Shown in pieces: positions 1 to 64,000 of a stretch of DNA of 64,000 nt (its first letter is position 1; the number at the start of each line of letters is the position of its first letter). The notes under the pieces are model-generated. The model was not told the DNA's origin and did not search any database. It saw nothing but the letters and a program-made list of their open reading frames with translations. This DNA comes from Paucimonas lemoignei. GTDB lineage: Bacteria; Pseudomonadota; Gammaproteobacteria; Pseudomonadales; Pseudomonadaceae. Both the position numbers and the translations under genes were made by a program. The stretch is from contig LS483371.1 of the NCBI GenBank assembly GCA_900475325.1, positions 372,001 through 436,000 on the forward strand. Reading direction: 5' to 3'.

Positions 1-75
1 CGCAGCCAGCATGAGTCCACGGCGCTGCGCGAAGGCGATCAGGTCGAAGTCGTCCACGCCATCGGCGGCGGCTAG
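1..75 (+). CDS. thiS: Sulfur carrier protein ThiS, 3' end only
   Basis: The window opens inside a gene whose last 24 codons end in Ala-Ile-Gly-Gly-Gly and a TAG stop. A C-terminal Gly-Gly directly ahead of thiG is the hallmark of ThiS, the ubiquitin-like carrier whose C-terminal thiocarboxylate donates sulfur for the thiazole ring of thiamine. The start lies upstream of the window. The identity rests on the Gly-Gly tail and the neighbour. Confidence 0.85.
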   Translation, partial: RSQHESTALREGDQVEVVHAIGGG

Positions 76-129
76 TCATCGGCGGGATCGATTTCCACGG
101 CAAGACCTCAACTTCCAAGAGGATTTCCA

Positions 130-924
130 ATGAGCAACGTTCGCAGCGACAAGCCGTTTATCCTGGCCGGTCGGACTTTCGAGTCGCGCCTGCTGGTGGG
201 TACCGGCAAGTACGTGGACATGGAGCAGACCCGGCTGGCCATCGAAGCCTCGGGTGCCGAAATTGTCACGGTCGCGGTACGCCGCACCAACCTGGGCCAG
301 AACCCGGGCGAGCCGAACCTGCTGGATATCCTCCCGCCGGATCGCTACACCATCCTGCCAAACACTGCGGGTTGCTTCGACGCCATTGAAGCGGTGCGCA
401 CCTGCCGTCTGGCCCGTGAGCTGCTCGATGGCAAGAATCTGGTGAAGCTTGAAGTCCTGGCCGATCAGAAGACTCTGTTCCCCAACGTGATCGAAACCCT
501 CAAGGCCGCTGAAACGCTGGTCAAGGAAGGTTTCGATGTGATGGTTTACACCAGCGATGACCCGATCATTGCGCGCCAGCTCGCGGAGATCGGCTGCATC
601 GCGATCATGCCGCTTGCTGGTCTGATTGGCAGTGGTCTGGGGATCTGCAACCCGTACAACCTGCAGATCATCCTGGAAGAAACCAAAGTCCCGGTGCTGG
701 TTGATGCCGGTGTCGGTACCGCATCCGATGCCACCATCGCGATGGAACTGGGGTGTGAAGCGGTGCTGATGAACTCGGCCATCGCCCACGCACAGGACCC
801 GATCCTGATGGGTGCAGCCATGAAGCACGCGGTGATTGCCGGTCGCATGGCTTACCTCGCCGGCCGCATGCCGAAAAAACTCTATGCCAGCGCGTCCTCT
901 CCGCTGGATGGTCTGATCAAGTAA
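130..924 (+). CDS. thiG: Thiazole synthase ThiG
   Basis: A 264-residue TIM-barrel protein that condenses deoxyxylulose 5-phosphate, dehydroglycine and ThiS-thiocarboxylate into the thiazole phosphate of thiamine in the cytosol. The segment VKLEV places the Schiff-base lysine at K106, and glycine-rich phosphate-binding segments ([16 protein letters not shown]) are present. The length is normal for the family. A GAGGAT ribosome site precedes the ATG. It follows thiS by about 55 bases and is followed after 10 bases by trmB, an arrangement conserved in Pseudomonas, so the three are probably co-transcribed. Confidence 0.97.
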
Positions 925-934
925 GAGCCCGTTG

Positions 935-1669
935 ATGACTGATTCGCACGTTCCAAACCCAGAGCTGCCTGTTGCCGAAGAAGGCGAAGAGCGCCAGCAC
1001 CGCCGTATCAAGAGTTTCGTGATGCGTGCCGGCCGCATGACCGAAGGCCAGCAGCGTGGTCTGGACCAGGGCCGTCCGCTGTACGTGTTGCCGCTGACTG
1101 ATGCGCCAGTGGATTACGATCAGGTCTTCGGTCGCTCGGCCCCGCGTACGCTGGAAATCGGCTTCGGCATGGGCCATTCCCTGCTGGAGATGGCGGCCGC
1201 TGCGCCGGATCAGGATTTCATCGGTGTTGAGGTTCATTACCCAGGCGTTGGTGCCTTGCTCAATGGCGTGCTGACACAGGGCCTGACCAACGTGCGGGTC
1301 TACGATTGCGATGCGATCGAAGTGCTCAACCGCTGCATCGCCGACAACAGCCTCGATCGCCTGATGCTGTTTTTCCCGGATCCGTGGCACAAGAGTCGCC
1401 ACCACAAACGCCGCATCGTGCAGCCTGCGTTCGCTGAGCTGGTGCGCAGCAAGCTGAAAGTGGGCGGTGTTCTGCACATGGCGACCGACTGGGAACCCTA
1501 TGCCGAATTCATGCTGGAAGTGATGAACGTCGCGCCGGGTTATCGCAACCAGGCTGAAGACGGCAAGTGCGTCCCGCGCCCTGCCGAGCGCCCGATCACC
1601 AAGTTCGAACGCCGTGGCGAGCGTTTGGGGCACGGGGTGTGGGATTTGAAGTTTGAGAAGGTGGATTAA
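935..1669 (+). CDS. trmB: tRNA (guanine-N7-)-methyltransferase TrmB
   Basis: A 244-residue SAM-dependent enzyme that methylates G46 in the tRNA variable loop. The SAM-binding motif EIGFGMGHS is at residues 74-82, and the family signature [15 protein letters not shown] is at about 146-160. The ATG at 935 is chosen; a TTG immediately before it (932) is in frame but less likely. The gene starts 10 bases after thiG stops. REP and REPIN repeats follow the stop and may insulate it from the opposing DUF3392 gene. Confidence 0.95.
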
Positions 1670-1681
1670 CTCACACCGAAC

Positions 1682-1707
1682 CCTGTAGGAGCTGCCGAAG
1701 GCTGCGA
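1682..1707. repeat. Single REP-like arm, GCTGCCGAAGGCTGCGA subtype
   Basis: A lone copy of the arm TGTAGGAGCTGCCGAAGG with the following CTGCGA. The same arm occurs in inverted pairs at 34271-34348, 52768-52844 and 62202-62279, so this is probably a solo REP or a REPIN that lost its partner. Confidence 0.7.
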
Positions 1708-1726
1708 AGCTATCGGGGCCACCGCT

Positions 1727-1816
1727 GTGGGACCGGCTTTAGCCGGGAAGACCATGGTTCTAATGCAGCATATGCATCGGGTTCATCGGCCTCTTCCCGG
1801 CTAAAGCCGGTCCCAC
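1727..1816. repeat. REPIN-like inverted pair, CCGGCTTTAGCCGG subtype
   Basis: Arms GTGGGACCGGCTTTAGCC and its reverse complement flank a loop of about 40 bases. Each arm holds its own small palindrome (CCGGCTTTAGCCGG). The same subtype recurs at 6629-6718 and 6825-6914. It lies between the convergent trmB and DUF3392 genes. Confidence 0.85.
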
Positions 1817-1834
1817 GTCAGAACGGGGTGGTGC

Positions 1835-2158
1835 TTACTTCCTGTCCGCCACCACCCCAATCAACACCAGTACCACCAACAACACCGGCGCAAGGCTGTA
1901 GTTGTTGAACTGGCTGAGCCCGCGAATCACCCAAGGCGTTGCGTAAATCAATGCGGCGCCGCTGCCGAGGGTGACCAGCAAAGCCATCAGCGGAATGCGC
2001 AAGGCTCCGGCGAAGCTGCTGATTCTGCCTTCGACCCAATTCTTGAAATCCGCGCCGAACAGCACCAGCAGACAGCCCACCAGCGCGAGTGCAATTTCCG
2101 AGAGGTTGCTGCGGCTCCAGCGCGAGACAGTGGCGAGCAGGTCGAGTATGAAATCCAT
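1835..2158 (-). CDS. DUF3392 small membrane protein
   Basis: A 107-residue protein with three hydrophobic segments (about residues 22-34, 57-76 and 86-103) separated by short charged loops, ending in ADRK. It matches the gammaproteobacterial DUF3392 family of unknown function, and the adjacency to hemW is conserved in Pseudomonas. It is predicted to be an inner-membrane protein. It starts 9 bases after hemW ends and is probably the last gene of the metX-to-DUF3392 series. Confidence 0.85.
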   Translation of the reverse strand: MDFILDLLATVSRWSRSNLSEIALALVGCLLVLFGADFKNWVEGRISSFAGALRIPLMALLVTLGSGAALIYATPWVIRGLSQFNNYSLAPVLLVVLVLIGVVADRK

Positions 2159-2167
2159 GCAGGGTCC

Positions 2168-3382
2168 TTAGATCAAAAAGTATTGCAGCAGGTCGTTGAG
2201 AAACAGCTGACCTTGCGGCGTTGCGGCCAGTCGGGTCGGGTCAGCGTGCAGCAAGCCACGTTGCTCGGCTTGTTGGCGGGCGCTGGCCAGGGAATCGAGG
2301 CTTAGACCGGTGCGTTCGCGAAATAACGCAGCGTCCACACCATTTGTCAGGCGCAGGGCGTTCATCAGGAATTCAAAGGGCAGTTCTTCGACACCGAGCA
2401 ACTTCTCGCCCGCCTTGAAAGGCTTGGCCGGGTTCAGGTAATCCTTGGGCAGCCGGGTCTTCCAGGTGCGCACGATGCGCCCGTCCGGATGGCTGAGCTT
2501 GCCGTGGGCACCCGCGCCGATCCCGATGAAGTCACCGAAACTCCAGTAATTGAGGTTATGCCGCGCCGGCCTGCCGGGTTGTGCATAGGCCGACACTTCG
2601 TATTGCGCGTAGCCATTCTCGGCGAGCAACAATTGCCCGGCTTCCTGAATGTCCCAGAGAATGTCGTCTTCGGGCAGCGTCGGCGGCTGGTTCCAGAACA
2701 CCGTGTTCGGCTCCAGGGTCAGCTGATACCAGGACAGATGCGTCGGTTGCAGGTCGATGGCTTGCTGCAGGTCGCCCAAGGCATCCTCTGGCGACTGATC
2801 TGGCAAGCCGTGCATCAAGTCCATGTTGAAGTTATCAAAGCCCGCCTGACGCGCCATGTCGGCGGCACGAATCGCTTCGTCGCCATTGTGAATCCGGCCG
2901 AGTGCCTTGAGCTTGGCTTCCTGAAAACTCTGAATGCCGATCGACAGGCGATTGATACCCAGCCCGCGATAAGCGCTGAACTTGACCTGTTCGAAGGTGC
3001 CGGGATTGGCTTCCAGGGTGATTTCGATGTCATGGACAAAACGAATGCGCTGTTCAACGCCTTGAAGCAAGCGGCCCAATGCTTCTGCACTGAACAGGCT
3101 AGGCGTGCCGCCACCGAAGAAGATCGAACTCAGCTCTCGGCCATACACCAGCGGTAAGTCCAGATCCAGATCGGCCAGCAAGGCATCGATGTATTCCGCT
3201 TCCGGCAGCACCGGGCTGGCGGTGTGGGAATTGAAGTCGCAATACGGGCATTTGCGCACGCACCACGGGATGTGGATGTACAGCGACAGCGGCGGCAGTT
3301 GCGGCAGCGCAGCCCTCGGTTCGGTCGAGGTAAAACCGGCTTCGCCGAGGAACAGCGGTTTTGCGGGCGTTTCCTGGGTCAT
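2168..3382 (-). CDS. hemW: Radical SAM heme chaperone HemW
   Basis: A 404-residue radical SAM protein. The iron-sulfur motif C41-x3-C45-x2-C48 (CVRKCPYC) and the SAM segment [10 protein letters not shown] are visible, with a C-terminal HemN-type domain. HemW binds heme and delivers it to respiratory enzymes; it was formerly annotated as oxygen-independent coproporphyrinogen oxidase. The ATG at 3382 is chosen because it overlaps the rdgB stop in an ATGA arrangement. A longer frame reaching 3571 would run through rdgB and is a shadow. Confidence 0.95.
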
Positions 3383-3990
3383 TTCAGGTCTGCGGTTTGT
3401 AAGGCCAGGCGCTGAAGCAATATCGCCATGGCGCGGGCGCGGTGGCTGAGTTGGTTCTTCTCGGCGGGGCTCAGTTCGGCGCTGGAGCAGTCGCGCTCCG
3501 GTACCCAGAACAGCGGGTCGTAGCCAAAGCCGTGCTCGCCGCTGGCAGCGCTCAGGATGCGCCCGTGCCACAAGCCTTCGCAGAGGATCGGCAATGGATC
3601 GTCAGCGTGACGCACCAGCGCCAGCACGCAGACGAACTGTGCGCCGCGCTGCTCTTCAGGTACATCCTTGAGGGCGTCCAGCAGCTTGGCGTTGTTCGCT
3701 GCATCGCCCTTGCCGTCGGCATAGCGCGCAGAGTAAATGCCGGGAGCGCCGCCGAGGAAATCCACCGCCAGCCCCGAATCGTCAGCCAGTGCTGGCAAGC
3801 CGGAAATCCGCGAGGCGTTGCGGGCCTTGAGAATCGCGTTCTCGACGAACGACAAGCCGGTCTCCTCAGGCTCCACGCTGCTGAATTCGCCGATGGAGCG
3901 CAGTTGCACGCTGTCGCCGAGCATGGCCTGGAGTTCTTTGAGCTTGCCAGCGTTGTGGCTGGCCAATACGAGCTGCGGAAAATTCATCAT
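3379..3990 (-). CDS. rdgB: Non-canonical purine NTP pyrophosphatase RdgB
   Basis: A 203-residue HAM1/ITPase-family enzyme that hydrolyses dITP, XTP and ITP to keep deaminated purines out of DNA. The substrate motif SHNAGKLKE is near the N-terminus, followed by [10 protein letters not shown] (catalytic Asp) and [11 protein letters not shown]. It starts with two Met codons (3990, 3987). The first overlaps the DUF4426 stop as ATGA, and its own stop overlaps hemW, showing translational coupling through the operon. Confidence 0.95.
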
Positions 3991-4421
3991 TCGCCTGGAT
4001 AGATTTCTTGATTGAAGCTGAAGGAGTGCTTGTCTTCACTGCCCGCTTTCACATCGATGTTGAAGGTGTAGGTCTCGGCCTGCTTGACCGGAAACTGCGC
4101 AATGTAACTGACCCAGCCTTTGTCAGTGACCTGCTTGAAGGTCAGCGGCTGAGGGCGCCCGGTCAGGTCCTTGTAGGTGCCCGTCACCACCGAAGGCGCG
4201 GGCTTGCCTGCCTTGAGCACGGTGATGTTCAGCACGCTCAACTGCTTGCTGCGGGTCAGCCCCGAGGCAGCGGCCACTTCCTGTGACAAGGTGCTTGAAG
4301 CGAAGGCGTTGTAATAGACCGTCACGTCGCCAAAGGTTTCTTGCCGGTTCGGCTTGGCGTAGTCAGCGGCAAACGCTGAAAGACTCAAAGCGCACATCAA
4401 CATGATTGCCAGGCGACGCAT
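3987..4421 (-). CDS. DUF4426 exported protein
   Basis: A 144-residue protein with an N-terminal signal peptide (hydrophobic stretch [15 protein letters not shown], predicted cleavage before DYAKPN). The rest is predicted beta-rich and periplasmic. It fits DUF4426, a family of unknown function conserved next to rdgB and metW in Pseudomonas. The ATG at 4421 is preferred over an in-frame Met seven codons upstream because an AGAGGAGAAAG ribosome site sits at the right distance. The stop overlaps rdgB. Confidence 0.85.
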
Positions 4422-4467
4422 GATCTTTCTCCTCTCAAACAATATCTACCTTATCTGATCGCGTTTC

Positions 4468-4573
4468 CCTGTGGGACCGGGTGGCGCTCCACTTTGCTCG
4501 CGAAGGCGGTGTATCTGGAGAACACATGTGCCGAATGTACCGGCCCCTTCGCAAGCAAGCTTGCTCCCACAGG
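4468..4573. repeat. REPIN-like inverted pair, diverged GAGCTTGCTC subtype
   Basis: The first of two adjacent elements filling the gap between DUF4426 and metW. The right arm reads GCAAGCTTGCTCCCACAGG; the left arm is degenerate (GTGGGACCGGGTGGCGC). The 303-base gap holds only these two repeats and no gene. Confidence 0.75.
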
Positions 4574-4594
4574 CTCTCTGGCGCACCCCGATCC

Positions 4595-4699
4595 GTGGGA
4601 GCGAGCTTGCTCGCGAAGAGGCCAGCACACCTGAAATATGTCTGCTGGCAGGAACAATGCACTCGCGAGCAAGGTCGAGCGCCACCCAGATCCCACAGG
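4595..4699. repeat. REPIN-like inverted pair, GAGCTTGCTC subtype
   Basis: The left arm GTGGGAGCGAGCTTGCTCGC is intact; the right arm (CTCGCGAGCAAGGTCGAGCG, then CCCACAGG) carries substitutions. It shares its subtype with 11293-11400. Confidence 0.8.
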
Positions 4700-4724
4700 T
4701 ACCCAAAAAAAATGGGTGAACGCC

Positions 4725-5345
4725 TCAAACCGCGATCTGATGCTCCTGCAACGCCGGGCTGCTGACCCGGTAGATGCCGATCTCACCTAACAGGTTAGGC
4801 CATTGTTTGCTGGCCCAGCCGTGGCGATGCTGTTGATCGACGGCGAGCCGATCAATGACCCGTGCGTGACGGCCACGGCACAGCTCTTCGAAGTCGGCAA
4901 AGGTGCAGAAGTGGATGTTCGGCGTGTTGTACCAGGTGTACGGCAGGAAGTCCGACACCGGCATCCGGCCCTTGGTCGCCAGGTACCAGCGGCAGCGCCA
5001 GTGACCGAAGTTGGGGAAGGTGATGATGCACTGGCGCCCGACGCGCAGCATTTCGTCGAGGATCCTGTCCGGGTAGTGCACGGCCTGCAGCGCCTGGGTC
5101 ATGACCACCACGTCGAAGCTGTTGCTGGCGAAGTTGCCCAGGCCCTTGTCCAGATCCTGCTCGATGACGTTGACGCCCTTGCTCACGCAGCGGGCAATGT
5201 TGTTCGCGTCGTTTTCCAGGCCATAGCCGGTGACTTGCTTGTTGTCCCGCAGCCAGGCCAGCAGTTCGCCGTCGCCACAACCCAGGTCGAGCACGCGGCT
5301 GCCTGCTGGGATCCATTCCTGGATGATTTCAAGATCGGCTCTCAT
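4725..5345 (-). CDS. metW: Methionine biosynthesis protein MetW
   Basis: A 206-residue SAM-methyltransferase-fold protein with motif VLDLGCGDGE at about residues 18-27. In Pseudomonas MetW partners with MetX for homoserine acylation, and its own reaction is not settled. The ATG at 5345 is preferred over one at 5363 because AGGACGCC lies directly upstream and the longer form would start inside metX. The gap to metX is 7 bases, so the pair forms one unit. Confidence 0.93.
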   Translation of the reverse strand: MRADLEIIQEWIPAGSRVLDLGCGDGELLAWLRDNKQVTGYGLENDANNIARCVSKGVNVIEQDLDKGLGNFASNSFDVVVMTQALQAVHYPDRILDEMLRVGRQCIITFPNFGHWRCRWYLATKGRMPVSDFLPYTWYNTPNIHFCTFADFEELCRGRHARVIDRLAVDQQHRHGWASKQWPNLLGEIGIYRVSSPALQEHQIAV

Positions 5346-5352
5346 GGCGTCC

Positions 5353-6492
5353 TCAAAGTACAATTCGGTTCATGTAGCCGGAGAAGGCCTGCAAGTAGCG
5401 CGGGATCGGAATCAGGAAGGCGTCGTGGCCCTGAGGCGCGTCGATTTCCAGGTAGCAGACGTTCTTTTTCGCCGCCATCAATGCGTCTACCAATTCACGT
5501 GAGCGGGCTGGCGAAAAGCGCCAGTCGGTGGTGAACGACATCACGCAGAAGTCGGCGGTGACATTGGCGAAGGTTGCGGCCAGGTCATCGTTGAAAGCGC
5601 CCGCCGGGTCGAAGTAGTCCAGCGCTTTAGTCATCAACAGGTAAGTGTTGGCATCAAAACGCCCGGAAAACTCTTCGCCCTGGTAACGCAGGTAGCTTTC
5701 AACCTGAAACTCCACGCTGTGGAAGTCGTAGTTGAGCTTCTCGCTCTTGAGGCCGCGGCCGAATTTCTCGCCCATGGAGTCATCGGACAGGTAAGTGATG
5801 TGCCCGACCATTCGCGCCAGCATCAGGCCGCGTTTGGGAATGACGCCGAATTCCTGGAAGTCGCCGCCGTGGAACTCAGGGTCCGAGAGGATCGCCTGGC
5901 GGGCCACTTCGTTGAAGGCAATGTTCTGCGCCGACAGCTTGGGGGCGGAGGCGATGGCCAGACAGTGACGAACCCGGTTCGGGTAAGTCATGGTCCATTG
6001 CAGCGCCTGCATGCCGCCCAGACTCCCGCCCACGATGGCGGCCCATTGCTCGATGCCCAGCAGATCCGCCAGACGCGCCTGGCTGTGAACCCAGTCTTCC
6101 ACGGTCAGCACCGGGAAGTTCGCGCCGAAAGGCTTGCCGGTTTCCGGGTCGATGCTGCTCGGGCCGGTTGAGCCATTGCAGCCGCCGAGGTTATTCAGGC
6201 TGACCACGAAGAAGCGATTGGTATCGATAGGCTTGCCGGGGCCGATGCAGCTGTCCCACCAGCCGGGCTTGCGCTCGTCGACGCTGTGGTAGCCCGCCGC
6301 ATGGTGGTGGCCGGAAAGCGCATGGCAAATCAGCACGGCATTGCTGCGCGCGGCGTTGAGTTGGCCATAGGTTTCGTACATCAGGTCGTAGGCAGGCAAC
6401 GAACGGCCACAGGCCAGTGCCAGAGGCTCGCTGAAATGTGCCAGTTGCGGCGTGACTAGACCGACAGAATCTTCGGGAAAGACCGTGGACAT
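5353..6492 (-). CDS. metX: Homoserine O-acyltransferase MetX (succinyl-type in Pseudomonas)
   Basis: A 379-residue alpha/beta-hydrolase-fold enzyme that acylates the homoserine hydroxyl, the first committed step of methionine synthesis. The nucleophile is S157 in GGSLGG, with D323 (TDWRFSP) and H356 (GHDAF) completing the triad. Pseudomonas members of this family use succinyl-CoA, although the sequence family was first named for the acetyl enzyme. The acyl donor is inferred from family knowledge. It lies directly upstream of metW in the same direction and is likely the promoter-proximal gene of the minus-strand series down to DUF3392. Confidence 0.95.
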
Positions 6493-6581
6493 CGACCCTG
6501 CTCTCGCTTAAATGAGGCGTAAGTCTAAAGACCGCAGGGGAGGGGGGCAACCAAGGAATGGCAGTGTTATTCGGGATAAGG

Positions 6582-6738
6582 GAAACCTCGTTGGAGATTC
6601 CCTGTTTGCACACAGGCTAATGTTCGACGTGGGACCGGCTTTAGCCGGGAAGAGGCCAGTGCAGCCACTGAAAATGGGTCGTCAGGAATATCGCTTTCCC
6701 GGCTAAAGCCGGTCCCACGTCGAATAGCGGCTCCAGAG
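6582..6738. repeat. 157-bp direct repeat, copy 1 (carries a REPIN)
   Basis: Runs from GAAACCTCGTTGG to CTCCAGAG and is repeated nearly identically at 6778-6934 after a 39-base spacer. The unit contains a REPIN (6629-6718) plus about 47 bases of unrelated left flank and about 20 bases of right flank, so the duplicated unit is larger than the REPIN. Confidence 0.9.
6629..6718. repeat. REPIN-like inverted pair, CCGGCTTTAGCCGG subtype
   Basis: Arms GTGGGACCGGCTTTAGCC and its reverse complement, within the first direct repeat. Confidence 0.85.
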
Positions 6739-6777
6739 TTCCTTTAGGGCTGTATGACCTGACTCGAATAGAAACCA

Positions 6778-6934
6778 GAAACCTCGTTGGAGATTCCCTG
6801 TTTGAACACAGGCTAATGTTCGACGTGGGACCGGCTTTAGCCGGGAAGAGACCGGTACAGCCCCTGAAAACGGGTCGTCAGGAATATCGCTTTCCCGGCT
6901 AAAGCCGGTCCCACGTCGAGTATCGGCTCCAGAG
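6778..6934. repeat. 157-bp direct repeat, copy 2 (carries a REPIN)
   Basis: Second copy of the unit at 6582-6738, differing at a handful of positions, mostly in the REPIN loop and near the right end. A spacer of 39 bases separates the copies. Downstream, 6935-7198 is AT-richer, has no convincing gene and contains two DnaA-box matches. Confidence 0.9.
6825..6914. repeat. REPIN-like inverted pair, CCGGCTTTAGCCGG subtype
   Basis: Same arms as 6629-6718, within the second direct repeat. Confidence 0.85.
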
Positions 6935-7113
6935 GTCCGCGTATTGCAGCACTGCGCGGCTGGTGCATGTTTTCTCCATGCGTTCAAATCTTTATGCACA
7001 AATGAGGCGGCTTTAGAGGCAAACGGAATGAAATATCTGGAAGCGTTCTTGTTAGCTTTCAAGATGCTGTTTTATAAGGCTTTTATTCGTGGTGAAAGAT
7101 GCTTTATTGACCA

Positions 7114-7122
7114 TGTGGATAA
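7114..7122 (-). other. Consensus DnaA box (reverse orientation)
   Basis: TGTGGATAA, the exact reverse complement of the strong DnaA box TTATCCACA. A second exact box in the opposite orientation starts 57 bases later, in an AT-rich non-coding stretch. No origin genes (dnaA, dnaN, rpmH) are in the window, so this is not evidence for oriC; DnaA titration or regulation is possible. Confidence 0.5.
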
Positions 7123-7170
7123 GTAGCTTCCTAAGCAAATTTGCCGACTATTGAGTTTTCATCAACAGAC

Positions 7171-7179
7171 TTATCCACA
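7171..7179 (+). other. Consensus DnaA box
   Basis: Exact TTATCCACA, facing the box at 7114-7122. It lies 20 bases beyond the stop codon of the minus-strand methyltransferase gene. Another TTATCCACA near 19030 lies within a coding sequence and is probably incidental. Confidence 0.5.
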
Positions 7180-7198
7180 GGCTGTCCTTTGATCGGCG

Positions 7199-8434
7199 TC
7201 ATTGCAATTGAGCGATCAACAGCAAATTGCGCGGGGTTATATGGCTCTGGCAGAAGGTGCCCACCCGTACTTGGTAATGCTGCTCTTGAAGATACAGCGC
7301 GCGGTCGAGCACCAGCCAAAGCTCCAGCGGGCGACGGAACACGTTGCGAACCAGTTCCAGGTTGCGCACCTGCGCCAGTCGTTCCCAGCCAGTCGCTTCA
7401 AGGCCGGACCAATTCTGTTCGCCCACCTCTGGCAAGCCTTTGAGTGCAGCCAGATCACGGCAATAAGTCGCGAAGGGTTTATCCAGCCAGGCGCTTGGCA
7501 GCGAGGGGGTTGGCAGGTATTCGTCGACGCCGCGCAGTTGTCGCTGCAGCAGATCGAAGGCCAGGCGCTGTGCCATGGACTGGTCCCGCTGGCGCTTGAC
7601 CCGTGCGCCCGCGGTGACGGTTTCGCTCAACGGCAGGCCAAGGTCATCGCGGGACAGTTTCAAGGCTGAAATCTGGCCTTCGCTGGACAAGGGCTGGTAG
7701 TGCTCGGTGTTGATCCGGTTGTAGCAGCACGGCGCAATTGCCATTTGCGCACAGCCCACCTGGCTGGCCAGACGCATCAGTTGCACATGCAAATCGCCGC
7801 AGGCGTGCAGCGCCACGGGCGTGTGATGGCTTTGCAGGCGGCGCCAGGCGTCGTCGGCCATGACGTCCTGATGCACATGACTGGCCTGGACGTTCAGGCG
7901 GGCGCTGAGTTCGCGGCCGGCCTGCACCAGTTTTGTGTCGTATTCCAGACACGTCAACGCCTGGTCAGGCCGGGCCAGCCTGCGTCCCAAGTGCCCTTTG
8001 CCGGAGCACCAATCCAGCCAGTGCTCCGGATGGCGCTCAAAGCCCAGGCGGCTGGCGAAGGCTTCAATCTGTTGCCACTTTCTGCCCGGCACATCAACGC
8101 TCATGCGCGGCTCAACCGCTCTAAGGCCAGCCGATGGAAGCAGGGGCGCATGGCTCAGCTCGACGGCCTCGGCCGCCAGTTGTGGCAACGGAAACGGCGC
8201 GACCAGGTGTTCGGGGTGGTTGTGGGCGGCTTCTGCCTCGCTCAGCGAACGTTGCCGCAACCAGGTTGCCAGCTCCGGATGTTGGCGTTCCCACGGCAAT
8301 TGCAGATGCGTGAAGGGCTTGGGCCGCCACAGCGGTTGCCAGGCGAACAGGAAGCTGTCCAGCGCGCGGAATCGACTGCGCAGCTGTTCGTCGTGCAAAG
8401 GGAGGTTGTCGGCCATGATCAACGGCGAGTCCAT
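7199..8434 (-). CDS. SAM-dependent methyltransferase (methyltransferase_32-like), substrate unknown
   Basis: A 411-residue protein with a Rossmann methyltransferase core in its middle third: LDWCSGKGHLG is the SAM-binding motif I, followed by an acidic LEYD. HACGDLH and APCCYNR are typical of the family that includes eukaryotic GSTCD, whose substrates are not known. The ATG at 8434 is used; ATG at 8416 and a TTG at 8440 are alternatives, none with a clear ribosome site. It stands alone, with a terminator just upstream of its start. Confidence 0.8.
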   Translation of the reverse strand: MDSPLIMADNLPLHDEQLRSRFRALDSFLFAWQPLWRPKPFTHLQLPWERQHPELATWLRQRSLSEAEAAHNHPEHLVAPFPLPQLAAEAVELSHAPLLPSAGLRAVEPRMSVDVPGRKWQQIEAFASRLGFERHPEHWLDWCSGKGHLGRRLARPDQALTCLEYDTKLVQAGRELSARLNVQASHVHQDVMADDAWRRLQSHHTPVALHACGDLHVQLMRLASQVGCAQMAIAPCCYNRINTEHYQPLSSEGQISALKLSRDDLGLPLSETVTAGARVKRQRDQSMAQRLAFDLLQRQLRGVDEYLPTPSLPSAWLDKPFATYCRDLAALKGLPEVGEQNWSGLEATGWERLAQVRNLELVRNVFRRPLELWLVLDRALYLQEQHYQVRVGTFCQSHITPRNLLLIAQLQ

Positions 8435-8442
8435 ACGCAAAA

Positions 8443-8471
8443 GGGGGCTGGCTTAGTAAAAGCCAGCCCCC
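8443..8471 (-). terminator. Rho-independent terminator of the binding-protein gene
   Basis: A perfect 12-bp stem (GGGGGCTGGCTT with its complement) and 5-base loop, followed on the minus strand by TTTT. It lies just after the minus-strand gene 8546-9310 and just before the next minus-strand gene, so it separates the two transcripts. Confidence 0.85.
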
Positions 8472-8545
8472 TTGATAACAGCGCCCAGAGCGCCCGTCTA
8501 TGCGTAATACTCGCCTGCCCGGTGAAAAACTTTAGTGCGACCCGC

Positions 8546-9310
8546 TCACAGAATGCTGAACGGGAAATACTTGTCGTTGATCTTCTTGTAGGTGCCGTCT
8601 TCGATGATTTCCTTGATCGCCAGATTGAGACGCGCGCGCAGTGGATCGTTCAAACGCACCGCGATGCCCATCTTGTCGTTGTCCAGCACCGCGTCACCCT
8701 TGAACTCGAAGCTCATGCCTGGTTCGCTCTTGAGCCATTCGTAGGCGACGTACTTGTCGGCCAGCACGGCGTCGATGTGGCCAGCAGCGAGGTCGGCGAA
8801 GGCTGCTTCCTGAGAGTCATACAGACGTAGGGTGATGTCCATGCCCAGGTTTTCCTGCAGCCAGACCGACGACTGGGTAGACGCCTGTGTGCCGAGGGTC
8901 TTGCCCAGCAGGGAGTCGCGAATCGAAGCCTTGTCGGTTTTGATGTCGGCAGTCTTGGCGGCCACGAACTGCAGCTTGTTGGAGTAGTACGGCGTGGTGA
9001 AGTCCACCAGCTTGCTGCGTTCTTCGGTGATCGACATGGACGAAATCAGGAAGTCGAACTGGTTGTTGACCAGCGCCGGGATGATCCCGTCCCAGTCGGC
9101 GATGACCACTTCACATTCAACCTTCATCTTGGCGCACAGCGCCTTGCCGATCTCCACGTCAAAGCCTGATGCCTGGCCGCTGGCATCCTTGCTGTTAAAT
9201 GGTGGATTAGCCCCTTGAACACCCATCTTCAACGTTTCTACGGCAAAAGCGCTGGTCGTGAACGCCAACGTGGCGGCGACGATCAGCAGGAATTTTTTGT
9301 ACGTCTGCAT
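8546..9310 (-). CDS. Periplasmic amino-acid-binding protein of an ABC transporter
   Basis: A 254-residue class-3 substrate-binding protein (SBP_bac_3). The signal peptide MQTYKKFLLIVAATLAF ends near SAFA. GANPPFNSKDASGQASGFDVE and the segment SITEERSKLVDFTTPYY are typical of binders of Lys/Arg/His-type and other polar amino acids. No permease or ATPase genes adjoin it, so it is an orphan binding protein that must share membrane components encoded elsewhere. Ligand unknown. A terminator follows. Confidence 0.85.
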   Translation of the reverse strand: MQTYKKFLLIVAATLAFTTSAFAVETLKMGVQGANPPFNSKDASGQASGFDVEIGKALCAKMKVECEVVIADWDGIIPALVNNQFDFLISSMSITEERSKLVDFTTPYYSNKLQFVAAKTADIKTDKASIRDSLLGKTLGTQASTQSSVWLQENLGMDITLRLYDSQEAAFADLAAGHIDAVLADKYVAYEWLKSEPGMSFEFKGDAVLDNDKMGIAVRLNDPLRARLNLAIKEIIEDGTYKKINDKYFPFSIL

Positions 9311-9444
9311 GGGTGTTGCTCCGGATACGGGTGCTGGGCGTGTTGGCGGTTGTGGAGTGGCTGCTCTTCGACCTGATTTAAGGCGAAACGTCGCGGGTTA
9401 GGCAAAGGTTTTGTTTGGTGTGGGCCCGATGGATTCACCGAAAC

Positions 9445-9540
9445 CCTGTAGGAGCGAATTTATTCGCGAAAGGGCCGGTACATCCAATGAATATTCGTCG
9501 TTTGTACAGCTGCATTCGCGAATGAATTCGCTCCCACAGG
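9445..9540. repeat. REPIN-like inverted pair, GAATTCATTCGCG subtype
   Basis: Arms CCTGTAGGAGCGAATTTATT and TTCGCGAATGAATTCGCTCC around a variable loop. It sits in the 552-base gap between the divergent binding-protein and permease genes; the rest of that gap is the permease leader. Confidence 0.85.
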
Positions 9541-9607
9541 TTGACCGGCAATCCAATTAAATCCTGCAATTTTGTGCTTTTAAATTCCAGGCACCTCGAT
9601 AGTGCGC

Positions 9608-9719
9608 GTTACCGTGCGCTGGGTATTTTTGGTGCGCTTTTGCGGTGTGCGGGTGGGGCGCTCGGTAACAAAACGTTTCGGCTTGAAGCTGAAACGTTTA
9701 ATTAAAAGCAAAACGCACC
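9608..9719 (+). promoter_or_regulatory. Inverted-repeat-rich leader upstream of the GABA permease
   Basis: A 29-base imperfect palindrome (9671-9699, with AAACGTTTC at one end and GAAACGTTT at the other) lies inside a second inverted repeat: GGTGCGCTTTT at 9631-9641 against AAAACGCACC at 9710-9719. A third pairing, GTTACCG (9608-9614) with CGGTAAC (9663-9669), would exclude the outer one. This could be an operator region or a switching RNA leader. The function is inferred only from symmetry. Confidence 0.35.
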
Positions 9720-9862
9720 GCTTTAAACCGGGCCTTCCCGTGGGCGACGTCGTTTTTGAAACATTTTGGCGCAGATCTTGCGTCAAGAATAAAAAACAGC
9801 ACCGTAGCTTTCTTTTTACGAAGGGTTGCGGGGCAGTCGCTCCTCACGCAAAGGTAGTCTCA

Positions 9863-11254
9863 ATGAGCAGCATCCCTAACGCTTCAGAGCTCGATCAGGG
9901 GCTCAAACCTCGGCACATCACGATGCTGTCGATTGCCGGTGTGATTGGTGCCGGTTTGTTCGTGGGTTCCGGTCACGCAATTGCCGAGGCCGGACCTGCC
10001 GTACTGCTGGCGTATGCCGCTGCCGGTACCCTGGTGGTACTGGTGATGCGCATGCTGGCCGAGATGGCGGTTGCTTCACCGGATACGGGCTCTTTCTCCA
10101 CTTACGCGGATCGTGCCATCGGCCACTGGGCGGGCTTTACCATCGGCTGGTTGTACTGGTGGTTCTGGGTATTGGTCATTCCACTGGAAGCCAATGCGGC
10201 GGCAACGATCCTGCATGCCTGGTTCCCTGACATCGGCATCTGGGTGTTCACCCTGGTCATCACCTTGCTGCTGACGGTGACCAACCTCTTCAGCGTGAAG
10301 AACTACGGGGAATTCGAATTCTGGTTTGCCTTGATCAAGGTGCTGGCGATTATCGGATTTGTGGTGCTGGGCGCGGCGGCCATCTTCGGTCTGCTGCCCA
10401 ACAGCCAGGTCAGTGGTGTCAGCCATCTGTATGACACCCAAGGCTTCCTGCCAAACGGTATGGGCGCGGTATTGGCTGCGATGCTGACCACCATGTTCTC
10501 CTTCATGGGGACCGAGATTGTCACCATTGCGGCGTCCGAATCGAAAGATCCAGAGAAGCAGATCACCAAGGCCACCAATTCGGTGATCTGGCGGATCTGC
10601 CTGTTCTATCTGGTGTCGATCTTCATCGTGGTGGCGCTGGTACCGTGGAACGATCCGCGTCTGGCTGAGGTAGGTTCCTACCAGACCGTGCTGGACATGA
10701 TGGGCATCCCTAACGCCAAGATGATTGTCGATATCGTGGTGCTGATCGCCGTGACCAGCTGCCTGAACTCGGCACTCTACACCGCCTCGCGGATGCTTTA
10801 CTCGCTGGGCAAACGCGGTGATGCGCCTGCTGCTGCGACGCGCACCAGCAAAAGCGGCACGCCTTACTGCGCTGTGATTCTGTCCACAGGTGCTGCGTTC
10901 CTGACAGTATTCGCCAACTATGTCGCCCCGGCGGCCGTGTTCGAATTTCTGCTGGCCAGCTCCGGCGCCATCGCGCTGCTGGTGTACCTGGTGATCGCCG
11001 TTTCCCAACTGCGCATGCGCCAGAAGAGCATTGCCGCTGGCGAGCAGTTGTCGTTCCGCATGTGGTTGTTCCCATACCTGACCTGGCTGGTGATCGTGTT
11101 CATCGTCGGCGTACTGGGGATCATGCTGGCTCAGGAAGCCCACCGCGTGGAAATCCTCGCCACAGGCCTGCTGAGCATTCTGGTGATCGCCACCGGCGTG
11201 CTGGTGGCGCGTCGTCGCAAGGCTGAGCGGGCGGGGAAGGTTGTGTTGAATTGA
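9863..11254 (+). CDS. gabP: GABA permease-like amino-acid transporter
   Basis: A 463-residue AAT/APC-family permease with about twelve hydrophobic segments. The N-terminus GLKPRHITMLSIAGVIGAGL is the substrate-binding helix signature, and the length and sequence resemble GabP, which imports 4-aminobutyrate with protons. The ATG at 9863 follows AAAGGTAG. An open frame extends upstream to 9602 but is rich in Lys, Arg and Val, lacks homology I recognise and overlaps the structured leader. The gab catabolic genes are not adjacent, so the substrate is inferred from sequence likeness. Confidence 0.82.
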   Translation: MSSIPNASELDQGLKPRHITMLSIAGVIGAGLFVGSGHAIAEAGPAVLLAYAAAGTLVVLVMRMLAEMAVASPDTGSFSTYADRAIGHWAGFTIGWLYWWFWVLVIPLEANAAATILHAWFPDIGIWVFTLVITLLLTVTNLFSVKNYGEFEFWFALIKVLAIIGFVVLGAAAIFGLLPNSQVSGVSHLYDTQGFLPNGMGAVLAAMLTTMFSFMGTEIVTIAASESKDPEKQITKATNSVIWRICLFYLVSIFIVVALVPWNDPRLAEVGSYQTVLDMMGIPNAKMIVDIVVLIAVTSCLNSALYTASRMLYSLGKRGDAPAAATRTSKSGTPYCAVILSTGAAFLTVFANYVAPAAVFEFLLASSGAIALLVYLVIAVSQLRMRQKSIAAGEQLSFRMWLFPYLTWLVIVFIVGVLGIMLAQEAHRVEILATGLLSILVIATGVLVARRRKAERAGKVVLN

Positions 11255-11292
11255 TGGGGTGATTCAACCGTGTCGCTGGACCTGAACCTTGA

Positions 11293-11400
11293 CCTGTGGG
11301 AGCGAGCTTGCTCGCGAAGAGGTAATCAAGCTCGCCACATCTCTCGGTTTTATGCACCGCCTTCGCAAGCGAGGTGGAGCCTCACCCGGTGCTCCCACAG
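11293..11400. repeat. REPIN-like inverted pair, GAGCTTGCTC subtype
   Basis: The left arm CCTGTGGGAGCGAGCTTGCT is intact; the right arm is interrupted (CTTCGCAAGCGAGGTGGAGC, then GGTGCTCCCACAG). It lies between the convergent permease and DUF3010 genes. A short fragment CTGTAGGAGCGCGCGGG follows at 11415-11431. Confidence 0.8.
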
Positions 11401-11435
11401 AAGATGTTGGGTATCTGTAGGAGCGCGCGGGTTGT

Positions 11436-11855
11436 TTACAGATTCTTCATCAACCCCGAACACGCCGCCTTGTACGCTTCATGCTGATACTTGTTCAGCG
11501 AAGCGGGCAGGGCGAAGTCGTGTTTCTTGTTCTGGGCATTGATGGTCTGCGGCGACAACAGGGTCACTTCGCAGTCCTTCAGCAGTTGAAATACCGTCTC
11601 GATCTTGAATGTAGTCGGCCCACCGGCAAACTCGCCCTTCTTGCTGCGCTTCTTGATAACCACATGGCTGATGCCGTTTTCCCGCACAAAGCTGGCGATC
11701 TGCGTCGCGAACGCCTTGACGTTGGACGACTCATCGTCGTCCTCCAGTGCCAGCTTTTTGGTTGCCAGCGGCAGGTGTTCGAGGCCACCTTGCTGGCGCG
11801 TCGCCAACGCGAAAATCGCCTCGCTGCCTTTGATTTCTACACCACAAATGATCAT
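11436..11855 (-). CDS. DUF3010 family protein
   Basis: A 139-residue cytosolic protein beginning MIICGVEIKGSEA and matching DUF3010, a family of unknown function with a likely RNase H-like/actin-type fold (an N-terminal strand with an acidic residue, and a KKR-rich middle). The ATG at 11855 is chosen because the family starts with this strand; an upstream in-frame start at 11957 would add 34 atypical residues. Confidence 0.8.
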   Translation of the reverse strand: MIICGVEIKGSEAIFALATRQQGGLEHLPLATKKLALEDDDESSNVKAFATQIASFVRENGISHVVIKKRSKKGEFAGGPTTFKIETVFQLLKDCEVTLLSPQTINAQNKKHDFALPASLNKYQHEAYKAACSGLMKNL

Positions 11856-11916
11856 TGAAAACGCCTTCACTTCTGAGCTTTGGTTGTAAGGCAGACACCA
11901 TAGCTCATGAGCGTGT

Positions 11917-12327
11917 TCATTCCTGCGCGATCGACTCCAGATACTCGGAGCGCTCATCGCTCATGCGCGCCAGGCAGTCGTTTTCAGCAATGGTGTAAGC
12001 CTTGCTGCCCGCCGCTGACGGGAAGACTTCAACGGCACAGTCGGCATCGCGCAGCTTTTCCCAGGCCAGCTGTGCAGTCTTGAGCTTGCTGGTGAAATCG
12101 TTGAATTGAGTCTTGTTGGCGACGAACTGGCTTTGCACCCGCTGCAACAGATTCTGGAAGTTCTCCTTGAGCAGTTCCTCGGCGGTTTCCCGGCTGTACT
12201 TGGAACACTCCAGGGTTTGCTTGTCTTCGTCGACCCCATCACACGGTGAAACGTCAGGGTTCTGAGCCGCGTGAGCGCCCGTGATGCCTGTAGCCAATAG
12301 CGTCAAAGCCAGAAATACCGTTTTCAT
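11917..12327 (-). CDS. LprI/DUF1311-like secreted protein
   Basis: A 136-residue protein with a signal peptide (VFLALTLLATGITGAHA). The mature part has cysteines in PCDGV, LECSK, DADCAV and ENDCLARM, and a tail ending in LESI, the pattern of DUF1311/LprI proteins. Some members inhibit lysozyme, but for this gene that is only a possibility. The ATG at 12327 has GGAGCG upstream. It is divergent from the dipeptidase operon. Confidence 0.75.
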   Translation of the reverse strand: MKTVFLALTLLATGITGAHAAQNPDVSPCDGVDEDKQTLECSKYSRETAEELLKENFQNLLQRVQSQFVANKTQFNDFTSKLKTAQLAWEKLRDADCAVEVFPSAAGSKAYTIAENDCLARMSDERSEYLESIAQE

Positions 12328-12404
12328 CGAGTCGCTCCGATTCATTGATGGCCTGAATTCTCGCCTAAGCGCGTGCTAAAGAACAGGTTGGCGACCACTG
12401 GCGG

Positions 12405-12439
12405 TGTCGCGCCCTGTCGGCCATTGTCGTTTCTTGACG
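12405..12439 (+). promoter_or_regulatory. 10-bp-phased TGTCG repeats upstream of the dipeptidase-dgc cluster
   Basis: TGTCG occurs at 12405, 12415 and 12425 and TGACG at 12435, exactly 10 bases apart; another TGTCG lies near 12456. Phasing on one helical face is what an AraC-type activator array would use. In P. aeruginosa these genes are activated by GbdR, an AraC-family regulator. That the repeats are its site is an inference. Confidence 0.4.
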
Positions 12440-12555
12440 CTTTCGGCAAGCCCCCTGTCGTTTTTGCACCCGGCTCGCCCGAGCCTCAGGCATATGCTGG
12501 CCTCAATAGCGCCGGCACACGATTCGGCGCATCAGCACCTAAAGGGGACAGCCTG

Positions 12556-13533
12556 ATGAGCCCAGCCGAATTGCACGCCGACAGCATCGTTATTGACGGG
12601 CTGATCATCGCCAAGTGGAACCGTGAGCTGTTCGAAGACATGCGCAAAGGCGGCCTGACTATGGCCAACTGCACCGTGTCGGTGTGGGAAGGCTTTCAGG
12701 CAACCATCGACAGCATCTGCAAAAGCCAGAAGCTGATGCGCGAGAACAGCGACCTGGTGATGCCTGTGCGCACCACCGCCGACATTCGCAAGGCCAAGGA
12801 GCAGGGCAAGACCGGCATCCTGTTCGGCTTCCAGAATGCCCATGCCTATGAAGACCAGATCGGCTATGTCGAGATCTTCAAGCAGCTGGGCGTGGGCATC
12901 GTGCAGATGTGCTACAACACCCAGAACCTGGTGGGCACCGGCTGCTACGAGCGCGATGGCGGGTTGTCAGGTTTCGGTCGTGAAATCGTCGCGGAAATGA
13001 ACCGCGTGGGCGTGATGTGCGACCTGTCACACGTGGGCTCCAAGACGTCCGAAGAAGTCATCCTCGAATCGAAAAAACCGGTCTGCTACTCCCACTGCCT
13101 GCCGTCCGGCCTTAAAGAACATCCACGCAACAAGTCAGACGAAGAGCTCAAGTTCATCGCCGATCATGGCGGTTTCGTCGGCGTCACCATGTTTGCGCCG
13201 TTTCTGGCCAAGGGCATCGAGTCGACCATCGACGACTACGCCGAAGCTATTGAATACGTGATGAACATCGTCGGCGAAGACTCCATCGGCATCGGCACTG
13301 ACTTCACCCAGGGGCACGGCCAGGACTTCTTCGAGTATCTGACCCACGACAAGGGCTACGCGCGCCGCCTGACCAGCTTCGGCAAGATCATCAACCCGCT
13401 GGGCATCCGCACCGTGGGCGAGTTCCCGAACCTGACCGAAACCCTGCTCAAACGCGGCCATGCCGAGCGCACGGTGCGCAAGATCATGGGCGAGAACTGG
13501 GTGAACGTTCTCGCGGACGTTTGGGGCGAATAA
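12556..13533 (+). CDS. Membrane-dipeptidase-family hydrolase of the betaine cluster
   Basis: A 325-residue zinc amidohydrolase of the renal dipeptidase family (peptidase M19). HADSIVIDGL near the start gives the first metal ligands, SHVGSKTSEE and YSHC hold histidines, and GIGTDFTQGHG supplies the C-terminal Asp. The ATG at 12556 follows AAGGGGACAG. It leads a plus-strand run through DUF5943, dgcA and dgcB, as PA5396 does in P. aeruginosa, where the region is induced by glycine betaine and dimethylglycine. The natural substrate is not established. Confidence 0.88.
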   Translation: MSPAELHADSIVIDGLIIAKWNRELFEDMRKGGLTMANCTVSVWEGFQATIDSICKSQKLMRENSDLVMPVRTTADIRKAKEQGKTGILFGFQNAHAYEDQIGYVEIFKQLGVGIVQMCYNTQNLVGTGCYERDGGLSGFGREIVAEMNRVGVMCDLSHVGSKTSEEVILESKKPVCYSHCLPSGLKEHPRNKSDEELKFIADHGGFVGVTMFAPFLAKGIESTIDDYAEAIEYVMNIVGEDSIGIGTDFTQGHGQDFFEYLTHDKGYARRLTSFGKIINPLGIRTVGEFPNLTETLLKRGHAERTVRKIMGENWVNVLADVWGE

Positions 13534-13616
13534 AGCCGCTCGCAACTCAAAACAATCAATCACCCCACTGCCATTTCGCGCAGTAGGTGTCACCCGAATT
13601 TCTGGAGTTTGACCCC

Positions 13617-14147
13617 ATGGCTAAAATCGCCCCGCAACTGCCCATCGAAGTCGACAGCGAAACCGGCATCTGGACCTCCGACGCCTTGCCGATGCTGTAC
13701 GTGCCGCGCCACTTTTTCGTCAACAACCACATGGGCATCGAAGAAGTCCTGGGCGCTGACGCCTACGCCGAGATTCTCTACAAGGCGGGCTACAAATCCG
13801 CTTGGCATTGGTGCGAGAAGGAAGCCGAATGCCACGACCTGGAAGGCGTCGCGGTGTTTGAGCATTACATGAAGCGCCTGTCACAGCGCGGCTGGGGCCT
13901 GTTCAAGATCCAGGACATCGACCTGGAAAAAGGCACCGCCAGCGTCAAGCTTGAGCACTCGGCTTTTGTCTACGTGTACGGCAAGGTCGGGCGCAAGGTC
14001 GATTACATGTTCACCGGCTGGTTCGCGGGTGCCATGGACCAGATTCTCGCCGCCAAAGGCAGCCCGATTCGCACTGTGGCCGAGCAGGTCTACGGCGGCT
14101 CGGAAGAAGGCCACGACGACGGCCTGTTCATCGTCAAACCGTTGTAA
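13617..14147 (+). CDS. DUF5943 protein of the dimethylglycine cluster
   Basis: A 176-residue soluble protein starting MAKIAPQLPIEVDSETG at an ATG preceded by TCTGGAG. Its WHWCEKEAECHDLEG and final SEEGHDDGLF segments carry conserved Cys and His residues, and the overall pattern resembles V4R (4-vinyl reductase) small-molecule-binding domains. It corresponds in position to PA5397, between dipeptidase and dgcA. No function is established. A role as sensor or accessory factor for the dehydrogenase is speculation from context. Confidence 0.8.
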   Translation: MAKIAPQLPIEVDSETGIWTSDALPMLYVPRHFFVNNHMGIEEVLGADAYAEILYKAGYKSAWHWCEKEAECHDLEGVAVFEHYMKRLSQRGWGLFKIQDIDLEKGTASVKLEHSAFVYVYGKVGRKVDYMFTGWFAGAMDQILAAKGSPIRTVAEQVYGGSEEGHDDGLFIVKPL

Positions 14148-14162
14148 GTCGAGGATCGTGTC

Positions 14163-16223
14163 ATGGCTTTCGAAGCGATGTTTCAGCCTATCCAGATAGG
14201 CAAACTCACGATCCGCAATCGGGTATTGAGCACCGCGCATGCCGAGGTCTACGCCACCGATGGCGGCATGACCACGGACCGCTATGTGAAGTACTACGAG
14301 GAAAAAGCCAAGGGCGGGATTGGCCTGGCGATTTGTGGTGGTTCATCCAGCGTCGCTATCGACAGCCCGCAAAGCTGGTGGAAGTCGGTCAACCTGGCGA
14401 CCGACAACATCATCCCGCACTTCCAGAATCTTGCGGACGCCATGCACAAGCACGGCGCCAAGATCATGATCCAGATTACCCATATGGGCCGTCGCTCGCG
14501 CTGGGACGGCGACCACTGGCCGACGCTGCTATCGCCTTCGGGCATCCGTGAGCCGGTGCACCGTGCGACGTGCAAAACCATCGAGCCGGAAGAAATCTGG
14601 CGCGTGATCGGCAATTACGCCAGCGCTGCGGCGCGTGCCAAGGCCGGTGGTCTGGACGGCGTCGAGCTCTCGGCGGTGCACCAGCACATGATCGACCAGT
14701 TCTGGAGCCCGCGAGTCAATAAGCGGACTGACGAATGGGGCGGCAGCTTCGAAAACCGCATGCGTTTTGGTCTGGAAGTGATCAAGGCCGTGCGCAAGGA
14801 AGTCGGCCCTGATTTCTGCGTGGGCCTGCGTTTGTGCGGCGACGAATTCCATCCCGATGGCTTGAGCCACGAGGACATGAAGGAGATCGCCAAGTACTAC
14901 GACCAGACCGGCATGATCGACTTCATCGGCGTGGTGGGTTCAGGTTGCGACACCCACAACACCCTGGCCAACGTCATTCCGAACATGAGTTATCCACCGG
15001 AGCCTTTTCTGCACTTGGCGGCCGGGATCAAGGAAGTGGTCAAGGCGCCTGTACTGCACGCGCAGAACATCAAGGACCCGAACCAGGCCACACGGATTCT
15101 GGAGGGCGGTTACGTCGACATGGTCGGCATGACCCGCGCGCACATCGCCGACCCGCACTTAATCGCCAAGATCAAGATGGGCCAGATCGACCAGATCAAA
15201 CAGTGCGTCGGCGCCAACTATTGCATCGACCGCCAGTATCAGGGCCTCGACGTTCTGTGCATTCAGAACGCCGCGACGTCCCGTGAGTACATGGGCGTGC
15301 CGCACATCATCGAAAAATCCACCGGTGCAAAACGCAAGGTGGTGATCGTGGGTGCCGGGCCTGCGGGCATGGAAGCGGCGCGGGTGTCTGCCGAGCGCGG
15401 CCATGACGTGACGCTGTTCGAGAAGAAAGAATTCATCGGCGGGCAAATCACCACGGCATCGAAGGCTCCGCAGCGTGACCAGATCGCCGGCATCACCCGC
15501 TGGTTCCAGCTGGAATTGGCGCGTTTGAAAGTCGATCTGCGTCTGGGAACAGCTGCTGATGCGGCAACCATTCTCGACCTGCGCCCGGACATCGTGGTGC
15601 TGGCGGTGGGTGGTCACCCATTCGTGGAGCAGAACGAACATTGGGGCGCGGCTGAAGGCCTGGTGGTCAGCAGCTGGGACATCCTCGACGGCAAGGTTGC
15701 GCCGGGCAAGAACGTGCTGGTCTACGACACTATTTGCGAGTTCACCGGGATGTCGACTGCCGACTTTTTGGCCGACAAAGGCAGCCAGGTGGAAATCGTC
15801 ACGGACGATATCAAGCCGGGCGTGGCGATTGGCGGTACGTCGTTCCCCACCTACTACCGCAGCATGTACCCCAAAGAAGTGATCATGACCGGCGACATGA
15901 TGCTGGAAAAGGTTTACCGCGAAGGCGACAAGTTGGTGGCGGTGCTGGAGAACGAATACACCGGTGCCAAGGAAGAGCGGGTAGTGGATCAGGTGGTCGT
16001 CGAAAACGGCGTGCGCCCGGACGAAGAGTTGTATTACGCACTCAAGGCCGACTCGCGCAACAAGGGCCAGATCGACATCGAGGCCCTGTTCGCCATCAAG
16101 CCGCAGCCCTGCTTGAGCGAACCGGGTGACGGGTACTTGTTGTTCCGGATCGGCGACTGCGTGGCACAGCGCAATACACACGCGGCGATTTATGACGGCT
16201 TGCGGCTTTGCAAGGATTTCTAA
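14163..16223 (+). CDS. dgcA: Dimethylglycine demethylase subunit DgcA
   Basis: A 686-residue flavoprotein of the trimethylamine-dehydrogenase group: an N-terminal old-yellow-enzyme barrel (residues 1 to about 340) and a C-terminal pyridine-nucleotide-disulfide-type domain starting at VVIVGAGPAGMEA. With DgcB it oxidises dimethylglycine to sarcosine. The barrel has HMGRRSRWDG and the substrate-side VELSAVHQHMIDQF. The iron-sulfur region reads C348-x5-C354-x11-C366; the second cysteine of the usual CxxCxxC is Ala351. It lies 15 bases after DUF5943. Confidence 0.93.
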   Translation: MAFEAMFQPIQIGKLTIRNRVLSTAHAEVYATDGGMTTDRYVKYYEEKAKGGIGLAICGGSSSVAIDSPQSWWKSVNLATDNIIPHFQNLADAMHKHGAKIMIQITHMGRRSRWDGDHWPTLLSPSGIREPVHRATCKTIEPEEIWRVIGNYASAAARAKAGGLDGVELSAVHQHMIDQFWSPRVNKRTDEWGGSFENRMRFGLEVIKAVRKEVGPDFCVGLRLCGDEFHPDGLSHEDMKEIAKYYDQTGMIDFIGVVGSGCDTHNTLANVIPNMSYPPEPFLHLAAGIKEVVKAPVLHAQNIKDPNQATRILEGGYVDMVGMTRAHIADPHLIAKIKMGQIDQIKQCVGANYCIDRQYQGLDVLCIQNAATSREYMGVPHIIEKSTGAKRKVVIVGAGPAGMEAARVSAERGHDVTLFEKKEFIGGQITTASKAPQRDQIAGITRWFQLELARLKVDLRLGTAADAATILDLRPDIVVLAVGGHPFVEQNEHWGAAEGLVVSSWDILDGKVAPGKNVLVYDTICEFTGMSTADFLADKGSQVEIVTDDIKPGVAIGGTSFPTYYRSMYPKEVIMTGDMMLEKVYREGDKLVAVLENEYTGAKEERVVDQVVVENGVRPDEELYYALKADSRNKGQIDIEALFAIKPQPCLSEPGDGYLLFRIGDCVAQRNTHAAIYDGLRLCKDF

Positions 16224-16225
16224 GA

Positions 16226-16322
16226 GCAGCTTCAAGCTACAAGCTACAAGCTGCAAGTGAGGGCAGATGGGGTTTCGCCTTGTTCTTTTCTTGCAGCTTT
16301 AGGCTTGCAGCTTGAGGCTTGA
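16226..16322. repeat. AAGCTACAAGCTGCAAG-type inverted repeat between dgcA and dgcB
   Basis: The left arm is built of repeats of AAGCTACAAGCTGCAAG and the right arm of the complementary CTTGCAGCTTTAGGCTTGC, separated by about 30 bases. The type differs from the GTGGGAG REPINs elsewhere. Lying inside the operon, it could form a large hairpin that tunes downstream expression. Confidence 0.75.
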
Positions 16323-16332
16323 GGGCACCTCA

Positions 16333-18279
16333 ATGCTAAATACTTTGCTTCCAATCCTGCTGTTCGCTGCTCTGGGCCTGGGTGTCCTCGGCGCTTTGCG
16401 GCGGATGAATATGTGGCGCAACGGCCGGGCTTCGAAAGTCGACCTGCTCGGCGGGCTGCTGGCCATGCCCAAGCGCTACATGGTGGATTTGCACCACGTC
16501 GTGGCCCGGGACAAATACATCGCCAACACCCACGTCGGCACAGCGGGCGGGGCGGTGGCGTCTATCGTGCTGGCGATACTGGTACATGGTTTCGGCCTGC
16601 ATAACCAGATCCTTGGCTACGCCCTGTTGCTGGCCTCGGCGGCGATGTTCGGTGGCGCAATCTTCATGTTCCTGCGTCGCCTCAATCCCCCGGCTCGCCT
16701 GTCCAAAGGCCCGTGGATGCGCCTGCCGAAAAGTCTGTTGGCCTTCTCCGCCAGCTTTTTCCTGCTGACCTTGCCAGTGGCGGGCATCCTGCCTGCGGAT
16801 TTTGGCGGCTGGGTATTGGCCGCGATTCTGGCGGTGGGCGTGCTGTGGGGCGTTTCGGAATTATTCCTGGGCATGACCTGGGGCGGGCCGATGAAGCATG
16901 CCTTCGCTGGCGCGTTGCACCTGGCCTGGCACCGCCGCGCCGAACGCTTTGGCGGTGGTCGTTCCACTGGGCTCAAGCCGCTGGACCTGAGCGACAAAAC
17001 CGCACCGCTGGGCGTTGAAAAACCCGAGGATTTCACCTGGAACCAACTGCTGGGTTTTGACGCCTGTGTGCAGTGCGGCAAATGCGAAGCGGCGTGCCCG
17101 GCGTTTGCGGCGGGGCAGCCGTTGAACCCTAAAAAGCTTATCCAGGATATGGTGGTCGGCCTGGCGGGCGGCACCGATGCAAAATTCGCCGGCAGCCCCT
17201 ATCCCGGCAAAGAGATTGGTCTGCACAGCGGCAACCCTCATCAACCCATCGTCAACGGCCTGGTGGACTCAGACACTCTGTGGTCCTGCACCACGTGCCG
17301 CGCCTGCGTCGAAGAATGCCCGATGATGATCGAGCACGTGGACGCCATCGTCGACATGCGCCGCCACCTGACCCTGGAAAAAGGTGCGACCCCGAACAAG
17401 GGCGCCGAAGTCCTGGAGAACCTCATCGCCACCGACAACCCCGGCGGTTTCGCTCCGGGCGGGCGATTGAACTGGGCGGCGGACCTGAACCTTGATCTGC
17501 TCAGTGACAGGCAGTCTGTCGACGTCCTGTTCTGGGTCGGTGATGGCGCGTTCGATATGCGTAATCAGCGGACCTTGCGCGCCTTCGTCAAAGTCCTCAA
17601 CGCGGCACAAGTCGACTTCGCGGTGCTGGGGCTGGAAGAGCGGGACAGCGGCGACGTGGCCCGTCGCCTGGGTGACGAAGCCACCTTCCAGATGCTCGCC
17701 AAACGCAACATTCAGACTCTGAACAAGTACCGCTTCAAACGCATCGTCACCTGCGACCCGCACAGCTTCCATGTCCTGAAAAACGAGTACGGCGCGTTCG
17801 ATGGCAACTACCTCGTCCAACACCACAGCACCTACATGGCCGAGTTGATTTCCGGTGGCGCGCTCAGTCTGGGTCAGCACAAAGGCGCCAGCGTGACTTA
17901 TCACGACCCGTGCTACCTGGGCCGTTACAACGGTGAATATGAAGCACCGCGAGATGTGTTGCGGGCGCTGGGCATCGAGGTCAAGGAAATGCAGCGCTCC
18001 GGTTTCCGCTCCCGCTGCTGTGGCGGTGGTGGCGGTGCGCCGATCACGGATATCCCCGGCAAGCAGCGAATCCCCGACATGCGCATGGAAGACATCCGCG
18101 AGACGGGTGCAGAAGTGGTCGCCGTCGGCTGCCCGCAATGCACCGCGATGCTCGAAGGCGTGGTCGAGCCGCGTCCGCTGATCAAGGACATTGCCGAACT
18201 GGTGGCCGATGCGCTGGTGGAGGAGGTTATCCCCAGCAAACCTGCGCCAACCAAACGTGAACCTGCGGAGGTCCACTGA
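16333..18279 (+). CDS. dgcB: Dimethylglycine demethylase subunit DgcB (membrane iron-sulfur oxidoreductase)
   Basis: A 648-residue protein with four or five membrane helices in the first 190 residues, then two 4Fe-4S motifs (C245, C248, C251, C255 and C319, C322, C325, C329) and two C-terminal CCG-type domains (HDPCYLGR with SRCCGGGGGA, and GCPQCTAML). The layout is of a GlpC/HdrD-like relay that takes electrons from DgcA to the quinone pool. The ATG at 16333 lies just beyond the repeat, with no strong ribosome site. Its stop overlaps the etfA start (TGATG). Confidence 0.92.
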   Translation: MLNTLLPILLFAALGLGVLGALRRMNMWRNGRASKVDLLGGLLAMPKRYMVDLHHVVARDKYIANTHVGTAGGAVASIVLAILVHGFGLHNQILGYALLLASAAMFGGAIFMFLRRLNPPARLSKGPWMRLPKSLLAFSASFFLLTLPVAGILPADFGGWVLAAILAVGVLWGVSELFLGMTWGGPMKHAFAGALHLAWHRRAERFGGGRSTGLKPLDLSDKTAPLGVEKPEDFTWNQLLGFDACVQCGKCEAACPAFAAGQPLNPKKLIQDMVVGLAGGTDAKFAGSPYPGKEIGLHSGNPHQPIVNGLVDSDTLWSCTTCRACVEECPMMIEHVDAIVDMRRHLTLEKGATPNKGAEVLENLIATDNPGGFAPGGRLNWAADLNLDLLSDRQSVDVLFWVGDGAFDMRNQRTLRAFVKVLNAAQVDFAVLGLEERDSGDVARRLGDEATFQMLAKRNIQTLNKYRFKRIVTCDPHSFHVLKNEYGAFDGNYLVQHHSTYMAELISGGALSLGQHKGASVTYHDPCYLGRYNGEYEAPRDVLRALGIEVKEMQRSGFRSRCCGGGGGAPITDIPGKQRIPDMRMEDIRETGAEVVAVGCPQCTAMLEGVVEPRPLIKDIAELVADALVEEVIPSKPAPTKREPAEVH

Positions 18280-19499
18280 TGAGCGACATTATTAGACGTG
18301 ACCCACGCGCCGAGTGGATTGCGCGCAACCGTCTGCACCCACTGCACGCGGCCATGCAACCGGCGCAGAGCAGCTGGATGGGCCCCAACGGCCTGATGCG
18401 CAAAAACGTTCATGGTGTGGGCTTCATCGGTCCTAACGGCATCAAGCGCATTGACCGCAGCGGCGCTCAACAAGGCGGGGCGGTGAAGCGCACAGCCGCA
18501 GCCGACGTGCAGTTGCCGCTGCATCAGGTGCCGGAACCGGCGTTTTATATCTGTGTTGCACCCGACATGGTCGGCGGCCGCCTGAGCAGCCACGACCGGG
18601 ACTTGCTGGGCCTGGCTCATCAGCTCGCCGGTGCCAGTGGCGCCGTGTTGGCCGTGGTATTTGGCGAACATAAGGAAACCACCTTCGCGACCGCGGGCGT
18701 TGATCGCCTGCTCACGCTAGAGGGTGCCGAGTTCAGCGGCTATTCACCCGAGCAACGTGTGCAAGGTCTGCGCGCTGTGGATAACCAATTCAACCCACGT
18801 CACTGGTTGCTGCCGGACAGCCGCAGCGGTGGCGGCGAGCTGGGCCGACGCTTTGCGGCGAGCCTGGGTGAGCGCCCGGCCACGCGGGTCTGGCAGGTCA
18901 AGGATGAGCAGTGCATCGGTCGCGCGGGAGCCGGCCGTGAGGACCTGGCCCGGCCACTGGCGCGCCTGATTCTGGCAGCGGTGGAATGTGCCGAACCAGT
19001 CAGCGAAACCCGTCATGAAGCGCTGCCCGTGGAGTTATCCACAAGCGTGGCGCGCAGCTTGCCGCGTATCGAAGATCTGGGCGCAGTGGCGGTGGACCCT
19101 GGCTTGATCCCCATGGCCGAAGCCGAGTTCATCTTCTCCGGCGGCAACGGCGTGAAGGATTGGGATCTGTTTCATAAAACCGCTGCAGCGTTGGGCGCTA
19201 CCGAAGGCGCGTCTCGGGTGGCCGTGGACGATGGCTTCATGGGCCGCGATCGTCAGGTCGGTGCCAGCGGCACCTGGGTCACGGCGCGGGTCTATGTGGC
19301 GGTGGGCATCTCCGGCGCCATTCAGCATCTGCAAGGCATCGGTGCCTGCGACAAGGTGGTGGCGATCAACCTGGATCCCGGCTGCGACATGATCAAGCGC
19401 GCTGACTTGTCAGTGATTGGTGAGAGCGCGGAAATCCTCAAGGCGCTGATCGTAGCGGTTGAACACTATCGCAATGGAGCGAAGCAAGATGCGGCCTGA
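18279..19499 (+). CDS. etfA: Electron transfer flavoprotein alpha subunit, dgc-associated
   Basis: A 406-residue protein. The C-terminal FAD domain is clear: GASRVAVDDGFMGRDRQVG, AVGISGAIQHLQGIG and VVAINLDPGCDMIKRADLS. It is about 90 residues longer than housekeeping EtfA because of an N-terminal extension (residues 1 to about 85) that I do not recognise. It is translationally coupled to dgcB and corresponds to PA5400. It likely accepts electrons from dimethylglycine or sarcosine oxidation. Confidence 0.9.
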   Translation: MSDIIRRDPRAEWIARNRLHPLHAAMQPAQSSWMGPNGLMRKNVHGVGFIGPNGIKRIDRSGAQQGGAVKRTAAADVQLPLHQVPEPAFYICVAPDMVGGRLSSHDRDLLGLAHQLAGASGAVLAVVFGEHKETTFATAGVDRLLTLEGAEFSGYSPEQRVQGLRAVDNQFNPRHWLLPDSRSGGGELGRRFAASLGERPATRVWQVKDEQCIGRAGAGREDLARPLARLILAAVECAEPVSETRHEALPVELSTSVARSLPRIEDLGAVAVDPGLIPMAEAEFIFSGGNGVKDWDLFHKTAAALGATEGASRVAVDDGFMGRDRQVGASGTWVTARVYVAVGISGAIQHLQGIGACDKVVAINLDPGCDMIKRADLSVIGESAEILKALIVAVEHYRNGAKQDAA

Positions 19500-20295
19500 T
19501 CTCTTGAATGCGCCTGTGGATAAAGCGCCGTTGCACATCATCAGCCTCGTCTCCATTGGCGCGCACCCGACTTCCGGCCGCGCCCGTCGCGCCGAGCAGG
19601 ATGCCCGCGCAGTCGAGCTGGGCCTGCAACTGGCTGGGGATAACTTGCACGTGCTGCATGCGGGCAATGCTCATGAGCCTGCCTTGCGTGCCTACCTGGG
19701 CATGGGGCTGGATCAGTTGCACGTATTGGAACAGCCGGAAAACGCCGACGCATTGCCTGCGTTGAGTGATTACATCCGGGAGTCAGGTGTGCAGATGGTG
19801 CTCACTGGCAGCCAGGCAGAAACCGGTGAAGGCTCAGGCATGCTGCCGTTCCTGCTGGCGGAAAAGCTCGGCTGGCCACTGGTGGTCGGTCTGGCTGAAG
19901 TGGAATCGCTCGACAGTGGTTCAGCGCTGGTGTTGCAAGCGCTGCCCCGTGGTCAGCGGCGGCGCTTGAAAGTGCGTCTGCCGTTTCTCGCTACGGTGGA
20001 TAACGCCGCGCCCAAACCTCGGCAAAGCGCCTACGGCCCTTCACAGCGCGGCACGCTCGATGCCGAGCAGGTGGAAATCATCAGTGACGAGCTGCTCACC
20101 GGATCGGCGCTGCAACCAGCCAAACCACGGCCAAAGCGCTTGAAAGTCATCAAGGCCAAAAGCGGCGCCGACCGCATGAAAGCGGCCACTGCCAAAGCCA
20201 GCGGCGGCGGCGGGCAAGTGCTCAAGGGCGTGACGCCCGAAGCCGGGGCTGAGGCAATCCTCAAGCTGTTGATTGAAGAGGGTGTGGTGCGCTGA
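19489..20295 (+). CDS. etfB: Electron transfer flavoprotein beta subunit, dgc-associated
   Basis: A 268-residue adenine-nucleotide-alpha-hydrolase-like protein partnering the preceding alpha subunit. GSQAETGEGSGMLPFLLAEKLG is the beta-subunit signature. The C-terminal 60 residues are rich in Lys, Ala and Gly and unlike housekeeping EtfB. The ATG at 19489 overlaps etfA by 11 bases and follows GGAGCG; ATG at 19474 is an alternative. The stop is only 3 bases from the stop of the opposing DUF6708 gene, with no terminator between. Confidence 0.88.
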   Translation: MRPDLLNAPVDKAPLHIISLVSIGAHPTSGRARRAEQDARAVELGLQLAGDNLHVLHAGNAHEPALRAYLGMGLDQLHVLEQPENADALPALSDYIRESGVQMVLTGSQAETGEGSGMLPFLLAEKLGWPLVVGLAEVESLDSGSALVLQALPRGQRRRLKVRLPFLATVDNAAPKPRQSAYGPSQRGTLDAEQVEIISDELLTGSALQPAKPRPKRLKVIKAKSGADRMKAATAKASGGGGQVLKGVTPEAGAEAILKLLIEEGVVR

Positions 20296-20298
20296 GGC

Positions 20299-21426
20299 TC
20301 ATTTGCCAATAACTCGATCCGCCCGCTGCACCTCTGCAAATCGTGACGCAAGGTTTTGGCTGGGCCGTTTCTCGCGCAGGGCTTTCACCGCCTCGCTCAT
20401 GCGCCGCAGTTCAGCGCTGGGTTTGGCCCATTGCTCAGGCGGGAGCGGCTGCGACCAGCGTTGCATGGCATCGGGCACTACGGCGCGACCAATGCTCTTG
20501 ATGCGGCGGATCTCCCATTCGGTGAGGTAGTTGGGCAGGGTCCACAAGGTCAGGACGTGGTACAGGTACCACCAGAACGGATAGAAGAAACCCACTTCAC
20601 GATTTTTACGCCGTAGACGCATCCGCGCTCGCGCGTTGTAAAACGTGTGTACACCCTCATGAGGCGGGTCGCCGGGGTTTTGCAGCTCCAGCGGGTCCTG
20701 GATGTCCTTGAGGCTGTGCACCTCGTACTCCATGTACGCGCGAATCGCCTCCCAATTGCACACCGCCAGATCAAACCCCGCGCAGAAAAACTCCAGGCTG
20801 TAATGCTCATCGTGGGGCGGATGATAAAAGCCGACGCCCATGGCGTAGCGGATATCGGGGCCGTACTGCGTCACGCTTCGGGCCTGCACCACCCAGGCTG
20901 ACAGTGATTCCCATGGGACGAAGATAGGCTCGGTGTGCCCGCGCGGTACGAAGCAGACTTCCCGACGTTGGCGGTTGAAGCGGGTGGGGACGACTTCTTT
21001 GTATTTGAGGAGGTTCTGGAGGCTGATGGCGAGGTATATAGTTAGTGCTGCTGCTGCGGACCATCCTCCCACCTGCAGACCGAAAGGCAAATAGTCCAAT
21101 GCAAGTTCAGTAGCTAAAACAGGCCCGTTGCCTTCCCCTATTGTCATTAGCCATATCAGTCCAGAAGCAAATAAGCTAAAAAACCAAAGCGCCCAGAAAG
21201 GTGTCCCTAGTCCCATCTGCCAAGCAAAAACAGCGGGCAAACCGACTCCAAAGTCCAAATAGGTATCGGTTACTCCACCCACGGCGCCTCCGTAATCCTG
21301 GGCCGGCAGATCGGTGGGTAAGGGGAGTGGGGCCAGGTACGTAACCTGACCCGTCGGAAAAGCCTCCTGCATGCCAGCATAAGGGGTGTGATTTATCGGC
21401 GGCGGGCCTGCAATCTCCTTTGCCAT
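20299..21426 (-). CDS. DUF6708-type membrane protein, copy A (probable effector immunity protein)
   Basis: A 375-residue protein that appears to belong to DUF6708. A proline-rich N-terminus (PPPINHTPYAG, YLAPLPLPTDLP) precedes two predicted membrane segments (about 73-96 and 119-139) and a large soluble domain with another aromatic hydrophobic stretch (279-299). Compared with copy B (21562-22689), residues 141-375 are nearly identical (about a dozen differences by eye) while 71-140 match at only about half of positions. The position downstream of a VasX-like toxin suggests immunity by blocking pores in the membrane. Untested inference. Confidence 0.75.
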   Translation of the reverse strand: MAKEIAGPPPINHTPYAGMQEAFPTGQVTYLAPLPLPTDLPAQDYGGAVGGVTDTYLDFGVGLPAVFAWQMGLGTPFWALWFFSLFASGLIWLMTIGEGNGPVLATELALDYLPFGLQVGGWSAAAALTIYLAISLQNLLKYKEVVPTRFNRQRREVCFVPRGHTEPIFVPWESLSAWVVQARSVTQYGPDIRYAMGVGFYHPPHDEHYSLEFFCAGFDLAVCNWEAIRAYMEYEVHSLKDIQDPLELQNPGDPPHEGVHTFYNARARMRLRRKNREVGFFYPFWWYLYHVLTLWTLPNYLTEWEIRRIKSIGRAVVPDAMQRWSQPLPPEQWAKPSAELRRMSEAVKALREKRPSQNLASRFAEVQRADRVIGK

Positions 21427-21463
21427 CTTATTTCTTCACCTCAGGCACGAGGCTGGCGCTTGT

Positions 21464-21544
21464 CTGTAGGAGCGAACTTGTTCGCGAGGCAGTATTTCGC
21501 ATGACGCAGTGCCGACGTCTCGCCAACACGTTGACTCCTACAGG
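21464..21544. repeat. REPIN-like inverted pair, GAACTTGTTCGCG subtype
   Basis: Arms CTGTAGGAGCGAACTTGTTC and CGCCAACACGTTGACTCCTA with loop. It sits between the two DUF6708 copies. Same subtype as 43491-43564. Confidence 0.8.
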
Positions 21545-21561
21545 TTGAGCGTTTCCCAGGT

Positions 21562-22689
21562 TCATTGGGCAGTGCCTCGATCCGCCCGCTGCACCTCGGC
21601 AAACCGTGAAGCAAGGTTCTGGCTGGGCCGTTTCTCGCGCAGGGCTTTTACTGCCTGGCTCATGCGCAGCAGTTCAGCGCTGGGCTTGGCCCATTGCTCA
21701 GGCGGAAGTGGTTCTGACCAGCGTTGCATGGCGTCAGGCACTACGGCGCGACCAATGCTCTTGATGCGGCGTATCTCCCATTCGGTGAGGTAGTTGGGCA
21801 GGGTCCACAAGGTCAGGACGTGGTACAGGTACCACCAGAACGGATAGAAGAAACCCACTTCACGATTCTTGCGACGCCGACGCATGCGTTCGCGAGCGTT
21901 GTAAAACGTGTGCAGGCCTTCATGGGGAGGGTCGCCGGGGTTTTGCAGCTCCAGCGGGTCCTGGATGTCCTTGAGGCTGTGGACCTCGTATTCCATGTAC
22001 GCCCGAATTGCCTCCCAGTTGCACACCGCCAGATCAAACCCCGCGCAGAAAAACTCCAGGCTGTAATGCTCGTCGTGGGGCGGATGATAAAAGCCGACGC
22101 CCATGGCGTAGCGGATATCGGGGCCGTACTGCGTCACGCTTCGGGCCTGCACCACCCAGGCTGACATTGACTCCCATGGCACGAAGATGGGTTCGGTGTG
22201 GCCACTCGGGACGAAACAGACTTCCCGGCGTTGGCGGTTGAAGCGGGTGGGGACGACTTCTTTGTATTTGAGGAGGTGGTGGAAGGTGATGCCGAGGTAC
22301 ATGGTTAGGGTGACGGCGGCAAGCCAGGCTCCCATTTCGAGGCCGCTAGGGATCATCTTTAGCGAAAACTCGTTAGCCTGCTTCAACCCCCTTCCTTCCG
22401 CGATCGAAAGCAACCAGTCAAGTGCGGGGAAAAATAATCCAAAAAACCAAACTGCCCAAAACGGGCCGCCTAACGTCATTTGCCAGCCAAAAACGGAGGG
22501 GAGGCCGACGCCGAAATCCAGGTAGGTGTCTGTTACGCTTCCCACCGCTCCGCCGTAATCCTGCGCCGGTAAGTCGGTGGGTAACGGCAAGGGGGCCAGA
22601 TAGGTGACCTGGCCGGTAGGGAACACTTCCAGCATCCCTGCATAAGGGGCTTGATTGATAGGCGGCGGCCCTGCCATATCTATTGCCAT
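21562..22689 (-). CDS. DUF6708-type membrane protein, copy B (probable immunity protein, effector-coupled)
   Basis: A 375-residue paralogue of copy A with the same domain order: proline-rich N-terminus, two membrane segments (about 73-95 and 119-139), then a conserved soluble domain containing FNRQRREVCFV and TEPIFVPWES. Its ATG is one base after the stop of the effector gene, so the two must be co-expressed. That supports the view that this copy is the cognate immunity protein. The membrane hairpin is the only region that strongly differs from copy A. Confidence 0.78.
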   Translation of the reverse strand: MAIDMAGPPPINQAPYAGMLEVFPTGQVTYLAPLPLPTDLPAQDYGGAVGSVTDTYLDFGVGLPSVFGWQMTLGGPFWAVWFFGLFFPALDWLLSIAEGRGLKQANEFSLKMIPSGLEMGAWLAAVTLTMYLGITFHHLLKYKEVVPTRFNRQRREVCFVPSGHTEPIFVPWESMSAWVVQARSVTQYGPDIRYAMGVGFYHPPHDEHYSLEFFCAGFDLAVCNWEAIRAYMEYEVHSLKDIQDPLELQNPGDPPHEGLHTFYNARERMRRRRKNREVGFFYPFWWYLYHVLTLWTLPNYLTEWEIRRIKSIGRAVVPDAMQRWSEPLPPEQWAKPSAELLRMSQAVKALREKRPSQNLASRFAEVQRADRGTAQ

Positions 22690-22690
22690 C

Positions 22691-25600
22691 TTATTTCTTC
22701 ACCTCAGGCATGAGGTCTGGGTGGATCTTGAAGTACTCGCACTCTCCTGGTGGATCGAGGTCCACCGCCGGGAAGTCGCCGCTTTCATCCAACACCGGGA
22801 AGCGCACCTCGTAGACGTTGGCTTCGTATTGCCCTTTCGGCGTGATGAGCCCTAGCTGGATTGAAAGCACGACGTCGGAGTAACTGAGCACCTCTGGCTT
22901 GATCAGGCTGCGCAAGTCCGTGAATTCCACAATCAAGGGGTTGAGTTGCTTGATGTGCATGCGATCTTCCAGCGCCTCGCCTAAGGGCCTCCAGCACTCT
23001 GGGGTACGGTCCCGCCCGGTTTGTTCACGAGCAACCTGGTAGCCACCAATATTGAGCACGCTAGCGCTGGCGTGACTGCCTACAGGTTTTGTCAGCTCGG
23101 CAGCAGACAACATCGGGAAATGCAGCAAGAACTGTCGAGCTCCGTTATTGCTGCTCGGTATGATTTGCATGCGTGGAGCTTGGTAATACCAGCGCAGATC
23201 TTTGAGGTAATCATCAAGAGGTAATGAAACGCACAGGTCCGGATCCCGCCCCTGACCCCATGGCGTGCCAAGCAACCAGCGGTCGTGGCGACTGAGATTG
23301 TTGCGGTTGTAGTACCAACTGCCGCACAGCTCAAGGGCGGTGAGGAAAATCCCTGCGACGTTGAAGCGGAAAAACACCGTGGATAGGCGTGTACCGGCTG
23401 CAGCCCAAGCGGCGACTCTGGCAGGAGAGTTACGGGCTGTAGCTAATACGTGTTTGAAGGCGATGCCTGTCTGCAAAGCACCGTAGGAATTGCTGACCAG
23501 AAATCCGCCGTTGGCCAGCATGCTCATCACAGCACCGTTCTGGGCGTCGGTGTTGCCTTTGCGAACAGCGTCTTGCCAGTTGCTATGAGAGTTGGAGAGG
23601 CTCATGGCCGCTGCAATCATTCCTGCGGGATAACTGCCTACCCCAAGAGCGATGTGCAATTTCCCCATCTGGACATGAACACCCAAAAGCTCCGCTTTCT
23701 TCAGGTTTTTTGCCAGCTCTGCAGCATGAGCACTCAGGGCTGTATCGGCGATGCCTTGCGCTGCACCAAATCCAGCTGCAGCGGTTGCTGCTTGTGCGTT
23801 CCGATATGCGCTTTCATTTCGAGATTTATCAGGCTGAGCTAATGTTTCCCCGCGCACCACCACCAAATTCACCACCTGCGCCACAAACACCAACAACCCG
23901 GCCCCATCCCCCAGCAACCCGGCCTTAGGCGCTACCACCACTCCCTTCCGATAACTCTCCAGCACCGAACGCACCTCACGATGCTGCTGCGCCGGAAACA
24001 CCAGCGCCAACCCCGGTTTGCCGGAGGACGCGGTTTGCAGGTGGGTTGAGTCGGTTGGCAGATCGGCCACCGGGCTCATGGCCTTGGCCATGTATTGTTC
24101 CAGTTCGCTCAAGGACTGCTGAGTCTTCTGGCGTTGCTCCCTGGTCCAGTCGGCGTCGGTGCTCTGGTGCCAGTACGGGTCACGGGCTTTTTGCTCGCGG
24201 GCGTAGTTGGTCAGGTAGCGCAGGTGGTCACGTTTCTGCTGCACGGCCTGGAGGGTCTTGCCCAGGTGTTGCAGGTCTTCGGCGCTGGCGAACTGGAAGG
24301 TGACGTTCTCGCGCCGCGCCGCATCAAGGATCGCCACGCCCGCGGTATTGGGCAGGCGGCGAAACAGCGCTTCCATCTCCGGTAACTGGCCTTTGTCCAG
24401 CTCCTGCAAAAAGGCCTGCACGGCCTGCTGGATACCTGTCTGCAACGCGGGAGCCAGGGCGCCCCACGCGGCCGAGAGGTTAACCTGTGTCGCGGGCGAC
24501 AGTCGCTCGGTGTCGAGCACCAGACCCGCGCCCCATTGTTTGAGGCGCTCCATCCACGTGGGGGCATCTTTGATCAGCAACCAGCCTGCGTTGGCGAAAA
24601 CGGCAAACTGCACAGCCAGTTCGGTTTGCGCGCTCAAGGGCGCGGCGTAGAACATCGGGCGGGACATGGCGGGGTTGAGTTTCAGCCAGGCCAGCACTGA
24701 ATCGACGGCCTTGTCACTGCGGCATATGTCTTTGAGGCAGGCGTATTCGGTGAGCAAGGCGTGGTCGACTTGCTCGGCGTCTTCGATGTCGTAATACCAG
24801 ATCGCCCGGTGCAGACGGTTTTTGATCAACAGGTTGATGCGGTCCTGAGTGATCTTTTCCAGTTCTTCGTTGAGCGGCTGCAACACCGCCCGCTGCTGCT
24901 TGAGAAAGGCGTCCATGCGCGGGCGATCGATCAGGTCGTTGATGCCGCGCTGGCCGAATTTGGCGCCGTAAAGTGCGTCCTTGGTGGGCTTGTCCATCTG
25001 GCGATAGAGTCCCCACAGCGTCTGACGATGACGGGCAATGAACGCGGGGCTGGTGCCAACGAAGCGTTGCTCAAGGTAATACTGTTGAAGCGTGTGCACC
25101 CGAACTTCATGGCCTGCGTACATATGCGGCGGCTCGGCGCTTGGAGGGAGTGCTTTGAGGCGAGCCTGCAGCTCGGCAGGTAAATCGGGGTCTTCAAGGC
25201 GCGGAGCAGGGTGTTGGCTACTGTCTTCGCTCATCACCTCCCGCAACGTCTGGCGAGTCCGGCTGCGTTCCGGCTCTGGCAAGCGTTCAATGTCGTCCAG
25301 CAACGCCTTGAGCCCCGGGTTGGCTTTGGCCCGTTTACCCAGGTCCTCTTCGGTGATCTGGGTCAGGGATTCGATATAGCAGCCCAGCAAATAATCGCGC
25401 TCGACCACACCGTTCTGGCTCTGCGCCCAGTTGGCGATCTGCTCCACGATCTGATCCTGATGCTGGGCCAGGTCGCGCATCACGCCAACATCATCGCGTA
25501 CGGCGAGAAACAGAAAATCATGCTTGTGCTCAGCCGTGACCTGGCTGGTGAACTCTTCAAGGATGGTTTGCCGGTACAGCGGCGCGTGTTCCCAGGCGTA

Positions 25601-26212
25601 GGGAATCTCGGTGCTGGTTTCACCTGGTTTGTCCGCCCAGCTGGCGCTGGTTTCGGCCAGCCAGACGGCCATGGGGCGGTCGTCGAAAAGATCCACGCCC
25701 TTGCCGTACTGGACGTTGTCGAAGCTCACCCGCTGCATGAAATACTCGCGCTCGGCCGCGACTTTCATCACCTGAGCGCATTTGAACGCCGTCCACTGCA
25801 CCTCGGAAAAGGCTACGTGCAGCGTGGCCGAGCGGGAAAACAGCAGCGCCGGATCAGTCTCGATAACGGCAGCGCGACGATTGGCAGTCACTTCGCTGCC
25901 CTTGAACAGCAGGGCCACCACCGAACCGTCCTGCGTCTTGTACTCGTGCAGCAAACCCGTCGAACTGTCGATGACGTACAAAAAACCATCTCGAATCAGA
26001 CGAAACCCCAACGGCCGGGACTCCAGCGTGTAAGGCATGCTCAGCTCACGGGACGGATCAAGGTCTTCAACCCGGCCATAGCGCACCGGCAGCAGTTGCA
26101 GGGTCTGCATCATCAACGGGCACATACCCGCTGCGTCGAGGGGGTCATTGCTTTTGGCTTTGGCGACGAGGTTGGCCATGTGCCCGCGCGGGGTCTGGCA
26201 GTTGTCAGGCAT
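22691..26212 (-). CDS. VasX-like (BTH_I2691 family) type VI secretion effector, putative pore-former
   Basis: A 1173-residue protein. The N-terminal region fits the toxin VasX N-terminal domain: CPLMMQTLQLLPVRYGRVE at 31-49 and RPLGFRLIRDGFLYVID at 66-82. A long helical middle (about 210-720) has heptad-like stretches. Four hydrophobic segments follow at about 764-786, 853-872, 894-920 and 944-966, as expected of a colicin-like membrane-active toxin. The last 200 residues are soluble. The ATG at 26212 follows AAGGAGCC. No vgrG, hcp, PAAR or DUF4123 adaptor lies nearby, so loading must use components encoded elsewhere. No enzymatic motif is seen. Confidence 0.82.
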   Translation of the reverse strand: MPDNCQTPRGHMANLVAKAKSNDPLDAAGMCPLMMQTLQLLPVRYGRVEDLDPSRELSMPYTLESRPLGFRLIRDGFLYVIDSSTGLLHEYKTQDGSVVALLFKGSEVTANRRAAVIETDPALLFSRSATLHVAFSEVQWTAFKCAQVMKVAAEREYFMQRVSFDNVQYGKGVDLFDDRPMAVWLAETSASWADKPGETSTEIPYAWEHAPLYRQTILEEFTSQVTAEHKHDFLFLAVRDDVGVMRDLAQHQDQIVEQIANWAQSQNGVVERDYLLGCYIESLTQITEEDLGKRAKANPGLKALLDDIERLPEPERSRTRQTLREVMSEDSSQHPAPRLEDPDLPAELQARLKALPPSAEPPHMYAGHEVRVHTLQQYYLEQRFVGTSPAFIARHRQTLWGLYRQMDKPTKDALYGAKFGQRGINDLIDRPRMDAFLKQQRAVLQPLNEELEKITQDRINLLIKNRLHRAIWYYDIEDAEQVDHALLTEYACLKDICRSDKAVDSVLAWLKLNPAMSRPMFYAAPLSAQTELAVQFAVFANAGWLLIKDAPTWMERLKQWGAGLVLDTERLSPATQVNLSAAWGALAPALQTGIQQAVQAFLQELDKGQLPEMEALFRRLPNTAGVAILDAARRENVTFQFASAEDLQHLGKTLQAVQQKRDHLRYLTNYAREQKARDPYWHQSTDADWTREQRQKTQQSLSELEQYMAKAMSPVADLPTDSTHLQTASSGKPGLALVFPAQQHREVRSVLESYRKGVVVAPKAGLLGDGAGLLVFVAQVVNLVVVRGETLAQPDKSRNESAYRNAQAATAAAGFGAAQGIADTALSAHAAELAKNLKKAELLGVHVQMGKLHIALGVGSYPAGMIAAAMSLSNSHSNWQDAVRKGNTDAQNGAVMSMLANGGFLVSNSYGALQTGIAFKHVLATARNSPARVAAWAAAGTRLSTVFFRFNVAGIFLTALELCGSWYYNRNNLSRHDRWLLGTPWGQGRDPDLCVSLPLDDYLKDLRWYYQAPRMQIIPSSNNGARQFLLHFPMLSAAELTKPVGSHASASVLNIGGYQVAREQTGRDRTPECWRPLGEALEDRMHIKQLNPLIVEFTDLRSLIKPEVLSYSDVVLSIQLGLITPKGQYEANVYEVRFPVLDESGDFPAVDLDPPGECEYFKIHPDLMPEVKK

Positions 26213-26356
26213 CGTAGGCTCCTTGCCGAATCGGGCGGACGGCCCGTGGCGAAGGCGCAAGGTTGGCCGATGAACACCGCCCGCTCAATGCAGGGAAGGG
26301 GGTTTGGGAAAGGTCCTACGAGAATTGTCTAAGCCGGTCCTACGATTTTGGCGGTG

Positions 26357-26444
26357 CTGTAGGAGCGGCTTCAGCCGCGAAGATCTCGGCCTGCACGAGA
26401 TTTCTATCGTCAGCACCATCGCTCGCGGCTAAAGCCGCTACGGG
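26357..26444. repeat. REPIN-like inverted pair, GGCTTCAGCC subtype
   Basis: Arms CTGTAGGAGCGGCTTCAGCC and GCGGCTAAAGCCGCTACGGG. It occupies part of the 336-base gap upstream of the effector gene; nothing else recognisable is there, and no promoter could be assigned with confidence. Confidence 0.8.
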
Positions 26445-26548
26445 AAACATTTCAATTCAAAGAGTTATTTCGTTGGATAGGCGATGGCGCGGTGCTCACT
26501 AACACCGCGCTATGTTCAGCAAGCGTCGACCCTTGCCATCACGATCAA

Positions 26549-27211
26549 TCAAACCCACCCATCATTCTTCTTCCGCCCACGGGTCAGGGCCGGGATGATC
26601 AGGCCGACCAGCAGGCCTGCGCCGGCAATGCTGCCGCCGTAGATCATGTAGCGCATCAGCACGAGATTGTTTTCGTCGCCGAGCTTGGCTTGGGTGGTGC
26701 GCAGTTCGGACTGTGAGTCGGTGAGCTGGGCGTTGAGGTCTTTGGTGCGTGCTTCCAGTTCGTCGATCAGCTTTTTGCGCGTATCCAGGGTTTCCTGCAT
26801 GCCTTGCACGCGGGTCTTCCAGCTGTCATCGATGGTTTTCAACTGGCCGCTGAGGTCGGCCACTTGCTGGGTCAATTCCGGCAGGCGCTCGGCCTGGCCT
26901 GGTTCGCTCTGCAGGTCATTGGTGGGGATCCACACAGAGCTGCCACCTTCGCCGCGCACCTGGCTGTAATCGCCCTGAGTGTTGATCAACTCGACTTTCT
27001 GTCCGGATTTCAGCGTGCCTACGATGCGATAGCCATCAGTCGGTCCACTGCGCACGAAGGTGTTCAGGCTGTCGCTGACCCAGCGGTCGTTGGCCTTGGG
27101 TTCGGCGGCCTGGGCGGTGCTGCAGGCGGCAATCAGCAAAGCGGCACCCAGGGTGCGGCGGTTGAGCAGTCGATGAGAAATGAAGGCTGAAAGATGACGA
27201 GACATAGACAT
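26549..27211 (-). CDS. TIGR04211-type SH3-domain protein (YgiM-like)
   Basis: A 220-residue envelope protein: signal sequence (LGAALLIAACSTAQA), bacterial SH3 domain (about 40-100, with TFVRSGPTDGYRIVGTL), coiled coil (about 105-180, LSGQLKTIDDSWK onward) and a C-terminal membrane helix (YGGSIAGAGLLVGLIIPAL) followed by Arg/Lys. This layout is that of E. coli YgiM. The role is unknown. Two in-frame ATGs (27211, 27205) are possible. A 7-bp inverted repeat (TTATCTT/AAGATAA, 27214-27238) lies immediately upstream. Confidence 0.88.
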   Translation of the reverse strand: MSMSRHLSAFISHRLLNRRTLGAALLIAACSTAQAAEPKANDRWVSDSLNTFVRSGPTDGYRIVGTLKSGQKVELINTQGDYSQVRGEGGSSVWIPTNDLQSEPGQAERLPELTQQVADLSGQLKTIDDSWKTRVQGMQETLDTRKKLIDELEARTKDLNAQLTDSQSELRTTQAKLGDENNLVLMRYMIYGGSIAGAGLLVGLIIPALTRGRKKNDGWV

Positions 27212-27499
27212 GGTTATCTTCGATAAAAGGAAAGATAAAGGCGCCGATGGTCGGGCCGGTAAAGATGGTGCAGTGACATGCAGGACAAGCGCTGCAACTG
27301 CTGCGAAAAAATCCGCAATGGACGGGAGGGAACTACGTGTGGAGCCCTTTATCGGGTCTACGCCTGATACGCCATCCGTTTTAATCCCAAGTCACAGACC
27401 GTAGGAATCGTTTCAGGTTCATTACTGAGCGGTACAGGGGAGGGAATTCTGACTTGCGGTAGGGATTGAAACGGGGTGTTCGGGGCGATTTTGTACAAA

Positions 27500-27593
27500 C
27501 CTGTGGGAGCGAATTCATTCGCGAAGGGGCCCATATATTCAATGCAATTGCATCGTCTGGAATGACGCTTTCGCGAATGAATTCGCTCCCACC
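27500..27593. repeat. REPIN-like inverted pair, GAATTCATTCGCG subtype
   Basis: Near-perfect arms CTGTGGGAGCGAATTCATTC and CGCGAATGAATTCGCTCCCA. The gap 27212-27642 otherwise contains no gene that I can support; its left 260 bases are unassigned. Confidence 0.88.
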
Positions 27594-27642
27594 GGGGATG
27601 TGTGTCGGGGCGCACTATCCACCCCAACTATTCAGAGCGTGC

Positions 27643-28839
27643 TTAGCTATTGGGCAGCAACCGGCAGGTGATGCTCTTGATGTAGCGGGTTTCAGCAATG
27701 GCCGGGTGTACCGGGTGATCCGGGCCCTGGCCGCCGCGTTCGAGCAGCTGGATGTTGCGGTCCAGGTGGCGGGCGCTGGTGAGCAGGATGTTTTGCAGGT
27801 CGTCTTCAGGCAAGTGCATGGAGCATGAAGCGCTGACCAGGATGCCGTCCTTGCTGAGCAGGCGCATGGCTTGCTCGTTCAGGCGGCGGTAACCGGCTTC
27901 GCCGTTTTTCATGTCTTTCTTGCGCTTGATGAACGCCGGAGGGTCGGCAACGATCACGTCGAAACGCTCTTCGCTGGCTTTCAGCTCCTTGAGGGCCGCG
28001 AACACATCACCTTCAAGGCAGGTGAGTTTTTCTGCGAAGCCGTTCAGGGCAGCATTGCGTTCAACACCGTCCAGTGCAAATGAGGACGCATCGACGCACG
28101 TCACGTCACTGGCGCCAAACGCCGCTGCCTGAATGCCCCACCCGCCGATGTAGCTGTACAGATCCAGAACCCGCTTGCCTTTGACATAAGGGGCGAGGCG
28201 GGCACGGTTCATGCGGTGGTCGTAGAACCAGCCGGTTTTCTGGCCTTCCATGACCGGGGCTTCGAACTTCACGCCGTTCTCTTCCAGGGCAACCCACTCC
28301 GGCACCACGCCGAAAGCCGTTTCCACGTAGCGATTCAGGCCTTCAGCGTCGCGGGCGGCGGAGTCGTTCTTGAACAGAATGCCGCTCGGCTTGATCACCT
28401 GGATCAGCGCTGCGAGCACGTCTTCCTTGTGTTTTTCCATGGTGGCCGACGCCAGTTGGACCACCAGGATGTCGCCGAAACGATCGACCACCAGGCCCGG
28501 CAGCAGGTCTGAGTCGCCGTACACAAGGCGATAGAAGGGTTTGTCGAACAGGCGATCACGCAGCGACAGGGCTACGTTGATGCGATGCACCAGCAGCGAC
28601 TTGTCCAGAGGCAGCTTGATGTCGCGCGACACAAGGCGTGCGCAGATCAGGTTGTTGGGGCTCATGGCGACGATGCCCAGTGGCTTGCCACCCGGGGCTT
28701 CCAGCACCGCTTGATCGCCAGCGGCAAAACCGTGCAGCGGGGTGGCGGCGACGTCGATTTCGTTGCTGTAGACCCACAAGTGACCAGCGCGCAGGCGGCG
28801 GTCGGCGTTGGCTTTGAGGCGCAGGCTTGGCAGGGACAT
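27643..28839 (-). CDS. rlmI: 23S rRNA (cytosine-C5)-methyltransferase, RlmI-type
   Basis: A 398-residue protein with an N-terminal PUA domain (RLKANADRRLRAGHLWVYSNE), a middle EEHEE-type domain, and a C-terminal SAM domain (VLDLYSYIGGWGIQAAAFGA as motif I, VADPPAFIKRKKD as motif IV, SASCSMHL with the catalytic cysteine). It matches RlmI, which makes m5C1962 in 23S rRNA. Normal length. A single gene, divergent from the HDOD gene across 307 bases in which I find no gene or clear regulatory element. Confidence 0.9.
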   Translation of the reverse strand: MSLPSLRLKANADRRLRAGHLWVYSNEIDVAATPLHGFAAGDQAVLEAPGGKPLGIVAMSPNNLICARLVSRDIKLPLDKSLLVHRINVALSLRDRLFDKPFYRLVYGDSDLLPGLVVDRFGDILVVQLASATMEKHKEDVLAALIQVIKPSGILFKNDSAARDAEGLNRYVETAFGVVPEWVALEENGVKFEAPVMEGQKTGWFYDHRMNRARLAPYVKGKRVLDLYSYIGGWGIQAAAFGASDVTCVDASSFALDGVERNAALNGFAEKLTCLEGDVFAALKELKASEERFDVIVADPPAFIKRKKDMKNGEAGYRRLNEQAMRLLSKDGILVSASCSMHLPEDDLQNILLTSARHLDRNIQLLERGGQGPDHPVHPAIAETRYIKSITCRLLPNS

Positions 28840-29146
28840 GACGTCGCTCCGGAAAAAAGAGCGGGATTATAGCGGGAATCCAGTATCGGACGTCGGATTT
28901 ATGGGTGTCAGCAACGGTGTTCCGGGTTGGTGCGACTAGCGGTACCCAAGATTTGGACATGAAATTTCCAGGGCAACAGCCAGGCGGTCGCTACAGGGCA
29001 TATCCCTTCTTTTGAATGACTTGCAGGGCCTGCTCTCAACCTTTCCAGATAGTTGACGCCATGAAGTTTCAGCGATTTGCCCGAGTAGCTGTAAAGCGAA
29101 GGGCAGGTAGGGGTAGAATCCAGACCAGTCCTGGAGTGTGTCCCCT

Positions 29147-30013
29147 ATGTCCCAAGAGCTAACTGCCGAGCAGATCCAGCAAGTCTTGCAAGGGATAAGC
29201 GTGCCTCCGCAGCCGCAAATCATGGTGGATTTGCAGATGGAGCAGTACATGCCGGATCCGGATCTGGATGTCATTGCCAAGTTGATTGCGCAGGATCCCG
29301 GTTTGTCGGGCGCGCTGTTGAAAATCGTCAATTCGGCCCATTACGGGCTGGCCAACAAAATAGCCTCGATCCAGAAGGCCGTGAATCTGCTGGGCATTCG
29401 CTCGGTCGTCAATCTGATCAATGCGCAGTCGATCAGGGGCGAGATGAGCGATGAAACCATCGTGACCCTCAACCGCTTCTGGGATTCGACCCAGGATGTG
29501 GCCATGACCAGCCTGACGCTGGCCAAGCGCATTGGCTCCCAGACCGTTGACGAGTCCTATGCATTGGGGCTGTTCCACGATTGCGGCATCCCGCTGATGC
29601 TCAAGCGTTTTCCGGATTACATGCAAGTGCTCGAGCGGGCTTATGCCAACGCCGGGCCTGATCAGCGAGTGGTCGATACCGAAAACGATGCGTTCGACAC
29701 CAACCACGCTGTTGTCGGCTATTTCACGGCCAAGTCGTGGCGGTTGCCGGAACATGTGACCAATGCCATTGCCAATCATCACAATGCCCTGGCCATTTTT
29801 CAGGATGACTCCAACCGCAATGCGCCACTGAAAAACATGCTGGCGGTGTTGAAGATGGCCGAGCATATCTGTGCGTCGCATCGGGTGTTGGGCAACGAAG
29901 ACGAAGACCATGAATGGAATGCCATCGGGCATCTGGTCCTGGATTATGTCGGCCTGTCCGATTACGACTTCGAAAACCTGAAAGAAAGCATTCGCGAGCT
30001 GGCTGCGCGCTGA
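29147..30013 (+). CDS. HDOD-domain signalling protein
   Basis: A 288-residue protein made essentially of one HDOD domain, a catalytically dead relative of HD phosphohydrolases: residues 20-220 carry PPQPQIMVDLQ, IAQDPGLSGALLKIVNSAHYG, LGIRSVVNLI, LFHDCGIPLML and AIANHHN. Such proteins act in regulatory networks (motility, biofilm, stress), usually by protein contact. The ATG at 29147 is taken over an in-frame GTG at 29138, which sits too close to GGAG. No partner domain is fused. The target is unknown. Confidence 0.88.
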   Translation: MSQELTAEQIQQVLQGISVPPQPQIMVDLQMEQYMPDPDLDVIAKLIAQDPGLSGALLKIVNSAHYGLANKIASIQKAVNLLGIRSVVNLINAQSIRGEMSDETIVTLNRFWDSTQDVAMTSLTLAKRIGSQTVDESYALGLFHDCGIPLMLKRFPDYMQVLERAYANAGPDQRVVDTENDAFDTNHAVVGYFTAKSWRLPEHVTNAIANHHNALAIFQDDSNRNAPLKNMLAVLKMAEHICASHRVLGNEDEDHEWNAIGHLVLDYVGLSDYDFENLKESIRELAAR

Positions 30014-30029
30014 CGCGGCCGTCAAGAAA

Positions 30030-30120
30030 CCTGTGGGAGCGAATTCATTCGCGAAAGCGTAGTGTCAGGCATCGCTGCTTCGCCTGTTGAACCGATTCGC
30101 GAATGAATTCGCTCCCACAG
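30030..30120. repeat. REPIN-like inverted pair, GAATTCATTCGCG subtype
   Basis: Arms CCTGTGGGAGCGAATTCATT and GCGAATGAATTCGCTCCCAC, 17 bases after the HDOD gene. Confidence 0.88.
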
Positions 30121-30182
30121 TAAGATGCATTCCAATTCAAATGCTCCGTTACCCTTGATAAGCGCCCAGCCACGAGTTACCC

Positions 30183-30995
30183 ATGCCTGAATTACCCGAA
30201 GTTGAAACCACCCGCCGGGGCATTGCGCCTCATCTGGAAGGCCAGCGGGTCAGCCGCGTCATTGTGCGTGACCGGCGTTTGCGCTGGCCGATTCCGGAAG
30301 ACCTGGATGTGCGTCTTTCCGGGCAGAAAATCGTCCTGGTTGAGCGCCGTGCCAAGTACCTGTTGATTCAGGCCGAGGTGGGCACCCTGATCAGCCATTT
30401 GGGGATGTCGGGCAATTTGCGTCTGGTGGAAGCCGGGTTGCCTGCCCTCAAGCATGAACACGTGGATATCGAGCTGGAGTCAGGGCTGGCGCTGCGCTAC
30501 ACCGACCCGCGTCGCTTTGGCGCGATGCTCTGGAGCCTCGACCCGCTGAACCACGAACTGCTGATCCGCCTGGGGCCTGAGCCGTTGACTGATCTGTTCG
30601 ACGGCCTGCGCCTGTACGAGCGGTCGCGGGGTAAGTCCATCGCTGTAAAGCCGTTCATCATGGACAACGCGGTGGTCGTGGGCGTCGGTAATATCTACGC
30701 CACCGAGGCATTGTTCGCCGCTGGCATTGACCCGCGTCGGGAGGCCAAGAGTATCTCCAAGGCGCGTTATGTGAAGCTGGCGATCGAGATCAAGCGCATC
30801 CTGGCCGCGGCCATTGAGCGCGGCGGGACCACCTTGCGGGACTTCATCGGTGGCGATGGCCAGCCCGGTTACTTCCAGCAGGAGCTATTCGCCTATGGGC
30901 GCGGCGACCTGCCGTGCAAGGTGTGCGGCACGACGTTGCGTGAGATCAAGCTTGGGCAGAGGGCGAGTGTGTATTGCCCCAAATGTCAGAAGTAA
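30183..30995 (+). CDS. mutM: Formamidopyrimidine-DNA glycosylase MutM (Fpg)
   Basis: A 270-residue bifunctional glycosylase/AP lyase that removes 8-oxoguanine and Fapy lesions. It starts [10 protein letters not shown] with the catalytic Pro2 and Glu3; K58 (RRAKYL) is the conserved beta-hairpin lysine; [11 protein letters not shown] is the helix-two-turn-helix; the zinc finger is CKVC...CPKC at the C-terminus. Full length. With mutY near the window's end, two parts of the GO repair system are present, though not linked in an operon. Confidence 0.97.
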
Positions 30996-31024
30996 GCCTT
31001 TGTTAGACCTGTGCATGAGCTGGC

Positions 31025-31098
31025 TTGTAGGGGCTGTCGCAGGCTGCGAAAGCGGTGTTTCAGATAAACCGGATAGCAGGCTTCGGCAGCGCCTACAG
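31025..31098. repeat. Diverged REPIN-like pair, GCTGCCGAAGG subtype
   Basis: Arms TTGTAGGGGCTGTCGCAGGC and CTTCGGCAGCGCCTACAG; both carry substitutions relative to the intact copies at 34271 and 62202. Confidence 0.7.
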
Positions 31099-31182
31099 AA
31101 GGCGCAACACTGCCTCGCTTGCTTAACCCACATCGCTGTTTATAGTGAACGGCATCACCATTCGTGTAGTGAAGGATCATCC

Positions 31183-31521
31183 ATGAAGCCGTTTCGTATG
31201 CTCGCAGCCACACTGGCGCTGTTTTTGGGTTTGCAGGCTGTCCCGGTGCTGGCTGACACGCAGACGACGGGCAGCGGCGATCCGGTGTATGACATTCAGA
31301 ATCCACCCGCTTTTGCCATGATCGGCGACTTGCTGATCGCGCGGCCGTTGCTGATTGCCGCGACGATCATTGGCACCGGGCTGTTCGTGGTCGCGTTGCC
31401 ATTCACTGCAACCGGTGGTGGTATCGGGCGTACAGGCAAAGCGCTTGTGGTGGATCCGGCGAAGGCTGCGTTCGTGCGCTGCCTCGGTTGCACGGGCGAT
31501 GGCTACAACAAGCAGGAGTGA
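31183..31521 (+). CDS. Small exported or membrane protein downstream of mutM
   Basis: A 112-residue protein with a signal peptide ([18 protein letters not shown]), a single later hydrophobic segment ([20 protein letters not shown]) and a C-terminal RCLGCTGD motif. The ATG at 31183 follows GAAGGATCATCC. Homologues lie beside mutM in Pseudomonas and are sometimes labelled 'multidrug transporter' without basis; one helix cannot form a transporter. Function unknown. Confidence 0.8.
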
Positions 31522-31530
31522 GCCTGCTTG

Positions 31531-33249
31531 TTACGGGCTAGCAGGATCAAAGCGCTGCGCCTCACCCACGCCGCGCGGATCGCTGGCGGCCTCGACCTTC
31601 TTGTCAGTCTTGTTCCAGAACAGCACCTGCTGATTCCCGTAGCCACGGCTGACTTCCTTGAGTTGGTAGCCTCTGGCTCGTAACTCAGTCATCTGTTCCT
31701 GAGTAAACGCATCAGGCTCATGCTCGACCACATCCGGCAAATACTGGTGGTGATAGCGGGCAACGGCTGGCCAGGTGGCGACAGGCTGGCCATCCAGGTA
31801 TTGCAGCATCGACAGCAGCACCATGCTCGGGATCCGGCTGCCACCCGGCGTGCCAAACGCTGCGAACGCCTCAGAACTCTCGATAAAACTCGGGCTCATG
31901 CTCGACAGCGGACGCTTGCCCGCAGCAATGGAATTGGCCTGACTGCCTGCCAGGCCGTAAGCGTTGCTGCCGTGTGGGTCTGCGGCGAAATCGTCCATCT
32001 CGTCGTTGAGCACTACACCGGTACCGGGCACGGTAAAGGCCGCGCCAAATGGCAGGTTGACCGACAAAGTTGCGGCCACGGCATTGCCGTCGTTATCTAG
32101 CACGGCAAAGTGCGTGGTGTGCTCCCCTTCACGCCAAGGCGGGGCGGGCTCAAGGTCTTTGCTTGGCGTGGCGCGTTCCGGTGAGATGCTGGACGCCAGA
32201 TGCGCCAGGTACTCGCGGTTCAGCAGGTGGTTGATCGGGTTGGCGACAAAGTCCGGGTCCCCCAGTAGACCCCGGTCGCGATACGCCCGACGCAGCACTT
32301 CCAACACGTAATGCGCACGCTGCACGGTGTCGGACTCACGCCACGGCAATTGCTGCAGCATGCTCAGGCTCTGAGCCAGGGCCACGCCGCCAGCCGAAGG
32401 AGGCGGTGCGCTGATCAGCTCCCGTTGGTCGTCCAAGCGGAAACGCAGCGGGGCGCGAGTCGCGATCTGGTAGCGATCCAGATCTTCGGCCGTCCAGATG
32501 CCACCCGCTTCGCGCACGCCATTGACCAGGGTTTGAGCGGTCAGGCCGTTATAAAAGCCAGCGAGGCCACGGTCAGCCAGGCGATGAAGGGTGGCGGCCA
32601 GTTCCGGTTGTTTGATGATCTCGCCCAGTGCGGGCACTTCACCCTTTTGCAGGAACAGCCGCGCGCTTTCCGGATCATCGCGTAACGCCGATAGCCGGGA
32701 CGTGGCGCGCTGCTGATAGATTCTGTCGACCGGGAAACCCTGATAAGCAACGCGAATCGCGGGCGCCATGGTGATATTCAGCGGCAGCTTGCCGTAGCGT
32801 TCCGCCAGTTCCACTAACGCGGCAGGCAAGCCTGGAATGGCGGCAGCCAGCGGCCCGTTCAACGACAGCGCCGGTTGCACCTTGCCGTCTCGGCGGTAGA
32901 GGTCATAGGTCGCTTTAAGCGGTGCCTTCTCTCGTGCATCGAGAAACACATAGCGGGTTTGCTCACCACTCTGGCGCAGCAGAAAGAAACCACCACCGCC
33001 CAATCCTGATCCGTAGGGCTCTACAACGGCCAGCGTGGCACTGATCGCCACGGCGGCATCGAACGCGTTGCCCCCGGCGCCCATGATTTCCCGACCAGCG
33101 GCAGTCGCTTGCGGGTGCGGGCTGGCGATGGCGGACTGCTCCGGGCGGGGGAATGTGTTTTCTGCGGCAACGGCAAGGTGCGTTGCGAGCGCGCACAGCA
33201 TGAGCAGTACGCTTGACAGGAGGGGGTGCCGAACAGGGTTTCGGGTCAT
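31531..33249 (-). CDS. ggt: Gamma-glutamyltranspeptidase
   Basis: A 572-residue Ntn-hydrolase precursor that cleaves gamma-glutamyl amides such as glutathione in the periplasm. The signal peptide ends near AVAA/E30. The autoprocessing site is the TTHFAVLD segment, with the nucleophilic Thr at about 378, giving a large subunit of about 350 residues and a small one of about 195. PLSSMSPSFI and GTPGGSRIPSMVL are family motifs. The ATG at 33249 is preferred over one 16 codons upstream because the signal peptide follows it closely. It is convergent with the small exported gene, 9 bases away. Confidence 0.93.
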   Translation of the reverse strand: MTRNPVRHPLLSSVLLMLCALATHLAVAAENTFPRPEQSAIASPHPQATAAGREIMGAGGNAFDAAVAISATLAVVEPYGSGLGGGGFFLLRQSGEQTRYVFLDAREKAPLKATYDLYRRDGKVQPALSLNGPLAAAIPGLPAALVELAERYGKLPLNITMAPAIRVAYQGFPVDRIYQQRATSRLSALRDDPESARLFLQKGEVPALGEIIKQPELAATLHRLADRGLAGFYNGLTAQTLVNGVREAGGIWTAEDLDRYQIATRAPLRFRLDDQRELISAPPPSAGGVALAQSLSMLQQLPWRESDTVQRAHYVLEVLRRAYRDRGLLGDPDFVANPINHLLNREYLAHLASSISPERATPSKDLEPAPPWREGEHTTHFAVLDNDGNAVAATLSVNLPFGAAFTVPGTGVVLNDEMDDFAADPHGSNAYGLAGSQANSIAAGKRPLSSMSPSFIESSEAFAAFGTPGGSRIPSMVLLSMLQYLDGQPVATWPAVARYHHQYLPDVVEHEPDAFTQEQMTELRARGYQLKEVSRGYGNQQVLFWNKTDKKVEAASDPRGVGEAQRFDPASP

Positions 33250-33310
33250 GCCGGGCTCGCTTTGGTTGGCAGGCGTAAGCCTGGGTATGGCGAGCACGTC
33301 GACGCCGACC

Positions 33311-33601
<291 letters not shown>

Positions 33602-33628
33602 CTAATGCGGCGAATTGTGCCGCATTAG
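33602..33628 (-). terminator. Hairpin between coaD and the ferredoxin gene
   Basis: A perfect 10-bp stem (CTAATGCGGC with GCCGCATTAG) and 7-base loop, followed on the minus strand by only a short ATTT. It may be a weak terminator or processing site after coaD. Confidence 0.45.
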
Positions 33629-33663
33629 TCGTCGGGATGCACCCGGGGCGTGCGCCTGTCTGC

Positions 33664-34348
<685 letters not shown>

Positions 34349-34354
34349 GCCTAC

Positions 34355-35785
34355 TCAGCGGATAAACAATTTATAGACCAGCTTCTGGATCGCCTTGCCA
34401 TACGGAGGATAGATCAACCGGGCTGCATTCAGACGCTGCTTGATCAGTACGCCCTTGGCTTTGCTGAACGTCAGGAAACCCTCCCGGCCGTGGTAGTGGC
34501 CCATGCCTGAAGGGCCAACGCCACCAAACGGTAAGTCATCCTGAGCGACATGCAGCAAGGTGTCGTTCAGGCAAACTCCGCCGGAATGAGTCTGCTCCAG
34601 CACGCGCTGCTGTTCGGCCTTGTCGTAGCCGAAGTAATACAGCGCCAGTGGGCGAGGGCGCTGATTGATGTAGGCAAATGCCTCATCAATTCGCGAATAA
34701 CTGACGATCGGCAGCAGCGGGCCGAATATTTCATCTTGCATGACCAGCATGTCGTCGCTGACATCCAGCAGCAGGCAGAAAGGCATGCGTCGACCCTGAC
34801 CGGCTGGGTACAAGGAAATGACGCTGGCACCCTTGCCGGTGGCGTCGTCCAGGTAGTGATTGAGCCGCGTCAGCTGTCGCTGATTGATGATGGCCGTGTA
34901 GTCCGGGTTATCTGCCAGTGTCGGATAAAACCCAAGCACGGCGTTTTTGTAAGCCTGGATGAAGCCTTCGACCCGCTCTTGAGGGATCAGCACGTAATCC
35001 GGCGCGACGCAGGTTTGCCCGGCGTTCAGGGTTTTACCGAAAGCGATGCGCTCGGCGGCGTCTTTGAGCTGTACATCGCGGGACACAATGGCAGGAGATT
35101 TTCCGCCCAGCTCAAGGGTGACCGGTGTAAGGTTTTCCGCCGCAGCGCGCATCACATGCTTTCCCACGCTGGTCGCGCCCGTGAACAGCAAGTGATCGAA
35201 CGGCAAGCTGGAAAACGCGATGCCCACCTCCGCCTCGCCCAGCACGACGGCAACCAGATCTTCCGGGAAGACCTGCGCGAACAGACGCTTGAGCAACTCA
35301 CCTGTGGCGGGCGTCGACTCACTGAGTTTGAGCATCACTCGGTTGCCCGCCGCGAGTGCGCCAATCATGGGGCCGACGGCGAGAAACAGCGGGTAATTCC
35401 ACGGCACGATGATCCCGACCACGCCCAGCGGTTGATACACCACCTTGGCGGACGCCGGCTGAAAGGCAATGCCCACTTTGCGCCGGGACGGTTTCATCCA
35501 TTTTCTCAGCTGTTTGCGTGCATCCTTGATGCCGAACAGGCTGGGCATGATTTCGGCCAACAACGTTTCATCGGCGCTGCGATGGCTGAAATCACTGCTG
35601 ATGGCGTCGATCAACGCCTGTTTCTCGTTGCAAATCAGATAATGCAGAGTGGCCAGCCATTGCAAGCGCTGGCCATGCGTCGGCATCGGGTTGCCCGCAA
35701 ACGCTTTACGCTGCACGGCAAACACCTGCTCAAGTTCACTGGGCGGTTGAGTCGAGTCTGGCAACCAGGCGAGTTCGGCAGGCAT
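34355..35785 (-). CDS. calB: Coniferyl aldehyde dehydrogenase-type ALDH
   Basis: A 476-residue NAD(P)-dependent class 3-like aldehyde dehydrogenase. GVVGIIVPWNYPLFLAVGP is the cofactor loop, FTGATSVGKHV the Rossmann turn, LELGGKSP the general-base Glu and LNAGQTCVAPDYV the catalytic Cys. A C-terminal hydrophobic tail (YGKAIQKLVYKLFI) resembles class 3 enzymes. The family includes CalB, which oxidises coniferyl aldehyde to ferulate, but no lignin-monomer genes adjoin it, so the substrate is uncertain. The ATG at 35785 is taken over an in-frame Met 11 codons upstream because AAAGGGAATT precedes it. Confidence 0.85.
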   Translation of the reverse strand: MPAELAWLPDSTQPPSELEQVFAVQRKAFAGNPMPTHGQRLQWLATLHYLICNEKQALIDAISSDFSHRSADETLLAEIMPSLFGIKDARKQLRKWMKPSRRKVGIAFQPASAKVVYQPLGVVGIIVPWNYPLFLAVGPMIGALAAGNRVMLKLSESTPATGELLKRLFAQVFPEDLVAVVLGEAEVGIAFSSLPFDHLLFTGATSVGKHVMRAAAENLTPVTLELGGKSPAIVSRDVQLKDAAERIAFGKTLNAGQTCVAPDYVLIPQERVEGFIQAYKNAVLGFYPTLADNPDYTAIINQRQLTRLNHYLDDATGKGASVISLYPAGQGRRMPFCLLLDVSDDMLVMQDEIFGPLLPIVSYSRIDEAFAYINQRPRPLALYYFGYDKAEQQRVLEQTHSGGVCLNDTLLHVAQDDLPFGGVGPSGMGHYHGREGFLTFSKAKGVLIKQRLNAARLIYPPYGKAIQKLVYKLFIR

Positions 35786-35904
35786 GTGGCAATTCCCTTT
35801 GTCCTTGGCGTTGTTCACTGGTTTTAGAGTGATTGCTCTATAAAGTCAAATCCGCCCAATGGTCAATGGCTGATCCGCGTTTAACGAAGACCACCTGCTG
35901 TTGC

Positions 35905-36807
35905 TCACTGCCAATCCTTGGAGGCTTCGGCCAGCATTTCATGAATCATCTCCCCGAAGCGCTGGGTTAGCAGGCTTCGTGGGCGATCGGCGGGCAGCAG
36001 CGAGTAGGTCGAAAAACGAATCTCTGGCCGGAATGGACGGGTCTCGATGCCGGTGTGCAGGTACTCCAGCGCTACCATCGGGCTGACAATGCTCACGCCC
36101 AGGCCCAGCCCGACCAGTGAACAGACCGTCGCCGCATAGGGCGTCTCCAGGTTCAATTTGCGGTGGCCTTTGCCGTCGGGGAAGGCCCGGTCGACTCGGC
36201 TTCGCGAGCCGTCGTTCTGCGACAACGAAATAAACTCCTCCCCCTGCAGATCGTCGGGTCCGATGGATTTGAGCCCAGTCAGCCTGTGCCCTTTGGGAAA
36301 CACACAAACGCCTGGCACGTCACAGATCAGCTGCGAGGTGACCCCGGGCATGTCCTCGCCGATGTAAGACGCCAGGCCGATGTCGCAAAACTGCGACGCC
36401 GCCCAATGCGCAACCATGGGCGAGTCGCTGGTGTGGATCGAGAGGGTAACGTCGGGGTTCTCTTGGCGAAAACGCTGGATAACCCGTGGCAAGAAAGTCA
36501 GGGACAGGGACGGCACCGCACCGATTCGCAGCCGCCCCGTGCCGCCCCGACGGATGTTCTGCGCTGACTTTTCCAGGCTCTGCAAGCCAATGAACGCACG
36601 CTGCACATCGGCGAACAGCGACGCCCCTTCGTCGGTAGGTAACAGGCGGCCACCGACCCGCTCGAACAGCTTGAAGCCGCTGCTGCGCTCCAACTGGCCG
36701 ATCAAGCGGCTGATGTTGGGTTGTGAGGTGTGTAATGCCTCGGCTGCAGCAGTCATTGAGCCGCTCAGCATCACGGCCCGGAAGGCTTCGACTTGTTTGA
36801 AGTTCAT
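35905..36807 (-). CDS. LysR-family transcriptional regulator
   Basis: A 300-residue regulator: winged helix-turn-helix at residues 1-60 (MNFKQVEAFRAVMLSGSMTA, TSQPNISRLIGQLE), then a periplasmic-binding-like effector domain. The ATG at 36807 matches the usual LysR N-terminus; an in-frame Met 18 codons earlier falls in the promoter region. It is divergent from the ABC operon starting at 37018, the standard arrangement for a LysR activator with its target, and a dyad lies in between. The effector is presumably the transported or processed amino compound. Confidence 0.9.
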   Translation of the reverse strand: MNFKQVEAFRAVMLSGSMTAAAEALHTSQPNISRLIGQLERSSGFKLFERVGGRLLPTDEGASLFADVQRAFIGLQSLEKSAQNIRRGGTGRLRIGAVPSLSLTFLPRVIQRFRQENPDVTLSIHTSDSPMVAHWAASQFCDIGLASYIGEDMPGVTSQLICDVPGVCVFPKGHRLTGLKSIGPDDLQGEEFISLSQNDGSRSRVDRAFPDGKGHRKLNLETPYAATVCSLVGLGLGVSIVSPMVALEYLHTGIETRPFRPEIRFSTYSLLPADRPRSLLTQRFGEMIHEMLAEASKDWQ

Positions 36808-36813
36808 GGCAGG

Positions 36814-36832
36814 CCATATCAATTTGGTATGG
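36814..36832 (+). promoter_or_regulatory. Dyad in the LysR-ABC divergent promoter region
   Basis: A 19-base interrupted palindrome with CCATA and TATGG ends around TCAATTTGG, fitting the T-N11-A pattern of LysR sites. It lies 6 bases from the regulator's start codon, so it would suit autorepression. Inferred from symmetry and position only. Confidence 0.5.
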
Positions 36833-37017
36833 GAGGCCAATGTATTGTCATTTGTTGGCATGTTCCAGAGGCTTTATAACTGTTTGCGAGATCGACCTAC
36901 CCGCGAAGACGGACGCGATCCCACAGCTGCACCTCCATCTTCTTGTTCTGCCCTTGAATTCATTGCGTCGTCTCGTGCCCCTGGCCAGTCGTCGCTGCTA
37001 TGTAACCAGGAGGCATC

Positions 37018-37863
37018 ATGTCGTTTTCTTTCAAAAAACTGGGTAGTGCGTTGGCTTTCTCGTGCGTTTCACTGGCGGGAACGGCGCAGTTGCAGGCGGC
37101 CGAGCTTCCTGCTGTTCCCGATGAAATCAAAGAGGCTGGGCAATTGCGCGCAGGCGTGCGTTGTGACCAGCCACCCTATGGTTTCCAGGATGGCAGCGGC
37201 GACTTCGCCGGTGTTGAAGTGGAAATGTCCAGGCAGATCGCGCTCTGGGCGTTGGGCTCCAAAGACAAGGTGACTTTCACCTGTGTCACGGCTGAAAACC
37301 GAGTACCGCAGCTGTTGGGCCGCAAGGTCGACTTTTTGATCGCCACCCTCGGCGTGACCCCTGAGCGTCAACGCGTGATCGACTTCACCAAGCCCTATCG
37401 CTGGGGGGCCAGTGACGTGGTGGTGAAGAAAGACAGCCCGATCAAGAAAATCACCGACCTCAATGGCAAAACCCTCGCCACCCTGAAGGGTTCGGTGCAG
37501 GCCAAGTGGTTTGAAGACCACATGCCCGAGGTCAAGACCCTGCGCATGAACAGCGCAGCCGACGCTTTGCAGACCTTCCGCCAGGGCCGTGCCGACGCTT
37601 ATACCCACGATGCCGCAACACTGGTGGTCGTGGCAGACAATGACAAAGACGCACGCCTGCTGAATGAGCCATTCCAGATTTCCGACGCCGCCATCGGTGT
37701 GCGTAAAAACGAAGATCAATGGCGCGATTACCTGAGCGCGGCCGTTGCCCGCATGCACGATGAAAAGTTGTTTCGGGTGTGGGTCAAGCAATACGTCCCG
37801 ACCAATATCCAGAACTATTACCTGAGTGTCTTCGAGCAGGCCAAACCTGCTGAAGCACTGTGA
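37018..37863 (+). CDS. Periplasmic amino-acid-binding protein of ABC operon
   Basis: A 281-residue SBP_bac_3 protein with signal peptide (LAFSCVSLAGTAQLQA). GQLRAGVRCDQPPYGFQDG and the segment GVTPERQRVIDFTKPYRWGA are typical of polar amino-acid binders. It is the first gene of a plus-strand operon with two permeases, a lyase and two ATPases. The ligand is unknown; the downstream argininosuccinate-lyase relative suggests an N-substituted aspartate or a similar amino-dicarboxylate. Confidence 0.88.
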   Translation: MSFSFKKLGSALAFSCVSLAGTAQLQAAELPAVPDEIKEAGQLRAGVRCDQPPYGFQDGSGDFAGVEVEMSRQIALWALGSKDKVTFTCVTAENRVPQLLGRKVDFLIATLGVTPERQRVIDFTKPYRWGASDVVVKKDSPIKKITDLNGKTLATLKGSVQAKWFEDHMPEVKTLRMNSAADALQTFRQGRADAYTHDAATLVVVADNDKDARLLNEPFQISDAAIGVRKNEDQWRDYLSAAVARMHDEKLFRVWVKQYVPTNIQNYYLSVFEQAKPAEAL

Positions 37864-37876
37864 CCGGGCGCCAGTC

Positions 37877-38539
37877 ATGGATTTCGATGTCAACTACCTG
37901 ATTGAACAGTGGCCCGCGCTGCTGGACGGCGTACTGATGACATTGCGCGTCTCGATGCTGTCCATCGTGTTCGCGTTGCTCATCGGTGTGCTGGGGGGCG
38001 CGGCGCGGGTCATGAAGGTGCCCGTGCTGGCGCAGATTGTCGTGCTGTATGTGGAGCTGATTCGCAACACACCGATCCTGGTTCAGCTGTTCTTCATTTT
38101 CTACGGCCTACCTGCCATTGGCATGGAGTTATCGCTGTTCTGGTCCGGCGTGTTTTGCCTGTCGCTATGGGCAGGGGCATATCAGATTGAAAATATGCGC
38201 GGTGGCCTGGCGACTGTCGAACATGGCATGCGCGAGGCCAGCATGGCCCTGAGCTTGAAGCCCGCGCATTACTTCTGTCTGGTGGCTTTGCCCATTGCGT
38301 TCCGCACCAGCTTGCCAGCGGTACTGAACACATCGATTTCGTTGCTCAAGAATTCGTCCTATCTGCAAGCCATCGGCCTGGCAGAGCTGACATTCGTCGC
38401 AGTGGATCGCATCGCCACGGATTTCCGGGCCATTGAGATGTTCAGTGCGATCTGTGTGATGTACCTGGTGTTGGTGGCGATTCTGGCGCTGTTAACCGGG
38501 CGTCTCTCTGCCCATTTGCAACGACCTTTCCGGCAGTGA
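37877..38539 (+). CDS. Polar amino-acid ABC transporter permease 1
   Basis: A 220-residue HisM/GlnP-type inner-membrane permease with about five helices. YVELIRNTPILVQLFFIFYGLP is the N-terminal family motif; the EAA loop, which contacts the ATPase, is REASMALSLKPAHYFCLVALP. The ATG at 37877 lies 14 bases after the binding protein; an earlier in-frame start would overlap it without a ribosome site. It pairs with the next gene as a heterodimer. Confidence 0.9.
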   Translation: MDFDVNYLIEQWPALLDGVLMTLRVSMLSIVFALLIGVLGGAARVMKVPVLAQIVVLYVELIRNTPILVQLFFIFYGLPAIGMELSLFWSGVFCLSLWAGAYQIENMRGGLATVEHGMREASMALSLKPAHYFCLVALPIAFRTSLPAVLNTSISLLKNSSYLQAIGLAELTFVAVDRIATDFRAIEMFSAICVMYLVLVAILALLTGRLSAHLQRPFRQ

Positions 38540-38546
38540 GGCCACG

Positions 38547-39224
38547 ATGAACTTCCTGATTGAAAACTGGGGTTTCGTTTCCAAAGGCTTGTGGATGACG
38601 CTGCGCCTGGCGCTGGTGGTGCTGTTGTTCACCACGCTGATTTCCACCGTATTTGGCGTACTGGCGACACTCAAGAACCGCCTGCTGCGCTGGACCATTC
38701 ATGGTTACGTCGAGCTGTTCCGCTCGATTCCGCTGATCGTCAACGTGTTCTTTATCTTCTTCGGCGCGCCGATGCTCGGCCTGGACCTGAGCCCATTCGC
38801 AGCGGTGACCACTGGCCTGACGCTGTGGGGCAGTGCCAATGGCATCGAGATCGTGCGGGGCGGACTTGAGTCGGTCGCTCGTCATCAATGGAAAAGCGCG
38901 TGGGCGTTGGGGCTTCGACCCTGGCAGATCTACCTGCATGTGATTGCGCCGCAGTCGATGCGGGCGATCCTTCCGGCCTACACCGGGCTGCTCACGATGC
39001 TGGTGCAAGCCACGTCGCTTGGGGCGCTGGTGGGCGTCGGTGAGTTCCTCAAGGTCGGTCAAATCATCATCGAGCGGGCCACTGTCATGACTGGCGTCAG
39101 CCCTGCGTTCACGGTCTACGGGCTGGTGCTGCTGGTGTATTTCGTCATCTGTTCATTGCTGAGCTGGTTCAGCCGTTATCTCGAACGTCGCCTGGGCCGC
39201 CCAGTGACGCGTGCCACCATCTAA
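38547..39224 (+). CDS. Polar amino-acid ABC transporter permease 2
   Basis: A 225-residue permease of the same family as its upstream neighbour. YVELFRSIPLIVNVFFIFFGAP near the N-terminus and an EAA loop around WKSAWALGLRPWQIYLHVIAP. It starts 8 bases after permease 1 and ends 12 bases before the lyase gene, so the operon is tightly packed. It is the second membrane half of the transporter. Confidence 0.9.
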   Translation: MNFLIENWGFVSKGLWMTLRLALVVLLFTTLISTVFGVLATLKNRLLRWTIHGYVELFRSIPLIVNVFFIFFGAPMLGLDLSPFAAVTTGLTLWGSANGIEIVRGGLESVARHQWKSAWALGLRPWQIYLHVIAPQSMRAILPAYTGLLTMLVQATSLGALVGVGEFLKVGQIIIERATVMTGVSPAFTVYGLVLLVYFVICSLLSWFSRYLERRLGRPVTRATI

Positions 39225-39235
39225 GGGGTTTCATC

Positions 39236-40738
39236 ATGCAAGAATCCAAAGTTAGTCGCCGCCTGAAAGAAGCCACTGCGCCGGAAGTCAACGAGTTCAT
39301 TTATCGGCCGCGACTGGAAGGCTTTGCTGACGGATTCGATAACCTGGGTAACGTCAACAAGGCGCACATTGTCATGCTTGCCGAACAGGGCCTGATTCGT
39401 GGCGAGCACGCGGCGGTGCTGGCCAAAGGCGTACTGGACATGGAAGCCGCTGGGCCGGGCGTGGTGGCGCTGGATCCTTCTCGTGAGGATGCGTACTTCA
39501 ACTATGAGGCCCATCTGATCGAGCAGATTGGCACCGACATCGGTGGCCGTCTGCACACCGGGCGCAGCCGCAACGATATCCTGGCCACACTCGATCGCCT
39601 GCGTTGCCGCGAAGTGCTGATGGAGCTGATTGACGCCCTGATTCAGGTCCGCCAGACGGCCCTGGATAACGCCGAGGTGTTCGCCGATGTCGTGATGCCG
39701 GGCTACACCCACCTGCAACCGGCCCAGCCCATCACCTACGGCTACTATTTGTCGGCGGTGGAACAGGCGCTGGAACGCGATTGCAAGCGCTTGACTCAGA
39801 CCCTCGAATCCATGAATCAAAGCCCGCTGGGTGCTGCTGCCTTTGCCGGTACTCCATTCGATATTGATCGGGCCCGCACTGCAGAATTGCTGGGCTTCGA
39901 TGGCTATCTGGACAACGCGCTGGATGCGGTGGGCTCCCGGGATTTCATCCTGGAAAGCCTCTCGCATTTGAGCTTGCTGTCGGTGTTCTGGAGCCGGGTC
40001 GCTCAGGATTATTTTGTCTGGAGCACCCATGAGTTCAGCCTGATCGACTTCCCCGACAGCGTCGCCGCCACGTCGAGCATCATGCCGCAGAAGAAAAACC
40101 CCACTGTGCTCGAATACCTCAAAGGGCGGACTGGGCATATCGTGGGTTTGTTGATGGGGGCCAGCATCACCATCAAGGGCAGCAATTTCTCCCACACGGG
40201 GGATGCCAATCGCGAAGGCACTCGCGGTTTCTGGGAAGCGGCCGAAGAAAGCCTGCGCTGCCTGAAGCTGTTGAATCTGGTACTGCGCACAGCGACACCC
40301 AATGTCGAACTGGCAGTGAAGCGGGCCGGGGAAGATTTCTCCACGGCGACCGGGCTGGCCGATTTGATCGTGCGCGAGGCCGACCTGTCATTTCGCGAAG
40401 CTCACCATGTGGTGGGCGGCGTGGTGCGCATGGCCATGGATGCAGGTATGCCCGCCCACCAGATCGACACGGCGATGGTCGACGTCTGCGCCGTTGAACA
40501 GTTGGGACACGCGCTGAATTTGCCTGCTGACAAGGTGCGCGACTGCCTGGATCCGACGGCCAACGTTCAGGCGCGGATTTCAGCTGGGGGGCCGTCGCTT
40601 TCGTCCTTGAAGCCGAGCCTTGTAAGAGCCAACGCCCGCATAGCCAGCGAGCGTCAGGCAAATCAGGCGCGCCGTGAACGCCTTAGCGCTGCTCACGACC
40701 GTTTGCAGACGGCTACCCGAGCGCAGGCCGGAATATGA
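39236..40738 (+). CDS. Argininosuccinate lyase-family enzyme, transporter-linked
   Basis: A 500-residue member of the fumarase/aspartase superfamily with all three lyase signatures: [19 protein letters not shown] (catalytic His) and [10 protein letters not shown] (catalytic Ser loop). The family splits C-N bonds to release fumarate. It is longer than biosynthetic ArgH (about 465 residues) and sits inside an amino-acid ABC operon under a LysR gene, not with arginine genes. A catabolic role on an imported N-substituted aspartate, as in EDDS lyases, seems more likely than arginine synthesis. Its stop overlaps the next start (ATGA). Confidence 0.8.
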
Positions 40739-41475
40739 GCACCATCCTGACGGTGCGCGGGCTGCACAAACGGTTCGGCGATCACGAAGTGGTCAAGGGA
40801 GTGGACCTGGATGTCAGCGATGGGGAGGTCGTGGTGATCATCGGGCCCAGCGGTTCGGGCAAGTCGACGTTCATTCGTTGCTTGAACAGCCTTGAAGAAC
40901 CGTCAGCGGGCAGCGTCGTGATTGCTGGCGCGGAATCGGCAAAGGCTGGCGACCGCAAAGCGCTGGCCAGGTTGCGGGAGGAGGTGGGCATGGTGTTTCA
41001 GGACTACACCTTGTTCCCGCACATGAGTGTGCTGGACAACATGACCCTGGCGCCGGTCAAGCTCAAGCGTGCCTCAAAGGCTCAGGCGCAAGCCTCGGCG
41101 CTGGCGCTGCTGGACAGGGTGGGCCTGCGCCACAAGGCAGACGGTTATCCCGCCGAGCTTTCAGGCGGGCAGCAGCAACGGGTCGCCATCGTCCGTGCGC
41201 TGGCCATGAAGCCTCGACTGATGCTGTTCGACGAGCCGACCTCAGCCCTGGACCCGGAAACAGTGGGCGACGTGCTGGCCGTGATGAAGGGGCTGGCCGG
41301 TGAAGGCATGACCATGATCGTGGTGACCCACGAAATGGGGTTTGCCAGGGAGGTAGCCGACCGGGTGGTGTTTTTTGATGGCGGTCGTATCGTCGAAATG
41401 GGCCCGCCGTCGCAGATTTTCTCCGCGCCCAAAGAGGTCCGAACTCAACAATTTTTGCAAAGCGTTCTTCACTAG
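40735..41475 (+). CDS. Amino-acid ABC transporter ATPase 1
   Basis: A 246-residue ABC ATPase of the polar amino-acid type. Walker [11 protein letters not shown]-loop [10 protein letters not shown], signature LSGGQQQRV, Walker B LMLFDEP and H-loop VTHEMG are all intact. It is translationally coupled to the lyase gene by the ATGA overlap, so it is the most likely energiser of the two permeases upstream. Confidence 0.92.
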
Positions 41476-41484
41476 GAGCCCGTG

Positions 41485-42249
41485 ATGAGTGAAGTGATCA
41501 CCCAGCCTCTGGGCGCCGAAGGCATGATCCGCATGGAGGGCGTACACAAGTGGTACGGCCAGTTCCACGTGCTCAAGGACATCAACCTGAACGTGCGTCA
41601 GGGCGAGCGTATCGTGTTGTGCGGGCCCTCGGGCTCGGGTAAATCCACGACCATCCGTTGCCTGAACCGTCTGGAAGAGCACCAGCAAGGTCGCATCGTG
41701 GTTGACGGCACCGAGTTGACCTCGGACCTCAAGCAGATCGAAACCATCCGCCGCGAAGTCGGCATGGTGTTCCAGCACTTCAACCTGTTCCCGCACCTGA
41801 CCATTCTGCAGAACTGCACACTGGCCCCGATGTGGGTGCGCAAGATGCCGAAGAAAAAGGCTGAAGAAATCGCCATGCACTACCTGGAGCGCGTACGCAT
41901 TCCAGAGCAGGCGCATAAATTCCCGGGCCAGCTTTCCGGCGGTCAGCAACAGCGTGTGGCGATCGCCCGTGCGCTGTGCATGAAGCCGAAAATCATGCTG
42001 TTCGACGAGCCGACCTCGGCACTCGATCCGGAAATGGTGAAGGAAGTTCTGGACACCATGGTTGGCCTGGCTGAAGAAGGCATGACCATGCTCTGCGTCA
42101 CCCACGAAATGGGTTTTGCCCGCACCGTGGCCAACCGCGTGATCTTCATGGACAAAGGCGAAATCGTCGAGCAAGCCGCTCCAAACGACTTCTTCGACAA
42201 TCCACAGAGTGACCGTACCCGTCTGTTCCTGAGCCAGATCTTGCATTGA
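41485..42249 (+). CDS. Amino-acid ABC transporter ATPase 2 (AapP-like)
   Basis: A 254-residue second ATPase immediately downstream. All nucleotide-binding motifs are intact ([25 protein letters not shown]). Its sequence, including [15 protein letters not shown] and [15 protein letters not shown], closely resembles AapP, the ATPase of the general L-amino-acid transporter, rather than ATPase 1. A transporter needs only one ATPase type, so it may energise other permeases or be a recruited duplicate. The ATG at 41485 follows CTAGGAGCC. Confidence 0.88.
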
Positions 42250-42288
42250 TTGGTTGAGTGACTGTGAACAGCAGTTTGTCTGACAAAC

Positions 42289-42320
42289 CGCTGTTCGCGG
42301 CCTTCGGCCACTCCTGCAGG
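42289..42320. repeat. Single diverged REP-like arm
   Basis: CGCGGCCTTCGGCCACTCCT followed by GCAGG, the right-hand arm type of the GCTGCCGAAGG subtype with changes. No matching left arm is present. Confidence 0.5.
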
Positions 42321-42426
42321 GCGGCCTTGCGCCCAAAAACGAGGACGCGTAGGAGTGCCGCAAAAGTGCGGTGTCAGGGACATTCCGGTATCTTTGCCGG
42401 TCCCGCGCCGCCGTTCGGAAACACGC

Positions 42427-43455
42427 ATGCCCAAACCACCTGATAGTGCCTTGCCCAAAGGCGCGAGCCTGACCCTGATCGACGTCGCCAAAGTGGCGGG
42501 TGTTTCGCCGATGACGGTTTCCCGGGCTCTGCATCGCCCTGAGTTGGTGAGTGAAAAGACCCGCAACAAGGTGCGTGAAGCGGTGCGTGCGACTGGCTAT
42601 GTGTCGAACATGTTGGCCGGTGGTCTGGCGAGCAACAAAAGCAGGCTGGTGGCGATTTTCCTGCCGACCATCGCCAACTCGATTTTTGCCGATACCGTGC
42701 AGGCGTTGATGGACTCACTGACCAAGGCGGGTTATCAGACCATGCTTGGGCTGACCGGTTATTCCGCCGAGCAGGAAGAGGCGCTGCTCGAAGCCGTGCT
42801 TGGGCGGCGGCCAGATGGCATCGTGCTGACCGGCACTTTGCACACCGAGGCCAGCCGCGTGCGATTGGCTCAGGCTGGGATTCCTGTTGTTGAAGCCTGG
42901 GACTTGAGCGAAGCGCCTATTGATATGTTGGTGGGGTTTTCTCATGAAGCCGTGGGCGAGGCCGTCGCGCGGCATTTGTTGGAAAAGAAGTACAAGCGCT
43001 TCTCCGTCGTGACCATCAGCGACCCTCGAGGCTTGCGCCGCTGCAACAGTTTGCTTGCCGAACTTGAGCGGCACGGCATCGGCGATGTGCCGGTTGAAGT
43101 GCTGGCACCCCCGGCCACGCTGGAAGTGGGGCGCGAGGGTTTGCGTCGTCTGCTGGAGCGGGAGACCCCGCCCGAGATTGTCATTTGCAGTTCTGACACC
43201 ATCGCCCAGGGCGTGCTGGCGGAAGCGGCCAGCCGAGGCATCCGTATCCCCGAGGAGCTGGCGGTCATGGGCTTTGGTGATTTGAGCAGCGCCGCGCAAG
43301 TCTATCCGGCGTTGTCGACGGTGAAGGTCGATGGGCTGCGCATCGGCCAGTTGACCGCTCAGGCATTGCTGGAGCGGTTCAATCATACAGGTAGCGGTGA
43401 AAAACCTTTGCGTGTCGATACCGGCTTCACCCTCATCGACCGCGCTACGACCTGA
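42427..43455 (+). CDS. LacI/GntR-type repressor of sugar-acid genes
   Basis: A 342-residue LacI-family regulator. The helix-turn-helix is LIDVAKVAGVSPMTVSRALH (about residues 17-36), followed by a hinge (SNMLAGGLASNKS) and a periplasmic-binding core. It resembles gluconate-type GntR repressors. The ATG at 42427 is chosen; an upstream in-frame start at 42355 gives an unlikely extension. Two TGATTGCGCAATCA palindromes lie between it and the transporter-dehydratase pair, so it likely represses those genes and is relieved by a hexarate or derived metabolite. Confidence 0.88.
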   Translation: MPKPPDSALPKGASLTLIDVAKVAGVSPMTVSRALHRPELVSEKTRNKVREAVRATGYVSNMLAGGLASNKSRLVAIFLPTIANSIFADTVQALMDSLTKAGYQTMLGLTGYSAEQEEALLEAVLGRRPDGIVLTGTLHTEASRVRLAQAGIPVVEAWDLSEAPIDMLVGFSHEAVGEAVARHLLEKKYKRFSVVTISDPRGLRRCNSLLAELERHGIGDVPVEVLAPPATLEVGREGLRRLLERETPPEIVICSSDTIAQGVLAEAASRGIRIPEELAVMGFGDLSSAAQVYPALSTVKVDGLRIGQLTAQALLERFNHTGSGEKPLRVDTGFTLIDRATT

Positions 43456-43490
43456 ATCCATCGCATAAATGATCGATCGCGCGCAGCAGA

Positions 43491-43564
43491 CCTGTAGGAG
43501 CCAACGTGTTGGCGAGGCGGCGCGTCAGATATAGCTCCCGCGAACAAGTTCGCTCCTACAGGGG
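43491..43564. repeat. REPIN-like inverted pair, GAACTTGTTCGCG subtype
   Basis: Arms CCTGTAGGAGCCAACGTGTT and GCGAACAAGTTCGCTCCTAC. Between the LacI gene and its putative operators. Confidence 0.82.
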
Positions 43565-43596
43565 CATTTTCCGGCAAAAATAATTGCTCCCTGGCA

Positions 43597-43624
43597 TTGA
43601 ATGATTGCGCAATCATAGTAGTAT
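43597..43624 (+). promoter_or_regulatory. Predicted sigma-70 promoter of the sugar-acid operon
   Basis: TTGAAT at 43597-43602 and TAGTAT at 43619-43624 with a 16-base spacer. The spacer is occupied by operator O1, so repressor binding would block RNA polymerase directly. Predicted from sequence only. Confidence 0.55.
43601..43616 (+). promoter_or_regulatory. LacI-type operator O1
   Basis: A perfect 16-base palindrome, ATGATTGCGCAATCAT, with the central CG typical of LacI-family sites. Confidence 0.75.
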
Positions 43625-43672
43625 CCCCATCAGCTCTTCATTCGTAAGCGGACGCGGAGCTTTTTTTGATGT

Positions 43673-43696
43673 CTGAATGATTGCGCAATCATTCAG
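43673..43696 (+). promoter_or_regulatory. LacI-type operator O2
   Basis: A perfect 24-base palindrome with the same core (TGATTGCGCAATCA) extended by CTGAA/TTCAG. Centre-to-centre distance to O1 is 76 bases, near seven helical turns, which would suit DNA looping. It lies in the leader, downstream of the predicted promoter. Confidence 0.78.
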
Positions 43697-43781
43697 GCGT
43701 CAGACCAGCACTCAACGAGGTCGCCAGCTCCATCCGCCAACGAACGTGACACCTGCGCCAATCACAATAAGGAAAATAAAA

Positions 43782-45140
43782 GTGACAGCCTCAATACCCT
43801 CTGTGGCGAAGACCAACATTCGCTACCTGATCCTGGCGATGATCTTCATCGTCACGGTGTTCAACTATGTAGACCGGGCAACGCTCTCCATTGCCGCCCC
43901 GGCCTTGCGCAAGGACTTGGGCTTTGACGCCATGACTATGGGCATCGCGTTTTCAGCCTTTGGTTGGGCTTACACCGCCATGCAATTGCCCGGCGGGGTC
44001 GTGCTTGATCGTTACGGCTCGCGGCTGGTTCTGGGCCTCAGCCTGATTCTCTGGTCGACCCTGACCTTCCTGCAGGGCTACGTCGATTTGTTCAGCTCGG
44101 CATTCTTCGCACTCTTTGCACTGCGCTTTCTGATGGGGGTTGCCGAGGCTCCGGCATTCCCGGCCAACAACCGCCTGACCGTGATGTGGTTCCCACGTCA
44201 TGAGCGTGGGCTTGCAACGGCCATATTCCAGTCGGCCCAATACTTTGCCCTGGCGGTGTTCACGCCCATCATGGTCTGGACCTTGACCACTTTCGGCTGG
44301 CAACACGTGTTCTGGTCTACAGGCCTGGCAGGGATTCTGATTGGCCTACTGTGGTTCAGGATGGTCCATGAGCCGCGCAAGGATAAACGCGTCAATCAGG
44401 CGGAAATCGACTACATCGAAGCTGGCGGTGGCTTGCCGTCCATGGGCGACGCGCCAACGCCATTTAGCTGGAAGCGGGTTCGAGCCATTGGCGGCAACCG
44501 GATGATGGTCGGGATCTACCTGGGGCAGTTCTGCCTGACGTCCATCACCTGGTTCTTCCTGACCTGGTTCCCGACTTACCTGATCGAAGCCAAAAGCATG
44601 ACCATGCTCAAGGTCGGTCTGGTCGCGGCCATTCCGCCCATTGCCGGATGCCTGGGCGGCATCATTGGCGGTGTGTGGTCGGACTGGATGCTGAAAAAAG
44701 GCTACAGCCTGACCGCTGCCCGCAAGACCCCGATTATCTGCGGGCTGTTGCTGTCCAGCAGCATCGTGGTCGCCAACTACACCCAATCGGTGCCGTTGGT
44801 GATTCTGGTGATGTCCATCGCGTTCTTCGCCAAAGGCGTGGGTAACCTGGGCTGGTGCATCGTCGGCGACGTCTCTCCCAAGCGCGCCATGGGTGTCAGC
44901 GGTGCGATGTTCAACTTCTGCGGCAACCTGGCCAGCATCGTGACCCCCATCGCCATCGGCGTGATGATCAATCAACTGGGCTCATTTGACGTCGCGCTGA
45001 TGTATGTCGCGGGCATGGGCCTGCTCGGCGCTTTCTCATACCTGTTCATCGTCGGACCGCTCAAGCGCCTGGATCTGGATGACGCTCAGGATCCTCCGGC
45101 TCAGGTTGAGCCCGCTCCAGCACTCAATTCCCGTTCTTGA
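43782..45140 (+). CDS. MFS sugar-acid transporter (glucarate/galactarate type)
   Basis: A 452-residue transporter of the anion:cation symporter branch with about twelve helices. FNYVDRATLSIAAPALRKDLG at the first helix/loop, and VLDRYGSRLVLG after helix two, are typical of GudP/GarP-like permeases. The GTG at 43782 is chosen because AAGGA lies just upstream; earlier in-frame starts would place the coding region over operator O2. Next to a galactarate/talarate dehydratase, so the substrate is probably a hexarate. Confidence 0.88.
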   Translation: MTASIPSVAKTNIRYLILAMIFIVTVFNYVDRATLSIAAPALRKDLGFDAMTMGIAFSAFGWAYTAMQLPGGVVLDRYGSRLVLGLSLILWSTLTFLQGYVDLFSSAFFALFALRFLMGVAEAPAFPANNRLTVMWFPRHERGLATAIFQSAQYFALAVFTPIMVWTLTTFGWQHVFWSTGLAGILIGLLWFRMVHEPRKDKRVNQAEIDYIEAGGGLPSMGDAPTPFSWKRVRAIGGNRMMVGIYLGQFCLTSITWFFLTWFPTYLIEAKSMTMLKVGLVAAIPPIAGCLGGIIGGVWSDWMLKKGYSLTAARKTPIICGLLLSSSIVVANYTQSVPLVILVMSIAFFAKGVGNLGWCIVGDVSPKRAMGVSGAMFNFCGNLASIVTPIAIGVMINQLGSFDVALMYVAGMGLLGAFSYLFIVGPLKRLDLDDAQDPPAQVEPAPALNSRS

Positions 45141-45161
45141 ACTGATAATCAGGAAGCTCCT

Positions 45162-46322
45162 ATGCCACTCCAACAAGAAAACATAACGTCCTCCGACCTC
45201 GACCAGATCGCCTGGGTCAAGGTCTCCTCGGTATTCCTGCCGCTGGCCAACCCGATCAGCGATGCCAAGGTGCTGACCGGTCGGCAAAAGCCGATGACCG
45301 AAATCGCCATGCTGTTCGTGGAAATCGAAACCAAGGATGGCCATAGCGGCCTGGGCTTCAGTTACTCCAAGCGTGCTGGCGGGCCTGGTCAGTTTGCTCA
45401 TGCTCAGGAAATCGCCCCGGCATTGATCGGCGAGAACCCCAGCGACATCGCCAAGCTGTGGACCAAGCTGTGCTGGGCGGGCGCGTCGGTGGGTCGCAGC
45501 GGCATGTCGACCCAGGCCATTGGCGCCTTCGACGTGGCGCTCTGGGACCTGAAAGCCAAACGCGCCAATCTTTCCCTGGCTCGCCTGCTGGGCGCACAAC
45601 GTGATTCGGTTCGCTGCTACAACACCTCCGGTGGCTTCCTGCATACGCCGCTGGATCAGTTGATGAAAAACACGGACATCTCCCGGGAAAAGGGCATCGG
45701 CGGGATCAAGCTCAAGGTCGGCCAGCCAGACTGGACCATCGACATCGAGCGGGTCAGCACGGTGCGCAAACACCTTGGGGATAACTTCCCGTTGATGGTC
45801 GACGCCAATCAGCAATGGGACCGGCCGACCGCGCAGCGCGTGTGTCGCAAGCTTGAAGAGTACAGCCTGATCTGGATCGAAGAACCGCTCGATTGCTATG
45901 ACGCCGAAGGCCATGCGGCACTGGCTCAGCAGTTCGATACGCCGATTGCGACAGGTGAGATGTTGACCAGCGTGGCCGAGCACGCCGAGTTCATCAAGCT
46001 GCGTGGCGCGGACTTCCTGATGCCGGATGCGCCACGAGTCGGCGGTATCACGCCTTATCTGAAAGTGGCGGCGATGGCCGAGCAGGCCGGTTTGATGCTG
46101 GCCCCGCACTTTGCCATGGAATTGCACGTGCACCTGGCGGCGGCGTATCCGACTGAGCCTTGGGTCGAGCATTTCGAATGGCTGGAGCCGCTCTTCAACG
46201 AGCGCCTGGAAACCCGCGACGGCCGCATGCTGGTGCCGACACGCCCAGGGCTGGGTTTGTCGCTGAGCGAGCAGGTCAAACCCTGGACTGCGCAGCAGGT
46301 TGAAATCGGCACGCGTCCTTGA
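45162..46322 (+). CDS. L-talarate/galactarate dehydratase
   Basis: A 386-residue enolase-superfamily (mandelate racemase subgroup) enzyme. K183 and K185 in KLKVG act as base, D214, E240 and E266 bind Mg, and H316 (APHFAMEL) is the second base. YNTSGGFLHTPLDQ and DANQQWDR closely match the Salmonella TalrD/GalrD enzyme. It dehydrates galactarate or talarate to the 5-keto-4-deoxy acid. It follows the transporter by 21 bases. Later pathway steps (aldolase, reductase) are not in the window. Confidence 0.9.
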   Translation: MPLQQENITSSDLDQIAWVKVSSVFLPLANPISDAKVLTGRQKPMTEIAMLFVEIETKDGHSGLGFSYSKRAGGPGQFAHAQEIAPALIGENPSDIAKLWTKLCWAGASVGRSGMSTQAIGAFDVALWDLKAKRANLSLARLLGAQRDSVRCYNTSGGFLHTPLDQLMKNTDISREKGIGGIKLKVGQPDWTIDIERVSTVRKHLGDNFPLMVDANQQWDRPTAQRVCRKLEEYSLIWIEEPLDCYDAEGHAALAQQFDTPIATGEMLTSVAEHAEFIKLRGADFLMPDAPRVGGITPYLKVAAMAEQAGLMLAPHFAMELHVHLAAAYPTEPWVEHFEWLEPLFNERLETRDGRMLVPTRPGLGLSLSEQVKPWTAQQVEIGTRP

Positions 46323-46327
46323 TGGTC

Positions 46328-46362
46328 GTCATGTCCGGGTGTTGTCAGCACCCGGACATGAC
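46328..46362 (+). terminator. Hairpin after the dehydratase gene
   Basis: A perfect 14-bp stem (GTCATGTCCGGGTG with its complement) and 7-base loop just past the stop codon. There is no U-tract, so termination may be inefficient or depend on Rho. Confidence 0.55.
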
Positions 46363-46425
46363 ACGTTCTGGCGGGCTTGCGTTAAGATCCCTCGATACCA
46401 ATAACATTCGAGCGATCAATCGAGC

Positions 46426-47097
46426 ATGGCCCCGCGTATCAAAACCCGTGAACGCATCGTGCAGTGCAGCCTGGAGCTGTTCAACCAGCTGGGCGAGCGC
46501 AGTGTCAGCACTAATCACATCGCGGCGCACATGGAGATTTCGCCGGGCAACCTCTATTACCACTTCCCCAACAAGCAGGCGATCATCGCCGAGCTGTTCA
46601 GCGAATACGAAGCGCTGGTGAACACCTTCCTGCGCCCGCCCAAAGGACGGCAGGCCAGTGTCGAGGACAAGCGTTACTACCTGCTGGAAATTCTCGACGG
46701 CATGTGGCGCTATCGCTTCCTGCACCGTGACCTTGAGCATCTGCTGGATGCCGACCCTGAACTTGCCGGGCGTTATCGACGCTTTTCCCAGCATTGCCTG
46801 ATCCAGGCGATGGCGATTTACGGTGGTTTTGTCGAGGCGGGTATCTTGCAGATGGACAAGGTGCAGATCGAATCCCTGACCCTCAACACCTGGATTGTCC
46901 TGACGTCCTGGGTGCGTTTTTTGTGCACCACCAAAGAAGACAGCAGCCGCTTGAATCAAGACGCCATGCGGCGCGGGGTCTATCAGGTGTTGATGCTCGA
47001 ATCCGGCTACGTGACCGCTGCCGCACGGGATGAAGTCAGCGCCTTGTGTGAAGAATTTTACGTGCCGTTGCAGCAGGCACTGGCCGACGCTGTCTGA
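46426..47097 (+). CDS. TetR-family transcriptional regulator
   Basis: A 223-residue protein with an N-terminal TetR helix-turn-helix (TRERIVQCSLELFNQLGERS, STNHIAAHMEISPGNLYYHF) and an all-helical ligand domain. The C-terminal domain resembles that of a conserved Pseudomonas regulator next to the sseA sulfurtransferase gene, which starts 51 bases downstream. Target and ligand are unknown; neighbours may be unrelated. Confidence 0.88.
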   Translation: MAPRIKTRERIVQCSLELFNQLGERSVSTNHIAAHMEISPGNLYYHFPNKQAIIAELFSEYEALVNTFLRPPKGRQASVEDKRYYLLEILDGMWRYRFLHRDLEHLLDADPELAGRYRRFSQHCLIQAMAIYGGFVEAGILQMDKVQIESLTLNTWIVLTSWVRFLCTTKEDSSRLNQDAMRRGVYQVLMLESGYVTAAARDEVSALCEEFYVPLQQALADAV

Positions 47098-47148
47098 GTG
47101 TCATCGATTTCAGTTTCTTGCTATTTCAATTGTTCACAGGAGCCTGTC

Positions 47149-48003
47149 ATGTCCATCGCGCAACTGATCAGCCCTCAGCAACTGGCCGAGCGCCAACAGC
47201 GGCCAGGCCTGGTGATTCTCGATTGCCGTTTTGCACTGGAAGATACCGCCTACGGTCAACGCAGTTATGCCAACGGGCATATCGCTGGCGCCTGTTTTGC
47301 AGACCTTGAGCGTGATTTGAGCGGGCCAGTCAGCAAAGGCAAAACCGGGCGCCATCCGTTACCTGATGCGCAGAAGCTGGTGGAGCGTTTGCAGCACTGG
47401 GGCATCAATACCGACAGCGACGTGGTGCTTTATGACGATGGCCCCGGCGCTTTCGCCGCCCGTGCCTGGTGGTTGCTGGCCTGGCTCGGCAAGCGTGAAG
47501 GCGTGTTTATTCTCAACGGTGGACTCAAGGCCTGGCATGCAGCGGGCTTGCCTCTGAGCCTTGATGCACCGGACAAAAAACCGGGGCATTTCAGGGGGCA
47601 GCCGGACGATAAATTGGTGCTCAGCGCTGACCAGTTGCAAAAGCGCCTGGGCAAGCCGCAGATGACCTTGATCGATGCTCGGGCCGAAGCGCGCTTTCGT
47701 GGTGAGGTCGAGCCCATCGACCCGGTAGCCGGTCATATTCCTGGCGCCCAGTGTGCGGCGTTCAATGAAAACTTAGCGCCTGACGGGTTGTTCTTGCCTG
47801 CCGATCAACTCAAGCAACGCTTTGCTGCCAAGCTTCAGGATCGCGCACCTGAGCAGTTGGTTGCCTACTGCGGTTCGGGCGTGACGGCGTGCCACAACCT
47901 GTTTGCGTTGTGTCTGGCGGGGTATCCGCTGGGTGCGCTGTATGCCGGGTCGTGGAGTGAGTGGATTACCGATCCGCAGCGTGAAGTTGCGACGGGAGCC
48001 TGA
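47149..48003 (+). CDS. sseA: 3-mercaptopyruvate/thiosulfate sulfurtransferase SseA
   Basis: A 284-residue tandem rhodanese: an inactive N-terminal domain (residues 5-130) and an active C-terminal one with the cysteine loop YCGSGVTAC. The CGSGVTA loop is the type favouring 3-mercaptopyruvate. The ATG at 47149 follows CAGGAGCC; a start 17 codons upstream lies at the TetR stop and lacks a ribosome site. Transfers sulfane sulfur to thiol or cyanide acceptors. Confidence 0.9.
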   Translation: MSIAQLISPQQLAERQQRPGLVILDCRFALEDTAYGQRSYANGHIAGACFADLERDLSGPVSKGKTGRHPLPDAQKLVERLQHWGINTDSDVVLYDDGPGAFAARAWWLLAWLGKREGVFILNGGLKAWHAAGLPLSLDAPDKKPGHFRGQPDDKLVLSADQLQKRLGKPQMTLIDARAEARFRGEVEPIDPVAGHIPGAQCAAFNENLAPDGLFLPADQLKQRFAAKLQDRAPEQLVAYCGSGVTACHNLFALCLAGYPLGALYAGSWSEWITDPQREVATGA

Positions 48004-48028
48004 TTTATCACCCGCGGGGCACCGGAAT

Positions 48029-48123
48029 CTGTGGGAGCGAATTCATTCGCGAAGGCAATGTTAATGCCGATGAAGATGTATCGAATGTACTGGCCTCTTC
48101 GCGAATGAATTCGCTCCCACAGG
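48029..48123. repeat. REPIN-like inverted pair, GAATTCATTCGCG subtype
   Basis: Arms TCTGTGGGAGCGAATTCATT and CGCGAATGAATTCGCTCCCA in the gap between convergent sseA and metK. Confidence 0.88.
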
Positions 48124-48198
48124 GTTTCGGTGTTCAGTCTGTTGGAGCGAGGGGGCCTGCTCGCACCGAAGGGGCTGTATTTCAAGACGCTCCAAACC

Positions 48199-48236
48199 AA
48201 AAAGCCCCTGCCGACCGAAGTCGCCAGGGGCTTTTT
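48199..48236 (-). terminator. Terminator downstream of metK (bidirectional)
   Basis: AAAAAGCCCCTG and its complement CAGGGGCTTTTT form a 12-bp stem with 14-base loop and T-runs on both strands. It ends metK transcription and would also stop sseA read-through. Confidence 0.88.
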
Positions 48237-48259
48237 GTTGCGCTTTGGGTCAGCGCGTA

Positions 48260-49450
48260 TTACAGGCCGGCAGCAGCGCGAAGGGCTTCGGCGCGGTCGG
48301 TTTTTTCCCAGGTGAACGTGGTGAAGGTATCGTCGCCCACGGTCTTGGTTTGCGGCGTGCGACCGAAGTGGCCGTAAGCAGCGGTTTCCTGGTACATCGG
48401 GTGCAGCAGGTCGAGCATCTTGGTGATCGCGTAGGGACGCAGGTCGAAGATGTCGCGGACCAGTTTGATGATCTTGTCATCGCCGATCTTGCCGGTGCCG
48501 AAGGTGTTCAGCGAGATCGAAGTCGGTTGTGCAACGCCGATGGCGTAGGACACCTGAATCTCGCAACGCTCGGCCAGGCCAGCCGCCACGATGTTCTTGG
48601 CAACATAACGACCCGCGTAGGCGGCCGAACGGTCAACCTTGGATGGATCCTTGCCGGAGAACGCGCCACCGCCGTGACGGGCCATGCCGCCGTAACTGTC
48701 GACGATGATCTTGCGACCGGTCAGGCCGCAGTCGCCCACCGGGCCACCGATGATGAACTGGCCAGTCGGGTTGATGTGGAACTGGGTGTCTTTGTGCAGC
48801 AGTTCGGCAGGCAGCACGTGCTTGACGATCAGCTCCATCACGCCTTCGCGCAGGTCGTTGTAGGACACTTCCGGGTTGTGCTGGGTCGACAGAACAACTG
48901 CGTCGATGCCCACAACCTTGCCGTTTTCATAGCTGCAAGTCACTTGCGACTTGGCATCCGGACGCAGCCAAGGCAGCAGGCCGGACTTGCGAGCTTCAGC
49001 CTGACGCTTGACCAATTGGTGCGAGAACGCGATAGGCGCAGGCATCAGCTCGGTGGTTTCGTTGCTGGCGTAGCCGAACATCAGGCCCTGGTCGCCGGCA
49101 CCTTGATCTTCAGGCTTGGCGCGGTCCACACCCTGGTTGATGTCAGGGGACTGCTTGCCGATGATGTTCATCACGCCGCAGGTCGCTCCGTCGAAACCGA
49201 CGTCGGAGCTGGTGTAGCCGATGTCGCTGATCACGTCACGAACGATCTGCTCAAGGTCAACCCACGCTGTGGTGGTGACTTCACCGGCGACGATTGCAAC
49301 GCCGGTCTTGACCAGGGTTTCCACCGCTACGCGAGCGTGTTTGTCCTGGGTGATGATTGCGTCCAGAACCGCATCGGAAATCTGGTCGGCGATTTTGTCT
49401 GGATGCCCTTCGGACACGGACTCGGAGGTGAAAAGGGAGTATTCGCTCAT
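48260..49450 (-). CDS. metK: S-adenosylmethionine synthetase MetK
   Basis: A 396-residue enzyme making SAM from ATP and methionine. The start [20 protein letters not shown] has the ATP-site His, [12 protein letters not shown] the methionine-binding segment and [19 protein letters not shown] the P-loop-like motif. Full length. It begins 20 bases after the ArsR-methyltransferase gene on the same strand with CAGGAAAC upstream, so the two are co-transcribed from the palindrome-bearing promoter region at about 50.5 kb. Confidence 0.97.
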
Positions 49451-49470
49451 CTCTACGGGTTTCCTGAATT

Positions 49471-50466
49471 TTACCGATGGTGAGTGTTGCCAGCCGGCCG
49501 CTGAAAATGGCGGACCTGAATCTGGAAACCATTACGTAAGCCCACATAGAGGCTTTCCCCGGGAACTAGCCCCGCAGCGATGGCCCAACGGGCCAGATCA
49601 TCCTGTTCGAACCCTAACCAAAGATCGCCACAGGCCTCCCTGGCCCAGCTCTGGTCATGGCTACACAGCTCGGTCACCAGCAGGCTGCCGCCCGGGTTGA
49701 CCAGTGCTGCGAGTTGTTTGAGTGCCTCGGCCGGTGCGGCGAAATGGTGCAGAACCATGTTCAGCACCACGCAGTCGGCGTGTACCTCGGCGGCATCCAG
49801 TGCATCGGCCAGCTTCAGCTCGACATTAACCAGTGCCTGGGCAGTACACACCTTGCGAGCCATTTCGAGCATGGCCGGGCTGTTGTCCAGCGCCGTGACC
49901 TGCTTGAAGCGCCCAGCCAGTTCGGGCAGAAATCCACCGTCCCCCGGGCCGACTTCCAGTGCTGTGGCTGAAGGGCCGAAGCTCAGTTTGTCGAGCAGTG
50001 ACAGCAGGCTTTCCCGGTACTGGGTCAAGCCGGCGATCAGGTCTTGCTGGGCGCGGAATTTCTCAGCGGTGCGGGCGAAGAAATCCTGGCTGGCGGTGGC
50101 GCGTTGGCGATGCACCAGGCCGATACGTGCCTGTACATCGTCGGGTAACGCCAGGGTGTCCACCTCATCCAGCAATGCTGCATGCAGCCTGCCACCCGGT
50201 AGTGCGGTGTGGGGCAGGGCGCGCCGATAGAAGATGGCATTGCCTTCGCGCCGGGTCGCAACCAGGTCAGCCTGGGCCAGCACCTTAAGGTGGTGGCTCA
50301 TGCCTGACTGGCCGATGGCGAAAATCTGCGCCAGCTCCAGCACCCCGAATGAATCGTTTGACAGCACTCGCAAAACATTCAGACGCAGTGGATCGCCGCC
50401 CGCTTTGCACAAGGCAGAGAGGTCGTCGCAGTCATCGTGATGAATTACGGGTGCGCGCACGTTCAT
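49471..50466 (-). CDS. ArsR-type regulator fused to a SAM methyltransferase domain
   Basis: A 331-residue fusion. Residues 10-100 form an ArsR winged helix ([40 protein letters not shown]); residues about 150-310 form a class I methyltransferase ([16 protein letters not shown] as motif [10 protein letters not shown] as motif IV). It directly precedes metK and is divergent from tktA, as PA0547 is in P. aeruginosa. Because the second domain binds SAM or SAH, it plausibly senses the methylation state and controls metK. This is an inference from domain content and context. Confidence 0.88.
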
Positions 50467-50507
50467 AGGGCTGGCAGTCTAGTTAGCGACCGGGTAGGCC
50501 GCAAGGC

Positions 50508-50531
50508 CAATATCAAAAAGTTTTGATATTG
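50508..50531 (-). promoter_or_regulatory. Near-perfect palindrome between the ArsR-metK operon and tktA
   Basis: A 24-base palindrome with 11-bp arms CAATATCAAAA and TTTTGATATTG around two central bases, 41 bases upstream of the ArsR-fusion start codon. Its size and position suit an ArsR-family homodimer acting on its own operon. tktA starts about 215 bases the other way. Confidence 0.65.
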
Positions 50532-50745
50532 CAGGATGGGCGGCGCCGATACGTGCTGAATGCGCCCTGCCGAATCGCTTATTGATAAGACACGGCACTA
50601 GCACTGCGCCATACCTGAGCAAATAACGAGCAGCGAGCAGGAAAAACTACCCCGACCCGCTATCTTTCATTGCTCCCAGGCAGTGCCTGAGGGAAAATGC
50701 TCGCCTTTTTCAGATCCATTCTTTCCAGTTCCCAGGAGATCAGCG

Positions 50746-52743
50746 ATGCCCAGCCGTCGTGAGCGTGCCAACGCCATTCGTGCACTCAGCATGGATGCCG
50801 TGCAAAAAGCCAACAGCGGCCATCCCGGTGCCCCTATGGGCATGGCGGATATCGCCGAAGTACTTTGGCGCGACTATCTGAAGCACAACCCGAGCAACCC
50901 TGCATTCGCCGACCGTGACCGCTTCATCATGTCCAACGGCCATGGCTCGATGCTGGTTTACTCGCTACTGCACCTGACGGGCTATGACCTGTCCATCGAC
51001 GACCTGAAAAACTTCCGTCAGCTGCACAGCCGCACTCCGGGACACCCGGAATTCGGCTACACGCCAGGCGTTGAAACCACCACCGGTCCTTTGGGCCAGG
51101 GCTTTGCCAACGCTGTCGGCTTCGCGGTTGCGGAAAAGACCCTGGCTGCCCAGTTCAACCGTCCAGGCCACAACATCGTTGATCACCACACCTACGTATT
51201 CATGGGTGATGGCTGCATGATGGAAGGCATCTCCCACGAAGTCGGCTCATTGGCTGGCACCCTGGGCCTGAACAAGCTGATCGCGTTCTACGACGACAAC
51301 GGCATCTCCATCGATGGCGAAGTCGAAGGCTGGTTCACCGATGACACGCCCAAGCGCTTTGAGTCTTACGGCTGGCTGGTGATCCGTAACGTCGACGGCC
51401 ATGACGCCGACGAGATCAAGACCGCCATCGACACCGCTCGTAAAAGCGACAAGCCGACCCTGATCTGCTGCAAGACCACCATCGGTTTCGGTTCGCCGAA
51501 CAAACAAGGCAAGGAAGAGTCCCACGGCGCGCCGTTGGGTGCTGACGAAATCGCCCTGACCCGCGCTGCCCTCAAATGGACCCATGGCCCATTCGAAATC
51601 CCGGCTGACATCTACGCCGAGTGGAATTGCAAAGAGAAAGGCCTGGCGATCGAAGCCGAGTGGGATCAGCGTTTCGCTGCCTACTCTGCCGAGCACCCGG
51701 AACTGGCCAACGAGCTGATCCGTCGCATGAGCGGTGAATTGCCTGCCGACTTCGCCGAGAAATCCGCCGCTTACGTGGCTGAAGTCAACGCCAAGGGCGA
51801 GACTATCGCCAGCCGCAAGGCCAGCCAGAATGCCCTGACCGCTTTCGGTCCGCTGCTGCCTGAGTTTCTCGGTGGTTCGGCTGACCTGGCCGGTTCCAAC
51901 CTGACCATCTGGAAAGGCTGCAAGAGCATCACCGGCGAAGACGCCAACGGTAACTACCTGCACTACGGTGTGCGTGAGTTCGGCATGGGCGCCATGATGA
52001 ATGGCATCGCGTTGCACGGCGGTTTCGTTCCTTACGGCGCGACCTTCCTGATCTTCATGGAGTACGCCCGCAACGCGGTGCGCATGTCTTCGCTGATGAA
52101 GAAGCGCGTGCTGTATGTGTTCACCCACGACTCCATCGGTCTGGGCGAAGACGGCCCGACGCACCAGCCGATCGAGCAACTGACCAGCCTGCGCACCACG
52201 CCAAACCTGGATACCTGGCGTCCTGCGGATGCCGTGGAATCAGCGGTGGCGTGGAAGTACTCCATCGAGCGCAACGACGGTCCTTCGGCACTGATCTTCT
52301 CGCGTCAGAATCTGCCACACCAATCCCGCGACGAAGCGCAGCTGGCGGACATCGCCCGTGGTGGCTACGTGCTGCGTGATTGCGTTGGCGAGCCTGAGCT
52401 GATCCTGATCGCTACCGGTTCGGAAGTCGGTCTGGCGGTTCAGGCATACGACAAGCTCAGCGCTCAGGGCCGCAACGTGCGCGTGGTTTCCATGCCATGC
52501 ACCAGCGTCTTCGATGCTCAGGATCCTGGCTACAAACAAGCCGTTCTGCCGCTGCAGGTCAGCGCCCGTATCGCCATCGAAGCTGCCCATGCGGACTTCT
52601 GGTACAAGTACGTCGGCCTTGAAGGTCGCGTCATCGGCATGACCACCTTCGGCGAGTCGGCACCTGCGCCAGCCCTGTTCGAAGAGTTCGGCTTCACCCT
52701 GGAAAACATCCTGGGTCAGGCTGAAGAGTTGCTGGAAGACTGA
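50746..52743 (+). CDS. tktA: Transketolase
   Basis: A 665-residue thiamine-diphosphate enzyme of the pentose phosphate and Entner-Doudoroff-linked pathways, shuttling two-carbon units. [16 protein letters not shown] near the N-terminus, [25 protein letters not shown] (ThDP/Mg motif) and [16 protein letters not shown] in the middle domain are all present. The ATG at 50746 follows CAGGAGATCAGCG; an in-frame start 21 codons earlier is not family-like. Head of the tktA-epd-pgk-fbaA series. Confidence 0.97.
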
Positions 52744-52767
52744 TAGCGACGTTCTGAGCGTCTCTTC

Positions 52768-52844
52768 CTTGTAGGAGCTGGCGAAGGCTGCGAATGCGGT
52801 GTGTCATGAAGCCCATTCGCAGCCTTCGGCAGCTCCTACGGGGG
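52768..52844. repeat. REPIN-like inverted pair, GCTGCCGAAGG subtype
   Basis: Arms CCTTGTAGGAGCTGGCGAAG and CCTTCGGCAGCTCCTACG, between tktA and epd and ending 24 bases before the epd start codon. Confidence 0.88.
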
Positions 52845-52868
52845 TTTGATACACCCAACGAGAACCCC

Positions 52869-53918
52869 ATGCCCCAACACCGTCCTTACAAAGTTGCACT
52901 CAACGGCTATGGCCGTATCGGCCGCTGCGTCGTGCGCGCGCTGTGCGAGCGGGGGACGAAGGCCGGGTTCGAAGTGGTTGCCATCAACGATCTGGCCGAC
53001 ATGGCTAGCCTCGAATACCTCACGCGCTTTGACTCCACACACGGCCGTTTTCCCGGCGAAGTGCGGGTCGAAGGGCAATACCTGCACATCAATGATCACA
53101 AGATCAAAGTGCTGCGCAGCGCAACCCCCGAAGACGTTGACTGGGCGGCGCTGGGCATTGATCTGGTGCTCGAATGTTCGGGCGTCTACAACACCCGCGA
53201 AGACGGCCAGCGGTTTCTCGACGCGGGGGCGCCGCGCGTGCTGTTCTCCCAACCCATGGCCAGTGAAGCCGACGTCGATGCCACCATCGTGTTCGGCATC
53301 AACCAGCAGAAGCTGACGGGCCGCGAGCTGCTGGTGTCCGCTGCATCCTGCACCACCAACTGCAGCGTGCCGTTGCTGCGCCTGCTGGATCAGGCGATTG
53401 GGCTGCAATACATCACCATCACCACGATCCACTCGGCGATGAACGACCAGCCCGTGATTGACGCCTATCATCATGAAGATCTGCGCCGCACGCGCTCGGC
53501 TTTCCAGTCGATCATCCCGGTGTCCACTGGTCTGGCGCGCGGCATCGAGAGGCTGCTGCCGGAACTTGCGGGCAGAATTCAGGCCAAAGCAGTGCGCGTG
53601 CCGACGGTCAATGTGTCGTGTCTGGACATCACCTTGCAGACCGCACGTGACACAGACGCTCTGGAGATAAACCGCATTCTGCGTGAGGCCGCCACCAGCG
53701 GCCCGCTCAAGGGTTTGCTGGCTTATACCGAGCTGCCGCATGCCAGTTGTGATTTCAACCATGACCCTCATTCGGCCATCGTCGATGCGAGTCAGACCCG
53801 CGTTTCCGGCCCTCGGCTGGTCAATCTGCTGGCCTGGTTCGACAACGAATGGGGTTTTGCCAACCGAATGCTTGACGTTGCCGAGCAGTTTTTGCGCGTC
53901 GCAGACCCACAACAGTAA
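52869..53918 (+). CDS. epd: D-erythrose-4-phosphate dehydrogenase
   Basis: A 349-residue GAPDH-family enzyme. The NAD motif [15 protein letters not shown] is at 11-25, the catalytic C161 in SAASCTTNC, and [13 protein letters not shown] near the end. Placement between tktA and pgk is the classic epd context; it oxidises erythrose 4-phosphate toward pyridoxal phosphate synthesis. A minor GAPDH activity cannot be excluded. The ATG at 52869 has only a weak ribosome site (ACGAGAA), as the REPIN occupies the region just upstream. Confidence 0.9.
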
Positions 53919-53935
53919 AAAACAGGGATTCACTC

Positions 53936-55099
53936 ATGACCGTGTTGAAGATGACCGACCTCGACCTGCAAGGTAAGCGTGTACTGATCCGCGAAGACCT
54001 CAACGTCCCGATCAAGGACGGCGCTGTCAGCAGCGATGCACGTATTCTCGCGTCGCTGCCGACCATCAAGCTGGCTCTGGAAAAGGGCGCGGCCGTGATG
54101 GTCTGCTCGCACCTGGGTCGTCCGACCGAAGGTGAATTCTCTGCCGAGAACAGCCTCAAGCCGGTTGCCGAGTACCTGAGCAAGGCCCTGGGCCGCGAAG
54201 TGCCGTTGGTGGCCGATTATCTGGACGGTGTCGACGTCAAAGCTGGCGACATCGTGCTGTTCGAGAACGTGCGCTTCAACAAGGGCGAAAAGAAGAACGC
54301 AGACGAGCTGGCGCAGAAGTACGCAGCCCTGTGTGACGTGTTCGTGATGGACGCTTTCGGCACCGCACACCGCGCTGAAGGCTCGACCCACGGCGTTGCC
54401 AAGTTCGCCAAAGTTGCTGCTGCCGGTCCTCTGTTGGCTGCCGAGCTGGACGCACTGGGCAAGGCCCTTGGCGCACCGGCCCAGCCAATGGCCGCGATCG
54501 TGGCGGGTTCCAAGGTGTCCACCAAGCTTGACGTCCTCAACAGTCTGAGCGCCATCTGCAATCAACTGATCGTTGGCGGCGGCATTGCCAACACCTTCCT
54601 GGCCGCTGCGGGCCACAAGGTCGGCAAATCGCTGTACGAGCCGGACCTGCTGGACACTGCCCGTGAAATCGCGGGTAAGGTCAGCGTGCCGTTGCCAGTG
54701 GACGTGGTAGTGGCCAAGGAATTCGCCGAGAGCGCCACTGCAACCGTCAAACTGATCGCCGACGTTGCTGACGATGACATGATTCTGGATATCGGCCCGC
54801 AAACTGCAGCGCACTTTGCCGAACTACTGAAATCTTCCAAGACTATTCTGTGGAACGGCCCTGTGGGTGTGTTCGAGTTCGACCAGTTCGGCGAAGGCAC
54901 CAAAACCCTGGCCAAGGCGATTGCCGACAGCTCTGCATTCTCCATTGCAGGCGGTGGCGACACGCTGGCCGCGATTGATAAATATGGCGTTGCAGACAAG
55001 ATCTCCTACATTTCCACAGGTGGCGGTGCTTTCCTGGAGTTTGTGGAAGGCAAGGTTCTGCCCGCCGTCGAAATGCTGGAACAACGCGCCAAGTCCTGA
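53936..55099 (+). CDS. pgk: Phosphoglycerate kinase
   Basis: A 387-residue two-domain kinase of glycolysis/gluconeogenesis. [12 protein letters not shown] and [11 protein letters not shown] form the 3-phosphoglycerate side; [12 protein letters not shown] and the nucleotide loop [13 protein letters not shown], then [14 protein letters not shown], form the ATP side. Full length. It follows epd by 17 bases with a CAGGGATTCACTC ribosome site. Confidence 0.97.
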
Positions 55100-55126
55100 T
55101 GACAGGCTTTGCGAAAGGGAATTGAA

Positions 55127-55351
55127 ATGCTCAAGCCATTACAACTGCTTATGATTGCCGCCTTGCTGGCCGGGTGCGCCAGCGAGCCGGAAGCCGAAGA
55201 GGTTGTGGATGAGCCCGCGCTGGCTCATGTTGGCTGTTATCAGGCTAACTGGCAGGCTGAAACCGTGCCGGTTATCTACAAACGCGGCGGTGCGGCGGTG
55301 CTGGAGAAGTACGAATTCATGCCGAATGTCGGGGCCGTTGGCTGTCACTAA
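55127..55351 (+). CDS. Small lipoprotein after pgk
   Basis: A 74-residue protein with lipobox LLAGC at about residues 13-17, so it is predicted to be lipid-anchored. The mature part has an acidic patch (SEPEAEEVVDEP) and two cysteines in VGCYQ and VGCH. The ATG at 55127 follows AAAGGGAATTG. No domain recognised. One of three consecutive small lipoproteins between pgk and fbaA. Confidence 0.75.
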   Translation: MLKPLQLLMIAALLAGCASEPEAEEVVDEPALAHVGCYQANWQAETVPVIYKRGGAAVLEKYEFMPNVGAVGCH

Positions 55352-55439
55352 GGCGCGATCAAAGCAGCAGTTTGGCAACATCTTGGGTCAGGAGCGGTCT
55401 TTAAAGGGTGGATAACCATTCTGGATAAGGACTTTCATC

Positions 55440-55637
55440 ATGAAAACCGCCGCCCTGACCCTGTTGAGTTGCTTGATATTTGCCGGTTGCAGCGGGTCTG
55501 GCACACATGCCAAGACCTGTGAAGTATTCAGCCCGGCGTCCGTGAACGTGCCAACGACCCAGAACGATCAACGGGTCGAGGCCCAGGCAACGGGCGAACC
55601 GGCCGATGATCGGAACCAGGAACAGAACTGCCCCTGA
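55440..55637 (+). CDS. Small lipoprotein, function unknown
   Basis: A 65-residue protein with lipobox IFAGC and a polar mature part containing two cysteines (AKTCEV and the near-terminal NCP). The ATG follows AAGGACTTTC. No family recognised. The conserved lipobox and the ribosome site argue that it is real despite its size. Confidence 0.65.
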   Translation: MKTAALTLLSCLIFAGCSGSGTHAKTCEVFSPASVNVPTTQNDQRVEAQATGEPADDRNQEQNCP

Positions 55638-55690
55638 GTGTTGAAGCAACTGGCATCTGCCTTGCTCCGCAGGGCAGGCCAGGAGAAGTA

Positions 55691-56014
55691 ATGAAAGGCT
55701 TGATTGCCCTTGCGACATTTGCAGTGCTAGGCGGTTGCGCCAGCATGAAGGCGCCGGAGCCCGGCGACAATTGGGCGCATTGGGTGTGCGACAGCAAAGC
55801 CCAGGTCCATTGGCGTTATGTCGACCCAGCCAAGGCTGAAGTCGATGTGCGCCTGAATGAGAGTGATCAGGTATTCCGACTCAAGGCCGAGCCGGGTGCG
55901 CCTGCGTTGTACAGCAATGGTGTGCTGGCGTTCCAGAACAAGGGCGATGAAGGCCTGGTGTACTGGGAAGCCACCAATGACTTGATCGGGCGCGGTTGCA
56001 AGCAGGCTCGCTGA
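55691..56014 (+). CDS. MliC-like lysozyme-inhibitor lipoprotein
   Basis: A 107-residue lipoprotein with lipobox LGGC. The mature domain (WVCDSKAQVHWRYVDPAKA, then a C-terminal GRGCKQA) has the pattern of MliC/PliC, outer-membrane inhibitors of c-type lysozyme, though the canonical inhibitory loop is not well preserved to my eye. AGGAGAAGTA precedes the ATG. Third in the lipoprotein trio. Confidence 0.7.
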   Translation: MKGLIALATFAVLGGCASMKAPEPGDNWAHWVCDSKAQVHWRYVDPAKAEVDVRLNESDQVFRLKAEPGAPALYSNGVLAFQNKGDEGLVYWEATNDLIGRGCKQAR

Positions 56015-56124
56015 CCGACCGATGATCCAGCGCACAGCCTTCGGGTTGTTGCGCAGAACTTGAATAGCAGCCGCCGCTATGGCCGGTTTGCACGATAACG
56101 ACCCTACCGGGAGAGAGACAGACA

Positions 56125-57189
56125 ATGGCACTTATCAGCATGCGCCAGATGTTGGACCACGCAGCCGAATTCGGTTATGGCGTCCCAGCTTTCAACGTGA
56201 ACAACCTGGAACAAATGCGCGCCATTATGGAAGCGGCCGACAAGACCGATTCCCCGGTGATCGTCCAGGCTTCGGCCGGTGCTCGCAAATACGCTGGCGC
56301 ACCGTTCCTGCGCCACCTGATCCTGGCGGCGGTTGAAGAATTCCCGCACATCCCGGTGGTCATGCACCAGGATCACGGCACCAGCCCTGACATCTGCCAG
56401 CGCTCCATCCAGCTGGGCTTCAGCTCGGTGATGATGGACGGCTCCCTGGGTGTCGACGGCAAAACGCCGACCACCTACGAATACAACGTCGAAGTGACGC
56501 GCCGCGTAGTGGCTTTCGCTCACGCCTGTGGCGTTTCGGTAGAAGGTGAGCTGGGTGTTCTGGGCTCACTGGAAACCGGCATGGCTGGCGAAGAAGACGG
56601 CGTGGGTGCTGAAGGCATGCTCGACCACAGCCAGATGCTGACCGACCCGGAAGAAGCGGCCGACTTCGTCAAGAAGACCCAGGTCGATGCCTTGGCAATC
56701 GCCATCGGCACCAGCCACGGCGCCTACAAGTTCACCAAGCCACCTACTGGTGACATCCTGGCGATCGACCGCATCAAGGAAATCCACAAGCGCATCCCGA
56801 ACACTCACCTGGTGATGCACGGTTCGTCTTCGGTCCCGCAAGAGTGGTTGAAAATCATCAACCAGTACGGCGGCGAAATCAAAGAAACCTACGGCGTACC
56901 GGTTGAAGAAATCGTTGAAGGCATCAAGCACGGCGTACGCAAGGTCAACATCGACACCGACCTGCGTCTGGCGTCCACTGGTGCCATCCGTGAGTTCATG
57001 GCCAAGAACCCAGGTGAGTTCGATCCGCGTAAATACCTGGCCAAGACCGTAACGGCCATGCGTGACGTCTGTATCGCTCGCTACGAAGCGTTCGGCACCG
57101 CTGGCAATGCGTCGAAGATCAAACCAGTTTCCCTGGACCTGATGTTCGAGCGTTATGCCCGTGGCGAACTGGATGCCAAAATCAACTGA
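56125..57189 (+). CDS. fbaA: Class II fructose-bisphosphate aldolase
   Basis: A 354-residue zinc aldolase of the type also used in the Calvin cycle (CBB subtype). [19 protein letters not shown] near the start, VMHQDHGTS with the catalytic Asp and zinc His, [14 protein letters not shown], and [13 protein letters not shown] with a zinc His are present. It completes the tktA-epd-pgk-fbaA set. Terminated by the hairpin at 57211-57239. Confidence 0.96.
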
Positions 57190-57210
57190 GTCATGGTTGA
57201 TTGAGCACTC

Positions 57211-57239
57211 AAAAAGCCCGCAGCGATGCGGGCTTTTTT
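57211..57239 (+). terminator. Rho-independent terminator of fbaA
   Basis: AAAAAGCCCGCA, loop GCGA, TGCGGGCTTTTTT: a 12-bp stem with a T-run, 22 bases after the fbaA stop. Confidence 0.93.
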
Positions 57240-57398
57240 GTGGGCGAGTGTCTGGTCGTTGTGCGGATCAAATCAGTCTGGATAATTATTGTTACATCTT
57301 TGGCCTGATGAGCGTTGCTGTTGGCATATATAACGCGCATAGAGTTTTGGTGCGGGGCCGATATAGAGGAGGTCATCGTTTTTTATAGGGAATTAATC

Positions 57399-57929
57399 AT
57401 GGGGCTAGGGATAGAGAGTGTCGGCACCGTCACATTTTTTAAACAAGCATCATGTACGACTATTGATCATCCGGATGAGGTGACCAACTGTTTTACAGTC
57501 AGAAATCAGGAGGAGGCGAGTGAGAAACTAGCCCAGGCGGGAATTGAAGATCTTTCCGGGCTTGACGAGTTGTTGAAGGATATAGATTTTGCCTCGGTCA
57601 GCACCCGGCAGCTGAAGACAATCTCGTTATGGTTGGCGGACTCTGATTTGTATGATCGATGCGTGACCGGAGAATTTATCTCTGGTAACGCCGATTCAGA
57701 TATTGAGGGCAATCAGATAAACCTGGATGTCAAATTCAATGCTATTGCGTTGTTTCATCAAACGCTTAACGGGCATAACAACCTGGCATTAAGTATGCCA
57801 ATTTTAGCGCCGCAGGAGGGTTTTAAAGCGTGTACGCAAACACTTACCACTGCCAATCATGTTCTGAGTGCGTTGGTCTATTATGCGAATGCCGGCATAC
57901 GGCCACACTCTGTAGATGAGCGTGCATAG
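57399..57929 (+). CDS. Hypothetical protein, accessory region
   Basis: A 176-residue acidic soluble protein with no signal peptide, membrane segment or motif that I recognise. AGGGAATTAATC precedes the ATG at 57399; an in-frame start at 57315 lacks a ribosome site. Its codons are AT-richer than those of the glycolytic genes just upstream, which suggests acquisition by transfer. It converges on the exported gene at 57975 across a strong hairpin. Confidence 0.65.
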   Translation: MGLGIESVGTVTFFKQASCTTIDHPDEVTNCFTVRNQEEASEKLAQAGIEDLSGLDELLKDIDFASVSTRQLKTISLWLADSDLYDRCVTGEFISGNADSDIEGNQINLDVKFNAIALFHQTLNGHNNLALSMPILAPQEGFKACTQTLTTANHVLSALVYYANAGIRPHSVDERA

Positions 57930-57938
57930 GGTTAGGTT

Positions 57939-57966
57939 GTGCAGCAGCCCGAGGAGGCTGCTGCAC
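57939..57966 (+). terminator. Hairpin between convergent accessory genes
   Basis: A perfect 11-bp stem, GTGCAGCAGCC with GGCTGCTGCAC, and 6-base loop between two converging genes. No U-tract, but the position suits a shared terminator. Confidence 0.6.
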
Positions 57967-57974
57967 GGTAGAGC

Positions 57975-58352
57975 TTATCGTTTGATCGAAGTGCTTCCGC
58001 TGTAAACCATTGGATTAGCACGTTCATTGTGGTGTCGAACTCGGTAAGTGCCAGGCGCTACAGTAGTCGAAAGACTGCCGTGCGAAGAGGCTTGAATCCT
58101 ATTCCAGCGCGAGCCTTCAAGAGTTTCCAGGATCAGAAGCGGGGTATATCTCCCGTTAATCCCTTCAACCTTGGATTCGATTCCGATTGATAGACAGCTG
58201 CTGCCTTGAGATACCGAAAATGGTCCGTACGCAGTGACTTCTGCATTTGCGGGTAAAGACCCTGAGTATTGACTTGTAGTGGTCAGGCAGATCGCCTGAA
58301 CTTGTGTGGTGATCGTCAGTGCGAAGAGGGCAGTCAAAAATAATTTTTTCAT
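57975..58352 (-). CDS. Hypothetical exported protein
   Basis: A 125-residue protein with a clear signal peptide (KKLFLTALFALTITTQVQA) and a small, Ser/Gly/Thr-rich, predicted beta-sheet mature part with two cysteines (ICLTT, SSCLS) that could pair. No family recognised. AT-richer than the core genes nearby. Probably periplasmic or secreted. Confidence 0.68.
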   Translation of the reverse strand: MKKLFLTALFALTITTQVQAICLTTTSQYSGSLPANAEVTAYGPFSVSQGSSCLSIGIESKVEGINGRYTPLLILETLEGSRWNRIQASSHGSLSTTVAPGTYRVRHHNERANPMVYSGSTSIKR

Positions 58353-58562
58353 GGTTTTATCTCGTTTTTTAAATTAGCCGAAATGGCAATGTTTTTAAAG
58401 GTGAGCGATGCCGCACGAGCAGCTTCGCGGTATATAGTTATCGGGCTGTTAAGGTTGGCTGTAAGAAATGTATTACAGGTCGGGTAAATCCTTGTATTGC
58501 TTGATTGGTTTAAACGCACGTAATCGGATTGTGTTTATCCAGTCAAGACAAAAAGTCCCTGC

Positions 58563-58580
58563 ACTATCCTTTCGGATAGT
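58563..58580 (-). terminator. Small hairpin in the 58.4-58.9 kb gap
   Basis: ACTATCC, loop TTTC, GGATAGT. Read on the minus strand it is followed after 10 bases by a five-T run, so it could end transcription of the doubtful reading frame at 58623-58940. The remaining part of the gap from 58353 contains nothing I can assign. Confidence 0.4.
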
Positions 58581-58622
58581 TATTTATTAGGGCCTGCCAG
58601 TCTGAAGATGTTTAATAGGGTG

Positions 58623-58940
58623 TTAGAAGGCATAGATGTTGAATGCGCCACGCCAGCGTCGAGGTCCGTGGTCTATTTCCACGTCCAAAATGCTCATGTC
58701 TGGTTCGATAGCTTTCGCGTCGATGATGGGGCGTGCGGGAGGGTGTGACTGTGTGGCGGGATTGAAGTGTTGGATACCATCAGCAGGCTTCAAGGCGTTG
58801 GTTGCGGCATAAGGCTCGATGTGCGCGGGCAGCCCACCAGGAGTAGCACAGCGGCTTGTATAGGCTTGCCGGAGGAGCGCGCCGTGGATTTCGCAGCGAG
58901 GCGTCTCGGTGCTCGGCCTGGCTGGCGCTGTGCGGCCCAT
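58623..58940 (-). CDS. Doubtful reading frame, possibly a gene remnant
   Basis: A 105-codon frame rich in Pro, Ala and Arg in its first half with no family I recognise; the second half (DGIQHFNPATQSH, PDMSILDVEIDHG) reads more like real protein. It could be the 3' remnant of a larger decayed gene. The hairpin at 58563-58580 lies just downstream. I see no convincing ribosome site. Confidence 0.3.
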   Translation of the reverse strand: MGRTAPARPSTETPRCEIHGALLRQAYTSRCATPGGLPAHIEPYAATNALKPADGIQHFNPATQSHPPARPIIDAKAIEPDMSILDVEIDHGPRRWRGAFNIYAF

Positions 58941-58967
58941 GCAGGGCCGCTTCTTGCCGAGAAGGGG

Positions 58968-59453
58968 CTAACGACCCGCTTTTTCGTTACGCAGCATCAG
59001 CAAGCGCGAGGCTTCCTGATAGTCCGCCTGAAACGCCGAGCTACCGATCCACTCGATGGCGGTGTCTTCATCTTCGTCGTAGAACATCGCGCGGTACATG
59101 ATCAGCAAACCCATCATGAAGTCAGTGGCCTGCTCCTCGTCTTCTTCAGAAATCACCATCTCCAGCACGGGGTACTGCAGGAACACCGCACACATCGCCA
59201 ATTGGCTGATGGCCTGTGCCGCCTTCATGGTCTGGAAGAGATCGTCGAAGTCAGCGGGATCGAAGCCGTTCTCCACAATGTCCTTGAAGTCGAACGTGCT
59301 CAGATCAACCTCGACATCATCAAAAGGTTGATCAACCAGTGGCGAGGCAAAAATCGAATGCACAGCGCCCTTCACCGGTTTCTGCGACCGGTTCTGCTTG
59401 GCCTTGGCTTTCGCTCGTTGGGCGCGTTTATGCTGCTTGTCTGGCGAAGCCAT
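58968..59453 (-). CDS. Conserved hypothetical protein with Lys/Arg-rich N-terminus
   Basis: A 161-residue protein: a strongly basic N-terminal tail (KQHKRAQRAKAKAKQNRSQK), then an acidic and helical domain (FDFKDIVENGFDPADFDDLF, with an EEDEEQ stretch). The layout resembles small nucleic-acid- or ribosome-associated proteins, but no function can be named. Similar proteins occur in other Pseudomonas as hypotheticals. Confidence 0.72.
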   Translation of the reverse strand: MASPDKQHKRAQRAKAKAKQNRSQKPVKGAVHSIFASPLVDQPFDDVEVDLSTFDFKDIVENGFDPADFDDLFQTMKAAQAISQLAMCAVFLQYPVLEMVISEEDEEQATDFMMGLLIMYRAMFYDEDEDTAIEWIGSSAFQADYQEASRLLMLRNEKAGR

Positions 59454-59556
59454 GGAGTTGGGTCCTATTGTGGCGAGTAATCACAGGACGCCATTGAAGC
59501 GCAGATCGGGGGGAATATCCAAGGGTGTGGCTGCCAATGCTCAGGGCTGTAGCAAA

Positions 59557-59793
59557 TCATTTGCGCATCTCGCGAGGAAGTTTTAACGCTTCAGGCCACC
59601 AGTGCTTGCCGTCCTTGTCCATTTTCCAGGGGTTGTAAAACTCGCGGTAGTGATGGGGTTCGTTTTCCGTGTGGCCGGTCAGGCGCTGTTTTTCGGCTCG
59701 GCGATAAGCTCGATGCCAGGCTGCTTTGTCGTGGGCTTCAGAGGTGGCAGTGGTGATGCCAAAGATGGGGGTTTTACGGCGGCTTCTGCTCAT
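59557..59793 (-). CDS. Small basic conserved hypothetical protein
   Basis: A 78-residue basic protein, starting MSRSRRKTPIFGITTA and ending in LPREMRK, with Trp and His clusters (AWHRAYRRAEKQR, PHHYREFYNPW). The ATG at 59793 is chosen because the RSRRKTPI start is typical of this family; a longer frame to 59904 has no support. Function unknown. An 8-bp hairpin (GAGCACCG/CGGTGCTC, 59815-59834) lies upstream. Confidence 0.65.
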   Translation of the reverse strand: MSRSRRKTPIFGITTATSEAHDKAAWHRAYRRAEKQRLTGHTENEPHHYREFYNPWKMDKDGKHWWPEALKLPREMRK

Positions 59794-59900
59794 GGTGTAA
59801 ACCGGAGGCATGTGGAGCACCGTAATCGGTGCTCGCCCCGCTTTTCGCAGAGCCGCGTAGGTTAGCAGCTGCTGAGGTGATGAAAAAGCGCAGCGTGAAT

Positions 59901-60275
59901 TCAAACAATAATCGTATGAGGATAAGCGTGCATGGCGCTGTCGTGTGTCACCAGGCTGATGCCTTCGGCCATTGCCTGAGCAACCATGATGCGATCAAAC
60001 GGGTCGCGATGATGGTTTGGCAGGGCGCCTACGTTAAGTCCGTGGGCTGACGTGATGGGTATCTCAAGGTAGCCCGCATCCAGCAGTTCTTTGCGCAGCA
60101 CAGAAGGATTTACGCCCGTGCGCTCGGAGCCTTTGATCGTCAATTCCCAGATGCTGGCCGCACTGAAATACAAGGTGTTGGACTCATCGTCGATAAGTTG
60201 GGCTGCTGTTTTAGACAGCTTAGTGTCTCCAGTTGCAGCCCAGATCAGGACGTGAGTGTCGAGCAGTAACTTCAT
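59901..60275 (-). CDS. PIN-domain toxin, VapC family
   Basis: A 124-residue PIN-domain ribonuclease toxin. The acidic active site is visible: D6 (LLLDTHVLIW), E44 (ASIWELTIK), D94 in HRDPFDR and D112 (VTHDS). The stop codon side abuts the small basic gene; the start overlaps the antitoxin stop by ATGA, the standard coupling of these pairs. It likely cleaves RNA when the antitoxin is lost. Confidence 0.9.
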   Translation of the reverse strand: MKLLLDTHVLIWAATGDTKLSKTAAQLIDDESNTLYFSAASIWELTIKGSERTGVNPSVLRKELLDAGYLEIPITSAHGLNVGALPNHHRDPFDRIMVAQAMAEGISLVTHDSAMHAYPHTIIV

Positions 60276-60499
60276 TCCTTGCCCTCAAACAGGTCTGAGA
60301 TTTCAGCATCCATTGCGTCAGAAGCCTCTGCGTTGAATGTCATATTGGTCAGCATTCCGCGCCGCTTCGGAGGGGTGATAGGGACAAGTTTGGCGACAGG
60401 TATGCCTGCTTTGGCGATGATGATGGTTTCCCCGCCCGCAGCGGCATCTACAAGCTGTGAGAAGTGTGTCTTGGCGGCGTGGATGTTGTGGGTTTGCAT
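60272..60499 (-). CDS. Phd/YefM-family antitoxin
   Basis: A 75-residue antitoxin with an N-terminal DNA-binding Phd fold (AKTHFSQLVDAAAGGETIII, AKAGIPVAKLVPI) and a flexible C-terminal tail that should wrap the toxin. It is the first gene of the pair and probably autoregulates through the dyad at 60532-60554. Confidence 0.9.
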   Translation of the reverse strand: MQTHNIHAAKTHFSQLVDAAAGGETIIIAKAGIPVAKLVPITPPKRRGMLTNMTFNAEASDAMDAEISDLFEGKE

Positions 60500-60531
60500 G
60501 GTATTGCCTCCCGCGTATTAGTGATGTTTAC

Positions 60532-60554
60532 CTTAGTCCCGTGCATGGACTAAG
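60532..60554 (-). promoter_or_regulatory. Dyad upstream of the toxin-antitoxin pair
   Basis: CTTAGTCC and GGACTAAG separated by 7 bases, extended by TTTAC/GTAAA with a one-base slip. It lies 33 bases upstream of the antitoxin start, as expected for an autoregulatory operator. Confidence 0.6.
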
Positions 60555-60589
60555 TAAAGCAGGCGGAGGATGAAAACGCAGGCAATAAA

Positions 60590-60610
60590 AAACCCGCACT
60601 AGGCGGGTTT
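60590..60610 (-). terminator. Terminator of tRNA-Phe
   Basis: AAACCCGC, loop of 5, GCGGGTTT; on the minus strand it is followed by a run of six T. It lies about 40 bases beyond the tRNA 3' end. Confidence 0.88.
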
Positions 60611-60651
60611 TAGATTTTCAGATGATGCTGACACCACCTGAAATTAATGAG

Positions 60652-60727
60652 TGGTGCCCAGAGACGGAATCGAACCGCCGACACGGGGATTTTCAATCCC
60701 CTGCTCTACCGACTGAGCTATCTGGGC
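60652..60727 (-). tRNA. tRNA-Phe (GAA)
   Basis: 76 bases on the minus strand including an encoded CCA. The acceptor stem starts GCCCAGA and pairs with TCTGGGC; the D-loop region AGCTCAGTCGGTAGAGC, anticodon loop with GAA flanked by GGGGATT and AATCCCC, and T-loop GGTTCGATTCC are all canonical. The accessory region 57.2-60.5 kb lies on its 3' side. Confidence 0.97.
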
Positions 60728-60828
60728 AACGGGGCGCATTAAACGTGTTTTTCAGGGGGTCGTCAAGCATGTTTTTTAAAAAATCTTAATTATTACCGTC
60801 GCTTACGACCCGCACTGCTTGAAACGCT

Positions 60829-61101
60829 TTATTTCTCGGGGGGAACGTAGCCTTCGGCCTGGGCGTATTCCTCGCCGGACAGGAACTTGTCCATCTGGGT
60901 CTGGAGGTATTTGCGATCTTCGGCATTCATCATGTTCAGACGCTTTTCGTTGATCAGCAGGGTCTGGTGCTTCTGCCAGTCGGCCCAGGCTTTCTGCGAG
61001 ACGTGGTTGAAGATGTCTTCACCCTTGGCGCCTGGATAGGGGGCACGTTCCAGGCCGGGCAGTTCTTCTTTGTACTTACGGCACATTACGGTGCGGGTCA
61101 T
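60829..61101 (-). CDS. yggX: Oxidative damage protection protein YggX
   Basis: A 90-residue protein starting [20 protein letters not shown], with the conserved Cys7 and the [11 protein letters not shown] segment. YggX limits oxidative damage to iron-sulfur clusters and aids iron trafficking. Its start overlaps the mutY stop (ATGA), so the two are coupled. MutY itself carries a 4Fe-4S cluster, which makes the pairing functionally sensible. Confidence 0.96.
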
Positions 61102-62165
61102 GACGACTCTCCTGCGTTCAATACGTCGGCTGCGCGTTTCAGCAGCTTCTTCACCGGGGCGGCAAGGCCCAGGCGCGGCGGGGTGGCGAGGTTATACCAG
61201 AGCCAGTCGGCCTCGGCCACGTGATCAGCGGACTCCCGGGCTTCAATCAGCCAGGGTTCGATGCTCAATTGGAAGTGGCTGAAAGTATGGACCAGCCCAG
61301 GCAGCTCTTGATGTTTGCCCAGTTCCAGCGAGTGTTGCAGCGCCAGATGTTGCAGATCGTCGAAATCGTCCAGCTCCGGCAGGCTCCACAATCCGCCCCA
61401 CAGGCCGGTGGACGGGCGACGATAGAGCAGAATTGCGCCGTCGCGATTGGCGAGCATTGGCATCAGCGTGCGCTTCTGCGGGACTTCTTTGCGCGGCTTG
61501 GGGATCGGGTAGCGGGTTTCCAGGCCGAGCATGTGTGCCTGGCAGCCCGATTCCAACGGGCAGAGCAGGCAGCTGGGCTTGCTGCGCGTGCACAGTGTGG
61601 CGCCCAGATCCATCATTGCCTGCGTGTAGTGGTTGACCCGCGTCTGCGGCGTATAGCGCTCTGCAGTGGCCCACAGCTGTTTAGCCACCTTGGGTTCGCC
61701 GGGGTAGCCTTCCTGCGCTGTAAAGCGCGCCAGAACGCGTTTGACGTTGCCATCAAGGATCGGCGCCCGCAGGCCCATGCTCAAACTGGCAATGGCGCCA
61801 GCCGTGGACAGCCCGATGCCGGGCAGCAGGATGAGTTTTTCCACGTCTCGGGGGAATTCGCCGTCGTGGTCAGCGACGACGATTTTTGCGGTCTTCTGCA
61901 GATTGCGTGCGCGGGTGTAATAGCCCAGTCCGGTCCACAGATGAAGTACTTCGTCTTCGGGCGCTGCGGCGAGCGCTTCAACGCTGGGCAGGGCGTCCAT
62001 GAACCGGTCAAAGTAATTCAGAACGGTGCTGACCTGGGTCTGTTGCAGCATGATCTCCGATACCCAGACGCGATACGGGGTGATCCCTTGTTGCCAGGGC
62101 AGGTCATGTCGACCGTGCCGGTCATACCAGTCGAGTACAGCGCTGGAGAATTGCTCGGGTTGCAT
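61098..62165 (-). CDS. mutY: Adenine DNA glycosylase MutY
   Basis: A 355-residue enzyme that removes adenine mispaired with 8-oxoguanine. E37 ([10 protein letters not shown]) and D138 (LDGNVKRV) are the catalytic residues, [14 protein letters not shown] is the helix-hairpin-helix, C192, C199, C202 and C208 bind the 4Fe-4S cluster, and the C-terminal Nudix-like domain (from about 230) recognises 8-oxoG. The full domain set is present. Confidence 0.97.
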
Positions 62166-62201
62166 TGCTGATCCGGTACGTTTGTCTTGAGGTGTCTGAA
62201 A

Positions 62202-62279
62202 CCTTGTAGGAGCTGCCGAAGGCTGCGAATGCGCTCGTTCATGAGATCGCTTTCGCAGCCTTCGGCAGCTCCTACAGGG
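62202..62279. repeat. REPIN-like inverted pair, GCTGCCGAAGG subtype
   Basis: Arms CCTTGTAGGAGCTGCCGAAG and CCTTCGGCAGCTCCTACAGG, between the asmA-family gene and mutY on the same strand. Confidence 0.88.
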
Positions 62280-62290
62280 GGATTTCGTTG

Positions 62291-64000
62291 TTAGCGTTTG
62301 AACAAGCCGCGCAGGGCGTCCTTGAGTTCAGGGCTGACCTTGTCGCCGAGTTTCTCCTCGATCTTGTCGCTGATCTTGTCACCTGCCAGTTTCGCAGCAA
62401 CCTGGCCCAGGCCTTCCTTGTCCAGGCGGCAAGCCTTGGCGCCCAGCTCCAGGGGCCCGCGGCAGCGCACGGGCCACTCGATACCGACATAACGCGGGTT
62501 AACCTCGCAGGCCGGGTCAGGCATCTCGGTCTTGTCGCCCTCGATGATGATGCCCACGCGGTAATTCATGCCCAACACGCGCAGGTCCACGTCGCCGTCG
62601 CCATTGACGGCCAGGCCGGGGATTTGCACCTTCAGGTCCGGGTTGCTGGCCACGCCGTTGCGAAACACCAGATTGCCGTTCAATTGCGTGAATGGCGTGT
62701 CCTTGCCGCGTGGTTCGCCGCTCAGGGTCTTGCGGTTGAGCACCGAGATCCCCTGGCACAGTTGCTGCTCAAGATTGGCGTTAACCAGCACGCCGTTGTT
62801 GAGCATGAAGCTGGCGGTGCCGTTGAGGCTGTCGATCAAGGCTTTTTCGCTGTTGCCTTTGCCCGTCAGGTCGCTGTTGAGGGTCAGAAGGCCTCTGACC
62901 GGCGGCGTCTGATCCTGACTTTGCAGGAAGCGTTCGACCGGCACTTTGGCGACGCGAGTCTGCACGCTGGCCAGTGGCACATCGGGACGCACGTCGAGGT
63001 TGCCTTTGACTTCAAAGTTGCCGTTGTAGAGATCACCACGCAGGCTGTCGAGCTTCACCACGCCATTGAGGGCTTGAGTCTTGAGAGCGGCGTTCTGGAT
63101 CAGCAGCTTGTTGAGCGTCAGCGTGCCGAAGCTGATATCAGCGTCCACATCAAGCTTGCGCATGCGCTCCAGCGGCAGCAGTTTCTCGGTGCTCCAGGCG
63201 GCCTTGGTGGGCTGGTCCGGCAGCGGCGTGGTGCCAGCGCCCGCCACAGCAGTGGCCTCGCTGCTTTGCACTTCGGCTTTACGGGCGGCGGTTGCGCCTT
63301 TCTTCTCGTCGCTTTCAGCCGGGCGATAACGATCAACGTTGAACGTGTCCGCCTTGAGTTGCAGGCGCAGCGCCTGTTTGGCGAAGTCCTCAATGGCGAT
63401 GCGGCCGGTGAAGGTGCTGTCGTCGACTTTCAGGTTCAGGTCGTCAAGCGATACGCTGGTGGGAGTGCCACTCAGACGGCTGACCATTTCGACCTTGCTC
63501 AGGCTGCCCGCGGCCATTGCAGGCAGTGGCTGACCGATGCTCTCGAGGAAGGTGTGCAGGTCAAATTGAGCGACAGACACCGCGCCGGTGATTTGCGCAA
63601 CCTTGTCCAGATCGCGAGCGCGTAATTCACCCAAGGCGCGCAGCTGATTGGCAGACAGCTTGAGGTTGCTCCATTCCGCCACGTTGGCTGCCAGGTCCAC
63701 CAGAAGCTGGCCTTGCGCAGCGAACGTCACGGTTTTGCCTTGCAGCGGCTCACCGGAGGCTTCGCCCGACAGGCGCATGTCGCCAAATTGATAACGCTTG
63801 AGGGCGCGGTCCAGGCGCAGTTGACCAACCAGTTCGGTCTTGGCGCGCATGACCGGTTGGGTGGTGCCCAGGAATGCCGTCAGTTTGATCGGGATATCAG
63901 CGCCTTCGTGGACGGCACCAGTGCTCAGTTGAATGCTCTCCGCGGTGAAAGACTGCCCCTTGCGTGCGTCGACATATTCAACACGTGCGTTGTTCACGGT
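62291..64000 (-). CDS. AsmA-family protein, C-terminal part (5' end beyond the window)
   Basis: 569 residues up to the stop, continuing past the window edge. Repeated beta-rich segments typical of AsmA/TamB-like inner-membrane-anchored periplasmic proteins, an Ala/Lys-rich linker (about residues 230-260 of the visible part), and the conserved AsmA C-terminal domain with SLRGDLYNGNFEVKGNLDVR, LLTLNSDLTGKGNSEKALID and NLEQQLCQGISVLN. These proteins are implicated in outer-membrane lipid homeostasis. It precedes mutY, an order conserved in Pseudomonas. Confidence 0.92.
   Translation of the reverse strand, partial: TVNNARVEYVDARKGQSFTAESIQLSTGAVHEGADIPIKLTAFLGTTQPVMRAKTELVGQLRLDRALKRYQFGDMRLSGEASGEPLQGKTVTFAAQGQLLVDLAANVAEWSNLKLSANQLRALGELRARDLDKVAQITGAVSVAQFDLHTFLESIGQPLPAMAAGSLSKVEMVSRLSGTPTSVSLDDLNLKVDDSTFTGRIAIEDFAKQALRLQLKADTFNVDRYRPAESDEKKGATAARKAEVQSSEATAVAGAGTTPLPDQPTKAAWSTEKLLPLERMRKLDVDADISFGTLTLNKLLIQNAALKTQALNGVVKLDSLRGDLYNGNFEVKGNLDVRPDVPLASVQTRVAKVPVERFLQSQDQTPPVRGLLTLNSDLTGKGNSEKALIDSLNGTASFMLNNGVLVNANLEQQLCQGISVLNRKTLSGEPRGKDTPFTQLNGNLVFRNGVASNPDLKVQIPGLAVNGDGDVDLRVLGMNYRVGIIIEGDKTEMPDPACEVNPRYVGIEWPVRCRGPLELGAKACRLDKEGLGQVAAKLAGDKISDKIEEKLGDKVSPELKDALRGLFKR

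What the first reader, a model, noticed from the sequence alone, without database searches (positions are those of the whole stretch)
20299..26212. Stand-alone VasX-like effector with two membrane-protein partners
The 1173-residue protein has a VasX-type N-terminus and four C-terminal hydrophobic segments, and is followed one base later by a DUF6708-like membrane protein and then by a second copy of it. No vgrG, PAAR, hcp or adaptor gene is near, and the flanks are core genes. This looks like an exported pore-forming toxin with membrane immunity proteins, carried as a cargo module. DUF6708 proteins as immunity factors is, as far as I know, not an established function.
Basis: partly seen in the sequence, partly recalled or inferred. 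Interest (0 to 1): 0.78.

Follow-up and report, generated by a model that had tools for sequence, protein, structure and literature searches.

The report
Satellite pore toxin with variable immunities
A Pseudomonas carries a spare copy of a pore-forming weapon that bacteria inject into rivals, sitting alone with two membrane proteins that very probably protect its owner; the kind is known, but the spare copy differs from its twin mainly in the last third, which holds the pore, and the protectors differ mainly in one membrane-spanning stretch.

Summary
The 1173-residue protein is a full-length relative of Ptx2, a solved type VI secretion pore-forming toxin (E=5e-236), followed after one base by two 375-residue membrane proteins, remote DUF6708 relatives. 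'Pore toxin with membrane immunity proteins' is well supported and of a known kind: a 2026 paper lists a DUF6708 protein as predicted immunity of such a toxin. In a 119-genome sample of the genus, 101 of 130 DUF6708-like genes lie downstream of a VasX-type gene; 19 of the other 29 are at contig ends. 'Stand-alone' is true but common: 35 of 62 VasX-type genes in 22 well-assembled genomes lack an upstream adaptor gene. Less expected: the cassette is a satellite of a copy at 4.62 Mb that faces tap and vgrG. The two toxins differ at 27 of 785 residues before the pore region and 93 of 388 from it onward; the five immunity copies vary mainly in residues 61-145, a membrane hairpin. A boundary at residue 772-826 recurs in 11 of 13 same-genome toxin pairs. 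I infer that one adaptor loads several dispersed toxins with exchanged pores and matching immunity hairpins. Nothing was bench-tested; no structure was obtained.

The parts
22691..26212 (-). VasX/Ptx2-type pore-forming T6SS effector, 1173 aa (E1)
   Evidence: PF20249 E=1.9e-21; PDB 9qpv Ptx2, residues 6-1170, E=5.1e-236; NCBIfam BTH_I2691 101 bits, below its cut-off of 150
25721..26122 (-). VasX_N / MIX region (residues 31-164), delivery head
   Evidence: residues 31-240 are 98% identical to the paralogue at 4.62 Mb
23333..23857 (-). hydrophobic pore module (residues 786-960), divergent from the paralogue
   Evidence: 66.9% identity to paralogue against 96.9% in 241-785; pS 0.66-0.69 against 0.06-0.22 upstream; changepoint at residue 787
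22694..23332 (-). C-terminal tail (residues 961-1173), matching the Ig-like beta region described for Ptx2/Tke5 (inferred)
   Evidence: 83.6% identity to paralogue; domain order from PMC12909789 passages
21562..22689 (-). immunity protein I1a, 375 aa, DUF6708-like, probable cognate
   Evidence: one base after effector stop; relation to DUF6708
22264..22503 (-). variable membrane hairpin of I1a (residues 63-142)
   Evidence: 48 of 85 columns vary in 61-145 against 29 of 290 elsewhere among five copies
20299..21426 (-). immunity protein I1b, 375 aa, 85% identical to I1a
21001..21240 (-). variable membrane hairpin of I1b (residues 63-142), 55% identical to that of I1a
21427..21561 (.). spacer between the immunity genes with a pair of REP-like palindromes, kept in the paralogous array
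   Evidence: REP is a recalled name
20295..26344 (.). extent of the duplicated cassette (homology to L030)
   Evidence: blastn: from the last base of the etfB stop codon to about 130 bp upstream of the effector start

Best explanation
The locus is an antibacterial T6SS effector-immunity cassette of the VasX/Ptx2 (BTH_I2691) kind. The effector's N-terminal MIX-type head is loaded, by an adaptor and VgrG encoded elsewhere (most likely the tap-vgrG pair beside the 90% identical paralogue at 4.62 Mb), onto the genome's T6SS (one TssK match). In the rival's periplasm the helices around residues 758-965 insert into the inner membrane and depolarise it. The two inner-membrane proteins protect the owner; their variable hairpin (residues about 61-145, with its loop probably on the periplasmic side) recognises the variable pore module. 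The window cassette is a satellite copy: its delivery scaffold is kept like that of the home copy, while the pore module and immunity hairpin have been exchanged for another specificity; the extra immunity copies guard against related toxins. Shown here: homology, linkage, duplication, location of the variable regions, pattern across genomes. Inferred: toxicity, protection, which immunity fits which toxin, loading by the distant adaptor.
For: Full-length homology to Ptx2. DUF6708-like genes linked to VasX-type genes, 101 of 130; in 37 of 38 effector-immunity pairs the immunity frame opens before or within 31 bases after the effector stop, by the earliest possible start. E1 and E2 differ at 27 of 785 residues before and 93 of 388 after residue 785, Fisher p=5e-26; silent divergence jumps as well, from 0.06-0.22 to 0.66-0.69, which points to exchange of a segment, not point selection alone. 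Five immunity copies vary mainly in 61-145 (48 of 85 columns against 29 of 290, p=5e-18). Grouping switches along the gene: E1 is nearest E2 in 241-785 (96.9 against 90.3% to the P. viridiflava home copy), but in 786-960 E1 is nearest that copy (71.9 against 66.9%, a modest margin) and E2 is nearest two other pseudomonads (73.7%). Same-genome pairs of an effector without and one with a neighbouring adaptor: changepoint at residue 772-826 in 11 of 13, all 13 above every one of 100 shuffles (some pairs share a gene). A T2-type adaptor gene faces the cassette, or an immunity gene cut by a contig end, in the own genome and four relatives. Immunity hairpin distance follows pore distance after allowing for the scaffold (partial Mantel 0.39, p=0.0005), not the head (-0.05, p=0.73), 33 pairs.
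Against: No toxicity, protection, secretion or binding was tested. The BTH_I2691 cut-off (101 of 150 bits) and Pfam DUF6708 (no hit) are not met by the window proteins themselves. The rest of the immunity protein follows the pore module even more closely than the hairpin does (partial 0.63), and the hairpin also follows the tail (0.27) and the scaffold (0.26), so the hairpin is not singled out by that test; Mantel p-values are liberal for related sequences. One of 13 pairs breaks at residue 420 and one, only 56% identical overall, at 860. In five of the 15 genomes that hold an adaptor-less VasX gene no VasX gene has a DUF4123 gene upstream, so shared loading is not shown there. I2c, not I2a, has the hairpin most like I1a (85%), so position alone does not tell cognate pairs. 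No structure could be predicted.
Confidence: 0.75

Rival explanations
1. The satellite is a non-delivered reservoir: without its own adaptor it is not loaded, and it serves only as a store of pore and immunity alleles that are copied into the vgrG-linked home locus by gene conversion.
For: Scaffold alike within the genome while pore alleles differ; satellites lack tap and vgrG. Toxin loci that draw on orphan modules are known (a Salmonella case by Koskiniemi is mentioned in PMC5361080 passages; polymorphic toxins, PMC3482391, abstract start in the listing).
Against: The window satellite keeps an intact full-length reading frame, start signals and immunity genes; the upstream region is also conserved with the home copy; the head stays 98% identical, as expected if still recognised by the adaptor.
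Confidence: 0.15
2. The membrane proteins, or the second one, are not immunity proteins but partners in delivery or membrane insertion of the toxin.
For: They are membrane proteins made with the effector; array size varies from 1 to 8 genes.
Against: Immunity genes remain next to effector remnants (L051, L052, L059); copies vary in the presumed contact region; a DUF6708 protein is named as immunity of a BTH_I2691 toxin in print; Tki5 protects against the related Tke5 (passages).
Confidence: 0.06
3. The C-terminal divergence is simply faster evolution of a tolerant region, without exchange or selection for specificity.
For: The tail is less conserved than the head across the 33 pairs (mean distance 0.73 against 0.50).
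Against: Silent divergence rises about five-fold at the same point; between two other pseudomonads (L039, L042) the pore region is more conserved (94%) than the scaffold (86%), and over the 33 pairs pore and scaffold are equally diverged (0.66 each); the best-match partner changes with the region.
Confidence: 0.08
4. The effector acts on eukaryotic cells (amoebae, plant) rather than on bacteria.
For: VasX kills both amoebae and bacteria according to PMC12909789 passages.
Against: Linked immunity genes and arrays point to self or sister intoxication, hence bacterial targets.
Confidence: 0.05

Closest known systems
Ptx2 of Pseudomonas aeruginosa (PDB 9qpv) with adaptor Tap6 and VgrG6
   Same: Full-length sequence relative (residues 6-1170 on 23-1185, E=5.1e-236): head, large helical region with enclosed membrane helices, C-terminal tail (architecture from PMC12909789 passages).
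   Different: Ptx2 is described with Tap6 and VgrG6 (same passages); the window copy has neither nearby. The immunity protein of Ptx2 was not compared.
Tke5-Tki5 of Pseudomonas putida (K3-T6SS)
   Same: Same toxin family and domain order; the helical region is the toxin and is neutralised by a cognate immunity protein (PMC12909789 passages).
   Different: Tke5 lies in vgrG3-tap3-tke5-tki5-paar; about 17% identity between Tke5 and Ptx2 is reported there. Whether Tki5 is DUF6708-like was not tested.
V3-Tsi3a of Stenotrophomonas rhizophila CFBP13503
   Same: BTH_I2691 toxin with a DUF6708 protein listed as its immunity, followed by an array of homologues (PMC13340143 passages).
   Different: Encoded in a vgrG-tap operon in the main T6SS cluster; no separate satellite toxin described in the passages seen.
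Immunity gene arrays by sequential effector displacement in Vibrio cholerae (Kirchberger 2017)
   Same: Arrays of immunity genes kept after effector change, with recombination (PMC5361080 passages).
   Different: There effector-immunity modules (for one cluster counted with their adaptor) replace one another in the T6SS clusters; here full-length toxins at separate sites share the scaffold and differ in the pore part.

Membership tests
VasX / BTH_I2691 T6SS pore-forming toxins | VasX_N (PF20249) above the curated cut-off | tested here: met
   77.2 bits against 27
VasX / BTH_I2691 T6SS pore-forming toxins | NCBIfam NF041559 BTH_I2691 above its cut-off | tested here: not met
   101 bits against 150, though aligned over residues 36-987; of the seven paralogues five are also below and two above. 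This is a naming threshold, not a biological feature
VasX / BTH_I2691 T6SS pore-forming toxins | Full-length similarity to a characterised member | tested here: met
   Ptx2, E=5.1e-236 over residues 6-1170
VasX / BTH_I2691 T6SS pore-forming toxins | C-terminal hydrophobic helices | tested here: met
   segments starting at 758, 773, 852, 946 (hydropathy only)
VasX / BTH_I2691 T6SS pore-forming toxins | Delivery by a T6SS present in the genome | tested here: inconclusive
   one TssK match, VgrG-type (PF05954) matches at five places, five DUF4123 matches; delivery itself not testable
VasX / BTH_I2691 T6SS pore-forming toxins | Membrane depolarisation, toxicity | not testable with these tools
   -
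DUF6708 (PF20455) | Match of the window proteins above the curated cut-off | tested here: not met
   no hit at E<=1
DUF6708 (PF20455) | Homology through intermediates that match the family | tested here: met
   25-31% identity to L031/L032 proteins, of which one scores 34.5 bits against a cut-off of 27 and two lie below it
T6SS immunity proteins | Gene directly downstream of its effector | tested here: met
   one base apart; 101 of 130 relatives linked
T6SS immunity proteins | Protects against the cognate effector | not testable with these tools
   -

The most novel reading that the evidence does not exclude
One adaptor, many pores: pseudomonads keep an adaptor-linked pore toxin plus dispersed full-length satellite toxins that share its loading scaffold by ongoing gene conversion but carry exchanged pore modules, each matched by a DUF6708-type (or unrelated) immunity protein whose short variable membrane hairpin is the lock for that pore. 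This would be a dispersed, adaptor-sharing diversification scheme for large pore toxins and would locate the immunity contact in a membrane hairpin.
Probability: 0.5. Interest if true: 0.6.

Novelty: new variant of a known kind. Interest (0 to 1): 0.46.

Why it matters
How immunity proteins stop VasX/Ptx2-type pore toxins is not described at residue level in the passages I saw. Five natural immunity proteins that are nearly identical outside one hairpin, and two natural toxins that are nearly identical up to the pore module, give a ready-made set for mapping that contact. The satellite pattern also means that counting toxins only behind an adaptor gene misses many: in 22 genomes 35 of 62 such genes had no DUF4123 gene upstream (the 35 include the 4.62 Mb home copy, whose adaptor faces it).

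Tried and rejected
Horizontal cargo island: rejected as unproven. No integrase or transposase was among the 21 flanking ORFs given to Pfam. etfB and the SH3 gene are 6 kb apart here. Of 14 other genomes that gave both matches, they are 41 kb apart and in the opposite order in one (G026), 1.0-3.4 Mb apart on one contig in six, and on different contigs in seven, so there is no simple empty site to show.

Anti-phage defence: PADLOC gave no hit for the three proteins at E<=0.01.

Solved relatives of the immunity proteins: none at E<=1 with a profile of eight.

A LysM-headed 836-aa protein in G074 (L056) that precedes unlinked DUF6708-like genes was compared with the effector profile: no relation (hhalign probability 0.4%).

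Papers: no description of satellite VasX copies with exchanged pore modules was seen in searches (titles and abstract starts of an open-licence library, plus the passages cited; two wanted papers are not held), so absence in print is not established.
Full report
What is there. Three genes on the minus strand, 20299-26212: an effector of 1173 aa (22691-26212) and two membrane proteins of 375 aa (21562-22689 and 20299-21426). The effector has a VasX_N domain (E=1.9e-21) and is a full-length relative of Ptx2, PDB 9qpv (789 bits, E=5.1e-236). It falls below the NCBIfam BTH_I2691 cut-off (101 of 150 bits), as do five of its seven paralogues. The membrane proteins have no direct family hit but are 25-31% identical to three proteins in the same genome that match DUF6708, one above and two below its cut-off.

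Surroundings. The flanks hold ETF alpha and beta genes and neighbours (dimethylglycine-type pathway, recalled), an SH3-domain membrane protein, a methyltransferase, HDOD, a Fapy-DNA-glycosylase and gamma-glutamyltranspeptidase genes (family names). The genome (5.92 Mb, one contig) has one TssK match, VgrG-type matches at five places and five DUF4123 matches, all outside the window.

Eight VasX-type genes in this genome. Arrangement read from the fetched stretches: window, stand-alone with two immunity genes; 4.62 Mb, effector plus three immunity genes facing a tap-vgrG pair on the other strand; 2.14 Mb and 1.36 Mb, tap-effector-DUF6708; 2.68 Mb, stand-alone; 5.60 Mb, vgrG-tap-effector; 4.93 Mb, stand-alone; 0.79 Mb, vgrG-tap-effector. 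Three stand-alone genes each have a closest partner at a vgrG-tap locus: 90%, 77% and 66% identical overall.

Where the partners differ. For the window and 4.62 Mb effectors, 27 of the first 785 residues differ against 93 of the last 388. Silent divergence is 0.06-0.22 before residue 785 and 0.66-0.69 in 786-960, falling to 0.35-0.41 in the tail. The immunity copies (two here, three there) are nearly identical outside residues 61-145; 22 of the 27 positions with three or more different residues lie in 75-133, across two hydrophobic segments, the first starting between 72 and 80 in the copies (one copy has a further one at 57) and the second at 116. The stretch after the second segment is rich in arginine and lysine, so the loop between the segments is probably periplasmic (inference). 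In a second, unrelated immunity family of this genome (4.93 Mb and 0.79 Mb loci) the variable part is again one block, about residues 120-180, at 15-60% identity against 77-100% in residues 180-330.

Other genomes. I took 22 of the 56 genomes with VasX genes, those with at most 9 contigs. They hold 62 VasX genes; 27 have a DUF4123 match within 2.5 kb upstream on the same strand, 35 do not (the 35 include the 4.62 Mb home copy, whose tap faces it). Fifteen genomes hold a gene without, and 10 of these also one with. I fetched 20 loci from eight other genomes. Pairs of a gene with and one without adaptor could be compared in seven: two genes of G034 are not intact, G104 is only 56% identical but was kept, and G015 L071 is a different subfamily (20-23%) and was not paired. 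With three pairs of the own genome this gives 13 pairs in eight genomes, some sharing a gene: a changepoint at residue 772-826 (own numbering of each protein) in 11, at 420 in one and at 860 in one; all exceed the best of 100 shuffles. Not fetched for this: the third G057 gene, two G003 genes and the G011 fragment.

Exchange between lineages. In residues 241-785 the window effector is nearest its own paralogue (96.9%) and next the P. viridiflava home copy (90.3%); in 786-960 it is nearest P. viridiflava (71.9 against 66.9%, a modest margin), while the paralogue is nearest two other pseudomonads (73.7%). This fits a scaffold kept alike within the genome and a pore module older than the species. 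The home arrangement, an adaptor gene facing the cassette, is seen in the own genome, G022 and G050, and, with the cassette cut by a contig end, in G115 and G026. In G115 a second copy lies beside hemL (L038) and in G026 a second immunity end lies beside a DUF1820-like/miaB pair (L049; these gene names are recalled from the protein sequences), so satellites sit at other sites than here.

Linkage. Profile A2 gave 130 merged DUF6708-like genes in 38 genomes of a 119-genome sample of the genus (tallied 39 genomes; one weak match was not printed). 101 lie downstream of a VasX_N match on the same strand within 16 kb; by chance one would expect about 0.3% (own arithmetic: 137 VasX genes in 56 genomes, one strand, 16 kb in about 6 Mb). 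Of the 29 others, 19 are within 3.5 kb of a contig end on the effector side and 10 are not; three of the 10 carry an effector C-terminal remnant directly upstream. 56 of 137 VasX genes have at least one such gene downstream; arrays hold 1 (27), 2 (19), 3 (8), 4 (1) or 8 (1). So 81 of 137 VasX genes have no DUF6708 relative found behind them; in the own genome such genes are followed by other, unrelated small families.

Does immunity follow the pore? In 33 effector-immunity pairs (38 found, five distant ones dropped; 11 further loci had no intact effector by the profile and four no immunity gene over 270 aa), the hairpin distance follows the pore distance after allowing for the scaffold (0.39, p=0.0005) and not the head (-0.05, p=0.73). 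Against a special role of the hairpin, the rest of the immunity protein follows the pore more closely (0.63), and the hairpin also follows the tail (0.27) and the scaffold (0.26). The test supports toxin-immunity matching but does not by itself locate it.

Literature. Papers were seen as passages: Tke5 structure, PMC12909789 (outline and abstract too); Bte2, PMC12718326; S. rhizophila effectors, PMC13340143; V. cholerae arrays, PMC5361080; S. maltophilia, PMC13055248; PMC4868534 and PMC8926400. The original Ptx2 papers were not read (one was asked for and is not held) and are known here only through those passages and the PDB name. DUF6708 occurs in one paper of the library, which lists a DUF6708 protein as the V3 immunity; the passages seen show no direct protection test of it.

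Verdict. A real, well-built member of a known kind of weapon. The satellite copy with an exchanged pore module, and immunity proteins that vary in one membrane hairpin, is the part worth following.

Noticed in passing
window 21427-21561; L030 12007-12141 and 13270-13404: The spacers between tandem immunity genes each hold a pair of REP-like palindromes (GTAGGAG...GCTCCTAC), a possible substrate for the tandem duplications; another REP-like site lies at window 26359, just outside the end of the duplicated cassette.
   Followed up: partly
window 19459-27211: etfB and the SH3 gene, 6 kb apart here, are 41 kb apart in the opposite order in G026 and otherwise 1 Mb or more apart or on different contigs in 13 further genomes; the cassette seems to sit at a rearrangement junction, and its twin at 4.62 Mb on the other strand could drive inversions (idea only).
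   Followed up: partly
L059 7171-9757 (G115:C31): In P. viridiflava p8.G2 the first two thirds of a tap gene are followed directly by the last quarter of the effector, with the DUF6708 immunity gene open: a toxin lost, its immunity kept.
   Followed up: partly
L056 2903-12134 (G074:C4): A 691-aa vgrG-like gene, a 295-aa gene, an 836-aa LysM-headed protein and then DUF6708-like genes: the LysM protein is unrelated to VasX by profile comparison, so DUF6708 proteins may also guard against another toxin.
   Followed up: partly
L036 14677-16434, L042 1938-3695, L047 3494-5251: A 585-aa gene (carbamoyltransferase-like, recalled) neighbours the 0.79 Mb vgrG-linked effector here but the window-type effector in G022 and G050: perhaps a shared T6SS cargo site with different toxins.
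   Followed up: no
G023 (six VasX_N genes): One relative holds six VasX-type genes and no DUF4123 match at E<=0.001, so its loading must differ or its adaptors are too divergent.
   Followed up: no
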